Shown here one piece after another: positions 1-64,000 of a stretch of 64,000 nt of DNA. The notes beneath the pieces are model-generated. The model ran no database searches, was not told the DNA's origin, and saw only the letters and a program-made list of their open reading frames with translations. Source of the stretch: Mesoflavibacter sp. Its GTDB lineage: Bacteria; Pseudomonadota; Alphaproteobacteria; UBA8366; Aestuariispiraceae. The translations under genes and the position numbers were made by a program. The stretch's first letter is position 1. Each line of letters begins with the position of its first letter. The DNA lies in the NCBI GenBank assembly GCA_017792345.1, contig CP051228.1, forward strand, positions 4,556,148 through 4,620,147. Direction: 5' to 3'.

Positions 1-1091
1 ACCAGACGGGAGCGAATGGTCTGCTGCCGCGAAAAGGCAAGCAACTGGCGGGTTAATCCGGCGGCCCGGTTTGCATTCTGCTGAATTTGCATGACGTCCG
101 CGAAAGATGGATCGCCGGGCTGGTGCCGCTGCAGCAACAGATCGCAGAATCCGATGATCGCGGTCAGGACGTTGTTGAAGTCATGTGCAATCCCGCCCGC
201 CAACTGCCCAACCGCCTGCATCTTCTGCGACTGCGCGAATTGCGTTTCGAGCCGTTTGCGCTCGGTCGCATCGATGGCGTGAATCAGAACGCCATGCCGC
301 TCGCGGTCCGGCACGACGGTCCGGTTGGCGTAGATCGTGACGATCCGTTCCTCCTCGGCGTTCAGACGAAGATCGATCGGGGCAACGGTCGGGGTATCGC
401 TCGGCGACTCCGACAGGATGGCCAGTGTTTCGCGCAGCCTCTCCTGATCGTCGGTGACGAACAGGTCGGTAAAGTCCTTGCCGGCGACCGGCCGCCCGCC
501 GATCAGGCGCCGAAATGCCGTATTGGTGTCGCGCACCTGGCCGTCGGCATCCAGTACGACGAGGCCGAACGGGGCACGGTCCAGCGCGCGGTTCATCAGC
601 GCCAGACGGCGTTCCATCGCGTCGTTGCGCCGACGATCCTCGGTGACGTCGCGAAAGACGAGGACGGAACGGCTTTCCATCGGGTCGTCCGGCGCTTCGA
701 CCCGGCGCGCCTCGACCGTCACCCAGCGCACCTCCTCCACCCGTCCCGGGCGTGCGGGAATTGCGACCACCGGCAGATTTCTGTCGCCGGATCCCTCACG
801 AACCGAATCCGGCCGTTCGGCGCGGGCCCGAACGATGGACACGGTGTCTTGGATGTCCCGTGTGCCGCCCAGCAATTCTATGGCCTGATCTACCGTCTCA
901 GGCGCCGTTCCGTCAGTCGGGAACAATCCGATCCCGTCGGTGCAATCCGATATCGAACCGTCCAGTTCGACCGTCAGGATCGCGGCTTCCAGCGCGGTAC
1001 TGGCGGCCAGCCGGATGGCGCGGGTCCGTTCCCGCGCCTTTTCCATATTTGCCCGCCGTCTGCGGTCCCCGCCGAACCAGTTTCCGATCAC
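1..1091 (-). CDS. cckA: CckA-type hybrid sensor histidine kinase, N-terminal part (cut by window edge)
   Basis: Cytoplasmic PAS-containing histidine kinase whose 3' part lies outside the window. Reading the minus strand, about 300 residues contain two PAS-like stretches. They are followed by the dimerisation box KMQAVGQLAGGIAHDFNN, with the phospho-histidine at codon 303, and the LLAFSRQQ motif typical of CckA. CckA is the kinase that feeds CtrA through ChpT. I chose a GTG start whose GTGA overlaps the flhB stop, because AAAAGGA lies 7 nt upstream; ATG at 1046 is an alternative. The protein is therefore coupled to flhB at the end of the flgB operon. Oddly, I see no N-terminal membrane segments, unlike Caulobacter CckA. 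It could be a CckA paralogue rather than the orthologue. Confidence 0.85.
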   Translation of the reverse strand, partial: MIGNWFGGDRRRRANMEKARERTRAIRLAASTALEAAILTVELDGSISDCTDGIGLFPTDGTAPETVDQAIELLGGTRDIQDTVSIVRARAERPDSVREGSGDRNLPVVAIPARPGRVEEVRWVTVEARRVEAPDDPMESRSVLVFRDVTEDRRRNDAMERRLALMNRALDRAPFGLVVLDADGQVRDTNTAFRRLIGGRPVAGKDFTDLFVTDDQERLRETLAILSESPSDTPTVAPIDLRLNAEEERIVTIYANRTVVPDRERHGVLIHAIDATERKRLETQFAQSQKMQAVGQLAGGIAHDFNNVLTAIIGFCDLLLQRHQPGDPSFADVMQIQQNANRAAGLTRQLLAFSRQQTIRSRL

Positions 1092-2164
1092 CCTGGCATC
1101 CTTTTGCCGGACAGTCCGAAGACGTAAGAAATCACCTTCGCCACCGCCTCGTAATGCTCCGCCGGCACTTCCTGATCGATCTCTACCGTCGCATAGAGCG
1201 CGCGGGCCAAGGGCGGGTTTTCGACGATCGCGACGTCGTTCTCTTCCGCGATCGTCCGGATGCGCTGGGCGACGAGATCCTGTCCTTTCGCAACCAGGAC
1301 CGGCGCTTCCATAGTCTCAGGCTTATAGGATAGGGCGACAGCAAAATGGGTCGGGTTCGTCACAACGACGTCAGCCGTCGGAACCGCCTGAATCATCCGT
1401 TCACGCGCGCGCTGCATGCGGATCTGGCGCAGCCGCCCCTTCACCTGCGGATCGCCCTCGGTGTTCTTATATTCTTCCTTCACTTCCTGCTTCGTCATGC
1501 GCAACTGCTTGATATGCTGCATGCGCTGGAAGATGACATCCAGAACCGCGATCACGAACAGAACCGCCAGAATGCCGATGAAGATCCGCAGCACCAGTGC
1601 CTGAATTTCGATCAGAAGTTCCGACACAGGCATTGCCGGCAACGTGTCCAGACGATCCAGTTCCGGCATCAGCAGCACGATGCCGACAATCGCGACCAGC
1701 ACGATTTTAAGGATGCCTTTGATGAACTCGACGAATTGTTTCATCGAGAACAGGCGCTGAAGGCCCTTCATCGGGGATATCTTGCTGAGTTCCGGTTCGA
1801 TCGGTTTGGTCGCGAAATTGAACCCGGTCTGTGAGACGCCGGAGATCAACGCCAGAACCACGAAGACCCCCATCGGGATCGCCAGGATGGTCGCGATGGC
1901 AATGACCAACTCCGTCGTCACCGCCCCCAATCCGCCACGGTCGGTCAGCAGATCGTGCGGCCGTTCCAGAAAACTCATGAAAATCCGGCTCATATCGACC
2001 ATCAGGGTCGGAAAGACGAGCGCGATCATCAGCCCGGTGCCGAACAATAGGACCCAGGTATTGATTTCACGGCTGACCGCGACCTGCCCCTTGGAGCGCG
2101 CATCGCGCAGCCGTTTCGAGGTAGGTTCCTCAGTTTTTTGTGAATCGTCCGGTTGTTCAGACAT
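1088..2164 (-). CDS. flhB: Flagellar type III export apparatus protein FlhB
   Basis: Inner-membrane export gate protein that switches substrate specificity from rod and hook to filament proteins. The 358 residues match the usual length. There are about four hydrophobic segments (near 35-57, 85-112, 150-168 and 190-212) and a charged cytoplasmic linker. The self-cleavage motif NPTH is at 270-273. The N-terminus is the usual polar stretch rich in Asp, Glu and Lys. The gene sits downstream of fliR with a gap of under 20 nt, and its stop overlaps the start of the cckA-like gene. It is read as part of the flgB-flgC-fliE-fliQ-fliR-flhB operon. FliK (at 49.5 kb) is the expected partner in the switch. 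Confidence 0.98.
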   Translation of the reverse strand: MSEQPDDSQKTEEPTSKRLRDARSKGQVAVSREINTWVLLFGTGLMIALVFPTLMVDMSRIFMSFLERPHDLLTDRGGLGAVTTELVIAIATILAIPMGVFVVLALISGVSQTGFNFATKPIEPELSKISPMKGLQRLFSMKQFVEFIKGILKIVLVAIVGIVLLMPELDRLDTLPAMPVSELLIEIQALVLRIFIGILAVLFVIAVLDVIFQRMQHIKQLRMTKQEVKEEYKNTEGDPQVKGRLRQIRMQRARERMIQAVPTADVVVTNPTHFAVALSYKPETMEAPVLVAKGQDLVAQRIRTIAEENDVAIVENPPLARALYATVEIDQEVPAEHYEAVAKVISYVFGLSGKRMPG

Positions 2165-2182
2165 ATCCCGTCACCAGGCGCG

Positions 2183-2944
2183 TCAGAGCGGCAGAAACTG
2201 GCCGAGGAACGCGTGATACTCACTCAAGAACCACATCATGGTGGCGCTCAAGGTAATCATCAACAGATACAAGCCCATCATAATCTGCAGCGGCATCGCG
2301 ATGAAGAAGACCTGCATCTGCGGCATCAATCGTGCCAGCAGCCCCAGCAGAACATAGAACAGCAGAGAAACCAGAACGATCGGCGCCGCCAATTGGAGAC
2401 CCAGGCGGAAGGAATCCGTGACCGTCCGGGCCACGACATCCGCCATATCCCCCACCATCGGATAGACCCCCGGCTGGAACAGGACATAGCTTTCCACCAC
2501 GGCGCGGATCAGCAGATGATGGCTGTCCGTCGCGAACAGCAGAAGAATACCGATCAGCGACAACAGAATGGACAGCAGCGCGCCCTGATCCGCCGCGAGG
2601 GGGTTGAACATCAGCGCACTCGCAAGGCCGCTCATGAAACTGTAGAACGACCCGGCGATGGCAAGGGCCATGAACAACAGCCGCGCCGTTGTCCCGATGA
2701 ACAATCCGACCATGATTTCGATGAACAGCAGGCCCAGCATCCCGGACAGGCTGGGCGGCAGATCCGGGATGACCGGATCGACGGTCGGGGCGACCACCAG
2801 CGCGATCAGCACCGCCAGCGCCAGCCGCGCGCGCGGGGTCAGAAATTGCTCCCCGATCGTGGGCAACATAACAAAGGCGCTGCCCACACGGGCAAACACC
2901 ATGAACACGGTGAACACTTCGGCCGTCAGAACGGCTTGAAGCAT
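2183..2944 (-). CDS. fliR: Flagellar export gate protein FliR
   Basis: Integral membrane component of the FliP5Q4R1 export gate. The 253 residues are almost entirely hydrophobic helices, with FliR-type segments such as FMVFARVGSAFVMLP near the N-terminus and the conserved central GxxxG-rich helices. It lies between fliQ (28-nt gap) and flhB (18-nt gap) on the same strand, the classical fliQ-fliR-flhB order. Nothing is missing or unusual. Confidence 0.97.
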   Translation of the reverse strand: MLQAVLTAEVFTVFMVFARVGSAFVMLPTIGEQFLTPRARLALAVLIALVVAPTVDPVIPDLPPSLSGMLGLLFIEIMVGLFIGTTARLLFMALAIAGSFYSFMSGLASALMFNPLAADQGALLSILLSLIGILLLFATDSHHLLIRAVVESYVLFQPGVYPMVGDMADVVARTVTDSFRLGLQLAAPIVLVSLLFYVLLGLLARLMPQMQVFFIAMPLQIMMGLYLLMITLSATMMWFLSEYHAFLGQFLPL

Positions 2945-2972
2945 TTCGGCGGCCCCTCAGGCGGGTTCGCGG

Positions 2973-3239
2973 TCAGCCGATCGCGACGATCTTGTCCATC
3001 AGGAACATCGTCAGGTCGGTCAGCCGCCGCAACATGAACGGCAGCAGGACCAACAGGGACAGAAAGATCACGATGATTTTTGGAACGAAGGTCAGGGTCA
3101 CTTCCTGAATCTGGGTCAGCGCCTGAAAAATCGCGATCGCCAAGCCGACCGCCAAACCGATTATCATCAGCGGGCTCGACACGATCAGCAGGGCATAAAC
3201 CGCCTCTCGCGCAACATCGAGTGCTTGGGCTTCGTTCAT
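2973..3239 (-). CDS. fliQ: Flagellar export gate protein FliQ
   Basis: Small membrane protein of the flagellar export gate. The 88 residues form two transmembrane helices, at about 17-39 and 50-75, joined by a short loop, as is typical of FliQ. The N-terminus MNEAQALDVAREAVY is family-like. It follows fliE after an 83-nt gap and precedes fliR. Confidence 0.97.
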   Translation of the reverse strand: MNEAQALDVAREAVYALLIVSSPLMIIGLAVGLAIAIFQALTQIQEVTLTFVPKIIVIFLSLLVLLPFMLRRLTDLTMFLMDKIVAIG

Positions 3240-3322
3240 CGTGCTTCCGTCTTACGCCGGCGCGCCGCCCCGGCGGCGGCACATCGGACAGACTATCCGA
3301 TTCCGCCCGGGGCCAAGCCGGA

Positions 3323-3643
3323 TCAGATCGGCATACGCAGGATTTCCTGATAGGCCGAAATGACCCTGTCGCGCACCGTCACGATTGTGTTCAGTGTGCC
3401 TTCCGCCTCGGCCAGCGCGGTCACGACCTCAGTCACATTCGCCTGACCGGCCATGGCCCGCGCGGTCACTTCCTCGGCCTTATAGTTGGTGTCGATGGCG
3501 TCTTTCGCGGCATCTCGCACCAGATCGACGAAGCTGGAGCCGCTGGATTGGGCAGTCTCTTCCTGAGCGCCGGTGTTGAACGTCCGGCCTACCCCTGCAT
3601 TGGCGCGATAAGCCGCCGCTGCCGACATCGGATCTATTGCCAT
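3323..3643 (-). CDS. fliE: Flagellar hook-basal body protein FliE
   Basis: FliE is the MS-ring to rod junction protein and the first protein exported by the flagellar secretion system. The 106 residues show the variable N-terminus and the conserved C-terminal helix pattern (VVTALAEAEGTLNTIVTVRDRVISAY). That helix packs against FliP/FliR and FlgB in known structures. It lies 115 nt after flgC in the flgB operon, the usual flgB-flgC-fliE order. A good Shine-Dalgarno sequence (AAAGGAGAGG) precedes the ATG. Confidence 0.96.
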   Translation of the reverse strand: MAIDPMSAAAAYRANAGVGRTFNTGAQEETAQSSGSSFVDLVRDAAKDAIDTNYKAEEVTARAMAGQANVTEVVTALAEAEGTLNTIVTVRDRVISAYQEILRMPI

Positions 3644-3758
3644 CGTTCCTCTCCTTTGCGCCGGGGCGGCAAAACCAGTCCGCTATGCCGCGCCTCCCGT
3701 CATACTACCCGATTTCGCCGCGCGGGTCTCTCCCTCCCGAGCGGCCGGGTTTTAGGCG

Positions 3759-4169
3759 TCAGCGAAGGATGCTCACCGTCTGCGAGAACATCGTCTTCGC
3801 CATTTCGACCATGCGCAGGTTGGCCTGATAGCTTCGGCTCGCTTCGCGCATGTCCATCGATTCAATCAGCGTGCTGACATTGGGTAACTGAACATACCCG
3901 TCCTCGTTCGCCGCCGGATGCGACGGATCGAACTGAAGTTCGAAATCCGACGAATCCTCACCGATTTCCCGGACCCGTACCACATCGGCCTGCAATGCGT
4001 CATCCATGACGTTCTTGAAGGTAATGACCTTGCGGCGATAAGGATCGCCACCCGGGGTGTCGGCCACGGAATCCGCGTTGGCGATGTTTTCCGAGATTAC
4101 CCGCAGGCGCACGCCCTGAGCGCGCATGCCCGACCCGGCGATGAACATCGAAGCCCGAAAATCGTCCAT
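3759..4169 (-). CDS. flgC: Flagellar proximal rod protein FlgC
   Basis: Proximal rod subunit secreted through the flagellar export gate. The 136 residues carry the rod/hook N-terminal signature with ENIANADS and the C-terminal heptad helix ending in KTMFSQTVSILR. The family N-terminal motif SGMRAQGVRLRVISENIAN is clear. It begins 27 nt after flgB and is followed by fliE. Confidence 0.97.
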   Translation of the reverse strand: MDDFRASMFIAGSGMRAQGVRLRVISENIANADSVADTPGGDPYRRKVITFKNVMDDALQADVVRVREIGEDSSDFELQFDPSHPAANEDGYVQLPNVSTLIESMDMREASRSYQANLRMVEMAKTMFSQTVSILR

Positions 4170-4196
4170 TTTACTGTCCTCCTGCCGAAGCGCCTA

Positions 4197-4610
4197 TCAG
4201 CCGCCCTGGCCGCCGCGGCCGAGCGCCGCGCGGTGAAGCTGCATGTATTTGCGGTAGATGTTGGTGGCCAGCGTGAAGTCGCCGGCGGTCTGGCTGAGCT
4301 TCATCATCTGCTCTTCCAGAACCACGCTGTTTTCGTCGATGGAAACTTCGTAGGTCTTTTGTTCCTGGTTCTCCCGGAAGCGCGCCGTATCTTGCGGCAG
4401 GGCCACATGGCGCGGATCGGAGACGGCCAGCGAAACCGGTGCCGCCTGTCGCGACATCGAATCCTTGAAGTTCAGCGGCTTCAGATCCCGGGCATTGTAG
4501 TCCGGTGTATCTGCGTTCGCGACATTCTGCGCCAGCACGCGTTGCCGCTGACCCAGCCAGGTCATCTTTTCGGTCATCATTCCGAAAAGGGTGGTGTTTC
4601 CCATTCCCAT
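4197..4610 (-). CDS. flgB: Flagellar proximal rod protein FlgB
   Basis: Proximal rod protein. The mature sequence of 137 residues begins MGMGNTTLFGMMTEKM and contains the family motif LAQNVANADTPDYNARDL. I chose ATG 4610 because GAGAGGAC lies 9 nt upstream. The open frame continues to 4757, but it runs through the sigma-54 promoter and has no homology-like features. This is the first gene of the flgB-flgC-fliE-fliQ-fliR-flhB-cckA operon, with its promoter at 4687-4702. Its 5' leader is about 67 nt. Confidence 0.96.
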   Translation of the reverse strand: MGMGNTTLFGMMTEKMTWLGQRQRVLAQNVANADTPDYNARDLKPLNFKDSMSRQAAPVSLAVSDPRHVALPQDTARFRENQEQKTYEVSIDENSVVLEEQMMKLSQTAGDFTLATNIYRKYMQLHRAALGRGGQGG

Positions 4611-4686
4611 CGGATTTGTCCTCTCTCCAGTTCCCGTCGGGCCACCGGCCTCTCCTCCGGCTGAACGGCCCCACGCTGAAAGGGAA

Positions 4687-4702
4687 AGCAAGCTCCGTGC
4701 CA
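4687..4702 (-). promoter_or_regulatory. Sigma-54 promoter of the flgB operon
   Basis: The minus strand reads TGGCACGGAGCTTGCT, a full match to the TGGCACG-N4-TTGCW consensus with the -24 GG and -12 GC ten bases apart. Transcription would start near 4677, about 67 nt before flgB. FlbD (at 59.2 kb) is the expected activator. Confidence 0.88.
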
Positions 4703-5006
4703 AACTTGATCTTTGACCAAGCGATTCGAGCGTTACGCTATTTTTCCCGTCCAACACCTAACAAGTTAACATAATAATCCACCAATAAAAACGTTAACTA
4801 ACTCCGTATGGATCGGATCTTTAAGGGATAATAATTTCACACACAAAACAAGATATAATAATTCATAATCCAATTCCGCTTCCGCCCCCGGAAACACCTA
4901 ATTATTACTTTAAGTGTCAGAACCACCACATCCGATTTTTCCGAAAACCCATTGATATTGATCGATAAAACCGTGCATACTCGTCACTCCAGAACGGAGC
5001 CTAACC
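4703..5006. other. AT-rich divergent intergenic region between flgB and the fhlB-like gene
   Basis: About 300 bases without a gene and much more AT-rich than the surroundings. It contains the upstream side of the flgB sigma-54 promoter and two exact GTTAAC hexamers at 4765-4770 and 4793-4798, 28 bases apart. There is a weak sigma-70-like promoter toward the plus-strand gene at 4952-4981. No open frame or stable terminator hairpin was seen. Confidence 0.7.
4952..4981 (+). promoter_or_regulatory. Candidate sigma-70-type promoter before the fhlB-like gene
   Basis: TTGATA, an 18-base spacer, then CATACT. Transcription would start about 20 bases before the ATG at 5007. No sigma-54 element was seen on this strand in the intergenic region, so this is the best candidate, but AT-rich sequence gives chance matches. 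Confidence 0.3.
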
Positions 5007-5354
5007 ATGGACAGAAGTAAGCGGCCCTTCTCCAAACTGCGCTTACCCACAGACGACCCCGACCGGTCGTCGCCGCCGGAAAGCGTCGCCGTTGCCCTGA
5101 CCTACAAGCCGGACAATGCCGATCAGGCCCCTGTCGTCAGCGCGAGCGGTCGCGGCTATCTTGCTGAAAGAATTATAGAAATGGCGACCGACCTGGATAT
5201 CCCAGTACGGTCGGATTCCGATCTGGTCGAGATCCTGGCCGCTACCGAAGTCGGTGAGGAGATCCCGGTCGAAGCCTTCATCGCGGTGGCGGAAATCCTT
5301 CGCTACGTCTACGCTTTGAATGGTCGGTCGCCGCCGGATATGACCCGGCGCTAG
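5007..5354 (+). CDS. FlhB C-terminal domain paralogue (FhlB-like)
   Basis: A 115-residue stand-alone cytoplasmic protein equivalent to the C-terminal domain of FlhB. The stretch VAVALTYKPDNADQAPVV aligns with the sequence right after NPTH in FlhB of this window (HFAVALSYKPETMEAPVL). The end, VEAFIAVAEILRYVYAL, matches the FlhB end. The NPTH cleavage motif itself is absent and replaced by an unrelated polar N-terminus. Such proteins can substitute for the FlhB C-terminal fragment in some bacteria. It precedes fliO and fliP, so a role in the export apparatus is likely. Confidence 0.88.
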   Translation: MDRSKRPFSKLRLPTDDPDRSSPPESVAVALTYKPDNADQAPVVSASGRGYLAERIIEMATDLDIPVRSDSDLVEILAATEVGEEIPVEAFIAVAEILRYVYALNGRSPPDMTRR

Positions 5355-5424
5355 CATTGCCCGCGCGGCCCGCCGGGCCGGCCGACCCACGTCACTTCGT
5401 CGACCGGAAGGCCGGACAAACGGT

Positions 5425-5811
5425 ATGGACCCCGCCGATTACGCACAATTCGTCCTGGCGCTGATCTTCGTTCTAGGCCTGATCGGCTTGGCGGCGTTGA
5501 TGCTGCGGCGCTTCGGTCCCGGCGCGCTGTCCCTTCCCCGAAACCGCACGGGCGCGCGCCGCCTCAGCGTGGTCGAAGCCTTACCGATCGATCCCCGTCG
5601 GCGCTTGCTGCTGGTCCGCCGCGACGGCGTCGAGCACCTGCTGTTGCTGGGTCCCAACGGCGACCGAATTGTGGAAAGCGATATCGAAGCGCCGGAGGAG
5701 ATTGAAGCGGAAACGCATCCCGCCGCCGTCGGTGTCGCCCAGCGGTTCGATGCCGTCGTCCGGCAGATCCGCCGGAAGCCCGCGGCCAAGGATGAAAGGC
5801 GCGAAGCATGA
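5425..5811 (+). CDS. fliO: Flagellar biosynthetic protein FliO
   Basis: Membrane protein that helps assemble the FliP ring. The 128 residues have one transmembrane helix at about 8-28 and then a basic cytoplasmic domain. The FliO/MopB pattern is present (LSVVEALPIDPRRRLLLVRRDGVEHLLLLG). Its stop overlaps the fliP start by ATGA, indicating translational coupling. The 70-nt gap to the upstream gene is very GC-rich. Confidence 0.92.
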   Translation: MDPADYAQFVLALIFVLGLIGLAALMLRRFGPGALSLPRNRTGARRLSVVEALPIDPRRRLLLVRRDGVEHLLLLGPNGDRIVESDIEAPEEIEAETHPAAVGVAQRFDAVVRQIRRKPAAKDERREA

Positions 5812-6572
5812 CCTGCCGTCGCCCTCGCCTTCTCCTCCACCTGCTGCCGGCACTCGCGGTCGGGTCGGCGCTGATGCTGTTACTGACGGTTCCGGCCGCC
5901 GCCCAATCGATCAACATCGATATCGGCGAAGGCGGCACGGTCACGGGGCGGCTGGTTCAACTGATCGCCCTGCTGACGGTTCTGTCCCTGGCGCCGTCTC
6001 TGCTGGTCATGATCACCAGCTTCACCCGTTTGATCATCGCCTTCTCGCTTCTGCGGACGGCTTTCGGCGCGCAGCAGACACCGCCGAACACGGTCCTGAT
6101 CAGCCTCGCGCTGTTCCTCACCTTCTTCATCATGCAGCCGACGCTCGAACAATCCTATACCGACGGTATCCAGCCGCTGATCGAGGAGGAGATTTCCGAG
6201 GAAGTCGCATTCGACCGGGCAATCGCGCCGTTCCGGGATTTCATGCTGCGCCATGTGCGCGATCGCGATTTGATGCTGTTTCTGGATATTGGCGGCATGC
6301 CCGCGGTCGAGAATCCGGAAGACACGCCGCTGCGCGCCCTGATCCCGGCCTTCATGATTTCCGAGTTGAAGCGCGCCTTCGAAATCGGGTTCCTGCTGTT
6401 CGTCCCCTTTGTCGTGATCGACATGGTCATCGCGTCGGTCCTGATGTCGATGGGGATGATGATGCTGCCGCCGGTGATGATCTCACTGCCGTTCAAGCTG
6501 ATCTTCTTCGTGCTGGTCGATGGCTGGTATCTGGTGGTCGGCAGCCTGGTACAGAGCTTCAACCCGATATAG
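5808..6572 (+). CDS. fliP: Flagellar export gate protein FliP
   Basis: Core subunit of the export gate. The 254 residues start with a cleavable signal peptide (about 1-32, ending PAAAQS). Family motifs follow: LAPSLLVMITSFTR, FLLRTAFGAQQTPPN-like sequence, and the C-terminal helices MMMLPPVMISLPFKL. It overlaps fliO by 4 nt. It ends 7 nt from the stop of the convergent giant periplasmic gene, with no terminator visible between them. Confidence 0.98.
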   Translation: MTCRRPRLLLHLLPALAVGSALMLLLTVPAAAQSINIDIGEGGTVTGRLVQLIALLTVLSLAPSLLVMITSFTRLIIAFSLLRTAFGAQQTPPNTVLISLALFLTFFIMQPTLEQSYTDGIQPLIEEEISEEVAFDRAIAPFRDFMLRHVRDRDLMLFLDIGGMPAVENPEDTPLRALIPAFMISELKRAFEIGFLLFVPFVVIDMVIASVLMSMGMMMLPPVMISLPFKLIFFVLVDGWYLVVGSLVQSFNPI

Positions 6573-6579
6573 CGACGCT

Positions 6580-9500
6580 TCAGGAAGCACTGACCTGGAC
6601 GTTCGGCGGTTCAGGCGGCGCGAACAGGCGGTCGCGGTACTCCGTCAGGAAATTGTCGAACCGCTGCGCGCCGATCAACTGATCGACGGTTTGCAGCACG
6701 TCGCCGCCCGTCGGCGGGCGTTCCTGATTGGTGATATAGTCGAAAACGCCCGACAGGCTGCTATTCGCCATGGTCGGTCCCCATAGGTCCACCAGATCGC
6801 GCAACCCGTCGCGGTCGTTGTTCTGATACAGCGCCACGGCCCAATTCACGACATAGCGCGCGGGTTGCCCCTCGATGCCCTCCGCCGGATCGGCTGGCGG
6901 GTTCCCCGCGAGCCGTTGCAGGACCTTCGCGGATTCCTGCCAATTTTCGGTCTGACGGTAGATGTCCCGGCGCAGCATATCGGCCTCCAGGCTGACATCG
7001 CCGGCCAGTTCCTTGATGGCCTCGTCATAATCGCCCAATTGGAACTTGGCGCGCGCGCGAAGACGGTCCCTGTCGGCCCGCAATCCCGGGTCGATCTCCA
7101 GGAAATCCAAGTCCCCGCCGCCTTTCGATAGGGCTTCCTCCGCCATGCGCGGTTCGTCGTCCAGGAGATAGATCAGCGCGAGCTTGGAACTCAACCGCAC
7201 CCGTTCTTCGCCCGGCGGCAGCCGGTTCTCGTCGGCCAGCAACTCTTCGAGTTTCTCCGCCGCCTCTTCCAAAAGATCGATCGCCGCCAACCGGTCGGCA
7301 ATGTTCTCGATCAGCCTGTCGCCCGCCACACCGGCCGGTGTCAGTTCCTTGAATTCCTCATAGAGCGCCAGGGCGCGCAGCGGCGCCAGATCGTCAACGC
7401 CCCCTTCCAGGAACAGTTGCTTGAAGACCTCGGTCATCTCGCCGGCCAGGTCTTCCGCGACCGGATCGCCGGGGAAATACTTTACCGCCGTTCGATAAAC
7501 ATCCAGCCCCTCGAAATAGTCCGGCTGCCTCAGATACAATTCGCCGAGGCTGCGCAGAAGGTAGAGTTCCGTCCGATCGCCCCGCCAGGCGTAGCGCAGA
7601 CGTTCCATCCGCTCCAAGGCCTCGTCATCGTCCATCAGGCCCTGCCGCAGTCCAAGGCGGATCCAGGCTAGTTCCGCCTGGTAGGCGTATTTGCGATCGC
7701 CGCTCGCCATCACCTCTTGGAAGATTTCCTCCGCCAGCGTGAAATCGGTCTTTGCGACCGCCAAACGCCCGCGATGGTAATCCAGCGCCGCCCGCTGCCC
7801 CTTCGTCAACGCGCCGCGATCCAGTTCCAGTTGGTCGATCCAGGCTTCCGCGCCGTGCAGGTTCTTGTTCGCGAAGGCGGTTTCGATACGCAACAGGCCG
7901 AGATGCGCCTTCAGCGGGAAAGGATAGCGCGTCAGCAGACTGTCGCCCGGTCCGAACGCGTCGCTGGCAGGGCCGTAGAGACCTTCCTGGGCCAGCGCCG
8001 CACCGCGCCAGATCGCCGCTTCCGCAAACCCGTCGAGACGCGGGTCGTTCAGTAATCCGCGCGCCTGCTCGCTGCGCCCCGCCAGAACGGCGGCGGCGGC
8101 ATGCAGCGCCTGATTCTCCGGGCGCTGCATGAGCTGACTGTCGGACTTCTCCACCACACGCAGGACGCCAAGAGCCTCCTGGCCCCGGTCATGGGCCATC
8201 ATGAACCCGGCGAAGTCCAGCCGCGCCGTATTGATCTTCTCGTCCGGCACTTCCGACAGAGATTGCACCAACGCCCGCTGGGATTGCTGGAACTCAGCCT
8301 GGCTGCCGCGCATCAGGCCGGCCAGATCGAAAAGCCGCCGCGCGCTGAGGATCGGTCCGGAAGCTATCGGCGCTTCCGGTGCGATCGCGGTAATGGCTAG
8401 GCCGTCCGGGTCGCTGATCTGATAACCGTCGAAATTGCGATCCAGCAGGACCGTATCGGACAGCCGGACCATGGCGAGCCCTTGCGCGCTGGGCAGCAGT
8501 TCGAATTCCGGATAGCGGCGAAGACCGTCTACGCCGGACCCGGATTCGTGAAATGTGGCGACGCGCATCACGTCGCCCATTTCCGGATCGGGCACGTTCA
8601 GGGCCGCACCGGGATCGTCGCTGGGGAAGAGCAGATGCGGCCCGATCTCGGACGTCACATCGGCGGCAATCGGCGCCTGACTGATAGGGCGCAGCGGTGC
8701 GTTGACGAAATCCACGACCCAGGTGAAGCCTTCACGCCGGACGCGGACATTGACGTTCCGATCCGAAACCTGGGCACGCAATACGGTCGCGCCGGATACC
8801 GGCAGCTGGTCGACCCGTTCAACGATTGGCGCGCCCTTGGCCCTCAATTCCGCCAGTTCGATAGGCCGCGACGCGTCGAAAACGATCCAGATATTGTCTG
8901 CCCGACGGAATACGGCGGCGCCGACATTCTGGTCCCATTCAAAGACAAAATCGAATATCGGCGGTCCGGCATCGTCCTGCGCCGCAGTGGGCGTTTCCGA
9001 AGCCGGTTGATCGGATTGTGCGGTCTCCGTCGGCGTCGGCGCCGGGACGGGCTCTCGTTGAGCAGGTTCAGCCGCCGCCTGCTCGGCCGGTGCCGGTTCC
9101 GGCGGTGGCGGAACGTTCGGGACCTCCGGGGTCATACCGTCGCGAAAGGCGATGGTCCCCTCTTGCAACGCCTCGGCCAGGGCCGCCTGACTTCGCGCCT
9201 CCTGCTGCGCTTCCGGCAGTTCCTGGCGCGGTGTTTCCGCCACTTCAGGCGTGGGGGGCGCGGGTGTTTCCGTCTGGGCCGGGGGTGCGGCGGCTTCCGG
9301 CGTAGGCGCCTCAGGTTGCGGTGCCTGCGGCAGTTGGGCGACAGCCAGCGGCTCGGCGGCTACGTTGCGGATCCTGGCGTCCGCCAGAACATCCAGAACG
9401 ACCTTCTCTTCCAGCGGAAAGTGACGCAGTTCTGCAGCGGCCGGCACCGCGAAGGTGATCACCGTTCGATCGGCCGACGGCACCGCCGCGGCGACCCGAA

Positions 9501-10143
9501 TGCCCGGCGGCAGGGTCTCGCCCAACGCCGCAACATCGATGCGTGCCGCCCGGCCGAAATCGACGGTGACGGCGCGACCGTCCCGATCGACCGAATAAGT
9601 CGTCGCGTTCGGCCAGTCGAAGACGATGCGGGTATAGTTCGGATGTTCCCCGACGCGAACGCTCAACGGAATGGCTTCCGCCGGGGCGGGTACGGCGACT
9701 TGCGGCGCGGCCTGTGCCGATTGCGATGGGGCCGAGGGCGCAGCGGCAGGGGCCTGTTCCGTGACCGTCGCTGCCTGACGCAGATCCACCACGATCGAGT
9801 TCTCGTTGGTGAAATCGCCCAGCGACATCGGTCCGGTCAATTGGAAGGTCAGCGACTGCCCGCCCGGCGCGGCCGTCGCCTGCGCGATGTAATCGCCCAA
9901 GCGCTCCCGGATCGGCGCCAGATCCACGGTCAGGGCGCGGTCGAAGCGAATGGTCAGCACCTGGCCGTCGATCGCGGCGGTATACCCAACGGCGCTGGGC
10001 CAGTCGAAAACAATCCGGGCAAAGTCGGAATGCTGCCAGGCCCGGATACGCACGGCGTCCTGCGCCCACGCCAATGGCAGCGCGACCGACGACATCAGGG
10101 CGGCAAGCAATCCAGCGCGTATCAGGGGGCGGTACGACCTCAT
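6580..10143 (-). CDS. Giant periplasmic AMIN-like/TPR-like protein coupled to MotB
   Basis: 1187 residues with a signal peptide (1-27, cut after AWA). Two AMIN-like modules follow, sharing a near-identical RIVFDWP core (43-49 and 172-178). A Pro/Ala-rich spacer of about 130 residues leads to a third, shorter module near 395-430. From about 620 to the end the sequence is alpha-helical with TPR-like spacing (for example DFTLAEEIFQEVMASGD and YDEAIKELAGDV). AMIN domains are known to bind peptidoglycan or outer-membrane components. Its ATG overlaps the stop of motB by ATGA, so it belongs to the motor operon. I infer a periplasmic stator accessory, perhaps a functional counterpart of rhizobial MotC. 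I do not recognise a named orthologue. Confidence 0.85.
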   Translation of the reverse strand: MRSYRPLIRAGLLAALMSSVALPLAWAQDAVRIRAWQHSDFARIVFDWPSAVGYTAAIDGQVLTIRFDRALTVDLAPIRERLGDYIAQATAAPGGQSLTFQLTGPMSLGDFTNENSIVVDLRQAATVTEQAPAAAPSAPSQSAQAAPQVAVPAPAEAIPLSVRVGEHPNYTRIVFDWPNATTYSVDRDGRAVTVDFGRAARIDVAALGETLPPGIRVAAAVPSADRTVITFAVPAAAELRHFPLEEKVVLDVLADARIRNVAAEPLAVAQLPQAPQPEAPTPEAAAPPAQTETPAPPTPEVAETPRQELPEAQQEARSQAALAEALQEGTIAFRDGMTPEVPNVPPPPEPAPAEQAAAEPAQREPVPAPTPTETAQSDQPASETPTAAQDDAGPPIFDFVFEWDQNVGAAVFRRADNIWIVFDASRPIELAELRAKGAPIVERVDQLPVSGATVLRAQVSDRNVNVRVRREGFTWVVDFVNAPLRPISQAPIAADVTSEIGPHLLFPSDDPGAALNVPDPEMGDVMRVATFHESGSGVDGLRRYPEFELLPSAQGLAMVRLSDTVLLDRNFDGYQISDPDGLAITAIAPEAPIASGPILSARRLFDLAGLMRGSQAEFQQSQRALVQSLSEVPDEKINTARLDFAGFMMAHDRGQEALGVLRVVEKSDSQLMQRPENQALHAAAAVLAGRSEQARGLLNDPRLDGFAEAAIWRGAALAQEGLYGPASDAFGPGDSLLTRYPFPLKAHLGLLRIETAFANKNLHGAEAWIDQLELDRGALTKGQRAALDYHRGRLAVAKTDFTLAEEIFQEVMASGDRKYAYQAELAWIRLGLRQGLMDDDEALERMERLRYAWRGDRTELYLLRSLGELYLRQPDYFEGLDVYRTAVKYFPGDPVAEDLAGEMTEVFKQLFLEGGVDDLAPLRALALYEEFKELTPAGVAGDRLIENIADRLAAIDLLEEAAEKLEELLADENRLPPGEERVRLSSKLALIYLLDDEPRMAEEALSKGGGDLDFLEIDPGLRADRDRLRARAKFQLGDYDEAIKELAGDVSLEADMLRRDIYRQTENWQESAKVLQRLAGNPPADPAEGIEGQPARYVVNWAVALYQNNDRDGLRDLVDLWGPTMANSSLSGVFDYITNQERPPTGGDVLQTVDQLIGAQRFDNFLTEYRDRLFAPPEPPNVQVSAS

Positions 10144-10955
10144 TGGCCCCGGGCCTCCGGCACAATAACGATATCGACCCGCCGCGCGAGTTCGAAGCGG
10201 CGGGTTTCCGGGATGTCCCGGTCAATGTGACGATAGACCGAGTCCGCCTGTCCCAAAACCGACAAATCGCCGCTATAGCCTGCTTGTTCCAAGGACTTAG
10301 CGACTGCCAAGGCTCGCGCCAGACTGACCGCCCAACGATCCTGGTACGGCGAGTCCGGCGGCAGCGGTTCCGGTGAGGTATGGCCGCGAATGTCCAGCCT
10401 GTTCCCGAACTGACGGAACACGGCAGCCAAGCTCGACATGGTCCGGATTCCCGTCTCGTTCAACGTTGCGTCAGACCCGTCGAAATACTTATCCGTCGGC
10501 AGGGACAGGACCAGTTGATCCTCCAGTCCCGTCATCCGGATATCGGCCAACAGAGGATCGCCCCCCAGTTTCTCGTTCAGTATCCGCTCCAGATAACCGG
10601 TGGGAAAGGCGGGGATCAGATCGATCCGCGTGATCGTCCGTTCCCCCACCGGCGTCGGTTCGCCCGGCTTAACCGGCTCGTCCCGCGTCGCCAGAATGGA
10701 AATGACCGCATCCCATTTCTCGGACTGAAGATGCGACATGGAATACAGCATGACGAAAAAGGCCAGCATCAACGCCGCCACGTCGCCGAACGTCACCAGC
10801 CAGATCGGCGATTTCTCGACCAGATCCTCGGGAATGCCCTCATCGTCCAGCACCTCCCCGGTGGATTCCGGCTGTCTTTCGACCGGACCCTCGGGGAATG
10901 CGTTCTCCGCGTCGGGCTCCTCAGGCTGCGCCTGCAACTGAAACATGTCGCTCAT
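10140..10955 (-). CDS. motB: MotB/PomB-like stator protein with OmpA-like domain
   Basis: Stator B subunit: 271 residues with a long acidic cytoplasmic tail (1-50) and a single transmembrane helix (51-73). The ion-carrying aspartate is D58 in WLVTFGDVAALMLAFFVML. The C-terminal OmpA-like domain binds peptidoglycan (LDIRGHTS and RRVDIVIV motifs). It overlaps the upstream MotB-like gene by 4 nt and the downstream giant gene by 4 nt. The likely A subunit is the MotA-like protein encoded at 58.4 kb, in a different operon. I cannot tell whether it uses protons or sodium. Confidence 0.9.
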   Translation of the reverse strand: MSDMFQLQAQPEEPDAENAFPEGPVERQPESTGEVLDDEGIPEDLVEKSPIWLVTFGDVAALMLAFFVMLYSMSHLQSEKWDAVISILATRDEPVKPGEPTPVGERTITRIDLIPAFPTGYLERILNEKLGGDPLLADIRMTGLEDQLVLSLPTDKYFDGSDATLNETGIRTMSSLAAVFRQFGNRLDIRGHTSPEPLPPDSPYQDRWAVSLARALAVAKSLEQAGYSGDLSVLGQADSVYRHIDRDIPETRRFELARRVDIVIVPEARGQ

Positions 10956-11758
10956 TGTGCGACACTCCCCGCGCTCTGATCTGTCGGCGCGAAGGTCATC
11001 CGCGCGGCATCCGCGGAACGGATGAAGAAGCGGAATCGGATGCGGGACTCGTTCCCCTTGCGAATACCGACCTCGATATTGTCGGGCGGCGTGCCGCCAT
11101 CAATCAACGACTGTGCCAGAACGCCGACCCGCGCGAAGGCCAGTTCCGTTCCGTTCAGATCCGGCGCATTGCCGAAATTCGCATCCGGATCCTGCGGGTC
11201 GACGACTTGATCGCCCGCCGCCGGAGGCGCCGGCCGCGCCGATGTCGGCGCCACCGCGTTCAAGCTGTCGACGAACAGGACCGCCTGCATGATGACGACC
11301 TGATCCGGGATGCGCGACGACAGAACATAGGACGTCGCCTTGACCAGATCCTGGCGGTCGCCCCGGACCTGCGCCTGACCGCCGACGAAGAGCTGAATGA
11401 CAGGCAATTCCACGACGATATGACGGCCATTCGTGACGCGTTCGACCTTCACGAAGGGGATTTCGGTCAGCCAGAGCTTCTCGACTTCCTCGATCACCTG
11501 TTCCGGTTCCAGCACCGGCCCTAGGGTCGAAACCAGAATCTCGGCCTTCTCGTCCGGATCGGTTTCGCTTTGGAAGGTTGCGGCGACGGAGCTCAAGACA
11601 TCGCGCGACTTGGTCTCGCGCAGGGTCGAAATGGTATTCAGCAAGATAAAGAAGGCCAACAATAGGAGAAACAGGCTCAGAAACATGAGCGGGCCGGTCT
11701 CCTTGCGTACCGGCAGCGGATCCTTGTCTTCCCCGTCGTCTTCGAACTCGTCGATCAT
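10952..11758 (-). CDS. MotB-like membrane protein lacking the ion-binding aspartate
   Basis: 268 residues with a short acidic N-terminus, one transmembrane helix (22-44) and a periplasmic domain of about 220 residues. The helix aligns with that of the next gene through the shared LAFF. At the position of D58 it carries S28, and no acidic residue is present in the membrane span. The C-terminal part (ELAFARVGVLAQSLIDGG, then RIRFRFFI) resembles a diverged OmpA/MotB fold. It is the first gene of a three-gene set with 4-nt overlaps. Inference: a non-conducting MotB paralogue that may pair with MotB or anchor the stator. Confidence 0.75.
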   Translation of the reverse strand: MIDEFEDDGEDKDPLPVRKETGPLMFLSLFLLLLAFFILLNTISTLRETKSRDVLSSVAATFQSETDPDEKAEILVSTLGPVLEPEQVIEEVEKLWLTEIPFVKVERVTNGRHIVVELPVIQLFVGGQAQVRGDRQDLVKATSYVLSSRIPDQVVIMQAVLFVDSLNAVAPTSARPAPPAAGDQVVDPQDPDANFGNAPDLNGTELAFARVGVLAQSLIDGGTPPDNIEVGIRKGNESRIRFRFFIRSADAARMTFAPTDQSAGSVAQ

Positions 11759-11946
11759 TCCCTCAATATGCCGGATTCACCGGAAATTCGGCAAGAAATC
11801 TCCCGTACTGTCCTGAGTTTCCCTTGCATTCTAACAATGTGGGCAAGGGTTTACACTTGCTTCGCTTGAATTACACATTCAAGATGATAGATAATTAGAA
11901 GCTGCGGGCGTACGGCAAAACACGGTGCCTGACGTCCGCTCAGACA
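11759..11946. other. Divergent intergenic region between the motB operon and the Cache-like gene
   Basis: It contains two inverted repeats. CCCTTGC and GCAAGGG lie 15 bases apart (11821-11849). CTTGAAT and ATTCAAG lie 5 bases apart (11865-11883). No convincing sigma-54 element was seen on either strand. Confidence 0.6.
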
Positions 11947-12609
11947 ATGAGGTTCGCTCAAAGACAGCGAACCCGGCGGGAGGTTGGATTGCCCATACGC
12001 ACCGAAGCGGCTGCCTTAGCGACCGCTATTTTTCTCTCAATCAATGCCTTCGCAGCCCTACCGGCGGCTGGAGAGCCCCTGTCCTCTGACATTGTCGACG
12101 CGCAGGTCGTGGACGATATCCGCCTTTGGCTGGCCAACCCGGTCGTCGGCATTCTGATCGACGCTCAGAACAAGCGCCTCGGCTCGATGGCGCAGGACCG
12201 AATTGACGCGCTGGACGGACAATGGCGTGAGGAACGCGAGAAAGACGATCAGCCTCTGATCGCGGCCACGCTCAGCAATCCCCTGTCGATCTATGTCACG
12301 CAGGTGCAGGCCGGATCGGTCGGGCTTTATACCGAAATCATCGTCATGGACGCCAAAGGCCTGAATGTCGGGCAAAGCTCCGTCACCTCCGACTTTTGGC
12401 AGGGGGATGAGGCGAAGTTTCAAAAGACATATCCCGTTGCGCCGGCTGCGGTCTTCGTCGACGAGGCGGAGTTCCATGACGGATCCGGCACCTGGCGCGC
12501 ACAGGTCAACCTGTCGATCGCGAACGCGTCCGGCGCCGCAATCGGCGCTGTCACTGTCGAGGTCAATCTAACGGAACTGGCGCGGCGCCAAGCCTTGGCT
12601 GGCTCTTAA
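11947..12609 (+). CDS. Secreted Cache/PDC-like protein upstream of a chemoreceptor
   Basis: About 200-220 residues with an N-terminal hydrophobic signal sequence and no further membrane segment, so probably periplasmic. The C-terminal half reads like a PDC/Cache sensor fold: VYVTQ-like strand, [32 protein letters not shown], then [10 protein letters not shown]. The start is uncertain. ATG 11947 has no clear ribosome site. TTG 11989 has GGGAGG 5 nt upstream and gives a tidier signal peptide. It is 25 nt from the following chemoreceptor, so the two are probably co-transcribed. A ligand-binding role for that receptor is inference. Confidence 0.75.
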
Positions 12610-12634
12610 CCCTTACAGCACGGGAGGACGCGAG

Positions 12635-14320
12635 ATGGGTTTTATCTCCAATGCCAGAATCCCCGCAAAAATCTTCGCCTGCTTCGGAATTCTGGTTTTG
12701 ATCATGCTGATCGTGGGCGGTCTCAACCTCTTCGCAGTCAACCGACTCCACGAGGCGGAACTCCGTGTGATCCAGATCGGAGAGAACCACGCCGAATTCA
12801 GGTCTCTCGAGGAACATCTGAGCGGTCACCGCGACGCCATGCTGACCTTCCTGATCACCGGGGACCGTGCCGCCGCGGGCCGGGCCGAGACAGAGTTGAG
12901 TGCCGCGCACAAATCCCTCGTGGCGCTGGCCGACATGATTGGATCCGACAGCCCGTTGGCGGCCGAAATTGCCGGGATGGAAACGCTGCTGACCCAAGTC
13001 CAGGCAGAATTTATCAGCCCGCAACTGGCACTGATGCGGTCTTATGAAACCGTCAATCATGCCCGTGCGCTGGAAGCGACCGGCGCGCCGGCCGCCCTCT
13101 TCGGCCAAATCAACGGCCGGGCCGAAGCCGCCGCCGCAATACTGGATGCGGACCTGGGAAATGCGACGACCCAGCAGTCGGCCGCGATCACTTTGATTAC
13201 GACAACCGTCATCGCCGGGGGGATCCTGTCGGTCATCCTGGCCGTGGTCTTCGGAGCCGCCCTGTCGCGTATGATCGCAACGCCGATCTCTGCGATGACC
13301 GGCACGATGCGGAAACTGGCGGATGGTGAAACCGATCTGGACCTGAAGGGGGACCGTCGCCACGACGAGATCGGCGATATGGCGCGGGCGTTGCTGATAT
13401 TCCGGGACAATAAGATCGAGGCGGACAGGCTCGCCGAAGAACGGGAGCGCGAACAGGAGGAAAAAGAACGACGCGTCGCCATGGTGGCCGTCCGGACGCG
13501 CGAGTTCGACGCCGCCGTATCCGACCTTCTGCGCGCCTTCGCGGATGCCGGCGGTCAGATGACCCGTGCAGCGGAACGCATGTCCGCCAGCGCCGCCACG
13601 ACAACGGACCAGTCCAACGCCGTTGCGGCCGCGGCGGAGGAAAGCAGCACCAATGTGCAAACCGTCGCCACCGCGGCGGAACAACTCGCCGCGTCCATTA
13701 CGGAGATCGGCCGCCAAATGGCGCATTCAACGGCCATTACGCGAAATGGCGTTCAACAGGCCGGCCGCGCCAATGAAATCGTTGCGGGACTGGAACGCAG
13801 CGCCCAGAAAATCGGTGAAGTCAGCCAGATGATCAAGGAGATCACCGAGCAGACCAATCTGCTGGCACTCAACGCGACGATCGAGGCCGCGCGGGCCGGG
13901 GAAGCCGGCAAGGGCTTCGCCATCGTCGCCGAGGAAGTCAAATCCCTGGCCAGTCAGACCGGCAAGGCAACCGAGGACATCACCGGGCAGATTGAGGACA
14001 TTCAGGCGGCGACCCGGGAATCGGTCGAGATCATGCGTGCGATCGTGACGACCATTCAGGAAATCGACAATGTCTCGTCGGCCGTTGCGGCCGCCATTGA
14101 AGAACAGAACTCCGCGACCGACGAAATCGCCAGAAATGTGGAACAGGCTGCCGGCGGCACCGAGATGGTGACGAACAACATCGTGTCGGTGTCGCAGGCC
14201 GCCCGGGAATCCGGGGAAACGGCGGATACCGTCCGGCAGGCGGCTCTTGCGCTGGAGGAACGGTCGGAGAGCCTGAAGTCTGAAGTGGATAAGTTCCTGA
14301 CGGCAATGCGGGCTGCGTGA
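12635..14320 (+). CDS. Methyl-accepting chemotaxis protein
   Basis: 561-residue transmembrane chemoreceptor. Transmembrane helix 1 is at about 10-33. A helical periplasmic domain (about 34-185) of four-helix-bundle or CHASE3 type follows. Helix 2 is at about 188-212, then a HAMP domain (about 212-265). The signalling domain carries the hairpin motif [20 protein letters not shown] followed by [24 protein letters not shown] lies just before the ATG. No C-terminal CheR-docking pentapeptide is present. It follows the Cache-like secreted protein. Confidence 0.96.
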
Positions 14321-14324
14321 CGCG

Positions 14325-14825
14325 CTACGCGTCCAGCAGCATCAGGTCAGTATCGCCGGGCTTCGCCCCCGCGGCGGTCAGCATGGCATGAACCTGGCCG
14401 CGATGATGGGTCTGGTGATTGAAGAAATGGGCCACCAGAAGGGCGCATTCATGACGCAGATGCTTCTGAGCCGCCCCCGAATACCATTCCAGATGACCTG
14501 ACAGCCATTCCGAAGACAGCCCGTCGGCCCAGGTCTGAATCTCAACGTCCAACGCTTGGCGCCGTTCGACGAGTTCGCCCCAATCCACGACATAGGAGGC
14601 GGATTCACCGATCCCGACATCCGGTTTCGGACAGGTCGAGAAGCGGCTCATCCACATCTGATCGCCCCACAGCAAATGGCTGAGCGTACCGTGAATCGAC
14701 CCAAAGAACGCGCCGCGCCCGGCGTTTCGTTCCGCCGGGCCCAACGAATCCGCTGCCGTATAAATATTCTTGTTTTGCCAAGTATTGTAACGGGCCATCG
14801 TCCGGGCAAAGGCGGCGTCGATCAT
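14325..14825 (-). CDS. DinB-family putative metal-dependent hydrolase
   Basis: 166 residues of the DinB four-helix bundle. The metal-ligand histidines are visible: H in GTLSHLLWGD and the HHRGQ motif in FFNHQTHHRGQVH. Members include thiol transferases and many uncharacterised proteins. It is convergent with the chemoreceptor (4 nt between stops) and lies 47 nt after cheY, so it is probably the last gene of that transcript. No link to motility is evident. Confidence 0.92.
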   Translation of the reverse strand: MIDAAFARTMARYNTWQNKNIYTAADSLGPAERNAGRGAFFGSIHGTLSHLLWGDQMWMSRFSTCPKPDVGIGESASYVVDWGELVERRQALDVEIQTWADGLSSEWLSGHLEWYSGAAQKHLRHECALLVAHFFNHQTHHRGQVHAMLTAAGAKPGDTDLMLLDA

Positions 14826-14872
14826 CCTATGCCGCCCTGTGGACCTTGGCCGTCAGCATCACGCTTTCGGTG

Positions 14873-15259
14873 TCAGAAGTTACCGATAACAGACGTCAGC
14901 TTCGCCTTCAGGGTCGCCGCGTTGAACGGCTTGACGATATAGTTGCTGACCCCGGCCTCTTTCGCGGCAATGACGTTTTCCGTCTTGCTCTCGGCGGTGA
15001 TCATGATGAAGGGAAGGTTCTTCATCTTTTCGTCGGACCGCACTTCGCGCAGCAACTGAAGCCCGGTCATCGGTTCCATGTTCCAGTCCGAAATGACCAG
15101 GCCGTATTCCTTGCCGCGTAGCTTCGTCAGCGCGTCGCTGCCGTCCGTCGCTTCATCGACATTGTTGAATCCAAGCTGCTTCAGCAGATTGCGGATAATC
15201 CGCAACATCGTCTTATAGTCATCCACGATCAGGATGTTCATGTTCATGTCGACTGCCAT
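14873..15259 (-). CDS. cheY: CheY-like single-domain response regulator
   Basis: 128-residue receiver domain with the full active site: D13 and D14, phospho-acceptor D58 in VISDWNM, T88 in MITAES and K110 in YIVKPF. There is no output domain. By analogy it binds FliM when phosphorylated and changes motor rotation. I chose ATG 15259, preceded by GGAG at 8 nt; a GTG at 15277 is in frame. It lies downstream of the fliL-fliM-DUF6468-motE genes after a 190-nt AT-rich gap that may hold its own promoter. Confidence 0.93.
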   Translation of the reverse strand: MAVDMNMNILIVDDYKTMLRIIRNLLKQLGFNNVDEATDGSDALTKLRGKEYGLVISDWNMEPMTGLQLLREVRSDEKMKNLPFIMITAESKTENVIAAKEAGVSNYIVKPFNAATLKAKLTSVIGNF

Positions 15260-15449
15260 AGCCCTACTCCGCCTCACCTCTCGCCCAGTCTTACGGACCG
15301 GCTGGGATCCAAATTTATGCCAAACGTTGTTGGCCTCACCGATTTAACAGGTAGAACCTATCGGCTCACCCCGCTCGTGCAATATTTATATACACGTATT
15401 CTTTACCCGAAGTTAACAGTACAAACCCGCCCAACAGGAAATTTCCGCA
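15260..15449. other. Intergenic region with a nested hairpin between motE and cheY
   Basis: 190 bases with an AT-rich core. At 15337-15363 a nested inverted repeat (CCGAT...ATCGG around AGGT-AGA-ACCT) could fold in RNA of either strand but has no T-run. On the minus strand, TTAACTTCGGGTAAA near 15400-15415 is one base from a CtrA-type TTAA-N7-TTAA. No assignment is firm. Confidence 0.4.
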
Positions 15450-16103
15450 TTACTGCCGAATCTCTGGAAGCGCTTCTCGCGCATCGATTTCCTGGGTGAC
15501 GATGACCGCCTTTTCCGGGTCCATTGCCTCCAGAATGGGTGCCAGTTTTCGCTCACTCATGCCCCGGATCACACTCAAGATCGTGTCCAACTCCATTGTA
15601 TTGAAGATCGCCGCGGCGCGCTTCGGTTTCATGTTGGAATAGACGCGTTGCAGACGGGCGCTTTCCTCGTCTTCCTGATTCTCATAGCGTGCGAGAAGCT
15701 GTTGTATCTCGTCGCGAATACCTTCCAGGCGCTTCTGGGTTTCGGTCAGTCGGGTCTCGACGACCGACAGCATCGCCTCGCGCTGAGCCAATTCGCGTTC
15801 CCGCTCTTCAAGCTCCTGGCGCCGTTCCGCCAGACTGTTGGCCAGCCGCAATTCGGTGGGATGCATGTTGTCCGACCCGTCGATGATCGGAACATCGCTG
15901 TCGTCCAGTTCCAGCGGCACCGGTTCTTCCCCGGTGTCTCCGGGGACCGGCGGTACGGCATCGGCGTCCTGGGCGATCGCCAGGCCGTTCGAGAAACCGG
16001 AAGGCGCCGGATCGTCGGACAGCGATTCCCAAATGGAGCCGGCGCGGAAGGACAAGCCCACCGCGGCCAGAATAATCGCTGCTGGTATCAGACGAATGCG
16101 CAT
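15450..16103 (-). CDS. motE: MotE-family protein (MgtE N-domain-like)
   Basis: 217 residues. An N-terminal signal or anchor helix (1-22) is followed by an acidic linker and a coiled coil (about 85-150, rich in ERRQELEERERELAQRE-type heptads). The C-terminal domain resembles the MgtE intracellular N-domain (YSNMKPKRAAAIFNTM and MDPEKAVIVT). In Sinorhizobium MotE is a periplasmic chaperone for MotC, which controls the stator. Here the candidate MotC-like partner would be the giant protein at 6580-10143 (inference). It follows the DUF6468 gene by 10 nt. Confidence 0.85.
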   Translation of the reverse strand: MRIRLIPAAIILAAVGLSFRAGSIWESLSDDPAPSGFSNGLAIAQDADAVPPVPGDTGEEPVPLELDDSDVPIIDGSDNMHPTELRLANSLAERRQELEERERELAQREAMLSVVETRLTETQKRLEGIRDEIQQLLARYENQEDEESARLQRVYSNMKPKRAAAIFNTMELDTILSVIRGMSERKLAPILEAMDPEKAVIVTQEIDAREALPEIRQ

Positions 16104-16113
16104 CGACGCTTTG

Positions 16114-16647
16114 TCACCTCATATCCTGAAGCGCCTTCAACAACTCCGACTTGGACTTGGCGCGTGCCTTCTTCGCGGCGCTTCTGTCCCGGGCCGGCGG
16201 TGGCGCTTCCGCCGGTTCCGGACGGTCTTCCGGTGCCGCGCTGAGGGCATTTCGCTTGGCCGGACGGCGTTCCGGTTCGGCCGTATCCCCGGAAGTATCG
16301 GCGGTTCGCGAAGTCGCACGGCCCGCACGGATACCCGTTTCCAGCGCGTTCGCGACCTTCTCACCGCGCTTGATCAAGAATTCCAGATCGTCGCACAGTT
16401 CCCCGGCCTTCATCGCCGACTGGCGGGCCTGATCCAGCGTGTCCCGCGCGTCGCCTTTCAGACTCTGCAGGGCTTTCTCCGCGCGCTCCGTCGCCGTGCC
16501 AAAATCCTTGATCAGAGTCTCAAGCTGTTCGCGTCCCGACCGGATCACGGCGATCTGCCGGTTCAGGCGCACACCATAATAGATCGCGACCCCCAGCAAT
16601 GCGATGAGCGCGATATCAAGTGCTATGCCCAGCGTCGAACCGACCAT
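16114..16647 (-). CDS. DUF6468-type flagellar-cluster membrane protein
   Basis: 177 residues: one N-terminal transmembrane helix (about 5-25), a cytoplasmic coiled-coil segment (about 30-110), and a disordered Ala/Arg/Pro-rich tail ending SELLKALQDMR. It matches the alphaproteobacterial DUF6468 family as I know it, which is found beside fliM. The function is unknown. The position between fliM and motE suggests a motor-associated role. Confidence 0.8.
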   Translation of the reverse strand: MVGSTLGIALDIALIALLGVAIYYGVRLNRQIAVIRSGREQLETLIKDFGTATERAEKALQSLKGDARDTLDQARQSAMKAGELCDDLEFLIKRGEKVANALETGIRAGRATSRTADTSGDTAEPERRPAKRNALSAAPEDRPEPAEAPPPARDRSAAKKARAKSKSELLKALQDMR

Positions 16648-16742
16648 TTCCGTATCCGCCTTTCACGCCCGGCCTTAGACAGGATCGCCCAATTGGCAGT
16701 ACGGTTTCCAGTCTACCCGGATTCGATCCGTCAGGAGAGTAG

Positions 16743-17837
16743 CTATTCCACTTCGGCCCGTTTGTCGATCCGTACGGCAATATTGCCGCCCTTTCGCCCC
16801 ATTGTGCCGGTGAACATGGGCATGCTGCCGCAACGGATCTGAATGGGGGAATCCGGCGAGGCCTGAAGGGGAAGGAACATGCCCTCCTCCCATTCCAGCA
16901 CGTCGCCCAGGGTCATCCCGACTTCGTCCAGGACCGCCTCGATCGGGACTTCGGTAAACCAAAGTTCCGTCGCCAGGTGGTTTTCCCAGATGGAGTCGCG
17001 ACCGAACTTCTCCCCCATGAACATCTGCAGCAGCAGTTCGCGCACCGGCTCCAGCGTCGCATAGGGCAGCAGCAGCTCCAGGCGCCCGCCCCGGTCTTCC
17101 ATGTCGATGCGCAGTCGCGCCAGGATCGCGGCGTTGGCCGGCCGGGCGATCGTCGCGAAGCGCGGGTTCGTCTCCAGCCGGTCGAACCGCATGGTGACCG
17201 ACGACAAGGGATCGAAAGCGGCGGACAGGTCCGCCAGCACGACATTGATCATACGTTCGACCAGGTTGCGCTCGATCGTCGTATAGGGCCGGCCTTCGAT
17301 ACGCATCGCCGCGGTACCGCGGCGCCCGCCCAAGAGGACGTCGACGATGGAATAGATCAGCGAGGAATCGATGGTGATGAGACCATAGTTGTCCCATTCC
17401 TCCGCCTTGAACACGGTCAGCATCGCCGGCAGAGGGATGGAATTCAGATAGTCGCCGAAACGGATGGAGGTAATGTTGTCCAGGCTGACTTCGACGTTGT
17501 CCGAGGTAAAGTTTCGCAGGCTGGTGGACATCATCCGGACCAGACGGTCATAGACGATTTCCAGCATCGGCAGGCGTTCATAGGACACCATGCCGGAATC
17601 GATGATCGCCTCGATGCCGGACTTGCTGCCGTCATCGTCGCCGCCTTCCTGGAAGCCCAGAAGACTGTCGATTTCGTCCTGGTTCAGGACGCGGGCCGCG
17701 CCGCCGCCCTCGTCACCGCCCTCGGCCATTGCCGCCCATTCGGCGGCCAGATCATCCGCACCGGCATCGCCTTCGCCGACGTCTTCGTCGGCCATGGCGG
17801 CCCATTCTTCTGCCATTGCGTCTTGATCGTCAGCCAT
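16743..17837 (-). CDS. fliM: Flagellar switch protein FliM
   Basis: C-ring switch protein that binds CheY-P. Of 364 residues, the CheY-binding motif LNQDEIDSLL is at 51-60 rather than at the extreme N-terminus. The preceding 50 acidic residues contain a repeated EEWAAMAD / AEWAAMAE element (W12 and W34). The middle CheC-like domain (about 85-270) and the SpoA C-terminal domain (about 280-350) are complete. The gene follows fliL by 92 nt and precedes DUF6468 and motE. Confidence 0.97.
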   Translation of the reverse strand: MADDQDAMAEEWAAMADEDVGEGDAGADDLAAEWAAMAEGGDEGGGAARVLNQDEIDSLLGFQEGGDDDGSKSGIEAIIDSGMVSYERLPMLEIVYDRLVRMMSTSLRNFTSDNVEVSLDNITSIRFGDYLNSIPLPAMLTVFKAEEWDNYGLITIDSSLIYSIVDVLLGGRRGTAAMRIEGRPYTTIERNLVERMINVVLADLSAAFDPLSSVTMRFDRLETNPRFATIARPANAAILARLRIDMEDRGGRLELLLPYATLEPVRELLLQMFMGEKFGRDSIWENHLATELWFTEVPIEAVLDEVGMTLGDVLEWEEGMFLPLQASPDSPIQIRCGSMPMFTGTMGRKGGNIAVRIDKRAEVE

Positions 17838-17929
17838 CTTTCACGCCTCACCGCCCGTTTCCCGACGGCACGTCCGGGCCGTCTGTCCCGGCTAGCCAAG
17901 CAAATCCGGGGCCAAAAAGCGGCGCCGCC

Positions 17930-18442
17930 CTATTGCACCAGCATCTTGACCAACAAAAGGTCCTTCACCGGCGTCGGTGCCAGCACCTGGCTAACCCGGC
18001 GGTACAGTTCCTCGCGCACCAGATAGGCGCCCTCGCTGCCGTTCAATTCTTCCGGGCGCAGTTCGCGCAGGAAGACGTTGAATTCCGAGACGACTTTCGG
18101 GCGCAACTGGTCCATACGTTGGACGGCCGCAGGGTCTTCGAGTTCCAATTGAACCTCGAGAACGAGAAAATTCTTCCGGGTTCCGGTGCCGCTAAGCGAC
18201 ACGGTCATTTCTTCCATTTCATAGAAGATGCCCGGCGGCTCGATCACAGGCGCCTTCGTTTCCTCGACCTGCTGCTCACCTTCCGGCGCCTCGCCGCCCA
18301 GCAGCCCGTCGAACAATCCAAGGGCAATTGCCGCACCCACCGCCCCGGCAATAAGGATCACCGGCAGCAGAATGAAGATTACCAGCTTTTTGCCGCTGAC
18401 CTTCCGCTTTACGGGGGCGTCATCGTCGTCTTCGTCGCTCAT
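17930..18442 (-). CDS. fliL: Flagellar basal body-associated protein FliL
   Basis: Single-pass membrane protein that surrounds and stabilises stators. The 170 residues start with an acidic N-terminus, then have a transmembrane helix at about 19-43 and a stomatin-like periplasmic domain ending RVSQVLAPTPVKDLLLVKMLVQ, as in FliL. I chose ATG 18442 (MSDEDDDD); the open frame to 18475 adds only unlikely residues. It is the first gene of the fliL-fliM-DUF6468-motE group. Confidence 0.94.
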   Translation of the reverse strand: MSDEDDDDAPVKRKVSGKKLVIFILLPVILIAGAVGAAIALGLFDGLLGGEAPEGEQQVEETKAPVIEPPGIFYEMEEMTVSLSGTGTRKNFLVLEVQLELEDPAAVQRMDQLRPKVVSEFNVFLRELRPEELNGSEGAYLVREELYRRVSQVLAPTPVKDLLLVKMLVQ

Positions 18443-18494
18443 ACACCAATATCCGCCAACTCTATGCTTCGGCACATTTTACCGGGCCAGACAC

Positions 18495-18509
18495 TAACAC
18501 AGTGTTAGC
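18495..18509. repeat. Perfect palindrome CTAACAC-A-GTGTTAG
   Basis: Seven-base arms around one central base, in the space between fliL and flgF. It lies about 55 nt upstream of the fliL start. It could be an operator for a dimeric regulator. No known site is matched with confidence. Confidence 0.55.
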
Positions 18510-18598
18510 CAAACGGAAAAACCTTACGGCGGAGGGGCAAACCATGCCCGTGCGGAGCTCAAGACGCTGCCGGGCGGCACCCCCACAACCGATAACTA

Positions 18599-18621
18599 TT
18601 TGAAAAGCATATATTTTCAAA
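18599..18621. repeat. Inverted repeat TTTGAAAA-N7-TTTTCAAA beside the flgF promoter
   Basis: Eight-base arms with a 7-base AT-rich centre. It ends two bases before the -24 element of the flgF sigma-54 promoter. It could be a regulator site or a bent-DNA element helping promoter function. Confidence 0.55.
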
Positions 18622-18623
18622 AC

Positions 18624-18639
18624 TGGCACGCCGATTGCT
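18624..18639 (+). promoter_or_regulatory. Sigma-54 promoter of flgF-flgG-flgA-flgH
   Basis: TGGCACGCCGATTGCT matches the -24/-12 consensus completely. Transcription would begin near 18651, about 68 nt before the flgF start. Confidence 0.88.
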
Positions 18640-18718
18640 CTATTGGTTGGCGAGAGAGCGGGGGCGGCTGTCGGGAAACGGACGCCCCAAAACGGAGAGA
18701 GCGAAAGGCGCATGCGCC

Positions 18719-19450
18719 ATGGAAAACACCACCTATATCGGCTTGTCCCGTCAATTGGGATTGCGGCGCGCGATGGATGCGGTCGCGCACAATATCGCGA
18801 ACGCCAACACACCGGGCTTCAAGGCGGAACGTCTCGTCTTCCGGGAATATCTGGCCAATCCTGAAAGCCGGGACGAACTGTCCTTCGTTCAGGATGTCGG
18901 CATGGCTCGCGATCTGACTAACGGGCCGCTGACGACGACCGGAAACGATTTCGACGTCGCGATCACCGAACAAGCCGGCTATTTCGTGATCGATACCCCG
19001 CTGGGCGAGCGCTACTCGCGCCATGGCCGCTTCCAGTTGGACGCCGGCGGCCAGTTGGTGACCGGCAACGGCTACCCGGTGCAGGGCCAGAATGGGCCGA
19101 TCACCATCAATTCGGATGATGGGCGTATCTCGATCGCGTCGGACGGAACCATCTCAAACGATCAGGGGGTCATCGGGAAACTGCGCGTGGTCGACTTCGA
19201 AGACCCGCAGCTTCTGCGCAAGGCCGCGAATGGCCTGTTCTCCGCCCCGCCGGAAGCGGAACCCGAGGATATCGGGACCCCTTCGTTGGCGCAGGGAATG
19301 ATCGAAGAATCCAACGTTCAGCCGGTCCTTGAACTGACCCGGATGATGCAGATCAACCGGACGCATGAAAGCGTCACCCGCTTCCTGAAGCAGGAAGACG
19401 ACCGCATCAAGGACATGATCGACAAGCTGGCCCGTCAGGGTCAGGCGTAA
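18719..19450 (+). CDS. flgF: Flagellar proximal rod protein FlgF
   Basis: Rod protein of 243 residues with the N-terminal signature AVAHNIANANTPGFKAER and a C-terminal helix with LTRMMQINRTHESV. I chose ATG 18719 (MENTTYIGLSRQLG); the frame upstream to 18635 would overlap the sigma-54 promoter. The ribosome site GAAAGG is about 12 nt upstream. First gene of the flgF-flgG-flgA-flgH operon. Confidence 0.96.
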   Translation: MENTTYIGLSRQLGLRRAMDAVAHNIANANTPGFKAERLVFREYLANPESRDELSFVQDVGMARDLTNGPLTTTGNDFDVAITEQAGYFVIDTPLGERYSRHGRFQLDAGGQLVTGNGYPVQGQNGPITINSDDGRISIASDGTISNDQGVIGKLRVVDFEDPQLLRKAANGLFSAPPEAEPEDIGTPSLAQGMIEESNVQPVLELTRMMQINRTHESVTRFLKQEDDRIKDMIDKLARQGQA

Positions 19451-19491
19451 CCGGCCGCGTTAAGCACGGACACGGGTAAGGAGAGAAGGCA

Positions 19492-20277
19492 ATGCGATCT
19501 TTGAGCATCGGCGCGACGGGCATGCTGGCACAACAGCTGAACGTCGAAGTCATCTCCCACAACATCGCGAACATGAACACCACGTCCTATCAGCGCCGCC
19601 GCGCCGAGTTCCAGGACCTGTTGTATCAGAACATGCGCCGCGTCGGGTCGGACAGTTCCGACGCCAACACGACGGTGCCGGTCGGTGTCCAGGTGGGCCT
19701 GGGCGTCAAAACGGCGGCGGTCTACCGGATCACCGAACAGGGTAACCTGACCCTGACGGAAAACCCGTTGGACGTGGCGATCAACGGCGAAGGCTACTTC
19801 CGTATCCAGCTTCCGAACGGCGACACCGCCTATACCCGCGCTGGATCGTTCCAGCTGGACGGCGACGGCGATGTGGTCACGGTGGACGGTTTCCAGGTCG
19901 AACCGGGCCTGACCATCCCCAACAACGCCATCGACATTTCGATCAACCCGTCGGGTCAGGTCGTGGTCTCCTTGGACGGGCAGACCGCCCCCCAGACCGT
20001 CGGTCAGTTGGAACTGGCGCGTTTCCCGAACGATGCCGGCTTGCTGGCGGTCGGGGACAATCTGTTCCTGGAGACCCCGGCCTCCGGCGCGCCGACCACG
20101 GCGACGCCCGGATCTGCGGGGTTCGGGACGATCCAGCAAGGCTTCCTGGAAACCTCCAACGTCAATGTCGTGGAGGAAATCACGAACCTGATCACCGCCC
20201 AGCGCGCCTATGAGATGAACTCCAAAGTTATCGAGACGTCGGACCAGATGATGTCGACGCTGACCAACCTGCGTTAA
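19492..20277 (+). CDS. flgG: Flagellar distal rod protein FlgG
   Basis: Distal rod protein of 261 residues, the canonical length. It has the motif SHNIANMNTTSYQRRRAEFQ near the start, the GYFRIQLPNG core, and the C-terminal LITAQRAYEMNSKVIETSD helix. AAGGAGAGAAGG precedes the ATG. It lies 41 nt after flgF. Confidence 0.98.
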   Translation: MRSLSIGATGMLAQQLNVEVISHNIANMNTTSYQRRRAEFQDLLYQNMRRVGSDSSDANTTVPVGVQVGLGVKTAAVYRITEQGNLTLTENPLDVAINGEGYFRIQLPNGDTAYTRAGSFQLDGDGDVVTVDGFQVEPGLTIPNNAIDISINPSGQVVVSLDGQTAPQTVGQLELARFPNDAGLLAVGDNLFLETPASGAPTTATPGSAGFGTIQQGFLETSNVNVVEEITNLITAQRAYEMNSKVIETSDQMMSTLTNLR

Positions 20278-20308
20278 GCGCTGCGGCCGGATCGTGAGGA
20301 GACTGAGA

Positions 20309-21331
20309 ATGAAACCCGTTACCACGCACAGCCTGAGCATCGTCTACGCCCTGCTGCTAGCCGGGTTCACGCTCGCCCTCACCGTACCGGTCGTAACAGC
20401 CCGCGCGGAGGACAAGGCGAGCTCGACGGAAGAGAAGGTACCGGTCATCCTCAATCCGATCGTTCAGATCGAAGGCGACCAAATCCTGCTGGGCGACGTC
20501 TTCACGCCGCTGGACCGCTATGCCGACCGTGTCATCGCCCGGGCCCCCGCGCCCGGCGAGGAACTGGTCCTGCCGGCGGTCTGGCTTTGGAAGGTCGCCA
20601 AGACCTTCGGCGTCGAATGGCAGCCGACCAGCACGGCGGATATCGTGACCGTGTCGCGTCCCAGCTCAGTGATCGGCCAGGACCAGATCGACGACCTGCT
20701 GACCCAGTCCTTCTTTGCCCGGACGGGTGAAGACGATCTGATCGAACTGGAACTGGACGGCGGTCCGACACGGATCGACCTGCCGCGTTCCGTGGCACCG
20801 ACAGCCCGGATCGACCGCTTCGACCTGGACGCACGCAGCGGCCGCTTCACCGCGACCCTGATCGCGCCCGCCACCGGTCGTCCGCTGGAACGGATCAACA
20901 TCTCCGGCCGCTTCCATCGCGTGGTGGAAATGCCGGTCCCGTCCCGCCGTCTGGGCGTCGGCAGTCTGATCCAGCAAGGCGACATCACTATGATGCGGAT
21001 CCGCGAGGACGGTCTGGGCACGAACCTGATCGTCGACCCGGAACGCCTGATCGGCCAGGCCGTCCGCCGCTCCCTGTCCGCCGGAAAGCCGGTTCGGATC
21101 GGGGATGTCAATGCGCCGCGGCTGGTTGAAAAGGGGCGCGTCATCGTCGTCACGCTGACGACCGAAACCATGACCCTGACCGTCAATGCCCGCGCCATGG
21201 AACCGGGTGCGCTCGGCGACATCATCCGGGTCCAGAACACCCAGAGCAACACGGTGATCGACGCCGTGGTGACCGGAGAAGGCCGCGCATCGGTCAATCT
21301 TCCGCAGTCCCTGGCCGCCAACATTCAGTGA
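20309..21331 (+). CDS. flgA: Flagellar P-ring assembly chaperone FlgA
   Basis: Periplasmic chaperone for the FlgI P-ring. At 340 residues it is longer than the enterobacterial protein (about 219). It has a signal peptide (about 1-33) and a C-terminal SAF/FlgA domain with VGSLIQQGDITMMRI and the LIGQAVRRSLSAGKPV segment. I chose ATG 20309, preceded by GAGGAG at 8 nt; a GTG at 20294 is in frame. It lies between flgG and flgH, as in Caulobacter. Confidence 0.94.
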   Translation: MKPVTTHSLSIVYALLLAGFTLALTVPVVTARAEDKASSTEEKVPVILNPIVQIEGDQILLGDVFTPLDRYADRVIARAPAPGEELVLPAVWLWKVAKTFGVEWQPTSTADIVTVSRPSSVIGQDQIDDLLTQSFFARTGEDDLIELELDGGPTRIDLPRSVAPTARIDRFDLDARSGRFTATLIAPATGRPLERINISGRFHRVVEMPVPSRRLGVGSLIQQGDITMMRIREDGLGTNLIVDPERLIGQAVRRSLSAGKPVRIGDVNAPRLVEKGRVIVVTLTTETMTLTVNARAMEPGALGDIIRVQNTQSNTVIDAVVTGEGRASVNLPQSLAANIQ

Positions 21332-21363
21332 TGCCGACCGCATCGACCCGAGGAGAGAAACCG

Positions 21364-22137
21364 ATGATTGACGCAACACGCAAAAACGGACGAAACCGGC
21401 GCCATGCGCTGCTGGGCGCGATCCTGGCGACGACCATGCTGGCCGGCTGCAATTCCCTGGAGCGATTGGCCCAGGTCGGCGACGAGCCGCCGCTGAACCC
21501 GATCACCAATCCGACGCATCAATACGGCTACAAGCCGGTCAGCATGCCGATGCCGCAGCCTGTGACCGCGTCCTACGCGCCGAACTCGCTGTGGCGCCCG
21601 GGCAGCCGCGCCTTCCTGAAGGATCTGCGCGCCAACGATATCGGCGACATCGTGACGGTTACGATCTCGATCGACGAACAGGCCGAACTGAGCAATTCGT
21701 CGAGCCGAAACCGCGACAGCAGCGAATCGGCGGGAGCTCCGTCCCTGCTGGGCTACGAAAGCGCCCTCGACACCTTCCTGCCGGAGGCGGTCGATCCGAC
21801 ATCCCTGATCGGTATCGGCAGCAACTCCTCGAACACCGGCGGCGGCTCGATCAGCCGGTCGGAGGCGATCACCTTGAATGTGGCCGCCGTCGTGACGCAG
21901 GTTCTGCCGAACGGCAACCTGGTGATCCATGGCCGGCAGGAAACCCGCGTGAACTATGAAATCCGCGAACTCCAGATCGCCGGCGTGATCCGGCCGCAGG
22001 ACATCACCGCGACGAACACGGTCGAATACAACGACATCGCCGAGGCCCGGCTGGCCTATGGCGGCCGCGGTCACATCTCCGATTTCCAGCAACCTCGCTG
22101 GGGGACGCAGATCATCGATATCGTGATGCCGTTCTAA
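21364..22137 (+). CDS. flgH: Flagellar L-ring lipoprotein FlgH
   Basis: Outer-membrane L-ring protein. Of 257 residues the N-terminus is a lipoprotein signal with lipobox LAGC (cysteine near residue 29). The FlgH motifs LWRPGSRAFLKDLRANDIGDIVTV and LPNGNLVIHGRQE follow. I chose ATG 21364, preceded by GAGGAGAG; the frame upstream to 21328 overlaps the end of flgA. It is the last gene before a strong terminator. Confidence 0.97.
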   Translation: MIDATRKNGRNRRHALLGAILATTMLAGCNSLERLAQVGDEPPLNPITNPTHQYGYKPVSMPMPQPVTASYAPNSLWRPGSRAFLKDLRANDIGDIVTVTISIDEQAELSNSSSRNRDSSESAGAPSLLGYESALDTFLPEAVDPTSLIGIGSNSSNTGGGSISRSEAITLNVAAVVTQVLPNGNLVIHGRQETRVNYEIRELQIAGVIRPQDITATNTVEYNDIAEARLAYGGRGHISDFQQPRWGTQIIDIVMPF

Positions 22138-22216
22138 CGGCGGCATCACCAACAGTTTCGGATACGCCCGCGTACTCTCTCCTCTCCTCTCTCTCCCCAC
22201 GCGGCGTTGTCCGAAC

Positions 22217-22250
22217 GGGGCCCGGCCTCCCAGCCGGGCCCCCTTCTCTT
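22217..22250 (+). terminator. Terminator of the flgF-flgH operon
   Basis: Perfect 10-bp stem GGGGCCCGGC / GCCGGGCCCC with a 6-base loop, followed by CTTCTCTTT. It lies 80 nt after the flgH stop. Confidence 0.8.
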
Positions 22251-22270
22251 TCAGCAGAGTGCTGCAAAAC

Positions 22271-22307
22271 GATAGGCCCGGCACGTTCCCCACGTGCCGG
22301 GCCTATC
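22271..22307 (-). terminator. Terminator of dksA
   Basis: Perfect 16-bp stem GATAGGCCCGGCACGT with a 5-base loop. On the minus strand it is followed by GTTTTGC, so it best serves dksA, 54 nt downstream of that gene's stop. It may also act on the plus strand. Confidence 0.8.
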
Positions 22308-22360
22308 GCATCCCCTCTCAATGGACCGCCGGCGCCGCTATCGCCGTTGGTCCTGCAAAC

Positions 22361-22831
22361 TCAGTCTTCCCGGTGCAGGCGCTCCATGCGCTCATGATTT
22401 TCCTGGGCCTCCAGGCTCAGGGTCGCGATCGGGCGCGCTTCCAGGCGCCGCAGGGAGATCGGTTCGCCCGTCTCTTCGCAATATCCGTAGGAATCGTCGG
22501 TGATGCGTTCCAGCGCGGCATCGATCTTGGTGATCAGCTTGCGCTCGCGGTCCCGGGTGCGCAATTCGATGGCCCGGTCGGTTTCCATCGAGGCCCGGTC
22601 CGTCAGATCCGGCTGCGCCAGGCTTTCCGACTGCATGCTTTCCAGCGTCTCGGTCGACTCCCGAAGAAGTTCAGCCCGCCAGGTCAGCAATTTCTGTCGA
22701 AAGTACTCTTTCTGCAGGGGATTCATGAACTCTTCGTCTTCGCTGGGCCGGTAGTCCGGCGGCAACAACGTAGACGCAAGAGGCGTCGAGGTGTTGGTAA
22801 CAGTATCGTCCGAAGCCTCGCTGCTCGACAT
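22361..22831 (-). CDS. dksA: DksA-family RNA polymerase-binding transcription factor
   Basis: 156 residues with the long coiled coil and the terminal globular domain of DksA. Instead of a four-cysteine zinc finger there is a single cysteine (YCEETGEPISLRRLEARP, then ATLSLEAQ where the second pair would be). This variant is common in alphaproteobacteria. DksA acts with ppGpp at rRNA and other promoters. It sits between flagellar genes but has its own terminator and probably its own promoter (22877-22905). Confidence 0.93.
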   Translation of the reverse strand: MSSSEASDDTVTNTSTPLASTLLPPDYRPSEDEEFMNPLQKEYFRQKLLTWRAELLRESTETLESMQSESLAQPDLTDRASMETDRAIELRTRDRERKLITKIDAALERITDDSYGYCEETGEPISLRRLEARPIATLSLEAQENHERMERLHRED

Positions 22832-22876
22832 ACCCTTCTCCCGAAGTTGGTCGGCCCCCTACATAGGAACGCGCGG

Positions 22877-22905
22877 CTTATATTGCGCAATGCCTCTCAA
22901 CACAA
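22877..22905 (-). promoter_or_regulatory. Candidate sigma-70-type promoter of dksA
   Basis: Minus strand TTGTGT, 17-base spacer, TATAAG, starting transcription about 40 nt before the dksA ATG. Inferred from similarity to the consensus only. Confidence 0.4.
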
Positions 22906-22954
22906 CCCCTTTCTTTTACTGAAATTTCCCGGCGCGCTGCCGCAACGCAGCATC

Positions 22955-22976
22955 AGGGAAACCAACCGGTTTCCCT
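22955..22976 (-). terminator. Hairpin downstream of fliX, possible terminator
   Basis: Perfect 9-bp stem AGGGAAACC / GGTTTCCCT with a 4-base loop, 69 nt after the fliX stop. There is no T-run, so termination is uncertain. Confidence 0.35.
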
Positions 22977-23044
22977 AAGCGCCCGAATTAGAACGAGAAT
23001 GAAAGGTTAACGCGTCCGATGAGCAGCGCAGCGCCGCCCCCCGA

Positions 23045-23500
23045 TTAAAGGTCGCGCCCGTGCTTCGCCAGCTCCACTTCCACTCGAAGCTCGATATCCG
23101 CAATCAACGATGACAATTGTGGATTCGCCGCCGAGTCGCCCCTGCGGGCCAAAGCTTCGCGGATCTGCAACAGTCGCTGACGCGGTATACTGCCCGTCAG
23201 CAGCGCGACGCGGATCTCGTCCAGCCGGTCCAGCAGCTCCTCGCCGCGATCCACCGCGGCACGGTTCCGCTTGCGTTCATCCGCATCCACCGCCGGCGTA
23301 TCGTCGATCCCTTGCAGCGCCAGCAATGCGCCGACGGAACTGATACCGCCGCCGCCCGAAACGCCGCCCGTTTCGTCGGATTTGTCATCCCCGCTGCCGC
23401 GCAGCGCGTCGGAGAACCCGGCCCCTTTGGCGCCGGAGGATTTGGATGTTTTCTTTGAGGGGCCGACCTTACCGGTCGATCCAGGACCATCGATTTTCAT
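23045..23500 (-). CDS. fliX: Flagellar assembly regulator FliX
   Basis: 151 residues: a disordered Gly/Ser/Lys-rich N-terminus with MKIDGPGSTGKVG, then the conserved FliX core from about 60 (LLALQGIDDTP) to LRVEVELAKHGRDL at the end. In Caulobacter FliX binds FlbD and couples basal-body assembly to activation of sigma-54 promoters. flbD is present at 59.2 kb. fliX is divergent from flgI, also as in Caulobacter. Confidence 0.93.
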   Translation of the reverse strand: MKIDGPGSTGKVGPSKKTSKSSGAKGAGFSDALRGSGDDKSDETGGVSGGGGISSVGALLALQGIDDTPAVDADERKRNRAAVDRGEELLDRLDEIRVALLTGSIPRQRLLQIREALARRGDSAANPQLSSLIADIELRVEVELAKHGRDL

Positions 23501-23591
23501 GCCGATACCTTACCCGCTTTCCTCGCCGCGCGAAACGCCTGCGCTGAAATTCGCCGACGATTCCACCCGGGCGGCAAGGAGATCCGGACCC

Positions 23592-23604
23592 GGCAAGACT
23601 TGCC
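23592..23604. promoter_or_regulatory. Palindrome GGCAAG-A-CTTGCC, candidate FlbD enhancer (ftr-like)
   Basis: Perfect 6+1+6 palindrome between fliX and flgI, 72 bases upstream of the flgI sigma-54 promoter. Its GGCAA half-sites resemble, from memory, the ftr elements bound by Caulobacter FlbD. A similar GGCAATTTCTGCC is found upstream of fliF. Confidence 0.5.
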
Positions 23605-23675
23605 CGATCCTCCCGTTGCATCAAACCGCTCCGCTGCAAGACATTGAAAAGGCGCCATAAAATCTGAGCTCGACT

Positions 23676-23691
23676 TGGCACGACTTTCGCA
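23676..23691 (+). promoter_or_regulatory. Sigma-54 promoter of flgI-flgJ-flgN-flgK
   Basis: TGGCACGACTTTCGCA: perfect -24 half, one mismatch in the -12 half, correct 10-base GG-to-GC spacing. Transcription would start near 23702, 44 nt before flgI. Confidence 0.78.
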
Positions 23692-23745
23692 TCGGAAGGC
23701 GCGAGACGGGAAGTTTGTCCCTTTCCGGAGAGAGAGACGAGAGAG

Positions 23746-24927
23746 ATGACCAAAGATTTCCGCATTCGATCGCAAGGCTATGGCGACATCCGAACCCCGG
23801 GATTTCGGGTTCTGCTGCGCTGGCTGGCGGCGCTGACGCTCATCGCGCTCTGCTGGGCCCTGGTGCCGGCCGTCGCGTCGGCCCAGTCCCGGATCAAGGA
23901 CATCGTCGATTTCGAAGGTGTGCGCGACAACATGTTGGTCGGGTACGGCCTTGTGGTCGGCCTGAACGGAACCGGCGACAGCCTGGACAGCGCGGTATTC
24001 ACCCGCGAGAGCCTGGTTGGGATGCTGCAGCGCATGGGCGTGAATGCCAGCGACGCCAACCTGGACACCGACAACGTCGCCGCCGTTATGGTCACCGCGA
24101 CGCTGCCGCCCTTCTCGCGCCAGGGATCGCGCGTCGATGTCGTGGTGTCGGCGATGGGCGATTCCGACAGCTTGTTGGGCGGAACGCTTCTGGTAACCCC
24201 GCTGCTGGGCGCGGATGGTGAGATCTATGCGGTTTCGCAGGGCACGGTCGCCGTCGGTGGGTTCTCGGCCCAAGGCGCGGCGGAAACCGTCGTAAAGGGC
24301 GTCCCGACCAGCGGCCGGATCGCCAATGGTGCGATTATCGAGCGCGAAATTCCCTTCGAACTGGTCCAGCTTCGGACAGTCAAGCTTAGCCTTCGAAACC
24401 CCGACTTCACGACGGCGCGCCGGATTTCCCGCGCCATCGACGCCTTCGTCGGCGAGCCGACGGCCAAGACCCTGGACCCCGCAACGGTGCAGTTGGTGAT
24501 TCCGCCCAGCTATGACGGCGAATTGGTCGAGCTGCTGACGGATGTCGAGCAATTGCGGGTCGAACCGGATCAGATCGCCCGCGTCGTGATCGACGAACAA
24601 TCCGGTGTCATCGTCATGGGTGAGAATGTCGGGATCAGCACGGTGGCTGTGGCACAGGGCAACCTGACCGTCCGCATCACCGAGACCCAGCAGGTATCCC
24701 AGCCGAGCCCGTTCTCGAATACCGGGACAACCGAGGTCGTCGACCGCACGAATATCGAAATCGACGAAGACGCCGATCGCCGCCTGGGTATCGTCGGCGG
24801 CACGGTCGAGCTTCAAGACCTGGTCAATGGTTTGAACGCCCTGGGCGTCGGACCGCGCGACATGATCACCATTCTTCAGGCGATCAAGGCCGCCGGCGCG
24901 CTGCAGGCCGAAATCGAGGTGCTCTAA
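23746..24927 (+). CDS. flgI: Flagellar P-ring protein FlgI
   Basis: Periplasmic P-ring subunit of 393 residues. It has a long N-terminal extension with signal peptide (hydrophobic 22-42, ending ASAQS), then the family motifs RIKDIVDFEGVRDNMLVGYG, LVVGLNGTGDSL and ARVVIDEQSGVIVMGENV. A GGAGAGAGA ribosome site precedes the ATG. First gene of its operon, with flgJ 3 nt downstream. Confidence 0.98.
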   Translation: MTKDFRIRSQGYGDIRTPGFRVLLRWLAALTLIALCWALVPAVASAQSRIKDIVDFEGVRDNMLVGYGLVVGLNGTGDSLDSAVFTRESLVGMLQRMGVNASDANLDTDNVAAVMVTATLPPFSRQGSRVDVVVSAMGDSDSLLGGTLLVTPLLGADGEIYAVSQGTVAVGGFSAQGAAETVVKGVPTSGRIANGAIIEREIPFELVQLRTVKLSLRNPDFTTARRISRAIDAFVGEPTAKTLDPATVQLVIPPSYDGELVELLTDVEQLRVEPDQIARVVIDEQSGVIVMGENVGISTVAVAQGNLTVRITETQQVSQPSPFSNTGTTEVVDRTNIEIDEDADRRLGIVGGTVELQDLVNGLNALGVGPRDMITILQAIKAAGALQAEIEVL

Positions 24928-24930
24928 GCC

Positions 24931-25299
24931 ATGGATTACACTTCCGACATGATGATGGACGCGGCGCGCGGCATGACCATGCGCGGCGTTCCGAAACTGT
25001 CCCCCGACGATATGCCGGCGGACATCAAGAAGGCGGCGGTCGAGTTCGAAGCGGTATTCGCGACCCAAATGCTGCAGCCGATGTTCGAGGAGCTGTCCTC
25101 CGACGGCGTGTTCGGCGGCGGTCATGCCGAAGACATCTATCGCTCCCTGATGGTGCAGGAATTCGGGAACCTGATCGCCAAGCGCGGCGGTCTGGGTATC
25201 GCCGAGACGGTCACCTCCGAACTGCTGCGTATTCAGGAAGCCCAATCCAACCCCAACACGGCAAAACCGAGCCCCGTCAGTCAGGAGTCCGGACAATGA
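24931..25299 (+). CDS. flgJ: Rod-binding protein FlgJ (short form, no muramidase)
   Basis: 122 residues equivalent to the N-terminal rod-capping half of enterobacterial FlgJ: KKAAVEFEAVFATQMLQPMFEEL and FGGGHAEDIYRSLMVQEFGN. The peptidoglycan hydrolase domain is absent, as is usual in alphaproteobacteria, where the protein is also called CheL. It overlaps flgN by 4 nt. Confidence 0.94.
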   Translation: MDYTSDMMMDAARGMTMRGVPKLSPDDMPADIKKAAVEFEAVFATQMLQPMFEELSSDGVFGGGHAEDIYRSLMVQEFGNLIAKRGGLGIAETVTSELLRIQEAQSNPNTAKPSPVSQESGQ

Positions 25300-25724
25300 A
25301 CGCCACCATTCGCGCCCATAATCTGATCGATCTGATGCAGGACCTCGTGTCGGTCCTGGAACGCGAGAACGCCCTTCTGGAACGCCCGCGCTCATCCGAT
25401 CTGACCCCGCTGGTCGAAGAAAAGCAGGCGCTGTTCAAGCTTTACGAGGACCAGATCGCCGCGATCGCGCAGGAGCCGAATTTCGCGGCCTCCCTTCCGG
25501 ACGAAATCAATGACCGCCTGAAGGATCTGGCCTACGCATTCGACGACGCGATGAAGGTAAACCGCCGCAAGCTGGAGATCCTGACGAAATCCAGCCAGCA
25601 CATCGTCGACCGGATCGTCGAAGCCGCCAAGAGTGCCGCCGGGCAGGTCCCGCGCTATGGCCGCCAGGGCACGGTGACCGAAGGCCGCGCGGCGGCGCCG
25701 GTCGCAATGAACCAGGAAGTTTAA
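25296..25724 (+). CDS. flgN: FlgN-like chaperone
   Basis: 142-residue helical protein with the FlgN pattern (DLMQDLVSVLERENALLERP, then EEKQALFKLYEDQ). FlgN binds hook-filament junction proteins FlgK and FlgL before export. flgK is the next gene, and the ATG overlaps the stop of flgJ. Assignment rests on pattern and context. Confidence 0.85.
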   Translation: MNATIRAHNLIDLMQDLVSVLERENALLERPRSSDLTPLVEEKQALFKLYEDQIAAIAQEPNFAASLPDEINDRLKDLAYAFDDAMKVNRRKLEILTKSSQHIVDRIVEAAKSAAGQVPRYGRQGTVTEGRAAAPVAMNQEV

Positions 25725-25808
25725 ACCAAAGGAAGGTTGGGGCGCGGCGAGGCCGCAGAAGCGGGCCATGCCGCGATCACGTCCCAGATTTCAGGAAAGG
25801 CAAAGCCG

Positions 25809-27848
25809 ATGTCCCTGTTTTCCGCCCTCAGCGTCGCCGTTACCTCGGTCAATACGCTGAACGCCGCGACCCGCGTGGTCTCGGACAACGTCGCCAACGC
25901 GACCAACCCGAACTACAACCGGCGCATCAGCCAGTACTCCAACCTGCAATATGGCGGCGTTCAGATCGCGGATATCCAACGCGCTGCCAATGCGGGCCTG
26001 TTGCGCGATCTCTATCAGCAAATCTCGACCTCCTCTGCTGATGACGTACGCGACAAGCTGTATCAACAGCTTGAGCAACTGGTCGGTACGATCAATGGGC
26101 AGACGCCGCTGGTCGACGAGTTCGAATCCCTGCGCACGGCGCTGAAGGCCCTGGAAGCTTCCCCGGAAAGCGATGCCGCGCAGAACGATGTCCTGATCGC
26201 GGCGGATGGCATCGTCTCGGAGATCGAACGCCTGTCCAACGGCATCGACCTGATCGAAGACCAGGCCCTGAACGATATCGAAGAAGTCGTCACGAACCTG
26301 AACGATGCCCTGACCGAGGTCGACCGCATCAACGCCCAGATTGTCATCGCCCGTGCCGCCGGCCGGCCGACGTCGAACCTGGAAAACCTGCGCGACGAAC
26401 AGGTCGCGGAAGTCGCGAAGATCGCCCAGATCCGCACGTTCGAACGCAGCGACGGGACGCTGTCGATCTATACGACTTCGGGCATCGCGCTGGTGGATTC
26501 CGAACCGGAAACCTTCACCTGGAACCCGGCGACGCGGGTCCTGACCTCATCCGGGTCTTCCTCTGCCAACCTGATTACCAGCGGCCAGCTGACGGACGGT
26601 CAATTGGCAGCCCTGACGAATTTCATCCGCACGGATTCCGCCGCCATCTCCAGCTCCAATCTGGGTGTCGGCTCGCTGGAGAAATTCCGCAACCAATTGG
26701 ACGAACTCGCCTTCTCCCTGGCGGACGATTCCACGGCGCGGACATCCGGCACGACCTTCGTGCGCGGAAATGCGGACCTCACCACCAGCGGCATAGTCAC
26801 GGCCGGTCAGACCCTGACATTCACCGTCGGCGGCGCGCTTCAGGGGCCGGGGGTCACGATCGGCGCAGGCGACAGCATTGACGACGTCGTCGCCGCCATC
26901 AACACGACTATCCCGCAAGTCCGGGCGCGCGTCGACGGCAACGGCCACCTGCAGATCATGAGTGACGGCGGCCAGTTCACCATCGGCGGCACCGCGGCGG
27001 CAGGCTTCGGCCTGTCGACCAGCCAGGTCGCGGCCGACAGCGAATTGACGCTGTCCTATGCCTATAAGATGGAACATGCGGCGGGTACGGTGCCGCTGAC
27101 GACCGGCACGACGCTCAGCTCCATCAACGGCGTCGCGGCCGGTGACCAGATCACCTTCAACAACGCGACCTTGGGCGGCGCAGTCACTTACACGATCGGC
27201 GCGGCCGACACGGTGCAAACACTGTTGGATACGATCAACGCCCAGGAAGGGATGTATGCACGCCTGGGCGCCGGTAACGTGCTGGAGATCACCAGCGACG
27301 ACGGATCTCTGGCAATCAACGAGGCAGGCGTAGGAACGCCGCTGACCGCGCTGGGCTTCACCGTCAACGGTACGAATGTCAGCATCCTGGGCACGCCCCT
27401 CGCCTCCGAGAGCAATGCCTTCTTCGTCGCCGAATCCGGCACGACGCCGCAGGACGTGACCCGGACGAACTTCGGTCTGGCAACGGCATTGGACAACCGT
27501 TCTCTTTCGGTCAAGACCAGCAACCGAACCGAGGTTGTGCAGGCCCTGAACGCAGGCGCGCGATCCATGTCCGGGTCCGGCATCTCGACGTCGACGCGGG
27601 ACTATACCGGCCTCAGCAATGCCGTCACGACCGGCCTGACCCAGCTCGGCAACCGGGCGACCCGCCAGGCGGAGGAAAGCATCTCGCTGAAATCCAGCCT
27701 GGAGCAATCCTTGCGGGATGAGGTCGGCGTGGACATCGACGAGGAAATGGCCAATCTTGCGGTCCTGCAGAACGCCTATGCCGCCACGGCGCGGGTGATC
27801 GATACGATCAACCAGATGTTCCAGGCGCTGGAGCTGGCCGGCCGATAA
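25809..27848 (+). CDS. flgK: Flagellar hook-associated protein FlgK
   Basis: Hook-filament junction protein of 679 residues, longer than the E. coli protein (547). The N-terminus has RVVSDNVANATNPNYNRR and the C-terminus ends LQNAYAATARVIDTINQMFQAL. The extra length comes from two tandem beta-rich segments at about 340-430 and 450-560. Each has the pattern Gly-x-Asp-Thr/Ser-hydrophobic followed by IN..I..V.A....G.LEI.SDDG, resembling flagellin-hook IN motifs. ATG 25809 is preceded by AGGAAAGG; the frame upstream to 25737 looks spurious. Confidence 0.96.
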   Translation: MSLFSALSVAVTSVNTLNAATRVVSDNVANATNPNYNRRISQYSNLQYGGVQIADIQRAANAGLLRDLYQQISTSSADDVRDKLYQQLEQLVGTINGQTPLVDEFESLRTALKALEASPESDAAQNDVLIAADGIVSEIERLSNGIDLIEDQALNDIEEVVTNLNDALTEVDRINAQIVIARAAGRPTSNLENLRDEQVAEVAKIAQIRTFERSDGTLSIYTTSGIALVDSEPETFTWNPATRVLTSSGSSSANLITSGQLTDGQLAALTNFIRTDSAAISSSNLGVGSLEKFRNQLDELAFSLADDSTARTSGTTFVRGNADLTTSGIVTAGQTLTFTVGGALQGPGVTIGAGDSIDDVVAAINTTIPQVRARVDGNGHLQIMSDGGQFTIGGTAAAGFGLSTSQVAADSELTLSYAYKMEHAAGTVPLTTGTTLSSINGVAAGDQITFNNATLGGAVTYTIGAADTVQTLLDTINAQEGMYARLGAGNVLEITSDDGSLAINEAGVGTPLTALGFTVNGTNVSILGTPLASESNAFFVAESGTTPQDVTRTNFGLATALDNRSLSVKTSNRTEVVQALNAGARSMSGSGISTSTRDYTGLSNAVTTGLTQLGNRATRQAEESISLKSSLEQSLRDEVGVDIDEEMANLAVLQNAYAATARVIDTINQMFQALELAGR

Positions 27849-27859
27849 GGATCTGATCG

Positions 27860-28873
27860 ATGAGCGTATCCGCCAAGCCCCTGAAGGTCGGCGTCATCGG
27901 CCTGGGGGTCGGCGAGAGGCATATCGTCGGCTATCAGGCCATTCCGGGGGTCGAGGTTGCCGCATGCTGCGACGTCGACCCGGCGAAGCTGCGGGACGTC
28001 GCGGACCGGCGGGACGTGGCGGAGCGCCACACCGATTACCGCGCGATCGTCGACAACCCGGATATCGATGCCGTGTCGATCTGTTCCTATGATGACGCCC
28101 ATGTCGAACAGGCCGTTGCGGCTTTCGAGTCCGGCAAGCATGTCTTCTGCGAAAAGCCGGTCGCGCTGGACCGTGCCGGTCTGGACCGGCTGGTCCGGGC
28201 CTGGTCGGACAGCGGGAAACGCCTGTCGTCCAATCTGATCCTGCGGCAAAGCCCCCGTTTCATCGCCGTGCGCGACATGGTCCGGCGCGGCGAATTCGGC
28301 GATCTGCATTACATGGAAGGGGACTACATCCATCAGATCCTCTGGAAGATCACCGAGGGCTGGCGCGGAAAGATGGATTTCTACTGCGTCACCTATGGCG
28401 GCGGCATCCATCTGATCGACCTGATGCGTTGGATCGCGGGAGAAGACGTCGTCGAAGTCACCGCCATGGCCGCGAAGAAGCTGACCCGCGACGCGGCCTT
28501 CCCCTATCCGGACACGATGACCACGCTGCTGCGCTTCGAAAGCGATCTGCTGGCGAAATCGACCACCAGCTTCGGCCCGCAACGCCGCCAGATCCACACC
28601 TTGAACCTTTACGGCACGAAGCTGAGCTTCGAGAACGCGAATGGCCCCGCGCGGCTGTACCGGGGCGATCAGCCCGAGGATGAGGAAGTCTTCGATGTGC
28701 CCTATCCGGCCATCGAAAAGGGTGACCTTCTGCCCGATTTCATCGCCGCCATTCGCGAAGACCGAGAACCGATCGTCGCGGCGACCGATGTCTTCCAGGT
28801 GATGAATATCTGCATCAGCGCCTGGGAAAGCGCGGATACGAAACGGGCCGTTGCGGTCCCGTCGATCGTCTGA
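27860..28873 (+). CDS. Gfo/Idh/MocA-family NAD(P)-dependent oxidoreductase
   Basis: 337 residues with the N-terminal nucleotide-binding motif GVIGLGVGERH, the EKPVA motif near 100, and the catalytic region YGGGIHLIDLMRW. Members oxidise or reduce sugar and cyclitol hydroxyls, often on nucleotide sugars. The gene begins 11 nt after flgK, so it rides on the flgI operon, and it adjoins the sugar island. A role in flagellin glycan synthesis is therefore likely but inferred. Confidence 0.9.
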   Translation: MSVSAKPLKVGVIGLGVGERHIVGYQAIPGVEVAACCDVDPAKLRDVADRRDVAERHTDYRAIVDNPDIDAVSICSYDDAHVEQAVAAFESGKHVFCEKPVALDRAGLDRLVRAWSDSGKRLSSNLILRQSPRFIAVRDMVRRGEFGDLHYMEGDYIHQILWKITEGWRGKMDFYCVTYGGGIHLIDLMRWIAGEDVVEVTAMAAKKLTRDAAFPYPDTMTTLLRFESDLLAKSTTSFGPQRRQIHTLNLYGTKLSFENANGPARLYRGDQPEDEEVFDVPYPAIEKGDLLPDFIAAIREDREPIVAATDVFQVMNICISAWESADTKRAVAVPSIV

Positions 28874-29006
28874 ACCCCACCCCTTCAAATACGCCCGTCA
28901 CGGCGGCAATTCAGCGCCGAGTTTCCTTGAACGTCTACAATTTCCGGGTGGTAGCAGATCACACCGCAACAGGATACGCTTGAGCGATTGCGAAAGAGAG
29001 GCGCTC

Positions 29007-29507
29007 GTGACCGCCTTCGACACACTGCCGCCCTTCTCCATTTCGGAGATCGGCGATGAGGCGCTACAGGCGCTTTACAAGTTTTGGGACGACTTGCGCG
29101 GAGACCGCAACGCCCCGATGAAGGGGGACTTGGACCCGCTGCTAATTCCAAGACACATTCTGCCCCAGATCGCCTTGTTCGACATCGAATGGGATCCCGA
29201 CAGGGTAAAGCTGCGTCTGGTCGGGACACAGATCACCACGTGGTTCGGAAAGGACTGCACCGGCCTGTATCTCGACGATCCCGCCTATTATCCGATCGGG
29301 CAGAAACAGCTTCCCTATTTCCTCAATGTCGCGCGGACGCTGCAGCCGCATTATCTGACGGCTTACGCGCCGGACAATGAAAAGAAATACCGCAACTTCG
29401 CGCGGCTGCTGATGCCGTTGAAGGGAAACAGCGGCAGGTCGGAAACGCTGCTGGCCGGGTATGCGATGCTGCCTTTCGATGCCGATCTTTACGTCGATCC
29501 GAACTAG
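29007..29507 (+). CDS. PAS-domain protein of the PF07310 (PAS_5) type
   Basis: 166 residues with the family pattern: an aromatic WDDLRGDRNAPMKGDLDP segment, then PRHILPQIALFDIE and the RLVGTQITTWFGKDCTG motif. Function is unknown for the family, which is frequent in Rhodospirillales. I chose GTG 29007 because AGAGAGG lies 6 nt upstream; an open frame extends to 28851. No output domain. Its context gives no clear job. Confidence 0.78.
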   Translation: MTAFDTLPPFSISEIGDEALQALYKFWDDLRGDRNAPMKGDLDPLLIPRHILPQIALFDIEWDPDRVKLRLVGTQITTWFGKDCTGLYLDDPAYYPIGQKQLPYFLNVARTLQPHYLTAYAPDNEKKYRNFARLLMPLKGNSGRSETLLAGYAMLPFDADLYVDPN

Positions 29508-30697
29508 GCATTCTCCCCGGACCAGAATTCGCGCGCCATCGCGTCCAGCATCCCATCGACCCGCTGCCCCCAGGTGTGATGCTGCTGGTAATGGGCGACA
29601 GCGCGGTCGCGCAGGGCGTCCAGTTCCGCGTCCGGCCGATCCAGGATCGCGTTCACACTGTCCATCACCGTCGACACGTCGTAGGGCAGGAAAAACACAC
29701 CCAGTTCCTCCTCCGCTTCGCGATGCAGATACCGGGTCTCCTCGGCCAGGATAAAGGCGCCCCGGCTCAAGCCATAGAAAACGCGCTCATGGGCACCGTT
29801 CCGGAAGCTGGGGCTGATATTCAGCACGATCTTGCTGCGCATCATCACATCGACGGCGTCCCGGAAGGGCAGGATGTCATGGACCGTGACGTCATCGGAA
29901 ACGGACAGGGCCTCGCCCTCCTCCTGATTGCCGTAGAACGCGACCTTCCGCCCTTTAAGCGCCTGCAGGATGGAGCGTCGGCGATGGGCGATCAGATGGG
30001 TTTCCAAATGGCATACCGCGCCGGCGACGAAATCCGGATCCGCTTCGACACCGGCATCCTGGAACTCCGCCCGCAGGATACGCCAGAGGGATTCATCGCC
30101 GCTGACCGACCGTTCGAAAGCGCGCTGATAGGCCTTGCGCAGCACCGGATCGGGCCCGGCCGATGCGGTCAACCATTCCTCGGTATCCAGCGCACTTGAA
30201 ATGTTACCGACCAGCAGAACATCGATGTCGCGTTCCGCGGTGGACGGCGTCTGCGGCAAGGCATCCGGCCCGCCATGCGGAAACGGGATGACGCCCCGGC
30301 CCGGAAACTGGAACTCATCCCAGATATCCACAAAGTCGAGATCCACGACCCCGGCCATGCCGATATCCGGAAAGTCTTTCAGCAAGTCGACCTTGCGGGC
30401 CGGATTGTCGGTAATGAAAGAAAAGCGCGGCAGGTTCCAAACGTCATAAAGCGACCGCCCGTCGGTCCGGTAATTATGCTCGCTGTTCTCATCGATCACG
30501 AAGCGCCGACCTTCGTGTTTCGAGACTTGCGCGAACTGCCGCTTGAAGAGTTCGAAATTCGGAAAGTTGCTGTGCAGATGATCCGTGACGGCCAGGTGAC
30601 GGCGCTGCAACGCGCAGCCGATATCGGTCAGCATCACCTCCAACGACGCGTAGGGCGTGAAGCTCTTGACGATGAAACATCGGGGCGGCGATTGCAT
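29504..30697 (-). CDS. Glycosyltransferase (GT-B, CgeB/group-1-like)
   Basis: 397 residues. The C-terminal half shows a GT-B donor-binding pattern: a GNISSALDTEEWL strand start, KVAFYGNQEEG, and NISPSFRNGAHERVFYGLSRGAFILAEE, with the acidic residue expected for sugar-nucleotide binding. The N-terminal half is not recognisable. Its stop overlaps the PAS gene stop on the other strand, and it is divergent from the aminotransferase. Probably transfers a sugar in the flagellin or surface glycan pathway. Confidence 0.8.
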   Translation of the reverse strand: MQSPPRCFIVKSFTPYASLEVMLTDIGCALQRRHLAVTDHLHSNFPNFELFKRQFAQVSKHEGRRFVIDENSEHNYRTDGRSLYDVWNLPRFSFITDNPARKVDLLKDFPDIGMAGVVDLDFVDIWDEFQFPGRGVIPFPHGGPDALPQTPSTAERDIDVLLVGNISSALDTEEWLTASAGPDPVLRKAYQRAFERSVSGDESLWRILRAEFQDAGVEADPDFVAGAVCHLETHLIAHRRRSILQALKGRKVAFYGNQEEGEALSVSDDVTVHDILPFRDAVDVMMRSKIVLNISPSFRNGAHERVFYGLSRGAFILAEETRYLHREAEEELGVFFLPYDVSTVMDSVNAILDRPDAELDALRDRAVAHYQQHHTWGQRVDGMLDAMAREFWSGENA

Positions 30698-30821
30698 GGC
30701 AACTCGTTCTTACCGGTTGGATCCCGGGCCAATGTACCGCAATTCGCCCGACTGAAAACCGGACCGGGCGCGAATCCCGATTTTCGATCCGCACAAACTG
30801 TCCATTTACCGGACGCTGGAA

Positions 30822-30837
30822 TGGTGCGAATCTTGCT
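30822..30837 (+). promoter_or_regulatory. Candidate sigma-54 promoter of the sugar-nucleotide operon
   Basis: TGGTGCGAATCTTGCT: -12 half perfect, two mismatches in the -24 half, correct spacing. Transcription would start near 30848, 67 nt before the aminotransferase, a leader length like those of flgB and flgF. Confidence 0.55.
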
Positions 30838-30914
30838 AAGGATTTGACGTGTAACAGTCCATAAACCCTGCCTTTTCCGGCGGGAACGCGCGCTGAGGAG
30901 GCGCCTGCCGTTCC

Positions 30915-32072
30915 ATGACAGACACACCCTCCCCCATTCCGTTCGGCAAACCGCAATTGGACGAGGCCGCTTTCGATGCGGTTCGCACGGTCCTGGAAAG
31001 CGGCATGCTGGTCCACGGCACGGTGACCCCCGCTTTCGAAGAAGCCTTCGCCGCGCGGATTGGCGCGAAGGAAGCCGTTGCCGTGTCCAGTTGTACGGCG
31101 GGCCTGCACCTGACGCTTTTCGTAAAGGGTATCGGACCCGGCGACCGGGTGGCGGTCCCTGCGATGACCCATGTCGCGACCGCCCATTCCGTGGAATTGG
31201 TCGGCGCCGAGCCGGTTTTCGTCGATGTCGATCCGGCAACGGGAAACATGTCCCCCACCGCTTTGGAAGCCGTCGACGGGCCGCTGTCCGCGATCATGCC
31301 CGTCCATTATCTGGGCCTGCCCTGCGACATGGATCGGATCCGCGCGGTCGCGGAGGCCAAGGGCGCCTTCATTCTGGAGGATTGTGCCCTGGCGGTGGAC
31401 GCGACCTGGGACGGACAGAAAGCCGGTACGTTGGGACTTGCCGGCAGTTTCTCCTTCTATCCGGTGAAGCACATGACCTCCATCGAAGGCGGCATGGTGA
31501 CCACGAACGATTCCGGCCTGGCGACACAACTGCGCAAGCGGCGTGCCTTCGGCTATAACCGCGCCTTGGGGGAGCGGACCCGACCCGGCATCTACGATGT
31601 CGATACCCTGGGCCTGAACTATCGCATGAGCGAGGTCGAGGCGGCGGTGGGTCTGACACAGGTCGCCCGCATGGACGAGTTCCAGGCCGCGCGCCGTTCG
31701 AACGATGCCGCCCTTCGCGCCATCCTGACCCGGATCGAGGGTCTGACCGTCTTTCCGGATCGCCACGGCAAGGCGCTGTCGTCGCACTATTGCCTCAACG
31801 CCGTGCTGCCGAAGGATGGATCCGTGTCCCGCGACGCGGTGGTCGACGGGCTGAAGGCGCGCGGCATCGGATCCTCCGTCCATTATCCGGGGCCGGTGCC
31901 CTTGTTTACCTATTATTCAGACAAATACGGGTACAAATCGGGTGACTTCCCGGTGGCCGAATGGCTGGCGGAACAGACGATCTCGTTACCCGTCGGTCCG
32001 CATCTCGGCCCGGGCGACGCCGAAAGACTGGGCAACGCTTTCCGGGAAGCTTATATGGAGGGTTCCAAATGA
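30915..32072 (+). CDS. DegT/DnrJ/EryC1-family sugar aminotransferase
   Basis: PLP-dependent sugar aminotransferase of 385 residues. The PLP lysine is K185 in SFYPVKHMTSIEGGM. Other family motifs are the start IPFGKPQLDEAAFDAV and VSSCTAGLHL. These enzymes install the C4 amino group on 4-keto-6-deoxy nucleotide sugars, as PseC and LegC do. It is followed by an epimerase and a cytidylyltransferase on the same strand. The exact substrate cannot be read from sequence. Confidence 0.93.
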   Translation: MTDTPSPIPFGKPQLDEAAFDAVRTVLESGMLVHGTVTPAFEEAFAARIGAKEAVAVSSCTAGLHLTLFVKGIGPGDRVAVPAMTHVATAHSVELVGAEPVFVDVDPATGNMSPTALEAVDGPLSAIMPVHYLGLPCDMDRIRAVAEAKGAFILEDCALAVDATWDGQKAGTLGLAGSFSFYPVKHMTSIEGGMVTTNDSGLATQLRKRRAFGYNRALGERTRPGIYDVDTLGLNYRMSEVEAAVGLTQVARMDEFQAARRSNDAALRAILTRIEGLTVFPDRHGKALSSHYCLNAVLPKDGSVSRDAVVDGLKARGIGSSVHYPGPVPLFTYYSDKYGYKSGDFPVAEWLAEQTISLPVGPHLGPGDAERLGNAFREAYMEGSK

Positions 32073-32142
32073 CCGGAAGACAGAACGTCCAACGGTCCCG
32101 AGGACCGGCAATATTGCGGCAATACCAGAAGGAGGCCCCGCG

Positions 32143-33222
32143 ATGAGTCACATTCCCTATGAAAGCCTGTCCGGCCATCTGAAGGATCAGCGGATTCTGC
32201 TGGTCGGCGGTGCCGGCTTTATCGGCCACAATCTGGCCCTGGACCTCGCCAATTTGGGCGCGACCGTCGGCATCTGTGACAACCTGATGGTCAACAGCCT
32301 GATCGAGAACTGTTACGAACCCGGACGCGCGCAGGTACAGCGTACGGCCTATCAGAACTTCCTCCTCGACCGGTTCCTGTTGCTGCGTCAAGTCGGCGTC
32401 GAGCTGATGAATTCTGACGCCCGACTTCTGGCGGATCTGGGCCGTGTCTTCGAACGCTTCCAGCCGACCAAGGTCGTGCATATGGCAGCCATTGCCAGCG
32501 CAGTCGACGCCAAGGCCGAACCGGGCCTGTGCTTCGATCTGCAGCTGATTACGCTGCGCAACGTCCTTGAACTGGTGCGTCCGAAGGTCAAGGAAATCAA
32601 CCAGGTCATGTTCATGTCCTCGTCGACCGTCTATGGCGATTTCGAGGGCGACAGCGTGGACGAAACGACCTTCCCCCGCCCCGAAGGCATTTACGCCAAT
32701 GCGAAATTCATGGGCGAACGCCTGGTCCGGACCTATCGAACGCAATACGGGTTGGGGACGACGGTCGTACGTCCGTCCGCCCTGTATGGCGAACGCTGTA
32801 TTTCCCGCCGCGTCAGTCAGGTCTTCATCGAGAACGCCCTGACCGGCAAACCGCTGCTGCTGGAAGGCGGCGGCGACGGCAAGCTGGACTTCACTTATAT
32901 CAAGGATCTGACCCAGGGCATGGTCCGCGCCTTGGCCCTGCATAAGGGCCATGACGACAGCTCAACCTTCAACCTGACCTTCGGTAACGCCCGCACCATT
33001 GCCGACCTTGCGGCGGTGGTGAAATCGGTCGTGCCCGACGCCATTCTGGAAGAACGCCCGCGCGCCAAGGACAAGCCCATCCGCGGGACATTGTCGATCG
33101 AGCGCGCCCGCGAAAAGCTGGGCTTTGAACCGGAATGGACCCTGGAATCCGGATTCAAGCAGTACTGTGAATGGTACGTCGATCAATGGCGCCGGGCCCA
33201 GCAGCAGACGGAAGCGAACTGA
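32143..33222 (+). CDS. NAD-dependent epimerase/dehydratase
   Basis: Extended short-chain dehydrogenase of 359 residues. It has the NAD motif GGAGFIGHN near residue 20, a catalytic serine-rich SSSTVYGD strand, and YANAK as the YxxxK catalytic pair. AAGGAGG lies right before the ATG. Substrate unknown: a nucleotide-sugar 4,6-dehydratase, 4-epimerase or decarboxylase are all possible. It is co-directional between the aminotransferase and the cytidylyltransferase. Confidence 0.92.
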   Translation: MSHIPYESLSGHLKDQRILLVGGAGFIGHNLALDLANLGATVGICDNLMVNSLIENCYEPGRAQVQRTAYQNFLLDRFLLLRQVGVELMNSDARLLADLGRVFERFQPTKVVHMAAIASAVDAKAEPGLCFDLQLITLRNVLELVRPKVKEINQVMFMSSSTVYGDFEGDSVDETTFPRPEGIYANAKFMGERLVRTYRTQYGLGTTVVRPSALYGERCISRRVSQVFIENALTGKPLLLEGGGDGKLDFTYIKDLTQGMVRALALHKGHDDSSTFNLTFGNARTIADLAAVVKSVVPDAILEERPRAKDKPIRGTLSIERAREKLGFEPEWTLESGFKQYCEWYVDQWRRAQQQTEAN

Positions 33223-33223
33223 C

Positions 33224-33925
33224 ATGACGGCCACATCGCGCGGGCCGGCGGCCATGTTGCTGCTGGCACGATTGGATTCCCGCCGCTTGCCGGGCAAGGG
33301 GCTGATGGATTTGGCCGGCCGGCCGGTTCTGGGCCGGGCCATCGACCGATTGCGTCGTTGCGGACATGTCGCCGATATGATCTTGGCGACCACCGACCGC
33401 GCCGTCGACGATCCGCTGGAAGCCTTTGCCGAAGCCGAAGGGATCGGTTGCTTCCGGGGCGATGCGATGGATGTGGCCAAACGATGCCGCGACGCCTGCG
33501 ACGCGAACGGGCTGGATTGGTTCATTCGGATTTGCGGCGACAGCCCCTTCGCCGACCCGGCGATCGTCGACCGCGTCGCTTCGGCGTTTCTGGACGACGG
33601 CGCGGATATCGCAACCAACGTCTTCCCGCGCTCCTTCCCGATCGGCGCCAGTGCGGAAGCCGTGTCCCGGGACGCGATGCAACGCATTCTGGACGCGACC
33701 GAGGACCTGGCCTACCGGGAGCATGTCACGCTGTATGCGTACGAGCATCGCGATGCTTTCCGGATCACCAGCGTGCTGCCGGACGACCCGGGATACGAAT
33801 CCCTGTCCATCGCGGTCGACACGCAAGAGGATCTGACCAGAGCCCGGAAACTTATCGCGACACTGCGGGACCCGGTGACGGCCAGCCTGGAGGAAATCCT
33901 GGCGGGGCTGCCGGCCGTCGCTTAA
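33224..33925 (+). CDS. Cytidylyltransferase of the SpsF/CMP-sugar synthetase type
   Basis: 233 residues with the nucleotidyltransferase signature LLLARLDSRRLPGKGLMDLAGRPVL and RICGDSPFADP. NeuA, PseF and PtmB-type enzymes activate nonulosonic acids with CTP using this fold. Its ATG is one base after the epimerase stop. Its stop overlaps the stop of the convergent acetyltransferase by two bases. Together with the NeuB-type synthase at 39.2 kb it points to a CMP-nonulosonate. Confidence 0.88.
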   Translation: MTATSRGPAAMLLLARLDSRRLPGKGLMDLAGRPVLGRAIDRLRRCGHVADMILATTDRAVDDPLEAFAEAEGIGCFRGDAMDVAKRCRDACDANGLDWFIRICGDSPFADPAIVDRVASAFLDDGADIATNVFPRSFPIGASAEAVSRDAMQRILDATEDLAYREHVTLYAYEHRDAFRITSVLPDDPGYESLSIAVDTQEDLTRARKLIATLRDPVTASLEEILAGLPAVA

Positions 33926-34620
33926 CCGTCGGGCGTCCAGTGCCAGGTTTCGGCCCTGGACGTTTCGGCGAACCCCATCGCCGTATAGAGCCGGATCGAC
34001 GCTGTGTTGGCGGCCTGCGTGCCGACATTCATCCGACGATACCGGCCCGCACCATAGGCCAAGGCTGCGGCGATCAATGAGCGGCCGAGGCCCCGTCCTT
34101 GATGGGCCGGCGCCACCGCGATGAGGTCGATGATCAAGGCCTCCCCACGCGCCAGCAGCGCAACGAAGCCGCTGATCGATCCGTCTGGCGTCAGCGTCAC
34201 GAGCGTCGCGTCAGCCCGGCCGGCCACATCATTTCGTGCCCAGGTGCCTTTGAAATCATGCGCTTTGTAGTCCGGAATGGCGGGATCGGTATGCCAACGG
34301 TCGCTGCGGAAGGACGCCCGCGCGACCGCCTCTACGGACCCCGCATCGTCGACCGTCGCCAACCTGCAGTCGGAATGGTGCGGTGGGTCAACCGACGGAA
34401 TATCCATTTCCAACGTCACGAGGGTTTCCACATGACGGAAACCTGCTTCCAGAAGCGCTGCCCCCAGCAAGGCCGGACCACGATGAAACAGCAGTCCGAC
34501 ATCAGCGTCCCGCGCAGCCCGGACGGCTTCCGCCGCCTTGTCCGGATCATCCAGATACCAGACGGGTCGGCCCAGCATGTCGCTGTCGAAAGCCCGAAGA
34601 GTGCAGAACTCCGGAATCAA
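33922..34620 (-). CDS. GNAT-family N-acetyltransferase (WecD/FdtC-like)
   Basis: 232 residues. The C-terminal GNAT fold has the acetyl-CoA motif VAPAHQGRGLGRSLI and the end NTASIRLYTAMGF. The N-terminal segment FDSDMLGRPVWYL resembles enzymes that acetylate 4-amino sugars on nucleotide donors, such as WecD and PseH analogues. It overlaps the upstream methyltransferase by ATGA and is the last gene of a 10-kb minus-strand operon. It could be the partner of the aminotransferase at 30.9 kb. Confidence 0.88.
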   Translation of the reverse strand: MIPEFCTLRAFDSDMLGRPVWYLDDPDKAAEAVRAARDADVGLLFHRGPALLGAALLEAGFRHVETLVTLEMDIPSVDPPHHSDCRLATVDDAGSVEAVARASFRSDRWHTDPAIPDYKAHDFKGTWARNDVAGRADATLVTLTPDGSISGFVALLARGEALIIDLIAVAPAHQGRGLGRSLIAAALAYGAGRYRRMNVGTQAANTASIRLYTAMGFAETSRAETWHWTPDG

Positions 34621-35447
34621 CTGGGGCGCTCCAAACTCAAAAAGCCGCGCAAGGTGTATTTCCCACTCGGCTCGACCAGGCGTTCCAAACAGTCGAGACG
34701 GAAGCCCGCCCGTCGCGCCAGCATCGCGTAGGACACCGCCGAAAAGGCGCAGTAATGCTCGATGAAGAACTCCTCCCGATCGGGCCCGGCCGCCGCCAAC
34801 GCGCCCTCCCCGTCCGGCAGTTCGACATAGACCGCACCGTCAGGGCGCAAGACCGCCTTTGCCCGTTCCAACATCGCTACCGGATCCGGAACATGCTCCA
34901 GCACCTTGTTGAACGTCACCAGGTCGAACCGGCGATCCAGTTCGTCCTTCATGAAATCGGCCACCAGCCCTTCGACCCCGGCCTTTTCCTCGGCGTGACG
35001 GGCGGAACGCGGATCGGGATCGAGCGCCGTCGATTGCCAGCCCGCCGCGTGCATGGCCGCCGGGAAAACCGCCAAACCGGACCCGACATCCAGCAAAGTC
35101 CCGGCCGCGCCCCGTCGGCCCCATTGGGACGCGATGTAGTCGACCCGGCCCCGATTGTCCGACTTGTCCGCCGGCAATCCCATGATGCGGTCGAAGACCT
35201 GCGCCATCCGGCCGCCGCCATAGGTTCGATCCCAATAATCGCCCGAATAAAGGTCGTTGAGATCCATGGCGTGACGGTTGACGACATGGCCGGTGGATGG
35301 GCTGACATAGAGATCGCGCCGATACGGGTCGAACCCGAAATCGGTCTCTCCCTCCGGACGCGCATCGTAGGACTTCACCAGAACCCAATCGTCCGCGCCG
35401 GTCACCGGGCAGATAATCGCTGGCTTCGGCGTATCCGCGCCCGTCAT
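34617..35447 (-). CDS. Class I SAM-dependent methyltransferase
   Basis: 276 residues. An N-terminal segment with CPVTGADDW and TGHVVNRH is followed by a Rossmann methyltransferase core (LLDVGSGLAVF motif I, then FNKVLEHVPDP and LRPDGAVYVELP). Similar enzymes methylate sugars or amino groups in surface glycan clusters. It overlaps the formyltransferase by TGATG and the acetyltransferase by ATGA. Confidence 0.9.
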   Translation of the reverse strand: MTGADTPKPAIICPVTGADDWVLVKSYDARPEGETDFGFDPYRRDLYVSPSTGHVVNRHAMDLNDLYSGDYWDRTYGGGRMAQVFDRIMGLPADKSDNRGRVDYIASQWGRRGAAGTLLDVGSGLAVFPAAMHAAGWQSTALDPDPRSARHAEEKAGVEGLVADFMKDELDRRFDLVTFNKVLEHVPDPVAMLERAKAVLRPDGAVYVELPDGEGALAAAGPDREEFFIEHYCAFSAVSYAMLARRAGFRLDCLERLVEPSGKYTLRGFLSLERPS

Positions 35448-36175
35448 CAGAGTGTCGCTGTGTGTTCTGCGAACTGCTTTACGCAGCGGTCTTTCAACAC
35501 GGCGGGCATGAAGGAATAGTGCCGGCCAATATAGAGTTGCGGCTGGCTGATGAACTGGCCATAGGCCGCCATCATGTCCAATCCGCGGTTCGAAATTTCG
35601 ATGCAGATTTCCGTGTTCGCCTTGCGCAACTGATAAAGCTGCATGCCCTTGGTCAGCGGGATCGGCATTTTCATGACGACACCGCCACGGTCGACCTTGG
35701 GACTGACCTTATGCAGGGTCGTCACCAACCCCCGGAAATCGCGGTGATAGACACACCAGAGATGGGTATCCAATCCGCGATAATGCTCCGGGTCCGCGCC
35801 GTGCAGGCTGACGATCCGATCCGGCGTCAGGTCGATGATATGCTGATCGATCCGTCCCGTACCGAACACCAGATGCACGTCGCACGCGGCATCGCGCATC
35901 GCCGCAGCGGCATCTTCGCCATTCAGGTCCGAGAATGTCTGAACGTCGCAGACATCCGACAGCCCCGTCGGCTTTCCTCCGAACCAATGGTCGATCTCAA
36001 ATGCGTCACGCTCCGCCTCGAACGTGTGATTTGTTTCGAAAGTCGCACTGATCGCGCGGCGCTCTTCGAAGACGCGGACGATGTTCCATTTTTCAGAGAG
36101 TGCCTGTACGAACCGGGTGTGGTGCGGCGTGTCGGTCGTCAGAATGCCGACCCGCAGGCTCTTAGGCTCCATCAT
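35447..36175 (-). CDS. Formyltransferase-family protein (sugar N-formyltransferase-like)
   Basis: 242 residues with the formyltransferase fold. The active-site loop reads SLHGADPEHYRGLDTHLW, where canonical enzymes have N-x-H-x-S/G-L-L-P-x-Y-R-G. The histidine is kept, but the asparagine is replaced by serine. D in KVDRGGVV is the third catalytic position. Relatives transfer formyl groups from 10-formyl-tetrahydrofolate to 4-amino sugars. Context favours a glycan substrate over tRNA. Confidence 0.82.
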   Translation of the reverse strand: MMEPKSLRVGILTTDTPHHTRFVQALSEKWNIVRVFEERRAISATFETNHTFEAERDAFEIDHWFGGKPTGLSDVCDVQTFSDLNGEDAAAAMRDAACDVHLVFGTGRIDQHIIDLTPDRIVSLHGADPEHYRGLDTHLWCVYHRDFRGLVTTLHKVSPKVDRGGVVMKMPIPLTKGMQLYQLRKANTEICIEISNRGLDMMAAYGQFISQPQLYIGRHYSFMPAVLKDRCVKQFAEHTATL

Positions 36176-36203
36176 GTCGCACTCTAATCCGTCTCCAACC
36201 GGT

Positions 36204-37322
36204 TCACTTCCAGCTCCATTCCGGAATCAGGAAATCCGGAATACGCCACACATCCCCATCCCATTGCCAGACATCGCGATTGCGGAAACGTTCTGCGATC
36301 TCCCAGAACCAGCTTTCCGGCTGTCCCTGAAATTTGCAGAACGCGGCAATGTCCTTTTCGGGGATTTCCACCCCCCTTTGCGCAATTTCGGCTATCGCCT
36401 CCGCCCGCGTTATCATGCCGTAACGGATCTGGACCGATAGCGTGTCGAACGCACGCGTGAATCCGAATTTGTACCATTTCAAGAAATGATGCAATGAAAT
36501 GAAATCGCAGTCGATATCGGCGAAGTCCCAAGTCCCCGTTTTCAAGTCTTGTTTACCATATTCGAAACCGTACTCCTGCGCGACTTCGGTATTTTTAAAA
36601 CTATTCCATTTAAAAAAAGCACCCAGAAAAACAGATCGTATCTCGTATTCCGGATCCATCGGCACGCGATAGGCTAGCATATTCGCGGCGGTCAGCCCTT
36701 CCTTGCCGATCCAATGGTCGGCATCGGTGGATTCCAGGCATCCATGTTTGGACAGCCAATCGGCATCCAGGCGATCGGACAGTCGTTCCAGCTCACTGCC
36801 GCCATATTCAAGCTGCGGGTTCTCCCCCCATAGAATCAAGGGGATACGCAACTGAATACCCAGCCGGATCGGAATCGCGAACAGCGCCATATGCATCGGC
36901 AAGCCTGTGGTGCCGCGCTCTTCATAGGCGGCCTTCATGAAGCGTCGCTCGACATCGGGATCGATCGTGTAGTCGATATGATCGACAGCCAGATTCCGGA
37001 TCATCGCTTCGAGATTCCGCTGGCCGATCGCCGTACGCGCGGGTGTCCTCCAGGTCACCGCCAGAACATTCAACCCCGCCTTTCTGGCCATGATGATCTG
37101 ATACCAACTGTCCTTCCCGCCCGAGACCGGAACGATACAGTCATAGGACGTCGCCCGCGCCTTGGTTTCGGCGACAAGCGTATCGAACGCGGCCGCCCGC
37201 GCCGGCCAATCGATGCGTTCTTCCTTATCGCGATGCCCATGACAGGCGGTGCAGACACCGTTCTCATCCAACCGGATGCCCGGCCGCGTGTCGGGCAGAA
37301 TGCATTGTGTGCAGTAGCGCAT
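36204..37322 (-). CDS. N-acetyl sugar amidotransferase (WbpG/PseA family)
   Basis: 372 residues with a zinc-finger-like start (CTQCILPDTRP and CTACHG), the ATP-pyrophosphatase loop VSGGKDSWYQ, and the family ending with WxWDGDVWRIPDF. WbpG makes an acetamidino group in Pseudomonas O-antigen, and PseA does so on pseudaminic acid in Campylobacter. There is no HisH/HisF-like pair nearby, so the ammonia source may be the AsnB-like enzyme 6 nt upstream (inference). Confidence 0.92.
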   Translation of the reverse strand: MRYCTQCILPDTRPGIRLDENGVCTACHGHRDKEERIDWPARAAAFDTLVAETKARATSYDCIVPVSGGKDSWYQIIMARKAGLNVLAVTWRTPARTAIGQRNLEAMIRNLAVDHIDYTIDPDVERRFMKAAYEERGTTGLPMHMALFAIPIRLGIQLRIPLILWGENPQLEYGGSELERLSDRLDADWLSKHGCLESTDADHWIGKEGLTAANMLAYRVPMDPEYEIRSVFLGAFFKWNSFKNTEVAQEYGFEYGKQDLKTGTWDFADIDCDFISLHHFLKWYKFGFTRAFDTLSVQIRYGMITRAEAIAEIAQRGVEIPEKDIAAFCKFQGQPESWFWEIAERFRNRDVWQWDGDVWRIPDFLIPEWSWK

Positions 37323-37328
37323 GGGCGA

Positions 37329-39167
37329 TTACTCCGTCCAGGCTTCGTGCCGGTCCAGGAACATCCTGGCCGCCAGCAGCGAAAAGAGAAACTTGCTGTC
37401 GCTGTTGCGTTCGATGTCGGACGAGAGGAACGCTTCAAACCGGTCGCGCTTCACAATGTCGAAAAAGGCCCCGTCCTGCATCAGCCGGTCACGTACATTT
37501 GGTGCGGCAAAGTCCACGAAGGAAGTTACCGGCGCGTTGATGCCCTGCTTGCGTGGATTGTCGAGAATGGTGTCGGGCACCACCCCTTTTCCGGCATGCC
37601 GCAGCAAGTATTTCGGCAGATTGTTCTGGATCAGATGGCGGCTCGGGACCTGGAACAGAGTCTCCACAAGGTCCTTGTCCAGATACGGCGCACGGTTTTC
37701 GACCGACCACCGCATTGCCGCCAGATCGTCGTCATGCAGCATGACCGGTACGGTTTCCCGAACCAGTTCGTTCATCATCCGGTTGCGCATCGGCGCGTCG
37801 CAGAAGGCGATCTCCGCATGGGGTTCGTCAAAGGGCTCCGCCAGGAATTCGGAGAACCGGTCCGCGCCCAGAAAGATATGGTCCCGCGCCGTGGGCCGGT
37901 CGATGAACGCCCGAGGATCCTGCAGATACGGATTGCGTACGAACCGGCCATAGCTCTCGCGCCACCCCGCAACCAGGTCGTCGAAATCGGCTTCGTCCCG
38001 CATCTCCGAAAGCCAGAAGAGATAGTGGTCGTAATACCCGCTGAAGACCTCGTCCGCGCCGGTTCCGCCAAGCGCCATCTTGAACCCGTCCTGATGGATC
38101 GCCTCGCTGACCAGATAGTGCAGATAGTAGGAAATGGTCAGCGGCGGACCGTCGAAATAGCCGATCATGTCGTCCAGACGGTCCAGGAACCCTTCACGCG
38201 GAATGCGGATCTGGCGGTTCCGCACATTCAGCGCCTTCAGTGCCTCCGAGATCATGGCGGATTCATCGTAGCGCCAATCGTCCTCGATGATCGAAAAGCA
38301 GGTGATATCCGCGCCCATCCGATGATGGGCCAAGCCGGCGACGACATTGGAATCGATGCCGCCGGACAGCCGGACAGCCACCGGCACATCGGCACGCAGG
38401 GTTCTTGAAACGGCGGTCCAGAGCGCCGCGTCCACGCGCTCTTGCGCGTCCTCGGGCGACATGTCCTCCGGCCGGTAAGCCAGTGTCCAATAGCGGATCA
38501 ACGCAGGCGCCCGTCCCGGATCCAGCACCATCGCATGGGCTGCGGGCAACTCCCTTATGTCCTGAAAGAAGGTCCGCCCGTCCCGGCGCAACCCCTTGTA
38601 GCCGTTGACCAGATAGCGACGCAGTTGATGCCTGTCCACATCCGGCCGCGCCTTGGCCAGGGCGGCCAGGGTCTTTACCTCCGATGCGAACAGGAACCCT
38701 TCTTCGCCGCGATCCCATAGATAAAGCGGCTTCTCCCCGAACCGGTCGCGCACCAGGGTAAGCCGTCCGGTATCCGCCTCATGGAGGGCAAAAGCGAACA
38801 TCCCGACGAGGCGGTCGATCGCTTCCAGCCCCCAGGCGCGCCACGCCTCAAGCAGCACTTCGGTATCGCCCGTGGTCTGGAATTCGTGGCCCAGGGCCTC
38901 CAACTCGCGCCGCAGTTCGACATAGTTATAGATTTCACCGTTATAGATGAGGGTCAGCGGCCCCTTGCGGAAAGGCTGATCCGAGCGGGTATCCAGATCG
39001 ATGATCGATAGGCGGCTGTGGAACAGTTCAAGCGAGCGCCCATCCGGTCGGGCCGATTGAAAGTACCCGGCCCCATCGGGTCCGCGACGACGCATACGGT
39101 TCAGCACCGCATTGCGCCGGTCTTGAGTCAGCGGCGCCGCCGCCAGGCGTCCGGCGATCCCGCACAT
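37329..39167 (-). CDS. asnB: Asparagine synthase (glutamine-hydrolysing) family protein
   Basis: 612 residues. The N-terminal glutaminase domain begins MCGIAGRL, with catalytic Cys2. The C-terminal ATP-pyrophosphatase domain has VRLSGGIDSNVVAG. I chose ATG 39167 so that Cys2 follows the start. The next gene is the sugar amidotransferase. In glycan clusters AsnB-like proteins often amidate sugar carboxyls or supply ammonia rather than make asparagine. Gap to the NeuB gene is 7 nt. Confidence 0.93.
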   Translation of the reverse strand: MCGIAGRLAAAPLTQDRRNAVLNRMRRRGPDGAGYFQSARPDGRSLELFHSRLSIIDLDTRSDQPFRKGPLTLIYNGEIYNYVELRRELEALGHEFQTTGDTEVLLEAWRAWGLEAIDRLVGMFAFALHEADTGRLTLVRDRFGEKPLYLWDRGEEGFLFASEVKTLAALAKARPDVDRHQLRRYLVNGYKGLRRDGRTFFQDIRELPAAHAMVLDPGRAPALIRYWTLAYRPEDMSPEDAQERVDAALWTAVSRTLRADVPVAVRLSGGIDSNVVAGLAHHRMGADITCFSIIEDDWRYDESAMISEALKALNVRNRQIRIPREGFLDRLDDMIGYFDGPPLTISYYLHYLVSEAIHQDGFKMALGGTGADEVFSGYYDHYLFWLSEMRDEADFDDLVAGWRESYGRFVRNPYLQDPRAFIDRPTARDHIFLGADRFSEFLAEPFDEPHAEIAFCDAPMRNRMMNELVRETVPVMLHDDDLAAMRWSVENRAPYLDKDLVETLFQVPSRHLIQNNLPKYLLRHAGKGVVPDTILDNPRKQGINAPVTSFVDFAAPNVRDRLMQDGAFFDIVKRDRFEAFLSSDIERNSDSKFLFSLLAARMFLDRHEAWTE

Positions 39168-39174
39168 CCTAGGA

Positions 39175-40209
39175 TTACTCCTCCACGGCGCCACGCCGCA
39201 GCACGAAACCCTGCTGCACCGGCTTTAGCAGCTTCCGACCGACAACGGCGGAGATGCAGCGCGACGGAAACTCCGTCGCCGGCCGCGTGAAGACCAAATC
39301 CGTGCGGGACAGAATATGCCCCGCCGGCAGATCACGCGCGACGGTCAGCCCCTTGCGAATGGCCGGTCCGGTTCCATCCTCGCATGCCTGTGGAACCTTC
39401 TCGCCCGTCCCTCGTGCCTTGGCTACGCCAGGCAGTACCTTAGCCAGATAGGCAAGATCGTCCGGGTCGCAGGACAGCTCGTGATCTCTGAAATCGCGGC
39501 CATGTTTCCGATCCGTGAAATGCACCTCAACCAGACGCGCGCCCAGGGCGACCGCCGCGATGGGCGCCTCCGGCCCGATCACATGGTTCGAATAGCCGAC
39601 GGTAATGGGATCGAGGTCCGACGCGAGGGTCGGGATCGCCATCAGGTTCGCTTGCTCCAAGGGCGTCGGATAGGCGGAAACACAATGCAGCACCGCCAAT
39701 CGCTCTGGGGTGGCTTCCCCCATTTCCTCCCGGGCCCAGGCCACCGCGCGCCTTACCTCGGCAAGGTCCGCCGTGCCGGTGGACAGGATCACGGGCTTTC
39801 CGCTGGCACTCGCCTGCCGGATCACCGGTTCGAAATCGATGTCGCCGCTGGCAATCTTGATGGCGGCGCAGTGCGTCGCCAGGAAGGGCACCCAATCCTC
39901 GCTAATGGCGGAGGAGCAGAAGGCAATCCCCCGTTCCGCCGCCGCCGCCTTAAGGGTCAGATGCGCCGCCTCATCCAGGCCGAAACGCGCGACCCTCGCG
40001 CGGCGTTCTGCATCGTCCGCGGCAATGAACCGTTCCGCCGTATAGCTTTGAAACTTGACCGCATCCGCCCCGGCGTCAGCGGCAAGATTTAAGAGTTCCA
40101 AAGCCTTATCGAGGTTACCTTCATGATTCACACCAATTTCGGCAATCAGCGCCGGACGTTCCGACAGGTCGACACCGAATATGTTCATCACCGTGCGGCC
40201 TTCCTTCAT
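39175..40209 (-). CDS. NeuB-family nonulosonic acid synthase
   Basis: 344 residues: a TIM-barrel synthase domain with AEIGVNHEGNLDKALEL, AVKFQSYTAERF, KIASGDIDF and GYSNHVIG, followed by a C-terminal antifreeze-like SAF domain. It condenses phosphoenolpyruvate with a six-carbon amino sugar to give sialic, pseudaminic or legionaminic-type acids. The usual RPGTGI-like loop of the SAF domain reads RPATEFPSRC here. The start overlaps the maf stop (ATGA); an ATG at 40188 has a better AAGGAAGG site. Specificity is not clear from sequence. Confidence 0.93.
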   Translation of the reverse strand: MKEGRTVMNIFGVDLSERPALIAEIGVNHEGNLDKALELLNLAADAGADAVKFQSYTAERFIAADDAERRARVARFGLDEAAHLTLKAAAAERGIAFCSSAISEDWVPFLATHCAAIKIASGDIDFEPVIRQASASGKPVILSTGTADLAEVRRAVAWAREEMGEATPERLAVLHCVSAYPTPLEQANLMAIPTLASDLDPITVGYSNHVIGPEAPIAAVALGARLVEVHFTDRKHGRDFRDHELSCDPDDLAYLAKVLPGVAKARGTGEKVPQACEDGTGPAIRKGLTVARDLPAGHILSRTDLVFTRPATEFPSRCISAVVGRKLLKPVQQGFVLRRGAVEE

Positions 40210-42230
40210 GCGGATAGCGGTTGTTCCGCCTTGACCTGTTCCGTTTCTTCAACCAGCAGGTCGATGACGCTGGCCAAGATCGCCTCCATATCCTGCAGGA
40301 AACACCGAAGTTCCGACAGAAACATCTGGTAGACGCGCATGACGTCGCGGTCTTCGACCCGTCGATGGATGCGGAAATATACGTTGAACAGCGTCATTAC
40401 CGTCCCGAAATTGTTCTGCCAGACTACCGCGGCGATCGGGTCGAACTCGGCTTCGCTCGGCGGCTGAAACAGATTCCAGAGCTGATCATAGGCTTTGAAA
40501 ACGTCCAGTTCCGTTACTTCAGCCATTCGGTCGATCGTTTCATAGGCCCCGACATACCAATCGGACGTTTTCTGCCGCAGGTCGCGGTAGCGCGCGAGGT
40601 CGACACAATCCCCCTGCCCGTAGTGATCGATTTCCCGATCGATCAGTTTCATGGCCGCCTTGCGGTCGTCGGGCGTAGCGGTAAACGTCACTTTTCCCGG
40701 CAGTTTGGGCACCGTGCCTGGGATATCGACTCCGTCCGAACAGTTATAGACGGTATAGCCGGTATAGGCCTGAACCAGCTTCTGCATGAACAGCCGGCTG
40801 AGCAGGAACCCGTCATTGGTGAGGACCGTTCCGCCCAGATTGCCCTCGGCGGTGATCGGCATGATCGTCGATTCCTTCACGCCCTGGAACGAGAACATGA
40901 ACTCTTCGTCGGTGTAATAGCCGGATGCCTTGGAATGGTGATAGTCCGGCAGGCGCGTCCCAAGATCGACGCCGAAAAGATAGACCTCCTTGAACGCCAT
41001 ACCCAGGGCGAACCGCGCACCGCCATTCGCAACCGTCGGCACGGCCAGGTAGACAGGGTTGCCGTTCAATTCAAAGAATCGGGTGGAGCAGACTGTGTCC
41101 CGGTGGAAGAAGATCACCTTGTCGAACACCGCCGCTGTGCGTGGATTGACCGTCGCGGCGGCGACCAGGGTTATTCCGGACAGGTCGAATTCCGACGCCA
41201 CCTTCTCCAAAATGTCCGCTTGCCCGAACGTGTTCTCGACCTCGACATGATAGTCGGGTCGGATACCCTGGGACAACAGGACCTTGAGGCCGGAACCGCA
41301 GGAAATGACGACCGCATTGTCCTTGTATTTCCGAATGGTCTCGATCGCGATATCCGCGGACGGACCGGCGGCGACGACGAAGGCCGGGCAGGACTTCTCC
41401 CGGCGCGGCCGGCTGCGCCAGATTGCATGATCCCGCGCCAGAAAATTGCGCGTCGAATTCAGGATCATGATGTTTTCGTCTTCGAAGAAGCCGCGGTTGG
41501 ACCCGATGTAGGAAATCTGATCCGACAGGCCCCGGTGAATCTCGCGCACCAGATGGGACCGGTAATGGGTGTAAATCAGCGAGCCATCCAAGGTTCCGCC
41601 ATTGTCCGAACGCAGCGCGTTGGTCAGCTCCGCCGAAACCGAGGCCGGATTATCGTCGAGGATCATGAAGACGCGGCCGTTGCGCTCTTCGACGATGTCG
41701 ATCCATTCATGCCAAGGGTTCAAGTGCAGGGAGTGCCAGAGGAACTCGATGAACTGTTCGACCACGATGAGCGATTGCGCGTCGTGATCGCGCAGCATGC
41801 GGCCGATATGATCGCCAATCCCGACCCCCAAAGATACCGCGAAACCGGTGACCCCCCGTTGAAGTCCCGGCGGTAGGCGTTGGATGCCGTTCAGTTTCGC
41901 CATCTCGGTCAGACGCCGGATCGCAACTTTCGTCATGATCTGCGGCGGTTCCATATCGGCAACCGGCCAGCCGATATCGATACGGTAGGGATCGGCGACA
42001 TAGCCGACATACTGTTCGTCGACAAATTTCCGGACGCCTGCCTCGTAGAACAGGGTATGTCCGATATCGAGGTTCAGATCGTCATCGTCGGTTCGTACAA
42101 CCCGGGAAACCGGTTCATCGATCGTTTCCAACCGATCGGCGATGCCTGGCACATGCCGCCGGATAGCCTCGATATTTCGCTCGTATAGCGCGGCGGCCTT
42201 AGGATCCGATTTCAGGTCCAGCGTAATCAT
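40206..42230 (-). CDS. maf: Motility accessory factor (Maf, DUF115) flagellin glycosyltransferase
   Basis: 674 residues. The central DUF115 domain, about 270-480, begins AFVVAAGPSADIAIETIRKY and includes ISCGSGLKVLLSQGIRPDYHVEVE and KEVYLFGVDLG. Maf proteins add pseudaminic or legionaminic acid to flagellin serines and threonines in Campylobacter, Helicobacter and Magnetospirillum-like bacteria. It overlaps both neighbours by 4 nt. Together with the NeuB gene directly downstream this strongly supports nonulosonate glycosylation of flagellin. Confidence 0.93.
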   Translation of the reverse strand: MITLDLKSDPKAAALYERNIEAIRRHVPGIADRLETIDEPVSRVVRTDDDDLNLDIGHTLFYEAGVRKFVDEQYVGYVADPYRIDIGWPVADMEPPQIMTKVAIRRLTEMAKLNGIQRLPPGLQRGVTGFAVSLGVGIGDHIGRMLRDHDAQSLIVVEQFIEFLWHSLHLNPWHEWIDIVEERNGRVFMILDDNPASVSAELTNALRSDNGGTLDGSLIYTHYRSHLVREIHRGLSDQISYIGSNRGFFEDENIMILNSTRNFLARDHAIWRSRPRREKSCPAFVVAAGPSADIAIETIRKYKDNAVVISCGSGLKVLLSQGIRPDYHVEVENTFGQADILEKVASEFDLSGITLVAAATVNPRTAAVFDKVIFFHRDTVCSTRFFELNGNPVYLAVPTVANGGARFALGMAFKEVYLFGVDLGTRLPDYHHSKASGYYTDEEFMFSFQGVKESTIMPITAEGNLGGTVLTNDGFLLSRLFMQKLVQAYTGYTVYNCSDGVDIPGTVPKLPGKVTFTATPDDRKAAMKLIDREIDHYGQGDCVDLARYRDLRQKTSDWYVGAYETIDRMAEVTELDVFKAYDQLWNLFQPPSEAEFDPIAAVVWQNNFGTVMTLFNVYFRIHRRVEDRDVMRVYQMFLSELRCFLQDMEAILASVIDLLVEETEQVKAEQPLSA

Positions 42231-44194
42231 GCCGACTCCCCGGCTGCCGCAAGCAGCCTGTCAAACAGTTCCGTGAAAGCACGGCCACGATCGACGCGTG
42301 CTTCCAATGAAGCCGCCGCCCCGACTGCCGCGCGGATGTCGCGCCGCGCCGAACGCAAGGCGGCAAGATCGCCCGACAATGCCGCCAGCCGATCCGAGAA
42401 CGCCTCTTCGTCCTGCATCAGCCAATCCTCAAGCCCAAGACTGTAAAGCAGGCTGGCACAGGCCCCGTTCTGGGGGCGTTTGGGGCGGCACGACAGAACC
42501 GGAACGCCAAACCTCAAGGCCGTCACGGCCCCGTCGAGAGAAGGCACCGGCGTTACATCGACGAGAATGTCCGTATCCGGCAGCAATTGACTGATCGGCG
42601 TGTCGCGCGAAACCCGGTGGACCGTGGCGAGATTCAAGCCTGCCGCTTCGAAACGGGCGCTCAAGACTTCCGTCGTCAGTTCGTCGGCAGGATCATCCCC
42701 GCGAATGGTGAGCGTGCCTGTCATTCCCTTACGAACCGCCGACGCCAAGGTTTCCAAAAATCCTGACGACAACCGGCCCGCAATCGCGTCGATGAGAATT
42801 CGCATCGTCGGCGGCGGCGCCCCGTCTTGGTCTTCAAGCGTTTCGGGTTCGACATAGAGCGGCCATGTCGACAGGCCCTTGTTCACGATGACCGTCTGCG
42901 CCGCGTCTTCCCCCGGATTCGGCAATCCGGGATCGTGCAGGGCCAAGACACCATTCTGCGCACCGGGGACGGCCCCCGATTCCCCCATCAGACAAAGGAC
43001 GACCGGCGCGGGTTTTCTGGCTGCGATGCCGGGGCGCCCGGTCCAATCATACCCGTCGAGGTCCAGAAGGACCTGAATCTCGTCGTTCCGAATGATGGTG
43101 GCGGCCGTATCGTCATCGACCTTCGAAATATCGCGCCAACGCTGGGCGCTGCGGCGCAGGCGGCGGGTGACGGAATCCTCTACTTCCGAGTTCGAATAGT
43201 AATGAAGATCCGCCGCGCGCCCGAGACTCTCGTCGATCGTGGACAATAGCGCTGCTTTTTCCGATCCGGAAACGAAGGCGCCGGAAACGACACCGACACG
43301 GAACCGTGCGTTATCCGATTCCCTTTGCCGAACCTCAACGGGTTCCGGCGAAACATTCGCAAGCGTGTTCCAGGCATCCGACAGCTGCCGCGACAGTTCG
43401 AACGGCGCCCTGTCATCCCAACGCACCAATGCTGGCAGACCTTGCGCGATATCCAAATCGATTCCCGCGAGGTTGAGTGCCTGATTGACGGTCTCCCAGG
43501 CCTCCGCGGTCAGGCCGATATCCAATCGGCAACGGGCGAGAGTCCACAGCGCGCGGGGATCGTCTTCCTTAAGGGATGCGAGTGCCTCCGCCGCACGCAG
43601 ACTGTCGCCAGGACGCAGCCGCTGGCGGTTGACGTCGACCAGGCCCTGCCAGGCCTCCACATTTGTCTTGTCGAGATCGATCGCGTCGATGAAATCCTGC
43701 GCAGCGCGTTCAAAAGCACCGTCCTTAATGTGCAGATATCCATTCTCGACCACCGGATTGTCCGATGCGATTGCCAAGGCAGCACCAAACCCGATCAGCC
43801 ATTTTGGGATCAGCCGGTATTCCGGGTATGCGGGTTTCAGCGCCGTCGCAAGTTTGGCGTAATAGACGCCTTCCGTCCGCTTTCCGACCACGGTAAAGAG
43901 GGCGGCAAGAACTTCGACATGCTCATAGGCATCCGGGTTTTCTTCATGCGCGGCCTCCAGCATGCGGATCGCCGGCACGACGCGGCCCAGCCGGCACACG
44001 CAAAGCGCCAGCAAATGACGGACAAGCGTGGTATCGCCGGTTTGTTTCCGCAACCGTTCGACCTCGGCGATTGCCAGGTCGGAATTGTGGTTGTTCAGGT
44101 GGGAAAGACATTTATGCACGGTCTGATTACCGCGCATCCCGAAACCATCGGGCATGTCGAAATCCAGGTCGAACTTACTTCCGCCGTCTGACAT
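42227..44194 (-). CDS. TPR-GT41 (FlmG-like) candidate flagellin glycosyltransferase
   Basis: 655 residues. The N-terminal part (about 25-245) is TPR-like. The C-terminal part resembles the SPINDLY/O-GlcNAc transferase family, with RVGVVSGAFVSGSEK, a TIIRNDEIQVLLDLDGYDWTGRPG segment and the donor-site ending ALRFGVPVLSCRPKRP. In Caulobacter FlmG, of similar architecture, glycosylates flagellins with pseudaminic acid. It is the first gene of the operon that continues with maf, and it lies 253 nt downstream of fliC. Confidence 0.83.
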   Translation of the reverse strand: MSDGGSKFDLDFDMPDGFGMRGNQTVHKCLSHLNNHNSDLAIAEVERLRKQTGDTTLVRHLLALCVCRLGRVVPAIRMLEAAHEENPDAYEHVEVLAALFTVVGKRTEGVYYAKLATALKPAYPEYRLIPKWLIGFGAALAIASDNPVVENGYLHIKDGAFERAAQDFIDAIDLDKTNVEAWQGLVDVNRQRLRPGDSLRAAEALASLKEDDPRALWTLARCRLDIGLTAEAWETVNQALNLAGIDLDIAQGLPALVRWDDRAPFELSRQLSDAWNTLANVSPEPVEVRQRESDNARFRVGVVSGAFVSGSEKAALLSTIDESLGRAADLHYYSNSEVEDSVTRRLRRSAQRWRDISKVDDDTAATIIRNDEIQVLLDLDGYDWTGRPGIAARKPAPVVLCLMGESGAVPGAQNGVLALHDPGLPNPGEDAAQTVIVNKGLSTWPLYVEPETLEDQDGAPPPTMRILIDAIAGRLSSGFLETLASAVRKGMTGTLTIRGDDPADELTTEVLSARFEAAGLNLATVHRVSRDTPISQLLPDTDILVDVTPVPSLDGAVTALRFGVPVLSCRPKRPQNGACASLLYSLGLEDWLMQDEEAFSDRLAALSGDLAALRSARRDIRAAVGAAASLEARVDRGRAFTELFDRLLAAAGESA

Positions 44195-44393
44195 GCCGTT
44201 CTCTCGCTCCGATGCCGTCCGCGCGACGGCCGTTTAAGTCTGAGATCCTGCCTTGATTCGGCCCTCGTCAGGCACAGTATTCGCCAAATACCGTCGGTTT
44301 CCCGAATCGTTCCCGCAAGGCGGGTACGACCCTAACCCCAAAAGATTCCGATGAAAACCGCGAGGGAAAAGTAGGACATACCCCAAAAGCAAA

Positions 44394-44420
44394 CCGGGAC
44401 CCGATACAATCGGGTCCCGG
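44394..44420 (-). terminator. Terminator of fliC
   Basis: Perfect 12-bp stem CCGGGACCCGAT with a 3-base loop. On the minus strand it is followed by TTTGCTTTTGG. It lies 28 nt after the fliC stop. Confidence 0.85.
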
Positions 44421-44447
44421 CGTAACTCACCCAAACCTGCCCGAAGA

Positions 44448-45407
44448 TTAGTTCAGGAGGGCCAGGATCGCCTGCTGCTGCTGACCGGCGATGGCCAGCG
44501 ACTGGATGCCCAGCTGCTGACGGGTCTGCAGGGCGACCAAGTTGGCGCCTTCTTCGTTCAGGTCGGCCAGGGTCAGCTTGTCGGCACCGCCCTGCAGGGT
44601 GTTCACGTAGGACTCGGTGAAGTCCACGCGGGTCTGCAGAATGGCGACGTTGGTACCCAGTTCAGCCGAAACCGAACGAACGCGGCTGATGGCCAAGTCG
44701 ATGTTCGCGACGATGTCGTCCACAGCTTCCAGATAGGAGTTGTTCGTCCCAATCTGGTTGAAGTCCGTGAAGGCGATGTCATCGGTGGCGGTGATGCCGG
44801 TGTTGGTCAGCGAAGACAGGCCGACGAAGCTCAGCGCGGCACCGAACGTACCGGCGGCGACGACGGTGTTAACACCGGTGAACAGCGAACGCGAACCGGT
44901 CGCCGTGACCGACGTGGCGTTCAGGTCGAAACCGTCGACCTGCAGGCGCGAGGCGGTACGGGTCGAGAACGCGACATCAAGCTGCGAACCGGTATTGTTC
45001 AGCAGGTTCAAGCCCTGGTAGCTCGCGTCTTCGATCAGCTGCGAGATCTGGTTGCCCAGTTCTTCGAACTGCGTGGTCGAGGAGGCACGTTCCGTCGCGG
45101 TCTGCGTCTTGGCGGCTTCCGCGACACCTTTCATCTGCTTCAGCAGAGAGTCGACGCTATCCAGCGTGTCGAGCGCGGCGGTAATGGAGGAGATGCCCTG
45201 ATCGATACCGTCCTTGCGGTCGGTGAAGTCAGTGGCGCGGTCGCTCAGCGATTTGGCCTGGAAGAAGGACACCGCGTTGTCGACCACCGAGTTGACCTTT
45301 TTACCGGTCGTGAGGCGGTTCTGGGTGCGGTCAGACAGATCAGCAACGTTCTGCAGGGTGAGCAGAGCGCTGCGCTGGGCGGAAGTAAGGGTAATATCAC
45401 CGGACAT
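44448..45407 (-). CDS. fliC: Flagellin
   Basis: Filament protein of 319 residues. The N-terminal D0/D1 helices include LTSAQRSALLTLQNVADLSDRTQNRL-type sequence with TGKKVNS. The C-terminal D1/D0 helices end GIQSLAIAGQQQQAILALLN. The short central region (about 150-225) is rich in Ser and Thr and gives candidate O-glycosylation sites. It is the only flagellin in the window. It has a strong sigma-70-like promoter, a leader of about 75 nt and its own terminator. The leader is the expected target of FlbT. Confidence 0.97.
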   Translation of the reverse strand: MSGDITLTSAQRSALLTLQNVADLSDRTQNRLTTGKKVNSVVDNAVSFFQAKSLSDRATDFTDRKDGIDQGISSITAALDTLDSVDSLLKQMKGVAEAAKTQTATERASSTTQFEELGNQISQLIEDASYQGLNLLNNTGSQLDVAFSTRTASRLQVDGFDLNATSVTATGSRSLFTGVNTVVAAGTFGAALSFVGLSSLTNTGITATDDIAFTDFNQIGTNNSYLEAVDDIVANIDLAISRVRSVSAELGTNVAILQTRVDFTESYVNTLQGGADKLTLADLNEEGANLVALQTRQQLGIQSLAIAGQQQQAILALLN

Positions 45408-45488
45408 GGCTCGAGTCCTTTCTGGATTGCCAAGATGTAACGTCTCGCTTCTGCGGACGGCTCAGACGACTTCATCCGAACACTGCTG

Positions 45489-45517
45489 GATATAAAGAGG
45501 CCCCAAAAGCCTGTCAA
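45489..45517 (-). promoter_or_regulatory. Sigma-70-type promoter of fliC
   Basis: Minus strand TTGACA, 17-base spacer, TATATC. The -35 box is a perfect match and the spacing is ideal. The transcript would start near 45482, leaving a 75-nt leader before the flagellin ATG. No sigma-54 element was found between the two divergent genes on this strand. Confidence 0.8.
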
Positions 45518-45694
45518 GCCAAAAAAGAAGAAACCCGCTTGGTCCCTTTCGACCGATCCAGATCATCCGCGAACCGCAACACGCACATTCGATCAAATGC
45601 GGGATCAAACCAACCCGCAGGACCATTTTAGTGCACATCGACCAATGGCGCGACGAAAACCGACCGACCAGGCTCAAGGAATCCTCCCTGATCG
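45518..45694. other. Divergent intergenic region between fliC and flgL
   Basis: Between the two promoters lie about 180 bases with no gene and no clear repeat. Any shared upstream activator site would be here. Confidence 0.5.
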
Positions 45695-45710
45695 TGGCAT
45701 GAGATTTGCT
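45695..45710 (+). promoter_or_regulatory. Sigma-54 promoter of flgL
   Basis: TGGCATGAGATTTGCT: one mismatch (C to T) in the -24 half, perfect -12 half, correct spacing. The transcript would start near 45721, 60 nt before flgL. Confidence 0.78.
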
Positions 45711-45780
45711 TGCTCCCCTGACGAGCGACGGGCGCCGCAGAAGCATGGCCCGATCGCCGCTGCAGAAGGAATGGAGAACC

Positions 45781-46818
45781 ATGGTTTCACGTGTAAGCGT
45801 CATTGGCGTTCTGAGCCAGAACCTGTCGGTCATCACGCAAAACCGAAAACAGCTGGATCGCCTGAACTATTCCCTGGCGACCGGCCAGAACTTTCAGGAG
45901 TTGAAGTTCTACGGCCAGGACGCGGCGCGGATCGTCGACCTGCGCAAGGATATCGAGGCGCGCCAATCCTATATCCGGTCCATCGAGGTCACCCAGTCGA
46001 CCACGTCCTCCTATGACGCGATCCTGGAAAGCCTGGTCGATATGACCTCTTCCGCGCTGTCGGCCGCGGAACCGCTGTCCAGTCAGGATATCGACTTCCC
46101 GACGACGACGACGGTGCTGGCGAACAACTTCATGCTGGAGCTGGAAGCCAATCTGAACATCAAGCTTGGCGACCGGTTCATTTTTGCCGGATCCAATTTC
46201 GGCACGGCCCCGGTGACGGACCTGCGGACGCTGACGCTCTATAACACCACCGATCTGGTATCCAACGGCGCGGTGGCGAACACGATCGAAACCGCCGACA
46301 CCCTGCCCCAGCATACCGTCGACGCGGGCGGCGCGGCGTCTGTCGAATCCTATCTGACCGGCTTCACCGGCGCCGGCACGATCGATGCGAATGCCTATGC
46401 GCGGCTGAGGGTCACGATTTCCGACAAGCAGCCCGTCAATTACAATCTGCGCGCAACCGAACCGGCCTTCCAGAATCTGGTCGAGGGGCTGTTGCGCCTG
46501 AAATCCGCCGCCCAGGCCGGTTTGACGGAAGACGAGCGCGAGGAGTTTCTGGGCGATGCCCGAAACGCGCTGGATACCGCCCGCACCCAGTTGCGCCAAT
46601 TGCAGGCCAGCAACGGGACGATCCTCAACGAACTGGAACGTACATCCCAGATCCATAAGGGCTTCATCACGATTTCGCAGACCGCGCTGGACGACATGAC
46701 CGTCGCGGACGAGGCGGAGGTCGCGGTGCGGATTTCGTCCCTGCAGAACCAATTGGAGGCGTCTTTCACGACGATCGCCCGCCAGAGTCAGCTTACCCTT
46801 GTAAACTTCCTTCGGTAA
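45781..46818 (+). CDS. flgL: Flagellar hook-associated protein FlgL
   Basis: Hook-filament junction protein of 345 residues. The N-terminus resembles flagellin (QNRKQLDRLNYSLATGQNF), the middle has KLGDRFIFAGSNFGTAPV typical of FlgL, and the C-terminus ends in a D0 helix. I chose ATG 45781, preceded by AAGGAATGGAG; the frame to 45706 crosses the promoter. It is monocistronic or leads into flaF. Confidence 0.94.
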   Translation: MVSRVSVIGVLSQNLSVITQNRKQLDRLNYSLATGQNFQELKFYGQDAARIVDLRKDIEARQSYIRSIEVTQSTTSSYDAILESLVDMTSSALSAAEPLSSQDIDFPTTTTVLANNFMLELEANLNIKLGDRFIFAGSNFGTAPVTDLRTLTLYNTTDLVSNGAVANTIETADTLPQHTVDAGGAASVESYLTGFTGAGTIDANAYARLRVTISDKQPVNYNLRATEPAFQNLVEGLLRLKSAAQAGLTEDEREEFLGDARNALDTARTQLRQLQASNGTILNELERTSQIHKGFITISQTALDDMTVADEAEVAVRISSLQNQLEASFTTIARQSQLTLVNFLR

Positions 46819-46879
46819 TCTGACGGCGCGGAGTTGATTTGTAGGGTATCCGAAGGCGCAACGATGAACTTGCAGACCG

Positions 46880-46895
46880 TTAACCACACCTTTAC
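46880..46895 (+). promoter_or_regulatory. Candidate CtrA-type site upstream of flaF
   Basis: TTAA, 7 bases, then TTTAC, one base from the TTAA-N7-TTAAC consensus. Located about 105 nt before the flaF start. A chance match is possible. Confidence 0.25.
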
Positions 46896-46998
46896 GAAGC
46901 TTGGATAGGCTGACACACTAATTGGCGCGGCGGGTCGTGACGCAGGGTCGACGCCAAGCATGATCCAACCGCTGAAACAAATTTTGTCCCGGGGTACC

Positions 46999-47496
46999 AT
47001 GTCGAATCCTTACGCGTCCCAACAGCGCGCCGCCTTGGAAAATGCACCGCCTCAAGCGGCTGAAGGATATGCCCTGATCGAACTGGCCCGGCGCCTGGAC
47101 GACGCGGCGAAAATCCCGGAGAACCTGGCCGCGATCCGGGACGTGGTTCGGCTGAACTGGCGCGTCTGGACGATCTTCCAGGCGGAACTGGTCGATCCCG
47201 AATGCCAAACGCCCCGCCCGATTCGTGAAAACCTGCTGAATCTGTCGAATTTCATCGACAAGAGGTCGGCGGAGCTGATCGCAAATCCCGACGCGGCAAA
47301 ACTGCCCGTGCTGATCAACATCAACCGGCAGATTGGCGCCGGATTGCTGGGCAGTCCGTCCGACGACCCGGAAGAGGCCGAGCGCCTGCGCCGGGAATTC
47401 GCCGAGCAGAACAATCTGCCGACCGGCCAGGCCGATAGCGGCGCGGATCAGAACGCGCCGGCACCGCAGCCGGTCGCGACCGACCGCGAGGCGTGA
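46999..47496 (+). CDS. flaF: Flagellin regulator FlaF
   Basis: 165 residues. The FlaF core runs from ALIELARRLDDAAKI to LNWRVWTIFQAELVDPE and LPVLININRQIGAGLL. In Caulobacter and Brucella FlaF is needed for flagellin synthesis and works against FlbT. The C-terminal 40 residues are disordered and not conserved. I chose ATG 46999 (MSNPYASQQ). The stop overlaps the next gene by GTGA. Confidence 0.93.
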   Translation: MSNPYASQQRAALENAPPQAAEGYALIELARRLDDAAKIPENLAAIRDVVRLNWRVWTIFQAELVDPECQTPRPIRENLLNLSNFIDKRSAELIANPDAAKLPVLININRQIGAGLLGSPSDDPEEAERLRREFAEQNNLPTGQADSGADQNAPAPQPVATDREA

Positions 47497-48182
47497 GCGG
47501 AAGCGGAGCCGCCGCCACGCCGGCCCCTCCCCCACGCGCGGCGGAGTGGGACGGCCCGATCGATATCCTGCTTTTGATGAAGGAACCCGAAGCCGCCTTT
47601 TGCGAGGCGGCCTTGAAACGGTGTGCCGGGACGCTTGCCATCGCGCGGGCCGCTGCTGTCGATGATATCGTCGCGGCGCGAACCAAACTGACCGCCAGAG
47701 CGCGCCTGATCGGGTTCTCGACCTCTATTGTCGTGCCGGGGGACGAACTGCGCCATTACGGCGGCGGCGCCTTCAACTTCCATCCCGGACCGCCCGAATA
47801 TCCGGGCAACCGTCCGTCCGCCTTCGCCTGCTACGACCGGGCGGAGGTTTTCGGTGTGACCTTCCATCGTATGGTCGCGCGGGTCGATTCCGGAGAGATC
47901 CTGGACTGCGAACGCTTCCCGACGCATGGCATGGAGACGGCCGGCGCCTTGGCGATCCTGGCCTATCAGCGTCTTGCCCGGTTGTTCCTGAACAATGTCG
48001 TGTCCCTGGCGGCCCTCAATGCCGAACTGGGCGGCAATGGCGAGACCTGGTCGGGCCGCAAGACGACTTTGGCACACTTCAATGCGATGCGGGCGGTGCC
48101 CGGGGATGTCGACCGATCCGAACTGGACCGGCGAATGCGCGCGTTCAACTGGGTCTATACGCCCCTGCCCGACAGCGCATGA
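47493..48182 (+). CDS. Formyltransferase-family protein between flaF and flbT
   Basis: 229 residues, read from a GTG that overlaps the flaF stop. After a Pro/Ala-rich start, the formyltransferase core has LIGFSTSIVVP, FNFHPGPPEYPGNRPSAFA (with the N-x-H pair intact) and VARVDSGEIL (catalytic Asp). The pattern resembles methionyl-tRNA formyltransferase and sugar N-formyltransferases, but it lacks a tRNA-binding C-terminal domain. Its coupling to flaF suggests it acts in flagellin glycan formation (inference). Confidence 0.85.
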   Translation: MSGSGAAATPAPPPRAAEWDGPIDILLLMKEPEAAFCEAALKRCAGTLAIARAAAVDDIVAARTKLTARARLIGFSTSIVVPGDELRHYGGGAFNFHPGPPEYPGNRPSAFACYDRAEVFGVTFHRMVARVDSGEILDCERFPTHGMETAGALAILAYQRLARLFLNNVVSLAALNAELGGNGETWSGRKTTLAHFNAMRAVPGDVDRSELDRRMRAFNWVYTPLPDSA

Positions 48183-48197
48183 CCGCCGGGAGAGAGG

Positions 48198-48626
48198 TCA
48201 GGCGTCTTCGCCTTCCGTTTCCTCCTCCATCGGCCAGATGCCGAGGCTCTTGAATCGCTCCGTTTCGTGCTCGATCAACGGATGCGTCGCGCGAAGTGCA
48301 TTATACAACGACCCTTTCTCGATCTCGGCGCGAATCTTCTTGACGACATCGCCCGCACTGGGCGCGGCGCTTTCGTATTGTTGCAGGAATTCCACGGCCA
48401 TCTGCCGGTATTTCGGGCGTTCATCCTCGAACATATAGGCGCATTGCAGGGCGTAGTAGACGCGACGGGCCGGGCTTTGCGCGTCCTGCTCGCTCATCAC
48501 CTCTTTGCGCCGCAGAATGTCCGCGCGGTTATGCAGAACGATGGTCGTCGCCTCCCCGGCATTCTCCAACACCGCGCCGTTGATGATAATGCGTTCCTTC
48601 GACGGCAATTTGATTCGCAGCGGCAT
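48198..48626 (-). CDS. flbT: Flagellin translational repressor FlbT
   Basis: 142 residues beginning MPLRIKLPSKERIIINGAVL, with the FlbT motifs ILRRKEVMSEQDAQSPARRVYYALQ-type sequence and EIEKGSLYNALRATHPLI. In Caulobacter FlbT binds the 5' leader of flagellin mRNA and shortens its life until the hook is complete. It is convergent with the formyltransferase (15 nt between stops). I chose ATG 48626; the frame to 48644 adds six residues. Confidence 0.96.
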   Translation of the reverse strand: MPLRIKLPSKERIIINGAVLENAGEATTIVLHNRADILRRKEVMSEQDAQSPARRVYYALQCAYMFEDERPKYRQMAVEFLQQYESAAPSAGDVVKKIRAEIEKGSLYNALRATHPLIEHETERFKSLGIWPMEEETEGEDA

Positions 48627-48680
48627 TTCAGGCGGCCCTCCCATTCACAGCGCGCCCGGACGCGCTTCGATATCCTTCCT

Positions 48681-48708
48681 TCTATATAATGGTTCGCATT
48701 TGAGGCGC
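48681..48708 (-). promoter_or_regulatory. Candidate sigma-70-type promoter of flbT
   Basis: Minus strand TTGCGC, 16-base spacer, TATATA, starting about 45-50 nt before the flbT ATG. Confidence 0.35.
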
Positions 48709-48733
48709 AAACCGGGCGATCACGGCGTCAGAC

Positions 48734-48762
48734 TTGCGTTTTTCGTAAATTGACGTCATATT
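48734..48762 (+). promoter_or_regulatory. Candidate sigma-70-type promoter of flaG
   Basis: TTGCGT, 17-base spacer, CATATT. An 8-base palindrome TGACGTCA overlaps the -10 region (48751-48758). Confidence 0.3.
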
Positions 48763-48858
48763 AGGTGTACTGGACTGGTGTGTCTGGGGTCCGTATCGGA
48801 TCATCCTTCTCACTGGGGACCATGAATACGATAGCAGAAGCTGTCGAGGAGACGAGAA

Positions 48859-49284
48859 ATGGACGTCAATCTTACACCGCAATTGCCGCTGCAGCAGAAC
48901 AGTCAGTCGCAGCCGGCACCGAATGCGACGGCCCAGGCGGGCGCCACCAGCACGGTTCAGAACGTGCCGGACAATGTCGTTACCGCCGCGACCGAAAACA
49001 CCGAAACCAACGCCCGCGAGGACGACGCCCTGCGCCGTCAGGAACGCTCTCAGCGTGAGCAAGGGGTTTCGGCACTGCAGGATCTGGAAATCGCCGGCCT
49101 GCGGACGCGCGTCGGGTTCGACGCCGAGGAAGACCGGGTATTCCTGGAAATCCTGCTGCCGCAGACGGAAGAGGTCATCCGACGCATCCCGTCCGAAAAC
49201 CTGATCGAATTCCTGCAGACCCAGGTCGACCGGATTACGTCGAACTCGCGGACCAGTTCCCAGGCTTTCGATCAGTCGATCTGA
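48859..49284 (+). CDS. flaG: FlaG-like flagellar protein
   Basis: 141 residues with a Gln/Asn/Ala-rich disordered N-terminus and a C-terminal FlaG-like module. In that module VGFDAEEDRVFLEILLPQTEEVIRRIPSENLIEFL corresponds to the F-D-E-x-T-G-x-V-I-R-x-I-P pattern of FlaG. FlaG influences filament length in several bacteria. It has its own terminator and stands just upstream of fliK. Confidence 0.78.
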   Translation: MDVNLTPQLPLQQNSQSQPAPNATAQAGATSTVQNVPDNVVTAATENTETNAREDDALRRQERSQREQGVSALQDLEIAGLRTRVGFDAEEDRVFLEILLPQTEEVIRRIPSENLIEFLQTQVDRITSNSRTSSQAFDQSI

Positions 49285-49306
49285 CCCTCTTTGCCTGTCG
49301 ATAGGC

Positions 49307-49337
49307 CCGGTGCCGGATCGTTCCGGCGCCGGTTTTT
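49307..49337 (+). terminator. Terminator of flaG
   Basis: 11-bp stem CCGGTGCCGGA / TCCGGCGCCGG (one G-U pair) with a 4-base loop, followed by TTTTTG, 23 nt after the flaG stop. Confidence 0.85.
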
Positions 49338-49498
49338 GCGCGTCCGGATGCCGAAACCGGATCGGGCAGAAGATTCCGACCTGGCGCCGAATTCGACCCG
49401 GATGAAACTGCCGACGCCTCATAACGGATCAACACGCAGCCATCCCGAACGCCATAATTCCCATTTAAAATCAGAGAATTAACCAACTACTCCTCAAT

Positions 49499-49514
49499 TG
49501 GCCCGCCAATTGCT
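49499..49514 (+). promoter_or_regulatory. Sigma-54 promoter of fliK-flgD-flgE
   Basis: TGGCCCGCCAATTGCT: one mismatch in the -24 half, perfect -12 half, correct spacing. Start near 49526, 23 nt before the fliK ATG. Confidence 0.78.
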
Positions 49515-49548
49515 GCATCCCCGGCAGATTTGTCACTGGAGATGTGCC

Positions 49549-51123
49549 ATGTCGGTAAGCAGCGCCAACGAGAAGTACCAGGATCTGTTCAACGTCACCG
49601 AAGCGACGCGCGGCAACCGTGACCGCTCGCGGGAGGACGATACGACGAAAGCGGCGGACGGAACCGACGCCGCGGCGCTGGAAACGCGCTTCGCCGAACT
49701 TCTCAAAGGGCGGCTGACCGCGAATATCGTTTTCACCCGGCTGGATAACACGCTGAACCTGCCCCAAAAGGTCGTGGCCGACCGTCAGCAGGCGCCGATC
49801 GTCGACCGCCGCGAAGACCTGTCCAATGATGACGATGTCGACGATTTCGATCCGACCAACAGTCTGGACGATAAGCCGGACGCGGTGGCGGCGACGCCGA
49901 GCGCGACCGACATCGACCGCCCGCAGGCCGATCCCAACCAGGTCGCCGACACGGGCGCGGTTCAGTCCGACACGAATGTCGCCGCCAATGCGGCACAGAA
50001 TGGCCAGGGTCGTACCGACGGCCAGAACCAGGCCAAATCTGGCGACGCCAACGCGGCCGCCCAGAACAACGCCGCCGCCGCCGCGAAATCGGCGCAGCGC
50101 GGCGCGGTCGCGGAAAGCCAACCGACCGACGATATCCCTGCCGAAATGGCAGAGCTGGCCAAGAATGCCGCGAAGAACGGGGGCAACAAGATTGCCGCCA
50201 CGGTGACGGATCACACCAAGCAGGTCACATCACAGCCGCAGACGACGCTGAGCGCCCGCGCCGCCGTAGACGCGGATGCCGCCGGTAAGAAAAGCGTCGC
50301 CGCCGATCTTCAGGCGCAGGCACAGGCCGACGGCGATGCCGCCGTCGAAGCCGAGGATGGCGCCAACAACATCTTCAACCGCCTGAAGGCGCAAGCCGCC
50401 GCGGGCGGCACGGCCAACGCCCAGGCCAAGAATGCCGCGAAGACAGGCCCGGACGGCACGCCGGCCAACCCCGCCGCCGCCCAGGCCCCTGCCCCGCAAC
50501 CCACGGCCGCCGCATCCACCATGGCGCGCGGCGCAGGCACGGCCGGGCAATTCTCGTCTCTGACCGGCCAGATGCAGAGCGGCACAAGTGTCGACTCCGC
50601 TTCCGGCGGAACGGCGACGCTGGGCCAGAACAACAGCATCCAGGGCCGCACCGCGCCCTCCCCGACCGCGAGCGCCAGCCGCCCGCCCCCGGTTCCCGCC
50701 CATGTCGTCGCCGACCAGGTCGCGGTGAACATTCAGAAGGGCGTCGCCCAGGGCCAGGACCGCATCACCGTGCAACTGCGCCCGCAGGAGCTCGGTAAGG
50801 TCGAGATCAAGATGGAAATGTCCCACGACGGCAAGATGACCGCCGTGGTCTCCGCCGAACGGCCGGAAACCCTCGACATGCTGCGACAAGACTCGCGCAG
50901 CCTGGTCCAGGCGTTGAACGACGCCGGCATGCAGGCGGACGAAAACAGCCTGAGCTTCTCGCTGCAGGGCGAGAATGCCGGGAATGACGGCGAAAAGCAG
51001 ACTGCCGGAGGCGGCCGGAACGGCCCCGACACATCCGGTGCCGAAGACCTGCTGGAAACCGGCTTCATCTTTGAAGAGACCGGCGGCTTTGATGGCGACG
51101 GCCGCCTGGACGTGAAGATCTAA
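49549..51123 (+). CDS. fliK: Flagellar hook-length control protein FliK
   Basis: 524 residues. The long, low-complexity N-terminal and central part is rich in Ala, Asp and Asn, as expected of a molecular ruler. The C-terminal Flg_hook domain is clear: QDRITVQLRPQELGKVEIKMEM, then VVSAERPETLDMLRQDSRSL and LNDAGMQADENSLSFSL. This domain interacts with FlhB to stop hook growth. I chose ATG 49549, with GGAG 8 nt upstream, because the longer frame runs into the sigma-54 promoter. Confidence 0.95.
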   Translation: MSVSSANEKYQDLFNVTEATRGNRDRSREDDTTKAADGTDAAALETRFAELLKGRLTANIVFTRLDNTLNLPQKVVADRQQAPIVDRREDLSNDDDVDDFDPTNSLDDKPDAVAATPSATDIDRPQADPNQVADTGAVQSDTNVAANAAQNGQGRTDGQNQAKSGDANAAAQNNAAAAAKSAQRGAVAESQPTDDIPAEMAELAKNAAKNGGNKIAATVTDHTKQVTSQPQTTLSARAAVDADAAGKKSVAADLQAQAQADGDAAVEAEDGANNIFNRLKAQAAAGGTANAQAKNAAKTGPDGTPANPAAAQAPAPQPTAAASTMARGAGTAGQFSSLTGQMQSGTSVDSASGGTATLGQNNSIQGRTAPSPTASASRPPPVPAHVVADQVAVNIQKGVAQGQDRITVQLRPQELGKVEIKMEMSHDGKMTAVVSAERPETLDMLRQDSRSLVQALNDAGMQADENSLSFSLQGENAGNDGEKQTAGGGRNGPDTSGAEDLLETGFIFEETGGFDGDGRLDVKI

Positions 51124-51176
51124 GAAAGGCGCAACACGCCCGCCGGCATGGCTGAGGCGATGCGAGGAGAGTGAAA

Positions 51177-51872
51177 ATGGCGAACGATATCAATTCGCTG
51201 CTTCAGAACGGATCGGTCAACACGCCGACCCAGACGGTTGAACAGCTTCAGTCGCTGAACAGCCTGGCATCGAACTTCGACAACTTCCTGACCATTCTGA
51301 CGACCCAGTTGCAGAACCAGGATCCGCTGTCACCGCTCGATACCCATGAATTCACCAACCAGTTGGTGATGTTCGCCGATGTCGAACAATCCGTGCGCCA
51401 GAGCGGTCAGTTGGAAGATCTGATCGCGCTGACCCGCCTCAACGAGGCCAGCACGGCGGTCGGCTTCATGGGCAAGCAGATCCAGGCGGACTACAATGAG
51501 GTCAATTTCCAGGGCGAGGCGGTCAACCTGTCCTATACCCTGCCGGAGGAAGCCGAAGCGGCGACCATGGAGATCTATGACGCCGCCGGCGAACTGGTCC
51601 GGGTGATTACCGGTATTTCCCGGGAAGTGGGCGAACACAGGGTCTCCTGGGACGGGAAGGACCAGAAGGGAAACACGGTTCCCAATGGCGCCTATAGTTT
51701 CCAGGTCGGCGCGCTGAACGAAGACGATCAGCCCATCGAGGACATTACCTACAAAACCGAAGGAACGGTGACCGGGATCGAGTTCGAGACCGGCGTCACC
51801 ACCTTGCTGATGGGCAATGTCAGAGTCCCATTGTCCCGGGTCACGCGTGTGGACGACCCGTCGGGGGCATAG
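51177..51872 (+). CDS. flgD: Flagellar hook capping protein FlgD
   Basis: 231 residues. The N-terminal half has the scaffold motif FDNFLTILTTQLQNQDPLSPLDTHEFTNQL-type sequence. The C-terminal half has the FlgD Tudor/FLG-Ig region with EIYDAAGELVRVI and VSWDGKDQKGNTVPNGAYSF. The start ATG 51177 follows GAGGAG. It lies between fliK and flgE. Confidence 0.97.
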   Translation: MANDINSLLQNGSVNTPTQTVEQLQSLNSLASNFDNFLTILTTQLQNQDPLSPLDTHEFTNQLVMFADVEQSVRQSGQLEDLIALTRLNEASTAVGFMGKQIQADYNEVNFQGEAVNLSYTLPEEAEAATMEIYDAAGELVRVITGISREVGEHRVSWDGKDQKGNTVPNGAYSFQVGALNEDDQPIEDITYKTEGTVTGIEFETGVTTLLMGNVRVPLSRVTRVDDPSGA

Positions 51873-51936
51873 TTTCCGATTAATTCGGTCAAGAAACGTC
51901 CCCAGGGACGCCTTTCGTGGAGCGGAGGATTAGACA

Positions 51937-53421
51937 ATGAGTATTTTCGGCGGTTTGCGGTCCGGCGTGTCCGGCCTGTTCGTGCAGAGCCAGTCGATGG
52001 CCATGATTTCGGACAACATCGCGAACGTGAACACGGTCGGTTACAAGGTGAACCGTCCCCGCTTCTCGACCCTGGTGACGACCCAGGCGTCGGAAACGCT
52101 GTTCGCGTCCGGCGGTGTGCAGTCCAAGGTCGGCCGCGAGATCGACGCCCAGGGCCTGCTGGCCGCCTCGACGGCCTCCACCGACCTCGCGATTTCCGGC
52201 AAGGGCTTCTTCGCCGTCACCGACCAGGTGACGCTGAACAGCACGACCGGCCGCTATGAGCCGACGGGCGACATCTTCTACACCCGTGCCGGGGAATTCC
52301 GCGCCGACAAGGACGGGAACCTGATCAACTCCGGCGGGTTCTTCCTGATGGGCTTTGGTCGCAACGCGACGGATACCGGGTTCGACGTGACAAACGTCTT
52401 GTCCGCCATGAACGGCGTGAACGTCGCCAGCCAATCGGCCTCCCCAGTTGCGTCCTCCGAAGTGACGTTGGCGGCTAACCTTCAAGCCTCGACTGCGACG
52501 GCCGACACGTTCGATACATCGATCCAGATTTTCGACCGCCAGGGTGCACAAAGAACCCTGACGCTGACCTTCACGAAATCTGGGGCCCAGGCGGATACCT
52601 GGAACGTGACCGGTACGCTTTCCAATGGGAACTTTATCGACCTCGACACGAACAACGACGGCACTGCCGGCGATGTCGACGTTGGTACGGGTTCGGATAC
52701 GGCCGGCGACGATCAGTTGGGTACGGACGAAACCAACAACTTCGTAAATGGCGGCGATTACTCCGGCAACGCAGACACGGCGATAGGTGGTACCAGCGTC
52801 AGCTTCGGCAGTGTCCAGTTCAACCCGAACGGAACGCTCGCTGCAGTCTTCAACGGACCTGACGGCGTCAACGACAATACCGGGTTTGCCTTGACCGGCG
52901 GCAATACGATGCAGGTCATGGTGGACTATGACGGCAACGATCAAACATCCGGCGATGCGGTCGCGATCGACATCAACCTGGGCACAATTAACGGCTCCGA
53001 CGGGATCAGTCAGTTCGAAGGCACCAGCGTCATCAACGACATTCAGCAGAACGGGAAACAGTTCGGGTCCCTGTCCTCAGTATCGGTTAACGAGAACGGT
53101 GTTGTGACGGCCCTGTTCGACAATGGTGAGCAACGCCAGCTGTTCCAGGTACCGCTGGTGACCTTCAACAACCCGAACGGTCTGGACCCGCGGACCGGGA
53201 ACGTCTTTGCCCAGACCGACAAATCGGGCCAGGCGGTCGTGAAGGTGGCGAATACCGGCGGCGCCGGGCAGATCGCCTCCTCCTCTCTGGAAGCTTCCAC
53301 GGTCGATCTTGCCGACGAGTTCACGAAACTGATCGTCACGCAGCGGGCCTTCGCCGCGAATACCAGGATCATCACCACGGCGGACGAGATGCTCGACGAG
53401 CTTATCAGAGCGAAACGTTAA
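51937..53421 (+). CDS. flgE: Flagellar hook protein FlgE
   Basis: 494 residues. The N-terminus has ISDNIANVNTVGYKVNR and LAISGKGFFAV, and the C-terminal helix has EFTKLIVTQRAFAANTRIITTADEML. The central variable region holds an aspartate-rich stretch; residues 237-248 fit the calcium-loop pattern D-x-N-x-D-G-x5-D. A strong terminator follows. It is the last gene of the fliK-flgD-flgE operon. Confidence 0.97.
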   Translation: MSIFGGLRSGVSGLFVQSQSMAMISDNIANVNTVGYKVNRPRFSTLVTTQASETLFASGGVQSKVGREIDAQGLLAASTASTDLAISGKGFFAVTDQVTLNSTTGRYEPTGDIFYTRAGEFRADKDGNLINSGGFFLMGFGRNATDTGFDVTNVLSAMNGVNVASQSASPVASSEVTLAANLQASTATADTFDTSIQIFDRQGAQRTLTLTFTKSGAQADTWNVTGTLSNGNFIDLDTNNDGTAGDVDVGTGSDTAGDDQLGTDETNNFVNGGDYSGNADTAIGGTSVSFGSVQFNPNGTLAAVFNGPDGVNDNTGFALTGGNTMQVMVDYDGNDQTSGDAVAIDINLGTINGSDGISQFEGTSVINDIQQNGKQFGSLSSVSVNENGVVTALFDNGEQRQLFQVPLVTFNNPNGLDPRTGNVFAQTDKSGQAVVKVANTGGAGQIASSSLEASTVDLADEFTKLIVTQRAFAANTRIITTADEMLDELIRAKR

Positions 53422-53452
53422 CCTTCTTCCCCCTCCAAATTTTGCCTCTCTT

Positions 53453-53486
53453 CAGGGCGCTTCCACCGGAAGCGCCCTGTTTCTTT
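53453..53486 (+). terminator. Terminator of fliK-flgD-flgE
   Basis: Perfect 12-bp stem CAGGGCGCTTCC / GGAAGCGCCCTG with a 3-base loop and the tail TTTCTTT, 32 nt after the flgE stop. Confidence 0.92.
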
Positions 53487-53604
53487 GGCTTGCGCAATCT
53501 TGCATATTCAATAAAATTTTAGACATATTTATCCTTTATTAATATCTTAAGCTCATTCTCCCCTGCGAGGGAGTTCGAGAGGTGACATCGAGGAGGGTGA
53601 AACG

Positions 53605-53868
53605 ATGGCCGAACATGGCAAAGCAGGTAGCAGAGCGGAAGTTACGGAGATCGCCTTACCGCCGGCGGATACGCGCCGCTGGGTGATTTCACGCAAGGCG
53701 CAGGTCGTGCGTGCGGTGGAAACCGGCATCCTGACGGAACGGGAAGCCTGTCACCGATATGACCTGACCCCGGAGGAACTGTCCGGTTGGCGTCAGATGG
53801 TGGAACGGCATGGGGTGCGTGGGCTTCGGGTGACGCGCCTTCATCATTATCGCGATCCGCAGGACTAG
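53605..53868 (+). CDS. sciP: CtrA inhibitor SciP (DUF1153)
   Basis: 87 residues. The core reads LPPADTRRWVISRKAQVVRAV, then EREACHRYDLTPEELSGWRQMVERHGVRGLRVTRLHHYR, matching SciP/DUF1153. SciP binds CtrA at its promoters and represses CtrA-dependent flagellar genes. In Caulobacter it is also encoded near flgE and fliK genes. The 118-nt AT-rich upstream region should hold its own promoter, since a terminator precedes it. Confidence 0.93.
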   Translation: MAEHGKAGSRAEVTEIALPPADTRRWVISRKAQVVRAVETGILTEREACHRYDLTPEELSGWRQMVERHGVRGLRVTRLHHYRDPQD

Positions 53869-54258
53869 CATTAAGAGTCTGAAAAGACTCAAGTCCTGCC
53901 CAATGAAGACGAATCACAGGTTTTGTGTGTCATACTTGTTATTGGAGGATTGGTTGGCGTTTAGTCTATATATGGTGCTTTTCTCCTTGCGCCTGAACGA
54001 ATATGGGTTATTTTCGCAAGGAGATAGGCAATTTCTGCCGACTTGAATTCTTTCGGTTACTTCGGCTGGCACGCGGACTGCAACGAAGGAATCGGATCGG
54101 CGGAAATCGCGAATCGCCCTGGCAATCGATTCGACGCTGGAGCATTTGGGAGACGCCGGTAGGCCGAAGCGCGGCCGCCGGCTTAGGGGATTCCGGCAGG
54201 AGGGACGTCATGGCGGACGGACCTTTTCCTGGCGGCCGGGAGACAGAGGAGCGGAACT
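53869..54258. other. Regulatory region upstream of fliF
   Basis: 390 bases without a gene. It contains a short hairpin GAGTCT-GAAA-AGACTC just after sciP (53875-53890). A 10-bp inverted repeat TCTCCTTGCG / CGCAAGGAGA with a 23-base spacer follows (53982-54024). Next come an ftr-like GGCAATTTCTGCC near 54027 and the fliF sigma-54 promoter at 54067. The leader from there to fliF is about 165 nt, longer than the other sigma-54 leaders. Confidence 0.65.
54067..54082 (+). promoter_or_regulatory. Sigma-54 promoter of the fliF operon
   Basis: TGGCACGCGGACTGCA: perfect -24 half, one mismatch in the -12 half, correct spacing. It lies 40 bases downstream of an ftr-like site. Confidence 0.78.
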
Positions 54259-55911
54259 GTGGGCGGATTGCTGGACATCATACGCAATATCGGCATGCCA
54301 CGTCTGACGGCCATCGTTGCCGGGACCGCGACCATGCTGGGTCTCTTGCTGTTCCTGATCATCAACGGCACCAAACCGGAACCGGCCCTGCTCTACAGCG
54401 ACCTGGATCCGCAGACCACCAACCAGATCGCCGACCAACTGGCCAGCCGCGGCGTCGAATACAGCATGTCCAACGATCAGACGCGGATTTCCGTGCCGCG
54501 CGATCAGGTCTCGCAACTCCGCCTGGAATTTGCCGAACAAGGTCTCAGCGGCGGGGTCGTCGGCTATGACATCTTCGACCGCGACGAAAGCCTGGGCCAA
54601 TCCAGCTTCGAACAGGAAATCAACCGGCTGCGCGCTCTGGAAGGCGAGTTGTCACGGACCATCGCATCCATCGACAATGTGCGCGGCGCCCGCGTTCATA
54701 TCGTCATGCCGCGCCGCGAGGTCTTCACCCGCACGCCGCAGCAGGCGACCGCGTCGATCATCATCAAGATGCGCGGTGCCTACCGCCTGGATCGGACGCA
54801 GACCGCCGCGATCCAGCAATTGGTGGCGACCGCCGTCCCGCAGCTCAGCCCGCAGAAGATCACCATCATCGACGACCGGGGTACGCTGCTGCATGGCGGC
54901 GGGGAGACAAAGGACGGTTTGGGCGCCGACAATATCGCCGATATGCGCACCGGCTTCGAAAGCCGCCTGTCCGGCAAGGTCACCGAGATGCTGGAACGCG
55001 TCGTCGGCGTCGGCAAGGCGCGCGTCGAGATCAGCGCTGAGATGGACTTCTCGCAGGAAGTCCAGAACATCCAGTCCTACGATCCGGAACAGCAGGTCCT
55101 GGTTTCGTCCCGCGAGACCGAAAACTCCTCGCAATCGACCGAGGCCGCGCAGGACAATGTCACCGTCGGCAACAACCTGCCCGACGCGGGCGGTCTGGGC
55201 GGCGGCGCGTCCGGTGACACCGAAACCGCGACCAGCACGGAATCGATCCAGAACTTCCAGACCGGCAACACCCGCACGGAGCGCATCGTGCCGCCGGGCC
55301 GGGTGGATCGCCTGTCGGTCGCCGTCGTAGTCGACGGAATTCGCCAGCCTGACGGCACCTATGAGGCCCGTTCGGACGCCGAGATGGAAGTCCTGCGCGA
55401 ACTGGTGGAATCCGCCGTCGGCGTCGACCGCGGCCGGGGCGACCAGGTGACCATCCACAACCTGCGCTTCGAAGATGTGCCGGTCTATGAGCCGCTGGAA
55501 GAGCAGGAAGTTCTGGGCATTCCGATCCCGGTCTCCGATCTGCGGGCAATCGGCCAGACGTCGATCATCGCCCTGCTGGTCCTGTTGATCGCCTTCGTCA
55601 TCGTCCGGCCGCTGGTGACCCGTCTGCTGGATATGCAGCAGCAGGCCGCCGCCGCCCGGGCCGCCGCCGACCAGCCGACCATGATCACCGACCAGTCGGG
55701 CGCCATGGTCCCGGCGGGCGGCATGGCGGGCATGGAAGGCGCCATGGTGCCGCATGAGGGATCCGACGAGTTCGAATCCATGATCGACATCGCCCATATC
55801 GAAGGCCGCGTGAAAGCGTCCTCGCTGAAGAAGATCGGCGAGATCGTCGAAAAGCACCCGGAAGAGGCCGTATCGATCCTGCGCAATTGGATGTATCAGG
55901 AATCGAACTAA
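54259..55911 (+). CDS. fliF: Flagellar MS-ring protein FliF
   Basis: MS-ring subunit of 550 residues, read from a GTG with GAGGAG 9 nt upstream. Transmembrane helix 1 is at about 18-40. The ring-building region has TNQIADQLASRGVEYSMS and the RALEGELSRTIASIDNVRGARVHIVMP motif. Transmembrane helix 2 is near 430-453. The C-terminal tail with FESMIDIAHIEGRVKASSLKKIGEIV binds FliG. First gene of a seven-gene set running to flhA. Confidence 0.97.
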   Translation: MGGLLDIIRNIGMPRLTAIVAGTATMLGLLLFLIINGTKPEPALLYSDLDPQTTNQIADQLASRGVEYSMSNDQTRISVPRDQVSQLRLEFAEQGLSGGVVGYDIFDRDESLGQSSFEQEINRLRALEGELSRTIASIDNVRGARVHIVMPRREVFTRTPQQATASIIIKMRGAYRLDRTQTAAIQQLVATAVPQLSPQKITIIDDRGTLLHGGGETKDGLGADNIADMRTGFESRLSGKVTEMLERVVGVGKARVEISAEMDFSQEVQNIQSYDPEQQVLVSSRETENSSQSTEAAQDNVTVGNNLPDAGGLGGGASGDTETATSTESIQNFQTGNTRTERIVPPGRVDRLSVAVVVDGIRQPDGTYEARSDAEMEVLRELVESAVGVDRGRGDQVTIHNLRFEDVPVYEPLEEQEVLGIPIPVSDLRAIGQTSIIALLVLLIAFVIVRPLVTRLLDMQQQAAAARAAADQPTMITDQSGAMVPAGGMAGMEGAMVPHEGSDEFESMIDIAHIEGRVKASSLKKIGEIVEKHPEEAVSILRNWMYQESN

Positions 55912-56065
55912 ATTTAAGGAAACGCGGCGGGTTCCGGTGGTTTACCATGTTGGAACCGCCGGACTCGCCGTATAAGGATGGATTGGATGCCCGACCCGGG
56001 CGGCCCGGGGCGACCGGTCCCGCGTCCGGACGGATGCAAGTTGAAGAGTTGGCGACACCGGAACG

Positions 56066-57082
56066 ATGCGCGTACGCGACGACTATAGAAGCCTGAGCGG
56101 ACCGGAGAAGGCCGCCATGATGATCCTCGCCATCGGCGAGGACAACGCCGTCAAGCTGTTCACGCATATGGACGACGAGGAGATTCGCGAGATCTCCCAG
56201 ACCATGGCCAATCTCGGCACCGTCAGTTCCAACCTGGTCGAGCGCCTGTTCGTCGAATTCGCGGAACAGATTTCATCCACCGGCTCTCTGGTCGGCTCCT
56301 ACGAATCCACCGAACGCCTGCTGGCCAAGGCCCTGGATCCGGACAAAGTCGCGCAGATCATGGAGGAAATCCGTGGTCCCGCCGGCCGGACAATGTGGGA
56401 CAAGCTGGCGAATGTGAACGAGGTCGTCCTCGCCAACTACCTGAAGAACGAATATCCGCAGACCGTCGCCGTCGTCCTGTCGAAGATCAAATCGGACCAT
56501 GCGAGCCGCGTCTTGGCCGCCCTGCCCGAAAGCTTCGCGATGGAAGTCATCATGCGGATGCTGCGCATGGAAGCCGTGCAGAAGGAAGTCCTGGACGATG
56601 TCGAGCGGACCCTGCGCAACGAGTTCATGACCAATCTGGCGCGCACCGCGCGGCGCGACAGCCACGAGATGATGGCGGAGATCTTCAACGCCCTGGACCG
56701 CAACACCGAGAACCGGTTCATGACGCTGTTGGAAGAACGCAACCGCGACAGCGCGGAGCGCATCAAGGCATTGATGTTCACCTTCGAGGATCTGCAGAAA
56801 CTGGACCCCAGCGGGATCCAAACCCTGTTGCGGAACGTCGACAAGGACAAGCTGGGCACGGCGCTCAAAGGATCGTCGGAGCAGATCAAGGAAATGTTCT
56901 TCTCCAACATGTCCGAACGCGCGGCCAAGATCCTGCGCGAAGACATGAATGCCATGGGTCCGGTCCGGCTGCGCGACGTGGACGAGGCGCAAATGGAAAT
57001 GGTCAACCTGGCCAAGGACCTGGCCGCCAAGGGCGAGATCGTGATCTCCGAAGGCGGCGCCGACGACGAGTTGATCTATTGA
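56066..57082 (+). CDS. fliG: Flagellar motor switch protein FliG
   Basis: C-ring rotor protein of 338 residues with all three domains. These are the N-domain ([23 protein letters not shown]), the middle ARM motif [14 protein letters not shown] (EHPQ-like), and the C-terminal torque domain with [16 protein letters not shown] and [25 protein letters not shown] charged-ridge residues. A 154-nt gap from fliF has no gene. It is followed by fliH after 25 nt. Confidence 0.97.
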
Positions 57083-57110
57083 GCGCGGAACTGCATGGAG
57101 CCGCCCTGTG

Positions 57111-57986
57111 ATGGCGAAGCCGGCCCAAAAGGTGGAAATGAAGCCGTTCCTCTTCGAACGCACCTTCGACGACCGCGGCAACGACTTGACCGCGAAGAAG
57201 AAGGCCGAGGAGGAAAAGGCCGCCAAGGAAGCGGAGGAAGCCGTCCCCGCCGAGCCCGAGATCGAGGTCATCTATACCGAGGAGGATCTCGCGGCGGCCA
57301 AGCAGGATTCCTACATGGAGGGGCATGCCGACGGGTTCCGCGAAGGCCATGCCGAATCCATGGACACGCTGGAACGCCAGTTGAACGACCTATTGGAACG
57401 GCTGGCGCCGCTGGTATCGGAACTGGGCGGGGTTCAGCGCGAAGCCAATGAGCGCGCGCAGGCCAATATGGCGCGGATCGTGCAGGAACTGATGACCAAG
57501 ATCATGCCGATCTATATTCGAAACCATGGCTGCGAAGAGGCACTGGCCGTGGTTTCCGAATGCCTGTCCGAATTGCAGGACCCGGGTCGGCTGACGATCC
57601 ACTTGGCGGAGGAAACGGCGGACCTGCTGGGGGATCGGCTGAACAAGGCCGCGCAACGCGCCGGGTTCGAAGGACAGATCCGGCTGTTGACCGACGAGGA
57701 GTTGGGCCCGTCCGACGTGCGGGTCGATTGGGGCGCAGGCGGCGCGGAGCGGCATTACGACAGCATCAAATCCGCGATCGACGCCGCCATTGACCGGGCC
57801 GTGGCCCGGATCGAAGCGGGATTGGCCGATGAAGAGGAACTGGCGGCACCGCACCCCGACACCGCCGCGGACGGCGACGCGGATCTTGCGGAGCCGGCGC
57901 TTGAAAGCGAAGCCGGTATGGACGCGGCGGACGAAACGCTGGACGATACCGGCATGACGACCGGACCGGATCCGGCTAAGGAGTAA
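57111..57986 (+). CDS. fliH: FliH-like flagellar export ATPase regulator
   Basis: 291 residues. A charged N-terminal coiled coil (about 25-60), the GHADGFREGHAE glycine-repeat segment typical of FliH, then a C-terminal domain similar to the V-ATPase E subunit (LQDPGRLTIHLAEE and DSIKSAIDAAIDRA). The acidic tail is longer than usual. FliH links the ATPase FliI to FliN. fliI is not in this window. Start is ATG 57111 or the adjacent GTG 57108. Confidence 0.88.
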   Translation: MAKPAQKVEMKPFLFERTFDDRGNDLTAKKKAEEEKAAKEAEEAVPAEPEIEVIYTEEDLAAAKQDSYMEGHADGFREGHAESMDTLERQLNDLLERLAPLVSELGGVQREANERAQANMARIVQELMTKIMPIYIRNHGCEEALAVVSECLSELQDPGRLTIHLAEETADLLGDRLNKAAQRAGFEGQIRLLTDEELGPSDVRVDWGAGGAERHYDSIKSAIDAAIDRAVARIEAGLADEEELAAPHPDTAADGDADLAEPALESEAGMDAADETLDDTGMTTGPDPAKE

Positions 57987-57991
57987 GGAAA

Positions 57992-58387
57992 ATGGCGGAC
58001 GACAACGATCCAAACGGCGAGAATGACGGCGCCGCAGGCGGGCCGAACGATTTCGACCTGAAAGAGCTGGGCGACGGCGTCAGCACCGACGACTATCTGG
58101 ACCCGCGTGCCGCGGACCTGATGGCCCCGACCGGCGCGCGCGACCTGGAAGCCGTCTATGAAATTCCGGTTCAGGTGGCGGCGGTTCTGGGCAAGGCGTC
58201 GATGCAGGTCAGCCAGTTGCTGAAGCTGGGCCGCGGCGCGGTGGTCGAACTGGACCGCAAGGTCGGCGAGGCCATCGACATCTATGTCAACAACCGCCTG
58301 GTCGCGCGCGGCGAAGTCGTCCTGGTCGACGACAAGCTGGGGGTGACCATGACGGAAATCATCAAATCCGATAAGTCGCAGAACTGA
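57992..58387 (+). CDS. fliN: Flagellar motor switch protein FliN
   Basis: 131 residues with an acidic, disordered N-terminal half and a SpoA C-terminal domain: YEIPVQVAAVLGKASMQVSQLLKLGRGAVVEL and DIYVNNRLVARGEVVLVDDKLGVTMTEI. It begins 5 nt after fliH. FliN forms the lower C-ring and docks FliH. Confidence 0.97.
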   Translation: MADDNDPNGENDGAAGGPNDFDLKELGDGVSTDDYLDPRAADLMAPTGARDLEAVYEIPVQVAAVLGKASMQVSQLLKLGRGAVVELDRKVGEAIDIYVNNRLVARGEVVLVDDKLGVTMTEIIKSDKSQN

Positions 58388-58404
58388 TCGGATAGAAGGC
58401 GCCG

Positions 58405-59241
58405 ATGGCAACCGATACGCAGCCGGGACAAGGCGGTCAGCGCCCCCTCACCCAGCCCGCGACGCGCGGGTCGGTCGATGTCGCGACCATCTTCGGCATC
58501 CTGGGCGCGTCGATCCTGATCGGGACCGCCATCGTTCTGGGCGGCAGCCCAAGCTCCTTCATCGATTACCCGTCCGTGCTGATCGTCATCGGCGGTACGT
58601 TCGGTGTCGTCACCGCCTGTTTTTCGCTGCGCGATATGGCAGGCGCGTTCCGAACCGTCGGCCGGACGGTGTTCCGCACCAATCTGGATGCCGGCGAGGC
58701 CGCCCTGCAATTGCTGCAGCTGGCCCAGATCGCGCGGTATCGTGGCGTTCTGGCGATTCAAAGCTATATGCCGGCGGTCGAAGATCGCGAAATGCTGCGC
58801 GCCGGTCTGGCCATGGTCGTGGACGGTACGCCGGGCGAGGATGTGGAACGCATCATGCGCCGGGAAGTCCAGGCCATCGCCCAGCGTCAGACCCGGTCCG
58901 TCTCGATCATGAAAAAGGCCGCCGAAATCTCACCGGCCATGGGTCTGATCGGTACCCTGGTCGGGCTGATCCAGATGTTGGCCAATTTGGACGACCCGAA
59001 TACGATTGGCCCGTCCATGGCGGTTGCCCTGCTGACGACCTTCTATGGTGCGTTGCTGTCCAATGTCGTTTTCACGCCGCTGGCCTCCAAGATGGAGCGC
59101 AACGCGACGGAAGAGATGCTGTTGAACCAGCTCTACGTCATGGCCGCCTCCTCCATAGGCCGGCAGGAAAACCCGCGCCGCCTTGAAATGCTGTTCAATA
59201 CCGTCCTGCCGCCGTCCCAGCGGGTGGATTATTTCGGATAA
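58405..59241 (+). CDS. motA: MotA/PomA-type stator protein
   Basis: 278 residues with four transmembrane helices. The PomA-like start is DVATIFGILGASILIGTAIVLGG with PSVLIVIGGTFG, and the conserved SPAMGLIGTLVGLIQML helix lines the channel. The sequence resembles the shorter PomA/MotP class more than E. coli MotA. The matching B subunit is not adjacent; the MotB-like genes are at 10-12 kb. It lies between fliN (17 nt) and flbD (6 nt). Confidence 0.94.
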   Translation: MATDTQPGQGGQRPLTQPATRGSVDVATIFGILGASILIGTAIVLGGSPSSFIDYPSVLIVIGGTFGVVTACFSLRDMAGAFRTVGRTVFRTNLDAGEAALQLLQLAQIARYRGVLAIQSYMPAVEDREMLRAGLAMVVDGTPGEDVERIMRREVQAIAQRQTRSVSIMKKAAEISPAMGLIGTLVGLIQMLANLDDPNTIGPSMAVALLTTFYGALLSNVVFTPLASKMERNATEEMLLNQLYVMAASSIGRQENPRRLEMLFNTVLPPSQRVDYFG

Positions 59242-59247
59242 GGTTCC

Positions 59248-60651
59248 ATGAAGCTTCTGATCATCGGCACACTGGAAGGACACATGACCACCGCCAGCCA
59301 GATCGCCATCAAGCGTGGCGCGAAGGTGGCGGCGGTGGATTCCATCGACCAGGGGCTGGACCATCTGCGGTCCGGCAAGGGTGCCGATCTGGTGCTGATC
59401 GACGTGCGCCTGAATGTGGAGCGCCTGTGCAAAGGCCTGGAGGCAGAGCATATCAACACGCCGGTCATCGCCTGCGGGATCGAAGGGACAGAGGCGTCTT
59501 CGGCGGCCGGAGCGATCCGCGCCGGGGCGAAGGAATACCTGCCCCTGCCACCGGATCCGGATCTGATCGCGGCGGTCCTGGAAGCGGTCGCCGAGGAAAG
59601 CACCAGCATCATCCACCGCGACCCGGCGACCCAACGCGTCATCAAACTGGCCGACCAGATCGCGCCGTCCGATGCCTCCGTCCTGATCACCGGCCAGTCC
59701 GGGACGGGTAAGGAAGTCATGGCGCGCTACATCCACGCCAAATCGCGCCGCGCGACGGGCAATTTCGTCGCCGTGAACTGCGCCGCCATCCCGGAGAACC
59801 TGCTGGAAAGCGAGCTGTTCGGGCATGAGAAAGGCGCGTTTTCCGGCGCCATCGCCCGCCGTGTCGGCAAGTTTGAAGAAGCCAATGGCGGAACCCTGCT
59901 GCTGGACGAGGTCAGCGAGATGGACCCCCGCCTGCAGGCCAAGCTGCTGCGCGCGATCCAGGAACGCGAGATCGACCGCGTCGGCGGCAGCAAGCCGGTC
60001 AAGGTCGATGTGCGCATTCTGGCAACGTCGAACCGCAATCTTCAGGCGTCGGTGAAGGCCGGCGAATTCCGCGAAGATCTGTATTACCGCTTGAACGTGG
60101 TCAATCTGAGCCTGCCGGCCCTGTCGGAGCGCCCGATGGATGTGCCGCTGCTGTCCGACTACTTCATCAAGAAATACACCGAAGCCAACGGCCTGCCGGC
60201 GCGCGCCCTGTCCAAGGAGGCCCAGACGATGTTGCAGGGCTATCATTGGCCCGGCAACGTCCGGGAACTGGAAAACACGATGCACCGCGCCGTGCTGTTG
60301 GCGTCGGGGGATGAAATCGGCGGCGAGGCGATCCTGCTGACCGAAGCGCCCGCCCCATCGTCCGCCCCGTCGCCCGCGCCTTCGGCCGAGACGCCCAATG
60401 CCTCTGCTGCCGCGTCCCAACCGCCGGAAGCCACACAGGCGGGGTCCGCCGCCGGTGGCGACGGCCAGCCCCTGGTGGGACGGACGGTCGCCGATGTGGA
60501 GCGCGATCTGATCATCGGAACTCTGGGACATTGTCTGGGCAACCGAACCCATGCGGCCAATATCCTGGGCATTTCGATCCGGACGCTGCGGAACAAGCTG
60601 AAACAATATTCCGAGGAGGGTCACGCCGTCCCCGCGCCGGGCGAATCGTGA
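59248..60651 (+). CDS. flbD: Sigma-54-dependent flagellar transcriptional activator FlbD
   Basis: 467 residues. A receiver-like N-terminus has lost the acidic pocket (MKLLIIGTLEGH instead of the usual paired Asp), keeping D52. The AAA+ domain has Walker A GQSGTGKE (149-156) and Walker B GGTLLLDEVSE. The sigma-54 contact loop is GAFSGA (196-201) rather than GAFTGA. A Pro/Ala linker leads to a Fis-type helix-turn-helix (NRTHAANILGISIRTLRNKL). FlbD, with FliX, activates class III/IV promoters. It is the likely activator of the sigma-54 promoters listed in this window. Confidence 0.96.
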   Translation: MKLLIIGTLEGHMTTASQIAIKRGAKVAAVDSIDQGLDHLRSGKGADLVLIDVRLNVERLCKGLEAEHINTPVIACGIEGTEASSAAGAIRAGAKEYLPLPPDPDLIAAVLEAVAEESTSIIHRDPATQRVIKLADQIAPSDASVLITGQSGTGKEVMARYIHAKSRRATGNFVAVNCAAIPENLLESELFGHEKGAFSGAIARRVGKFEEANGGTLLLDEVSEMDPRLQAKLLRAIQEREIDRVGGSKPVKVDVRILATSNRNLQASVKAGEFREDLYYRLNVVNLSLPALSERPMDVPLLSDYFIKKYTEANGLPARALSKEAQTMLQGYHWPGNVRELENTMHRAVLLASGDEIGGEAILLTEAPAPSSAPSPAPSAETPNASAAASQPPEATQAGSAAGGDGQPLVGRTVADVERDLIIGTLGHCLGNRTHAANILGISIRTLRNKLKQYSEEGHAVPAPGES

Positions 60652-60704
60652 CAGAGCTTTCGAAGTACGGTCGCAACACGCGCACCGAAGGATAGACGAA
60701 GCGA

Positions 60705-62831
60705 ATGGCGCAAACGGATGGGTCCGGCAATCAGGTAACGCGGGGCCCCGGCGGCGACGCCGGGCAAAGGCTGCGCGCGGCCTTCACCAGCACGGAACTG
60801 TTCCTGCCGATCGGCATCGTTGCGATCCTGGTTCTTCTGCTGATCCCGCTGCCGACCTGGCTTTTGGATCTGTCGCTGACGATCTCGATCACATTGTCGG
60901 TGGTCATCCTGATGACGGTGATTTTCATCGTCACCCCCCTGGAACTGACCAGTTTTCCGACGATCCTGCTGATTGCCACCATGCTCAGGCTGGGTTTGAA
61001 CGTGGCGTCGACCCGTTTGATCCTGTCCGAAGGGCATACCGGCACCGATGCGGCCGGCCAAGTGATCGAGGCTTTCGGCGGCTTCGTCGCGGGCGGCAAC
61101 TACGTCATCGGGGTGATCGTCTTCTCGATCCTGGTCCTGATCAACTTTATCGTTATCACCAAGGGTGCCGGGCGTATCGCGGAAGTCGCCGCGCGTTTCA
61201 CGTTGGACGCCATGCCCGGCAAGCAAATGGCGATCGACGCCGATCTGTCCTCCGGCCTCATCAATGAGGACCAGGCACGCAAGCGCCGCAAGGAGCTGGA
61301 AAGCGAAAGCTCCTTCTTCGGGGCCATGGACGGTGCGTCCAAATTCGTGCGCGGGGACGCGGTCGCGGGCATCCTGATCACCTTCATCAACATTGTCGGC
61401 GGGATCATCATCGGCGTGGTCCAACGCGGCATGTCCATGGCCGACGCGGCCGAGAACTATACGCTGCTGACCATCGGTGACGGGCTCGTCAGCCAAATCC
61501 CGGCCCTGATCGTCTCCGTTGCGGCCGGTATGCTGGTGACCAAGGCCGGGGTGACGGGTGCGACCGACAAGGCGCTGTTCGGGCAATTGTCCGGCTATCC
61601 CAGCGCACTGGGCATCGCCTCGGGTCTGCTGCTCTTGATGGCCCTGATTCCGGACCTGCCGTCCTGGCCCTTCCTGATCATGGCGGCATTCGCCGGCGGG
61701 GCGGCCTTCCTGGTGTCGCAGTCCAATGCGCGCCGGAAAGTCGAAGAGGAAACCCGGGCCTTGGAAGAAGAGGCCGCCGCCGACTCGACCCCGAAAGAGG
61801 AACCGATTTCGGCCGCCCTGCAGATCGACCTGATCCGCCTGGAACTGGGCTATGGTCTGTTGCCGCTGATCAACGCATCCCAGGAACACAAGCTGACCGA
61901 CCAGATCAAGGCGCTGCGCCGGCAACTGGCCGGGGATATGGGCTTCGTGATGCCGGCCGTCCGCATTCAGGACAACCTGCAACTCCCCGGCAACACTTAC
62001 ATTATCCGGGTGAAGGAGATCGAGGCCGGGCGCGGCGACCTGCGCCCGAACATGCAGCTTTGCATGGACCCGCGCGGCGACAAGATCTCCCTGCCGGGCG
62101 AAGCGACGGTGGAACCGACTTTCGGTCTGCCTGCCGTCTGGATCCAGGACAACCAGCGCGAAGAGGCCATGTTCCGGGGCTATACCGTGGTCGACAGCGC
62201 AACGGTGATCACCACCCATCTGACCGAGATCATCAAGGACAACATGTCCGAGCTGCTGTCCTATGCGGAGACCCAGAAGCTGTTGGACGAGTTGCCGCAA
62301 GCGCAGCAGAAGCTGGTATCCGATCTGATCCCGAGCCAGATCAGCCTGGGCGCGGTGCAGCGTGTTCTGCAAAACCTGCTGAACGAGCGGGTGTCGATCC
62401 GCGATCTGCCGACGATCCTGGAAGGCGTATCGGAGGCCGTCGGCTATACCCGGAACCTGACCCAGATCACCGAGCATGTCCGGTCGCGCCTGGCCCGGCA
62501 ATTGTCGGACGCCTATACCAACGATGCCGGTTTCGTCGCCCTGGTCACGTTGAGCCCGGCCTGGGAACAGGCCTTCATGGAAAGCATCGTCGGTCAGGGC
62601 GAAGAAAAGCAACTGGCTATGGCCCCGTCCAAACTGCAGGAATTCATCAACCTGGTCCGCACCGTCTTTGAGCGTCAGGCGATGCAGGGCGAGACGCCGG
62701 CGCTTCTGGTCGGCCCGGCCATCCGGCCCTATGTCCGGTCGGTCATCGAACGGTTCCGTCCGGTCACCGTCGTGATGAGCCAGAACGAAATCCACCCCAA
62801 GGCCAAGATCAAGACGGTCGATCAGATCTGA
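60705..62831 (+). CDS. flhA: Flagellar export apparatus protein FlhA
   Basis: 708 residues. Eight transmembrane helices occupy the first 340 residues, with the FHIPEP signature region (TSFPTILLIATMLRLGLNVASTR) and YTLLTIGDGLVSQIPALIVS. The cytoplasmic export-docking domain follows from about 370. Length and motifs are standard. It follows flbD after 53 nt. Confidence 0.99.
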   Translation: MAQTDGSGNQVTRGPGGDAGQRLRAAFTSTELFLPIGIVAILVLLLIPLPTWLLDLSLTISITLSVVILMTVIFIVTPLELTSFPTILLIATMLRLGLNVASTRLILSEGHTGTDAAGQVIEAFGGFVAGGNYVIGVIVFSILVLINFIVITKGAGRIAEVAARFTLDAMPGKQMAIDADLSSGLINEDQARKRRKELESESSFFGAMDGASKFVRGDAVAGILITFINIVGGIIIGVVQRGMSMADAAENYTLLTIGDGLVSQIPALIVSVAAGMLVTKAGVTGATDKALFGQLSGYPSALGIASGLLLLMALIPDLPSWPFLIMAAFAGGAAFLVSQSNARRKVEEETRALEEEAAADSTPKEEPISAALQIDLIRLELGYGLLPLINASQEHKLTDQIKALRRQLAGDMGFVMPAVRIQDNLQLPGNTYIIRVKEIEAGRGDLRPNMQLCMDPRGDKISLPGEATVEPTFGLPAVWIQDNQREEAMFRGYTVVDSATVITTHLTEIIKDNMSELLSYAETQKLLDELPQAQQKLVSDLIPSQISLGAVQRVLQNLLNERVSIRDLPTILEGVSEAVGYTRNLTQITEHVRSRLARQLSDAYTNDAGFVALVTLSPAWEQAFMESIVGQGEEKQLAMAPSKLQEFINLVRTVFERQAMQGETPALLVGPAIRPYVRSVIERFRPVTVVMSQNEIHPKAKIKTVDQI

Positions 62832-62843
62832 CCCGGGTTTTTC

Positions 62844-63497
62844 CTAGGTGAGGATATTCAAAACACCGATGGAACTGCGCGGCGCCTGCCCCAGCAGGCC
62901 GGCGACCTCCTGAAGTGCGTCCTGCGCCTTGCCGATATCGCGCCTTAGCGATGGGTCTTTCCTGGCACCGGACTTTGCGACATCCACCAGCCCGGCGATG
63001 CTTGCCCGCAAGGCCAAGGCATCGGCCACGAATTCCTTGTCTTTCGGCTGGTCTGCCTTCGCCTGTTGCAGGATCTCCAATTGGGCGCGCAGTTTCTGTC
63101 GAATGGCGGCGCCGTCATCCTCCGGGGCGATATCCAACGCGTTCCGGTCGAACTGACCGGGCAATCCGAAACCCTGCCCCGGATCGGTATAGTCGCGCAC
63201 GGCGGCCGCCAAATCCTTGCCCATACGGGCCGCTTGCTGCGCCGCCGTCTTGGGGCTGGCCAAGGCAAACCAGCGCATGATGCGCATCTGCTCGCGAAGC
63301 TGCTCCACCCGCTGGGCAGCCAAGGTCTTGCGGGTCTCTTTCGCCTTTTCTAGGGCGGCTTCCAACGTCTGAACCGGCTGCGCCTTCTCGGCGCGCGCCT
63401 TGTCGTTGTTCCGGGACGTTGAAAGAGAGGATTTTGTGCTGGCCTGATCTTTCGATGCCGATGGCACGCCAGCCTGTGTCGATCCTTGAACGATCAT
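62844..63497 (-). CDS. Unknown helical protein between flhA and flhF
   Basis: 217 residues with no signal peptide or membrane segment. The N-terminal 60 residues are Ser/Lys-rich. A long charged helical region (about 50-90) is followed by MRIMRWFALASPKTAAQQAARMGKDLAA-type sequence and a Gln/Lys-rich C-terminal half ending VAGLLGQAPRSSIGVLNILT. I do not recognise a family. ATG 63497 has AAGG 10 nt upstream; the open frame to 63617 is probably not used. It is convergent with flhA (12 nt) and divergent from flhF, so it breaks the operon. A flagellar role is likely only by context. Confidence 0.72.
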   Translation of the reverse strand: MIVQGSTQAGVPSASKDQASTKSSLSTSRNNDKARAEKAQPVQTLEAALEKAKETRKTLAAQRVEQLREQMRIMRWFALASPKTAAQQAARMGKDLAAAVRDYTDPGQGFGLPGQFDRNALDIAPEDDGAAIRQKLRAQLEILQQAKADQPKDKEFVADALALRASIAGLVDVAKSGARKDPSLRRDIGKAQDALQEVAGLLGQAPRSSIGVLNILT

Positions 63498-63615
63498 GGT
63501 TTCTAACCTTCGTCTCCCGTGCCTTCTGCACGCGCGCGCACTATAACATATTTTGGCCGCCGCATATCTGATTTCGTACTTTCCAGCGACGCGGTCTTCC
63601 TCTAGTCCTTTCAGC

Positions 63616-64000
63616 ATGCGTCTTAAGACTTTTCATGCGGATACGCTTGTTTCGGCGATGGAACTGGTGCGCCAGACACTGGGGCCGAACGCCATCATCG
63701 TGGCCACCCATGAAGACGACGCAAACCGCGGTGCGCGCGTCACCGCCGCGATTGACCCCGACGATCAGGACTTCGATTTCTTCAGCGAGGGCGCGTCGGA
63801 AGAGACGTTGGAACTGCTGACCGAGGTTCTGGAGCGTCATCACGTCCCCAACGGCATCATCGACCGGCTGATCGACGCCGCGACCGACGGAACCGATACC
63901 GAACCGGCATCCGTTTTGGCGGCGGCGCTGACCAAGGTCTTCAAGTTCAAAAGCCTGCCGAGCGGACCCGGCGGGCCGCCGCTGATGCTGATCGGCCCCC
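63616..64000 (+). CDS. flhF: Flagellar placement GTPase FlhF, N-terminal part (cut by window edge)
   Basis: The window contains about 128 codons. The start MRLKTFHADTLVSAMELVRQTLGPNAIIVATHE is the FlhF B-domain signature. At the very end GPPLMLIGP leads into the SRP-type GTPase P-loop. FlhF sets the place and number of flagella, usually with FlhG encoded downstream. The preceding 118 bases must hold divergent promoters, but I could not place them. Confidence 0.93.
   Translation, partial: MRLKTFHADTLVSAMELVRQTLGPNAIIVATHEDDANRGARVTAAIDPDDQDFDFFSEGASEETLELLTEVLERHHVPNGIIDRLIDAATDGTDTEPASVLAAALTKVFKFKSLPSGPGGPPLMLIGP

Follow-up and report, generated by a model that had tools for sequence, protein, structure and literature searches.

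MotB-like genes nearly always lacking the ion-carrying aspartate adjoin ordinary motB genes in many alphaproteobacteria

Genes at the locus

Two adjoining genes, here called U and D, lie in the window, which is the whole stretch of 64,000 nucleotides that was analysed (Table 1). As a preliminary description of this DNA had claimed, the genes are adjacent and overlap by 4 nucleotides. D has every mark of an ordinary MotB: the aspartate, the W-x3-F-x-D motif, and MotB_plug and OmpA domains. U comprises one transmembrane helix followed by a degenerate OmpA/MotB-like periplasmic domain, and the W-x3-F-x-D motif is missing from it. The genes usually occur in the order FliL-MotE-U-D-MotK, and the MotA gene is an orphan located elsewhere. 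The A protein that joins U and D in the stator is likely encoded by the orphan MotA gene of the window.

Table 1. Features of the U-D locus and of associated genes in the window
Feature	Coordinates	Strand	Basis
MotK-like protein with an AMIN domain and weak matches to TPR, 1187 aa; gene overlapping D	6580..10143	-	Pfam; compared with MotK of PMC10954123
D, canonical MotB, Asp58, W-x3-F-x-D motif, OmpA domain, 271 aa	10140..10955	-	ORF, Pfam, alignment
Overlap of U stop and D start, 4 nt	10952..10955	-	ORF coordinates
U, MotB-like, without ion-binding Asp (Ser28), 268 aa	10952..11758	-	ORF, Pfam, alignment, AF2/Foldseek
Membrane helix region of U (codons 21-46), with Ser28 replacing Asp	11621..11698	-	Sequence, AF2, conservation
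MotE homologue, MgtE_N domain; near U in most relatives	15450..16103	-	Domain match, gene order
FliL, member of the gene order conserved in relatives	17930..18475	-	Gene order
Orphan MotA, likely A subunit of the stator with U and D	58405..59241	+	Search, co-occurrence

The aspartate of MotB and PomB is the ion carrier of the stator. In D, the sequence around this site is ...PIWLVTFG-D58-VAALMLAFFVML..., and in U it is ...ETGPLMFL-S28-LFLLLLAFFILLN.... An alignment anchored on the shared LAFF places Ser28 of U opposite Asp58 of D, so the substitution originally reported at this position stands. The helix of the window U contains no D or E residue, and none of several alignments that were made brings an acidic residue into the span, so the idea that a shifted alignment conceals one was rejected.

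Homology and predicted fold of U

Profiles of U and D align to each other by hhalign over 194 columns with a probability of 97.3 and an E-value of 2.7e-11, and the best PDB sequence matches of both profiles are stator B chains. The AlphaFold2 (AF2) model of U has a mean pLDDT of 75.5 and a pTM of 0.55, and its helix spans residues 22-61. Foldseek matches this model best to 2zov, a periplasmic domain of MotB, with an E-value of 2.0e-07 and a TM-score by target of 0.53, so that a MotB-like fold is predicted for the product of U. Neither of the two results that the preliminary description named as refuting its claim, a fold unlike that of MotB or an acidic residue in the span, was thus obtained. 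Judged by the profile match to D, the predicted fold and a helix conserved like that of D, U is a true MotB relative, and the idea of two MotB paralogues, one without the ion-carrying aspartate, is supported by the profiles, the model and the site counts given below.

The Pfam MotB_plug profile matches the window U with 18.2 bits, which is under the curated cut-off of 24, and such proteins are therefore easily missed or mistaken for plain MotB. MotB_plug matches 23 of 29 U proteins at E<=0.01, a count that does not show the per-protein cut-off, and the Pfam OmpA profile at the same E-value matches 1 of 29 U proteins versus 28 of 28 D proteins. The Arg of the A-R-A motif is retained in 74 of 89 U proteins, and the other positions of the peptidoglycan signature are mostly lost. 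The loss of most of this motif argues against U itself being anchored to the wall. The first interpretation is supported in part: the paralogy and the missing aspartate hold, and of its two possible roles for U, in a mixed dimer or as a non-conducting anchor or gate of the stator, the mixed dimer is the one favoured.

Conservation of the site and of the gene pair

Among near relatives, with the window locus counted, U lies upstream of D in all 30 loci. At the ion site, U has S, G or C and is therefore non-acidic in 30/30, and the D site is Asp in 30/30. These loci represent 30 of 32 matched genomes (G044 and G051 were omitted, G051 being read later, and a second locus in G013 is unread). The genome sets of the near-relative, class-level and gene-order surveys overlap. 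At the level of the Alphaproteobacteria, the site in 89 U proteins is S in 51, G in 23, A in 11, N in 1 and D in 3. Asp is thus absent from 86 of 89, which have one of the other four residues within a Leu-rich helix, and the two positions of the FF motif are retained in 87 and 86 of the 89. The corresponding D site is Asp in 86 of 87 proteins, the remaining one being an unread X. Five later U loci (L143 and L145-L148), which stand outside the class-level count, have A, S, S, A and S. One locus in which both U and D are split (L098) was excluded from this count, from the main tree and from the comparison of Asp-bearing U proteins. The non-acidic U site and the conserved Asp of D across relatives and class imply that Ser28 reflects more than chance or a local accident.

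The distance from the U stop codon to the Asp codon of D, a measure that is independent of the start codon chosen, has a median of 78 nucleotides and is at most 250 nucleotides in 152 of 153 pairs. An ATG occurs at the position of the stop-start overlap in 56 of the 153; gaps measured to the start codon rest on whichever D start lies closest to the stop of U, and are therefore biased toward small values. Genome G174 is an exception: about 6 kb separates its U from its D, and the two genes lie on opposite strands.

In the genes picked by hidden Markov model, the mean top-residue frequency of the helix is 0.68 in U and the same in D, and that of the periplasmic part is 0.28 in U and 0.41 in D. 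Positions 33-37 of U each have a top-residue frequency of at least 0.83, which means that every face of the helix is conserved. For FliL, compared in 42 of these genomes, there is no contrast between helix and remainder (0.64 in both); this set was chosen by the U helix motif [LM]LLAFFILL, so U conservation within it is biased.

The three U proteins with Asp have a D-like helix joined to a U-type periplasmic domain, and imply that the U helix is able to accept a MotB-type motif. Compared with the D of the same locus, the identity of their helices is 0.65, 0.42 and 0.65; ordinary U-D pairs have a median of 0.31 and reach at most 0.50 (n=84), which places one of the three cases within the ordinary range. 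Among the 87 D proteins, the D of the same locus takes rank 1 (shared with three others), 23 and 8. On these figures, conversion of the three U genes by D is possible, but it was not adopted as the explanation.

Distribution and co-occurrence

All 80 sampled genomes with a D of at least 90 bits, a threshold of our choosing, also have U (77 in one search and 3 in another). U and a close MotA (at least 180 bits) occur together in 96 of 385 genomes, U alone in 6 and MotA alone in 5. The search for U matched 108 genomes, of which 11 weak ones were not counted and two (G063 and G203) were counted unread; the genome lists behind the co-occurrence, MotA TM3 and locus-distance counts were compiled by hand. 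U was not detected in four of the genomes with MotA alone (G073, G086, G309 and G321), despite a close MotA of the U-associated type, and the fifth (G278) has a MotA of the Phe type. A tblastn search against plasmids gave no match, and a single-sequence scan of genome contigs found no relative. Met in place of Phe in MotA TM3 was considered as a pore signature linked to U and rejected, as it also occurs in 11 of 20 MotA loci without U; seven of these 11 lie outside the four U-less genomes with the U-associated MotA type. Two motif matches in Bacillota proved to be ordinary MotA-MotB pairs. As judged from the sequences compared, many other alphaproteobacteria carry an adjacent pair of a normal MotB and a copy that nearly always lacks the ion-carrying residue.

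Related clusters are found outside the Alphaproteobacteria, where 32 of 52 matched genomes were examined. In 32/32 loci, genes for MotA, a U-like protein (U') and D are on the same strand with frames less than 200 nucleotides apart. The U' site is Glu in 28, always with Met in MotA TM3, and Gln in 4, always with Phe. The Gln/Phe rows may represent one lineage, in which case the association would amount to at most one event. By their residues, the U'-D pairs with Glu are not single-carboxylate pairs. A quick tree of 26 U with 24 D, and of 9 U' with 8 of the accompanying D, places U apart from U', and a tree constrained to unite U and U' has a higher likelihood (p-AU 0.831), so that a single origin of the two is possible.

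Possible roles of U

The 5:2 rotary models of the stator assume a B homodimer with two equivalent ion sites. The most likely reading, for which we consider the chances about even, is that U is a dedicated and long-conserved B' subunit, which would insert together with D as a mixed dimer inside the MotA pentamer (A5-B'B) that has a single carboxylate. D would be both the ion carrier and the wall anchor, and the small neutral residue of U would mimic a permanently protonated site. The altered periplasmic domain of U might touch D, MotE or MotK rather than the wall. With one working carboxylate, a turn of MotA would take about five ion steps rather than ten, if the 5:2 model is followed. This mixed dimer within the pore is favoured by helix conservation on all faces, the small site residue, the tight gene coupling and the joint occurrence of U and D, and also by the clusters of MotA, U' and D outside the Alphaproteobacteria, although co-occurrence and gene order are equally well compatible with an accessory protein. 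The four genomes with a close MotA of the U-associated type and no detected U, the separated pair of G174, the Met of TM3 in MotA from genomes without U and the Glu of most U' also weigh against it. One published model requires protonation of both MotB sites for rotation; the excerpted text is silent on whether one site suffices (PMC9389320).

A less probable reading, though one with some weight, is that U is a scaffold outside the MotA pore, comparable to FliL or MotX/MotY, that links stators with D homodimers to a MotE/MotK structure. In most loci, U has MotE on one side and D on the other, MotE and MotK interact with MotB2 in Cereibacter sphaeroides (PMC10954123, in excerpt), and the divergent U periplasmic domain, with most peptidoglycan-binding residues lost, matches the protein-binding role expected of a scaffold. 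However, a lipid-facing helix would hardly need the FF motif and small site residue that U retains, and the U helix is conserved on every face and above the rest of the protein, a contrast that FliL lacks.

It is unlikely that U forms non-conducting A5-U2 units of its own, which might tune torque as brakes, place-holders or anchors at the motor. The complete MotB-like helix, predicted fold and neutral site residue of U would suit such units, as would the single MotA type that accompanies U and D, but the tight coupling of the two genes and the absence of a close D without U would be unexplained, and U is missing most of the wall-anchor motif that the units would need. Still less likely, U might help to assemble D or MotA, as a factor or chaperone comparable to FlgX, a stator chaperone in Campylobacter (PMC6686046, in excerpt), and then leave. 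Gene order and co-occurrence are compatible with this role, but the predicted MotB-like fold and all-round conservation of the helix exceed what a chaperone apparently needs. Finally, a functionless, decaying duplicate might have the low Pfam score and eroded OmpA motif of U, but this is very improbable, and a pseudogene or annotation slip was rejected, given purifying selection on U, with dN well under dS in two genome pairs (0.119 and 0.039 versus 0.88 and 0.58), a single U clade in a tree of a subset of sequences (48 U and 46 D proteins with 6 further MotBs), and class-wide retention beside a fixed neighbour.

If U is a B' subunit in the pore, many Alphaproteobacteria would have an obligate unequal B dimer and single-carboxylate 5:2 motors, and relatives outside the class would have an Asp/Glu or Asp/Gln mixed pair; for this wider picture too, the case is evenly balanced. 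A B' of this kind suggests that the textbook parts list of the stator lacks a component present in many alphaproteobacteria. The pairing of Asp-bearing and Asp-less proteins suggests a motor unit made of a working and a blank partner, and so a natural test of motor rotation. With a natural B' that has no ion site, it could be tested whether a single carboxylate suffices, whether the second site can stay neutral permanently and what determines the number of ions per turn.

Comparison with known systems

Searches of the open-access literature found no description of an Asp-bearing/Asp-less MotB pair, and excerpts of PMC11870540, PMC11940233, PMC9093738 and PMC7990780 contain nothing on a pair of the U-D type. 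FliL resembles U in being a single-pass, stator-associated protein of the same gene cluster, but U has no match to Pfam FliL at E<=1, and FliL is encoded separately. MotF of Rhodobacter sphaeroides is described, in the source text available, as Cereibacter-specific. In the Fla2 system of C. sphaeroides, MotE and a protein with AMIN and TPR domains adjoin the stator genes, as they do here; however, the excerpted account of its operon, fliL2-pflI-motE-motA2-motK, describes no second MotB (PMC10954123).

The motA-motB1-motB2 operon of Aquifex aeolicus likewise has a single motA followed by two motB genes (PMC4525482, in excerpt). Its MotB1 and MotB2 are 97% identical in their N-terminal and membrane regions and differ in their periplasmic parts (same source), whereas U and D differ at the ion site of the helix. 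The AglR-AglQ-AglS gliding motor of Myxococcus also combines one MotA-like with two MotB-like proteins (PMC9389320 and PMC9120999, in excerpt), and this content is encountered here, as judged by gene content and co-occurrence alone. The excerpts describe it as unknown whether AglQ and AglS assemble into mixed dimers; the two proteins both have the conserved aspartate (PMC9389320, in excerpt), which U lacks. The MotA5MotB2 and PomA5PomB2 stators belong to the same families as the proteins described here, and each of their B subunits has one transmembrane helix and an OmpA-like domain. As described in excerpts of PMC10954123, however, stators contain two copies of one Asp-bearing B protein, and at the present locus a second, Asp-less B-type gene adjoins the first.

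Two MotB-like genes, one lacking the ion-binding aspartate

U is a MotB-like protein lacking the ion-binding aspartate, and D is the canonical MotB encoded directly downstream (Table). The preliminary description had located both genes correctly, including their 4-nt overlap, and the serine-for-aspartate exchange that it proposed is also found: an alignment anchored on LAFF sets Ser28 of U opposite Asp58 of D, and leaves no acidic residue in the U helix. D exceeds the Pfam thresholds, with 47.4 bits for MotB_plug and 31.9 bits for OmpA; the MotB_plug score of U, 18.2 bits, falls short of the cut-off of 24, and U has no match to Pfam OmpA.

Table. Stator-related genes in the window
Gene	Position	Strand	Remarks
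MotK-like gene after D	6580-10143	-	AMIN domain, weak TPR matches
D	10140-10955	-	271 aa
U	10952-11758	-	268 aa
MotE	15450-16103	-	
FliL	17930-18475	-	
Orphan MotA	58405-59241	+	

Judged by profile comparison and predicted fold, U is a MotB relative, which agrees with the paralogy suggested earlier. A profile of 29 U sequences matches a profile of 28 D sequences (probability 97.3, E 2.7e-11) over 194 columns that include the helix and reach into the OmpA domain, and the top matches of the U profile among PDB sequences are MotB and PomB chains. AlphaFold2 predicts that U has a single long helix, spanning residues 22-61, together with an alpha/beta domain (mean pLDDT 75.5, pTM 0.55, with pLDDT of at least 90 in 115 of 268 residues). 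The top Foldseek match of this model (E 2.0e-07, TM-score by target 0.53) is the periplasmic domain of Salmonella MotB, 2zov; further MotB, PomB and OmpA-like domains rank next.

The ion site across genomes

Searching near relatives with U gave matches in 32 of 59 genomes (E<=0.01), and 30 of these were read (the genome of the window, 5 of its genus, 8 of its family, 15 of its order and 1 elsewhere in Alphaproteobacteria). D directly follows U in all 30 loci and always carries Asp at the ion site, where U has Ser (23), Gly (4) or Cys (3). A class-wide profile search of 385 genomes gave 108 with matches at E<=1e-3. In 86 class loci (the window's and 85 others), the 87 U frames have Ser in 49, Gly in 23, Ala in 11, Asn in 1, Asp in 2 and a gap in one split frame, and the 85 D frames have Asp in 83, with one X and one gap. 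At one locus, L098, U and D are each in two frames, which in this single genome represents a frameshift or assembly error. With L098 removed and four later loci added, the final class-level counts for U are Ser 51, Gly 23, Ala 11, Asn 1 and Asp 3 (n=89); among 87 D, 86 have Asp and one has X. Five additional U loci outside this set have A, S, S, A and S.

A scan of named organisms, whose genomes overlap the earlier sets, yielded 75 loci chosen by helix motif. Here D has Asp in 75 of 75, and the 73 U have Ser (43), Ala (19), Gly (9) or Cys (2). Carriers include Thalassospira, Pelagibius, Rhodovibrio, Pacificispira, Marivibrio, Niveispirillum, Telmatospirillum and an Azospirillum MAG. The remaining two of the 75 loci, from Bacillota, hold an ordinary MotA-MotB pair.

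Constraint on U and its history

U is under purifying selection: dN is lower than dS in two genome pairs (0.119 versus 0.88, and 0.039 versus 0.58). The mean top-residue frequency in the helix is 0.68 for both proteins, and outside it 0.28 for U versus 0.41 for D. The two positions of the FF motif are retained in 87 and 86 of 89 U. Where 86 of 87 D have a Trp, the five most frequent residues of U are S, N, T, G and A. Among the positions that we take to be peptidoglycan-binding residues, the Arg of A-R-A is retained in 74 of 89 U, and 81 of 89 have a gap at the His position. Pfam OmpA is matched at E<=0.01 by 1 of 29 U versus 28 of 28 D.

A quick tree that omitted the site column and comprised 48 U, 46 D and 6 other MotBs places U on one side of a branch with an SH-aLRT of 99. 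The three Asp-bearing U (loci L112, L120 and L137, in genomes G082, G163 and G270) are scattered within that side with moderate support. They combine a D-like helix with a U-type remainder, including the periplasmic domain, and D retains Asp in all three genomes. These U may have regained Asp or received it from D by conversion, or may be relics.

Gene neighbourhood and MotA partner

Of 86 class-level loci, 50 have the order MotE-U-D-MotK and 18 have U-D-MotK. The remaining 18 either contain split genes (L098) or gave no match to MotK, to both MotE and MotK, or to D within the flanks read. FliL, MotE, U, D and MotK occur together in 63 of 75 named loci (5 kb flanks where available). The distance from the U stop codon to the Asp codon of D has a median of 78 nt, and does not exceed 250 nt in 152 of 153 pairs. 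In the window, neither MotE nor FliL adjoins U: positions 11947-15277, which lie in between, contain a chemoreceptor gene, one DinB-type and one CheY-type gene, and a 220-aa ORF left unassigned. A DUF6468 gene (16114-16647, minus strand) lies between MotE and FliM, its position resembling that of pflI in the Cereibacter sphaeroides operon.

Weaker matches to the D profile include ordinary MotBs (for example, at L140, L141 and L144) that adjoin a MotA and lack U, and we chose a threshold of at least 90 bits for D. Among the 80 genomes that reach it, the class-wide search matched U in 77 (in G390 as a partial match where a contig ends); in the remaining 3, U adjoins D when the locus is read. No MotA was detected in the flanks read of class U-D loci. 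The genome of the window has two further stator sets, a MotA with one MotB and a MotA with two, and all of these MotBs carry Asp. Because these sets have their own MotBs, the orphan MotA is assigned to U and D by elimination. Its close relatives (at least 180 bits) occur in 101 of 385 genomes, U in 102, and both in 96. Two genomes, G086 and G321 (L297 and L298), have a close orphan MotA with U not detected, and the MotA match in G086 contains a stop codon. The set with two MotBs (L016, C1:4043500-4049000), a MotA followed by tandem Asp-bearing MotBs, is a second two-B stator set in this genome.

Unequal pairs outside Alphaproteobacteria

In a draw of 388 genomes across the phylum, 60 gave matches at E<=1e-7; of these, 52 lie outside Alphaproteobacteria, 50 of them in one family. 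In all 32 that were read (L263-L294), MotA, a MotB-like protein termed U' and D are encoded in that order on one strand, with frames less than 200 nt apart. Their MotA proteins score 171-205 bits against the window MotA, their D has Asp, and U' lacks the Trp motif. The U' site is Glu in 28 loci, where a residue in TM3 of MotA is Met, and Gln in 4, where it is Phe. Where U' has Glu, the U'-D pair is not single-carboxylate. U and U' may share one origin: a quick tree sets them apart, but a tree constrained to unite them has the higher likelihood. The strongest hint that MotA and two different B proteins form one stator comes from the MotA-U'-D cluster.

Proposed mechanism

Homology, the missing site, conservation, gene coupling and co-occurrence are the support observed here for the best-supported reading of these sequences, in which a mixed B dimer would lie within the MotA pentamer and, in alphaproteobacteria, would carry one carboxylate. 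U and D would then pair inside one pentamer, the neutral residue of U might behave like a site that stays protonated, and each turn would be expected to take about five ion steps. Alternatively, U may be an accessory protein, and all gene-level results are compatible with this role too. The U helix is conserved on all faces and has a small residue at the ion site, a pattern that suits a helix packed within a pore better than a scaffold that faces lipid. Against the mixed dimer, a MotA residue that at first seemed diagnostic proved not to be.

Comparison with known stators

Our searches, which covered open-access papers, found no description of an Asp-less MotB paralogue, and we classify the U-D pair as a variant of the MotAB stator that is new to that literature. 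In the parts examined of an E-ring review (PMC13023049), MotE and MotK are treated and a second MotB is absent. The gene after D resembles MotK of C. sphaeroides, which, according to the portion of PMC10954123 consulted, is required for rotation and, like MotE, interacts with MotB2. Aquifex resembles the U-D system in having two motB genes, which lie beside one motA, but the membrane regions of the two are nearly identical there (PMC4525482, in part). The MotB-like proteins AglQ and AglS of Myxococcus both have Asp, and mixed dimers are left undecided in the sections consulted (PMC9389320); in the alphaproteobacterial pair, by contrast, Asp is present in D and mostly not in U.
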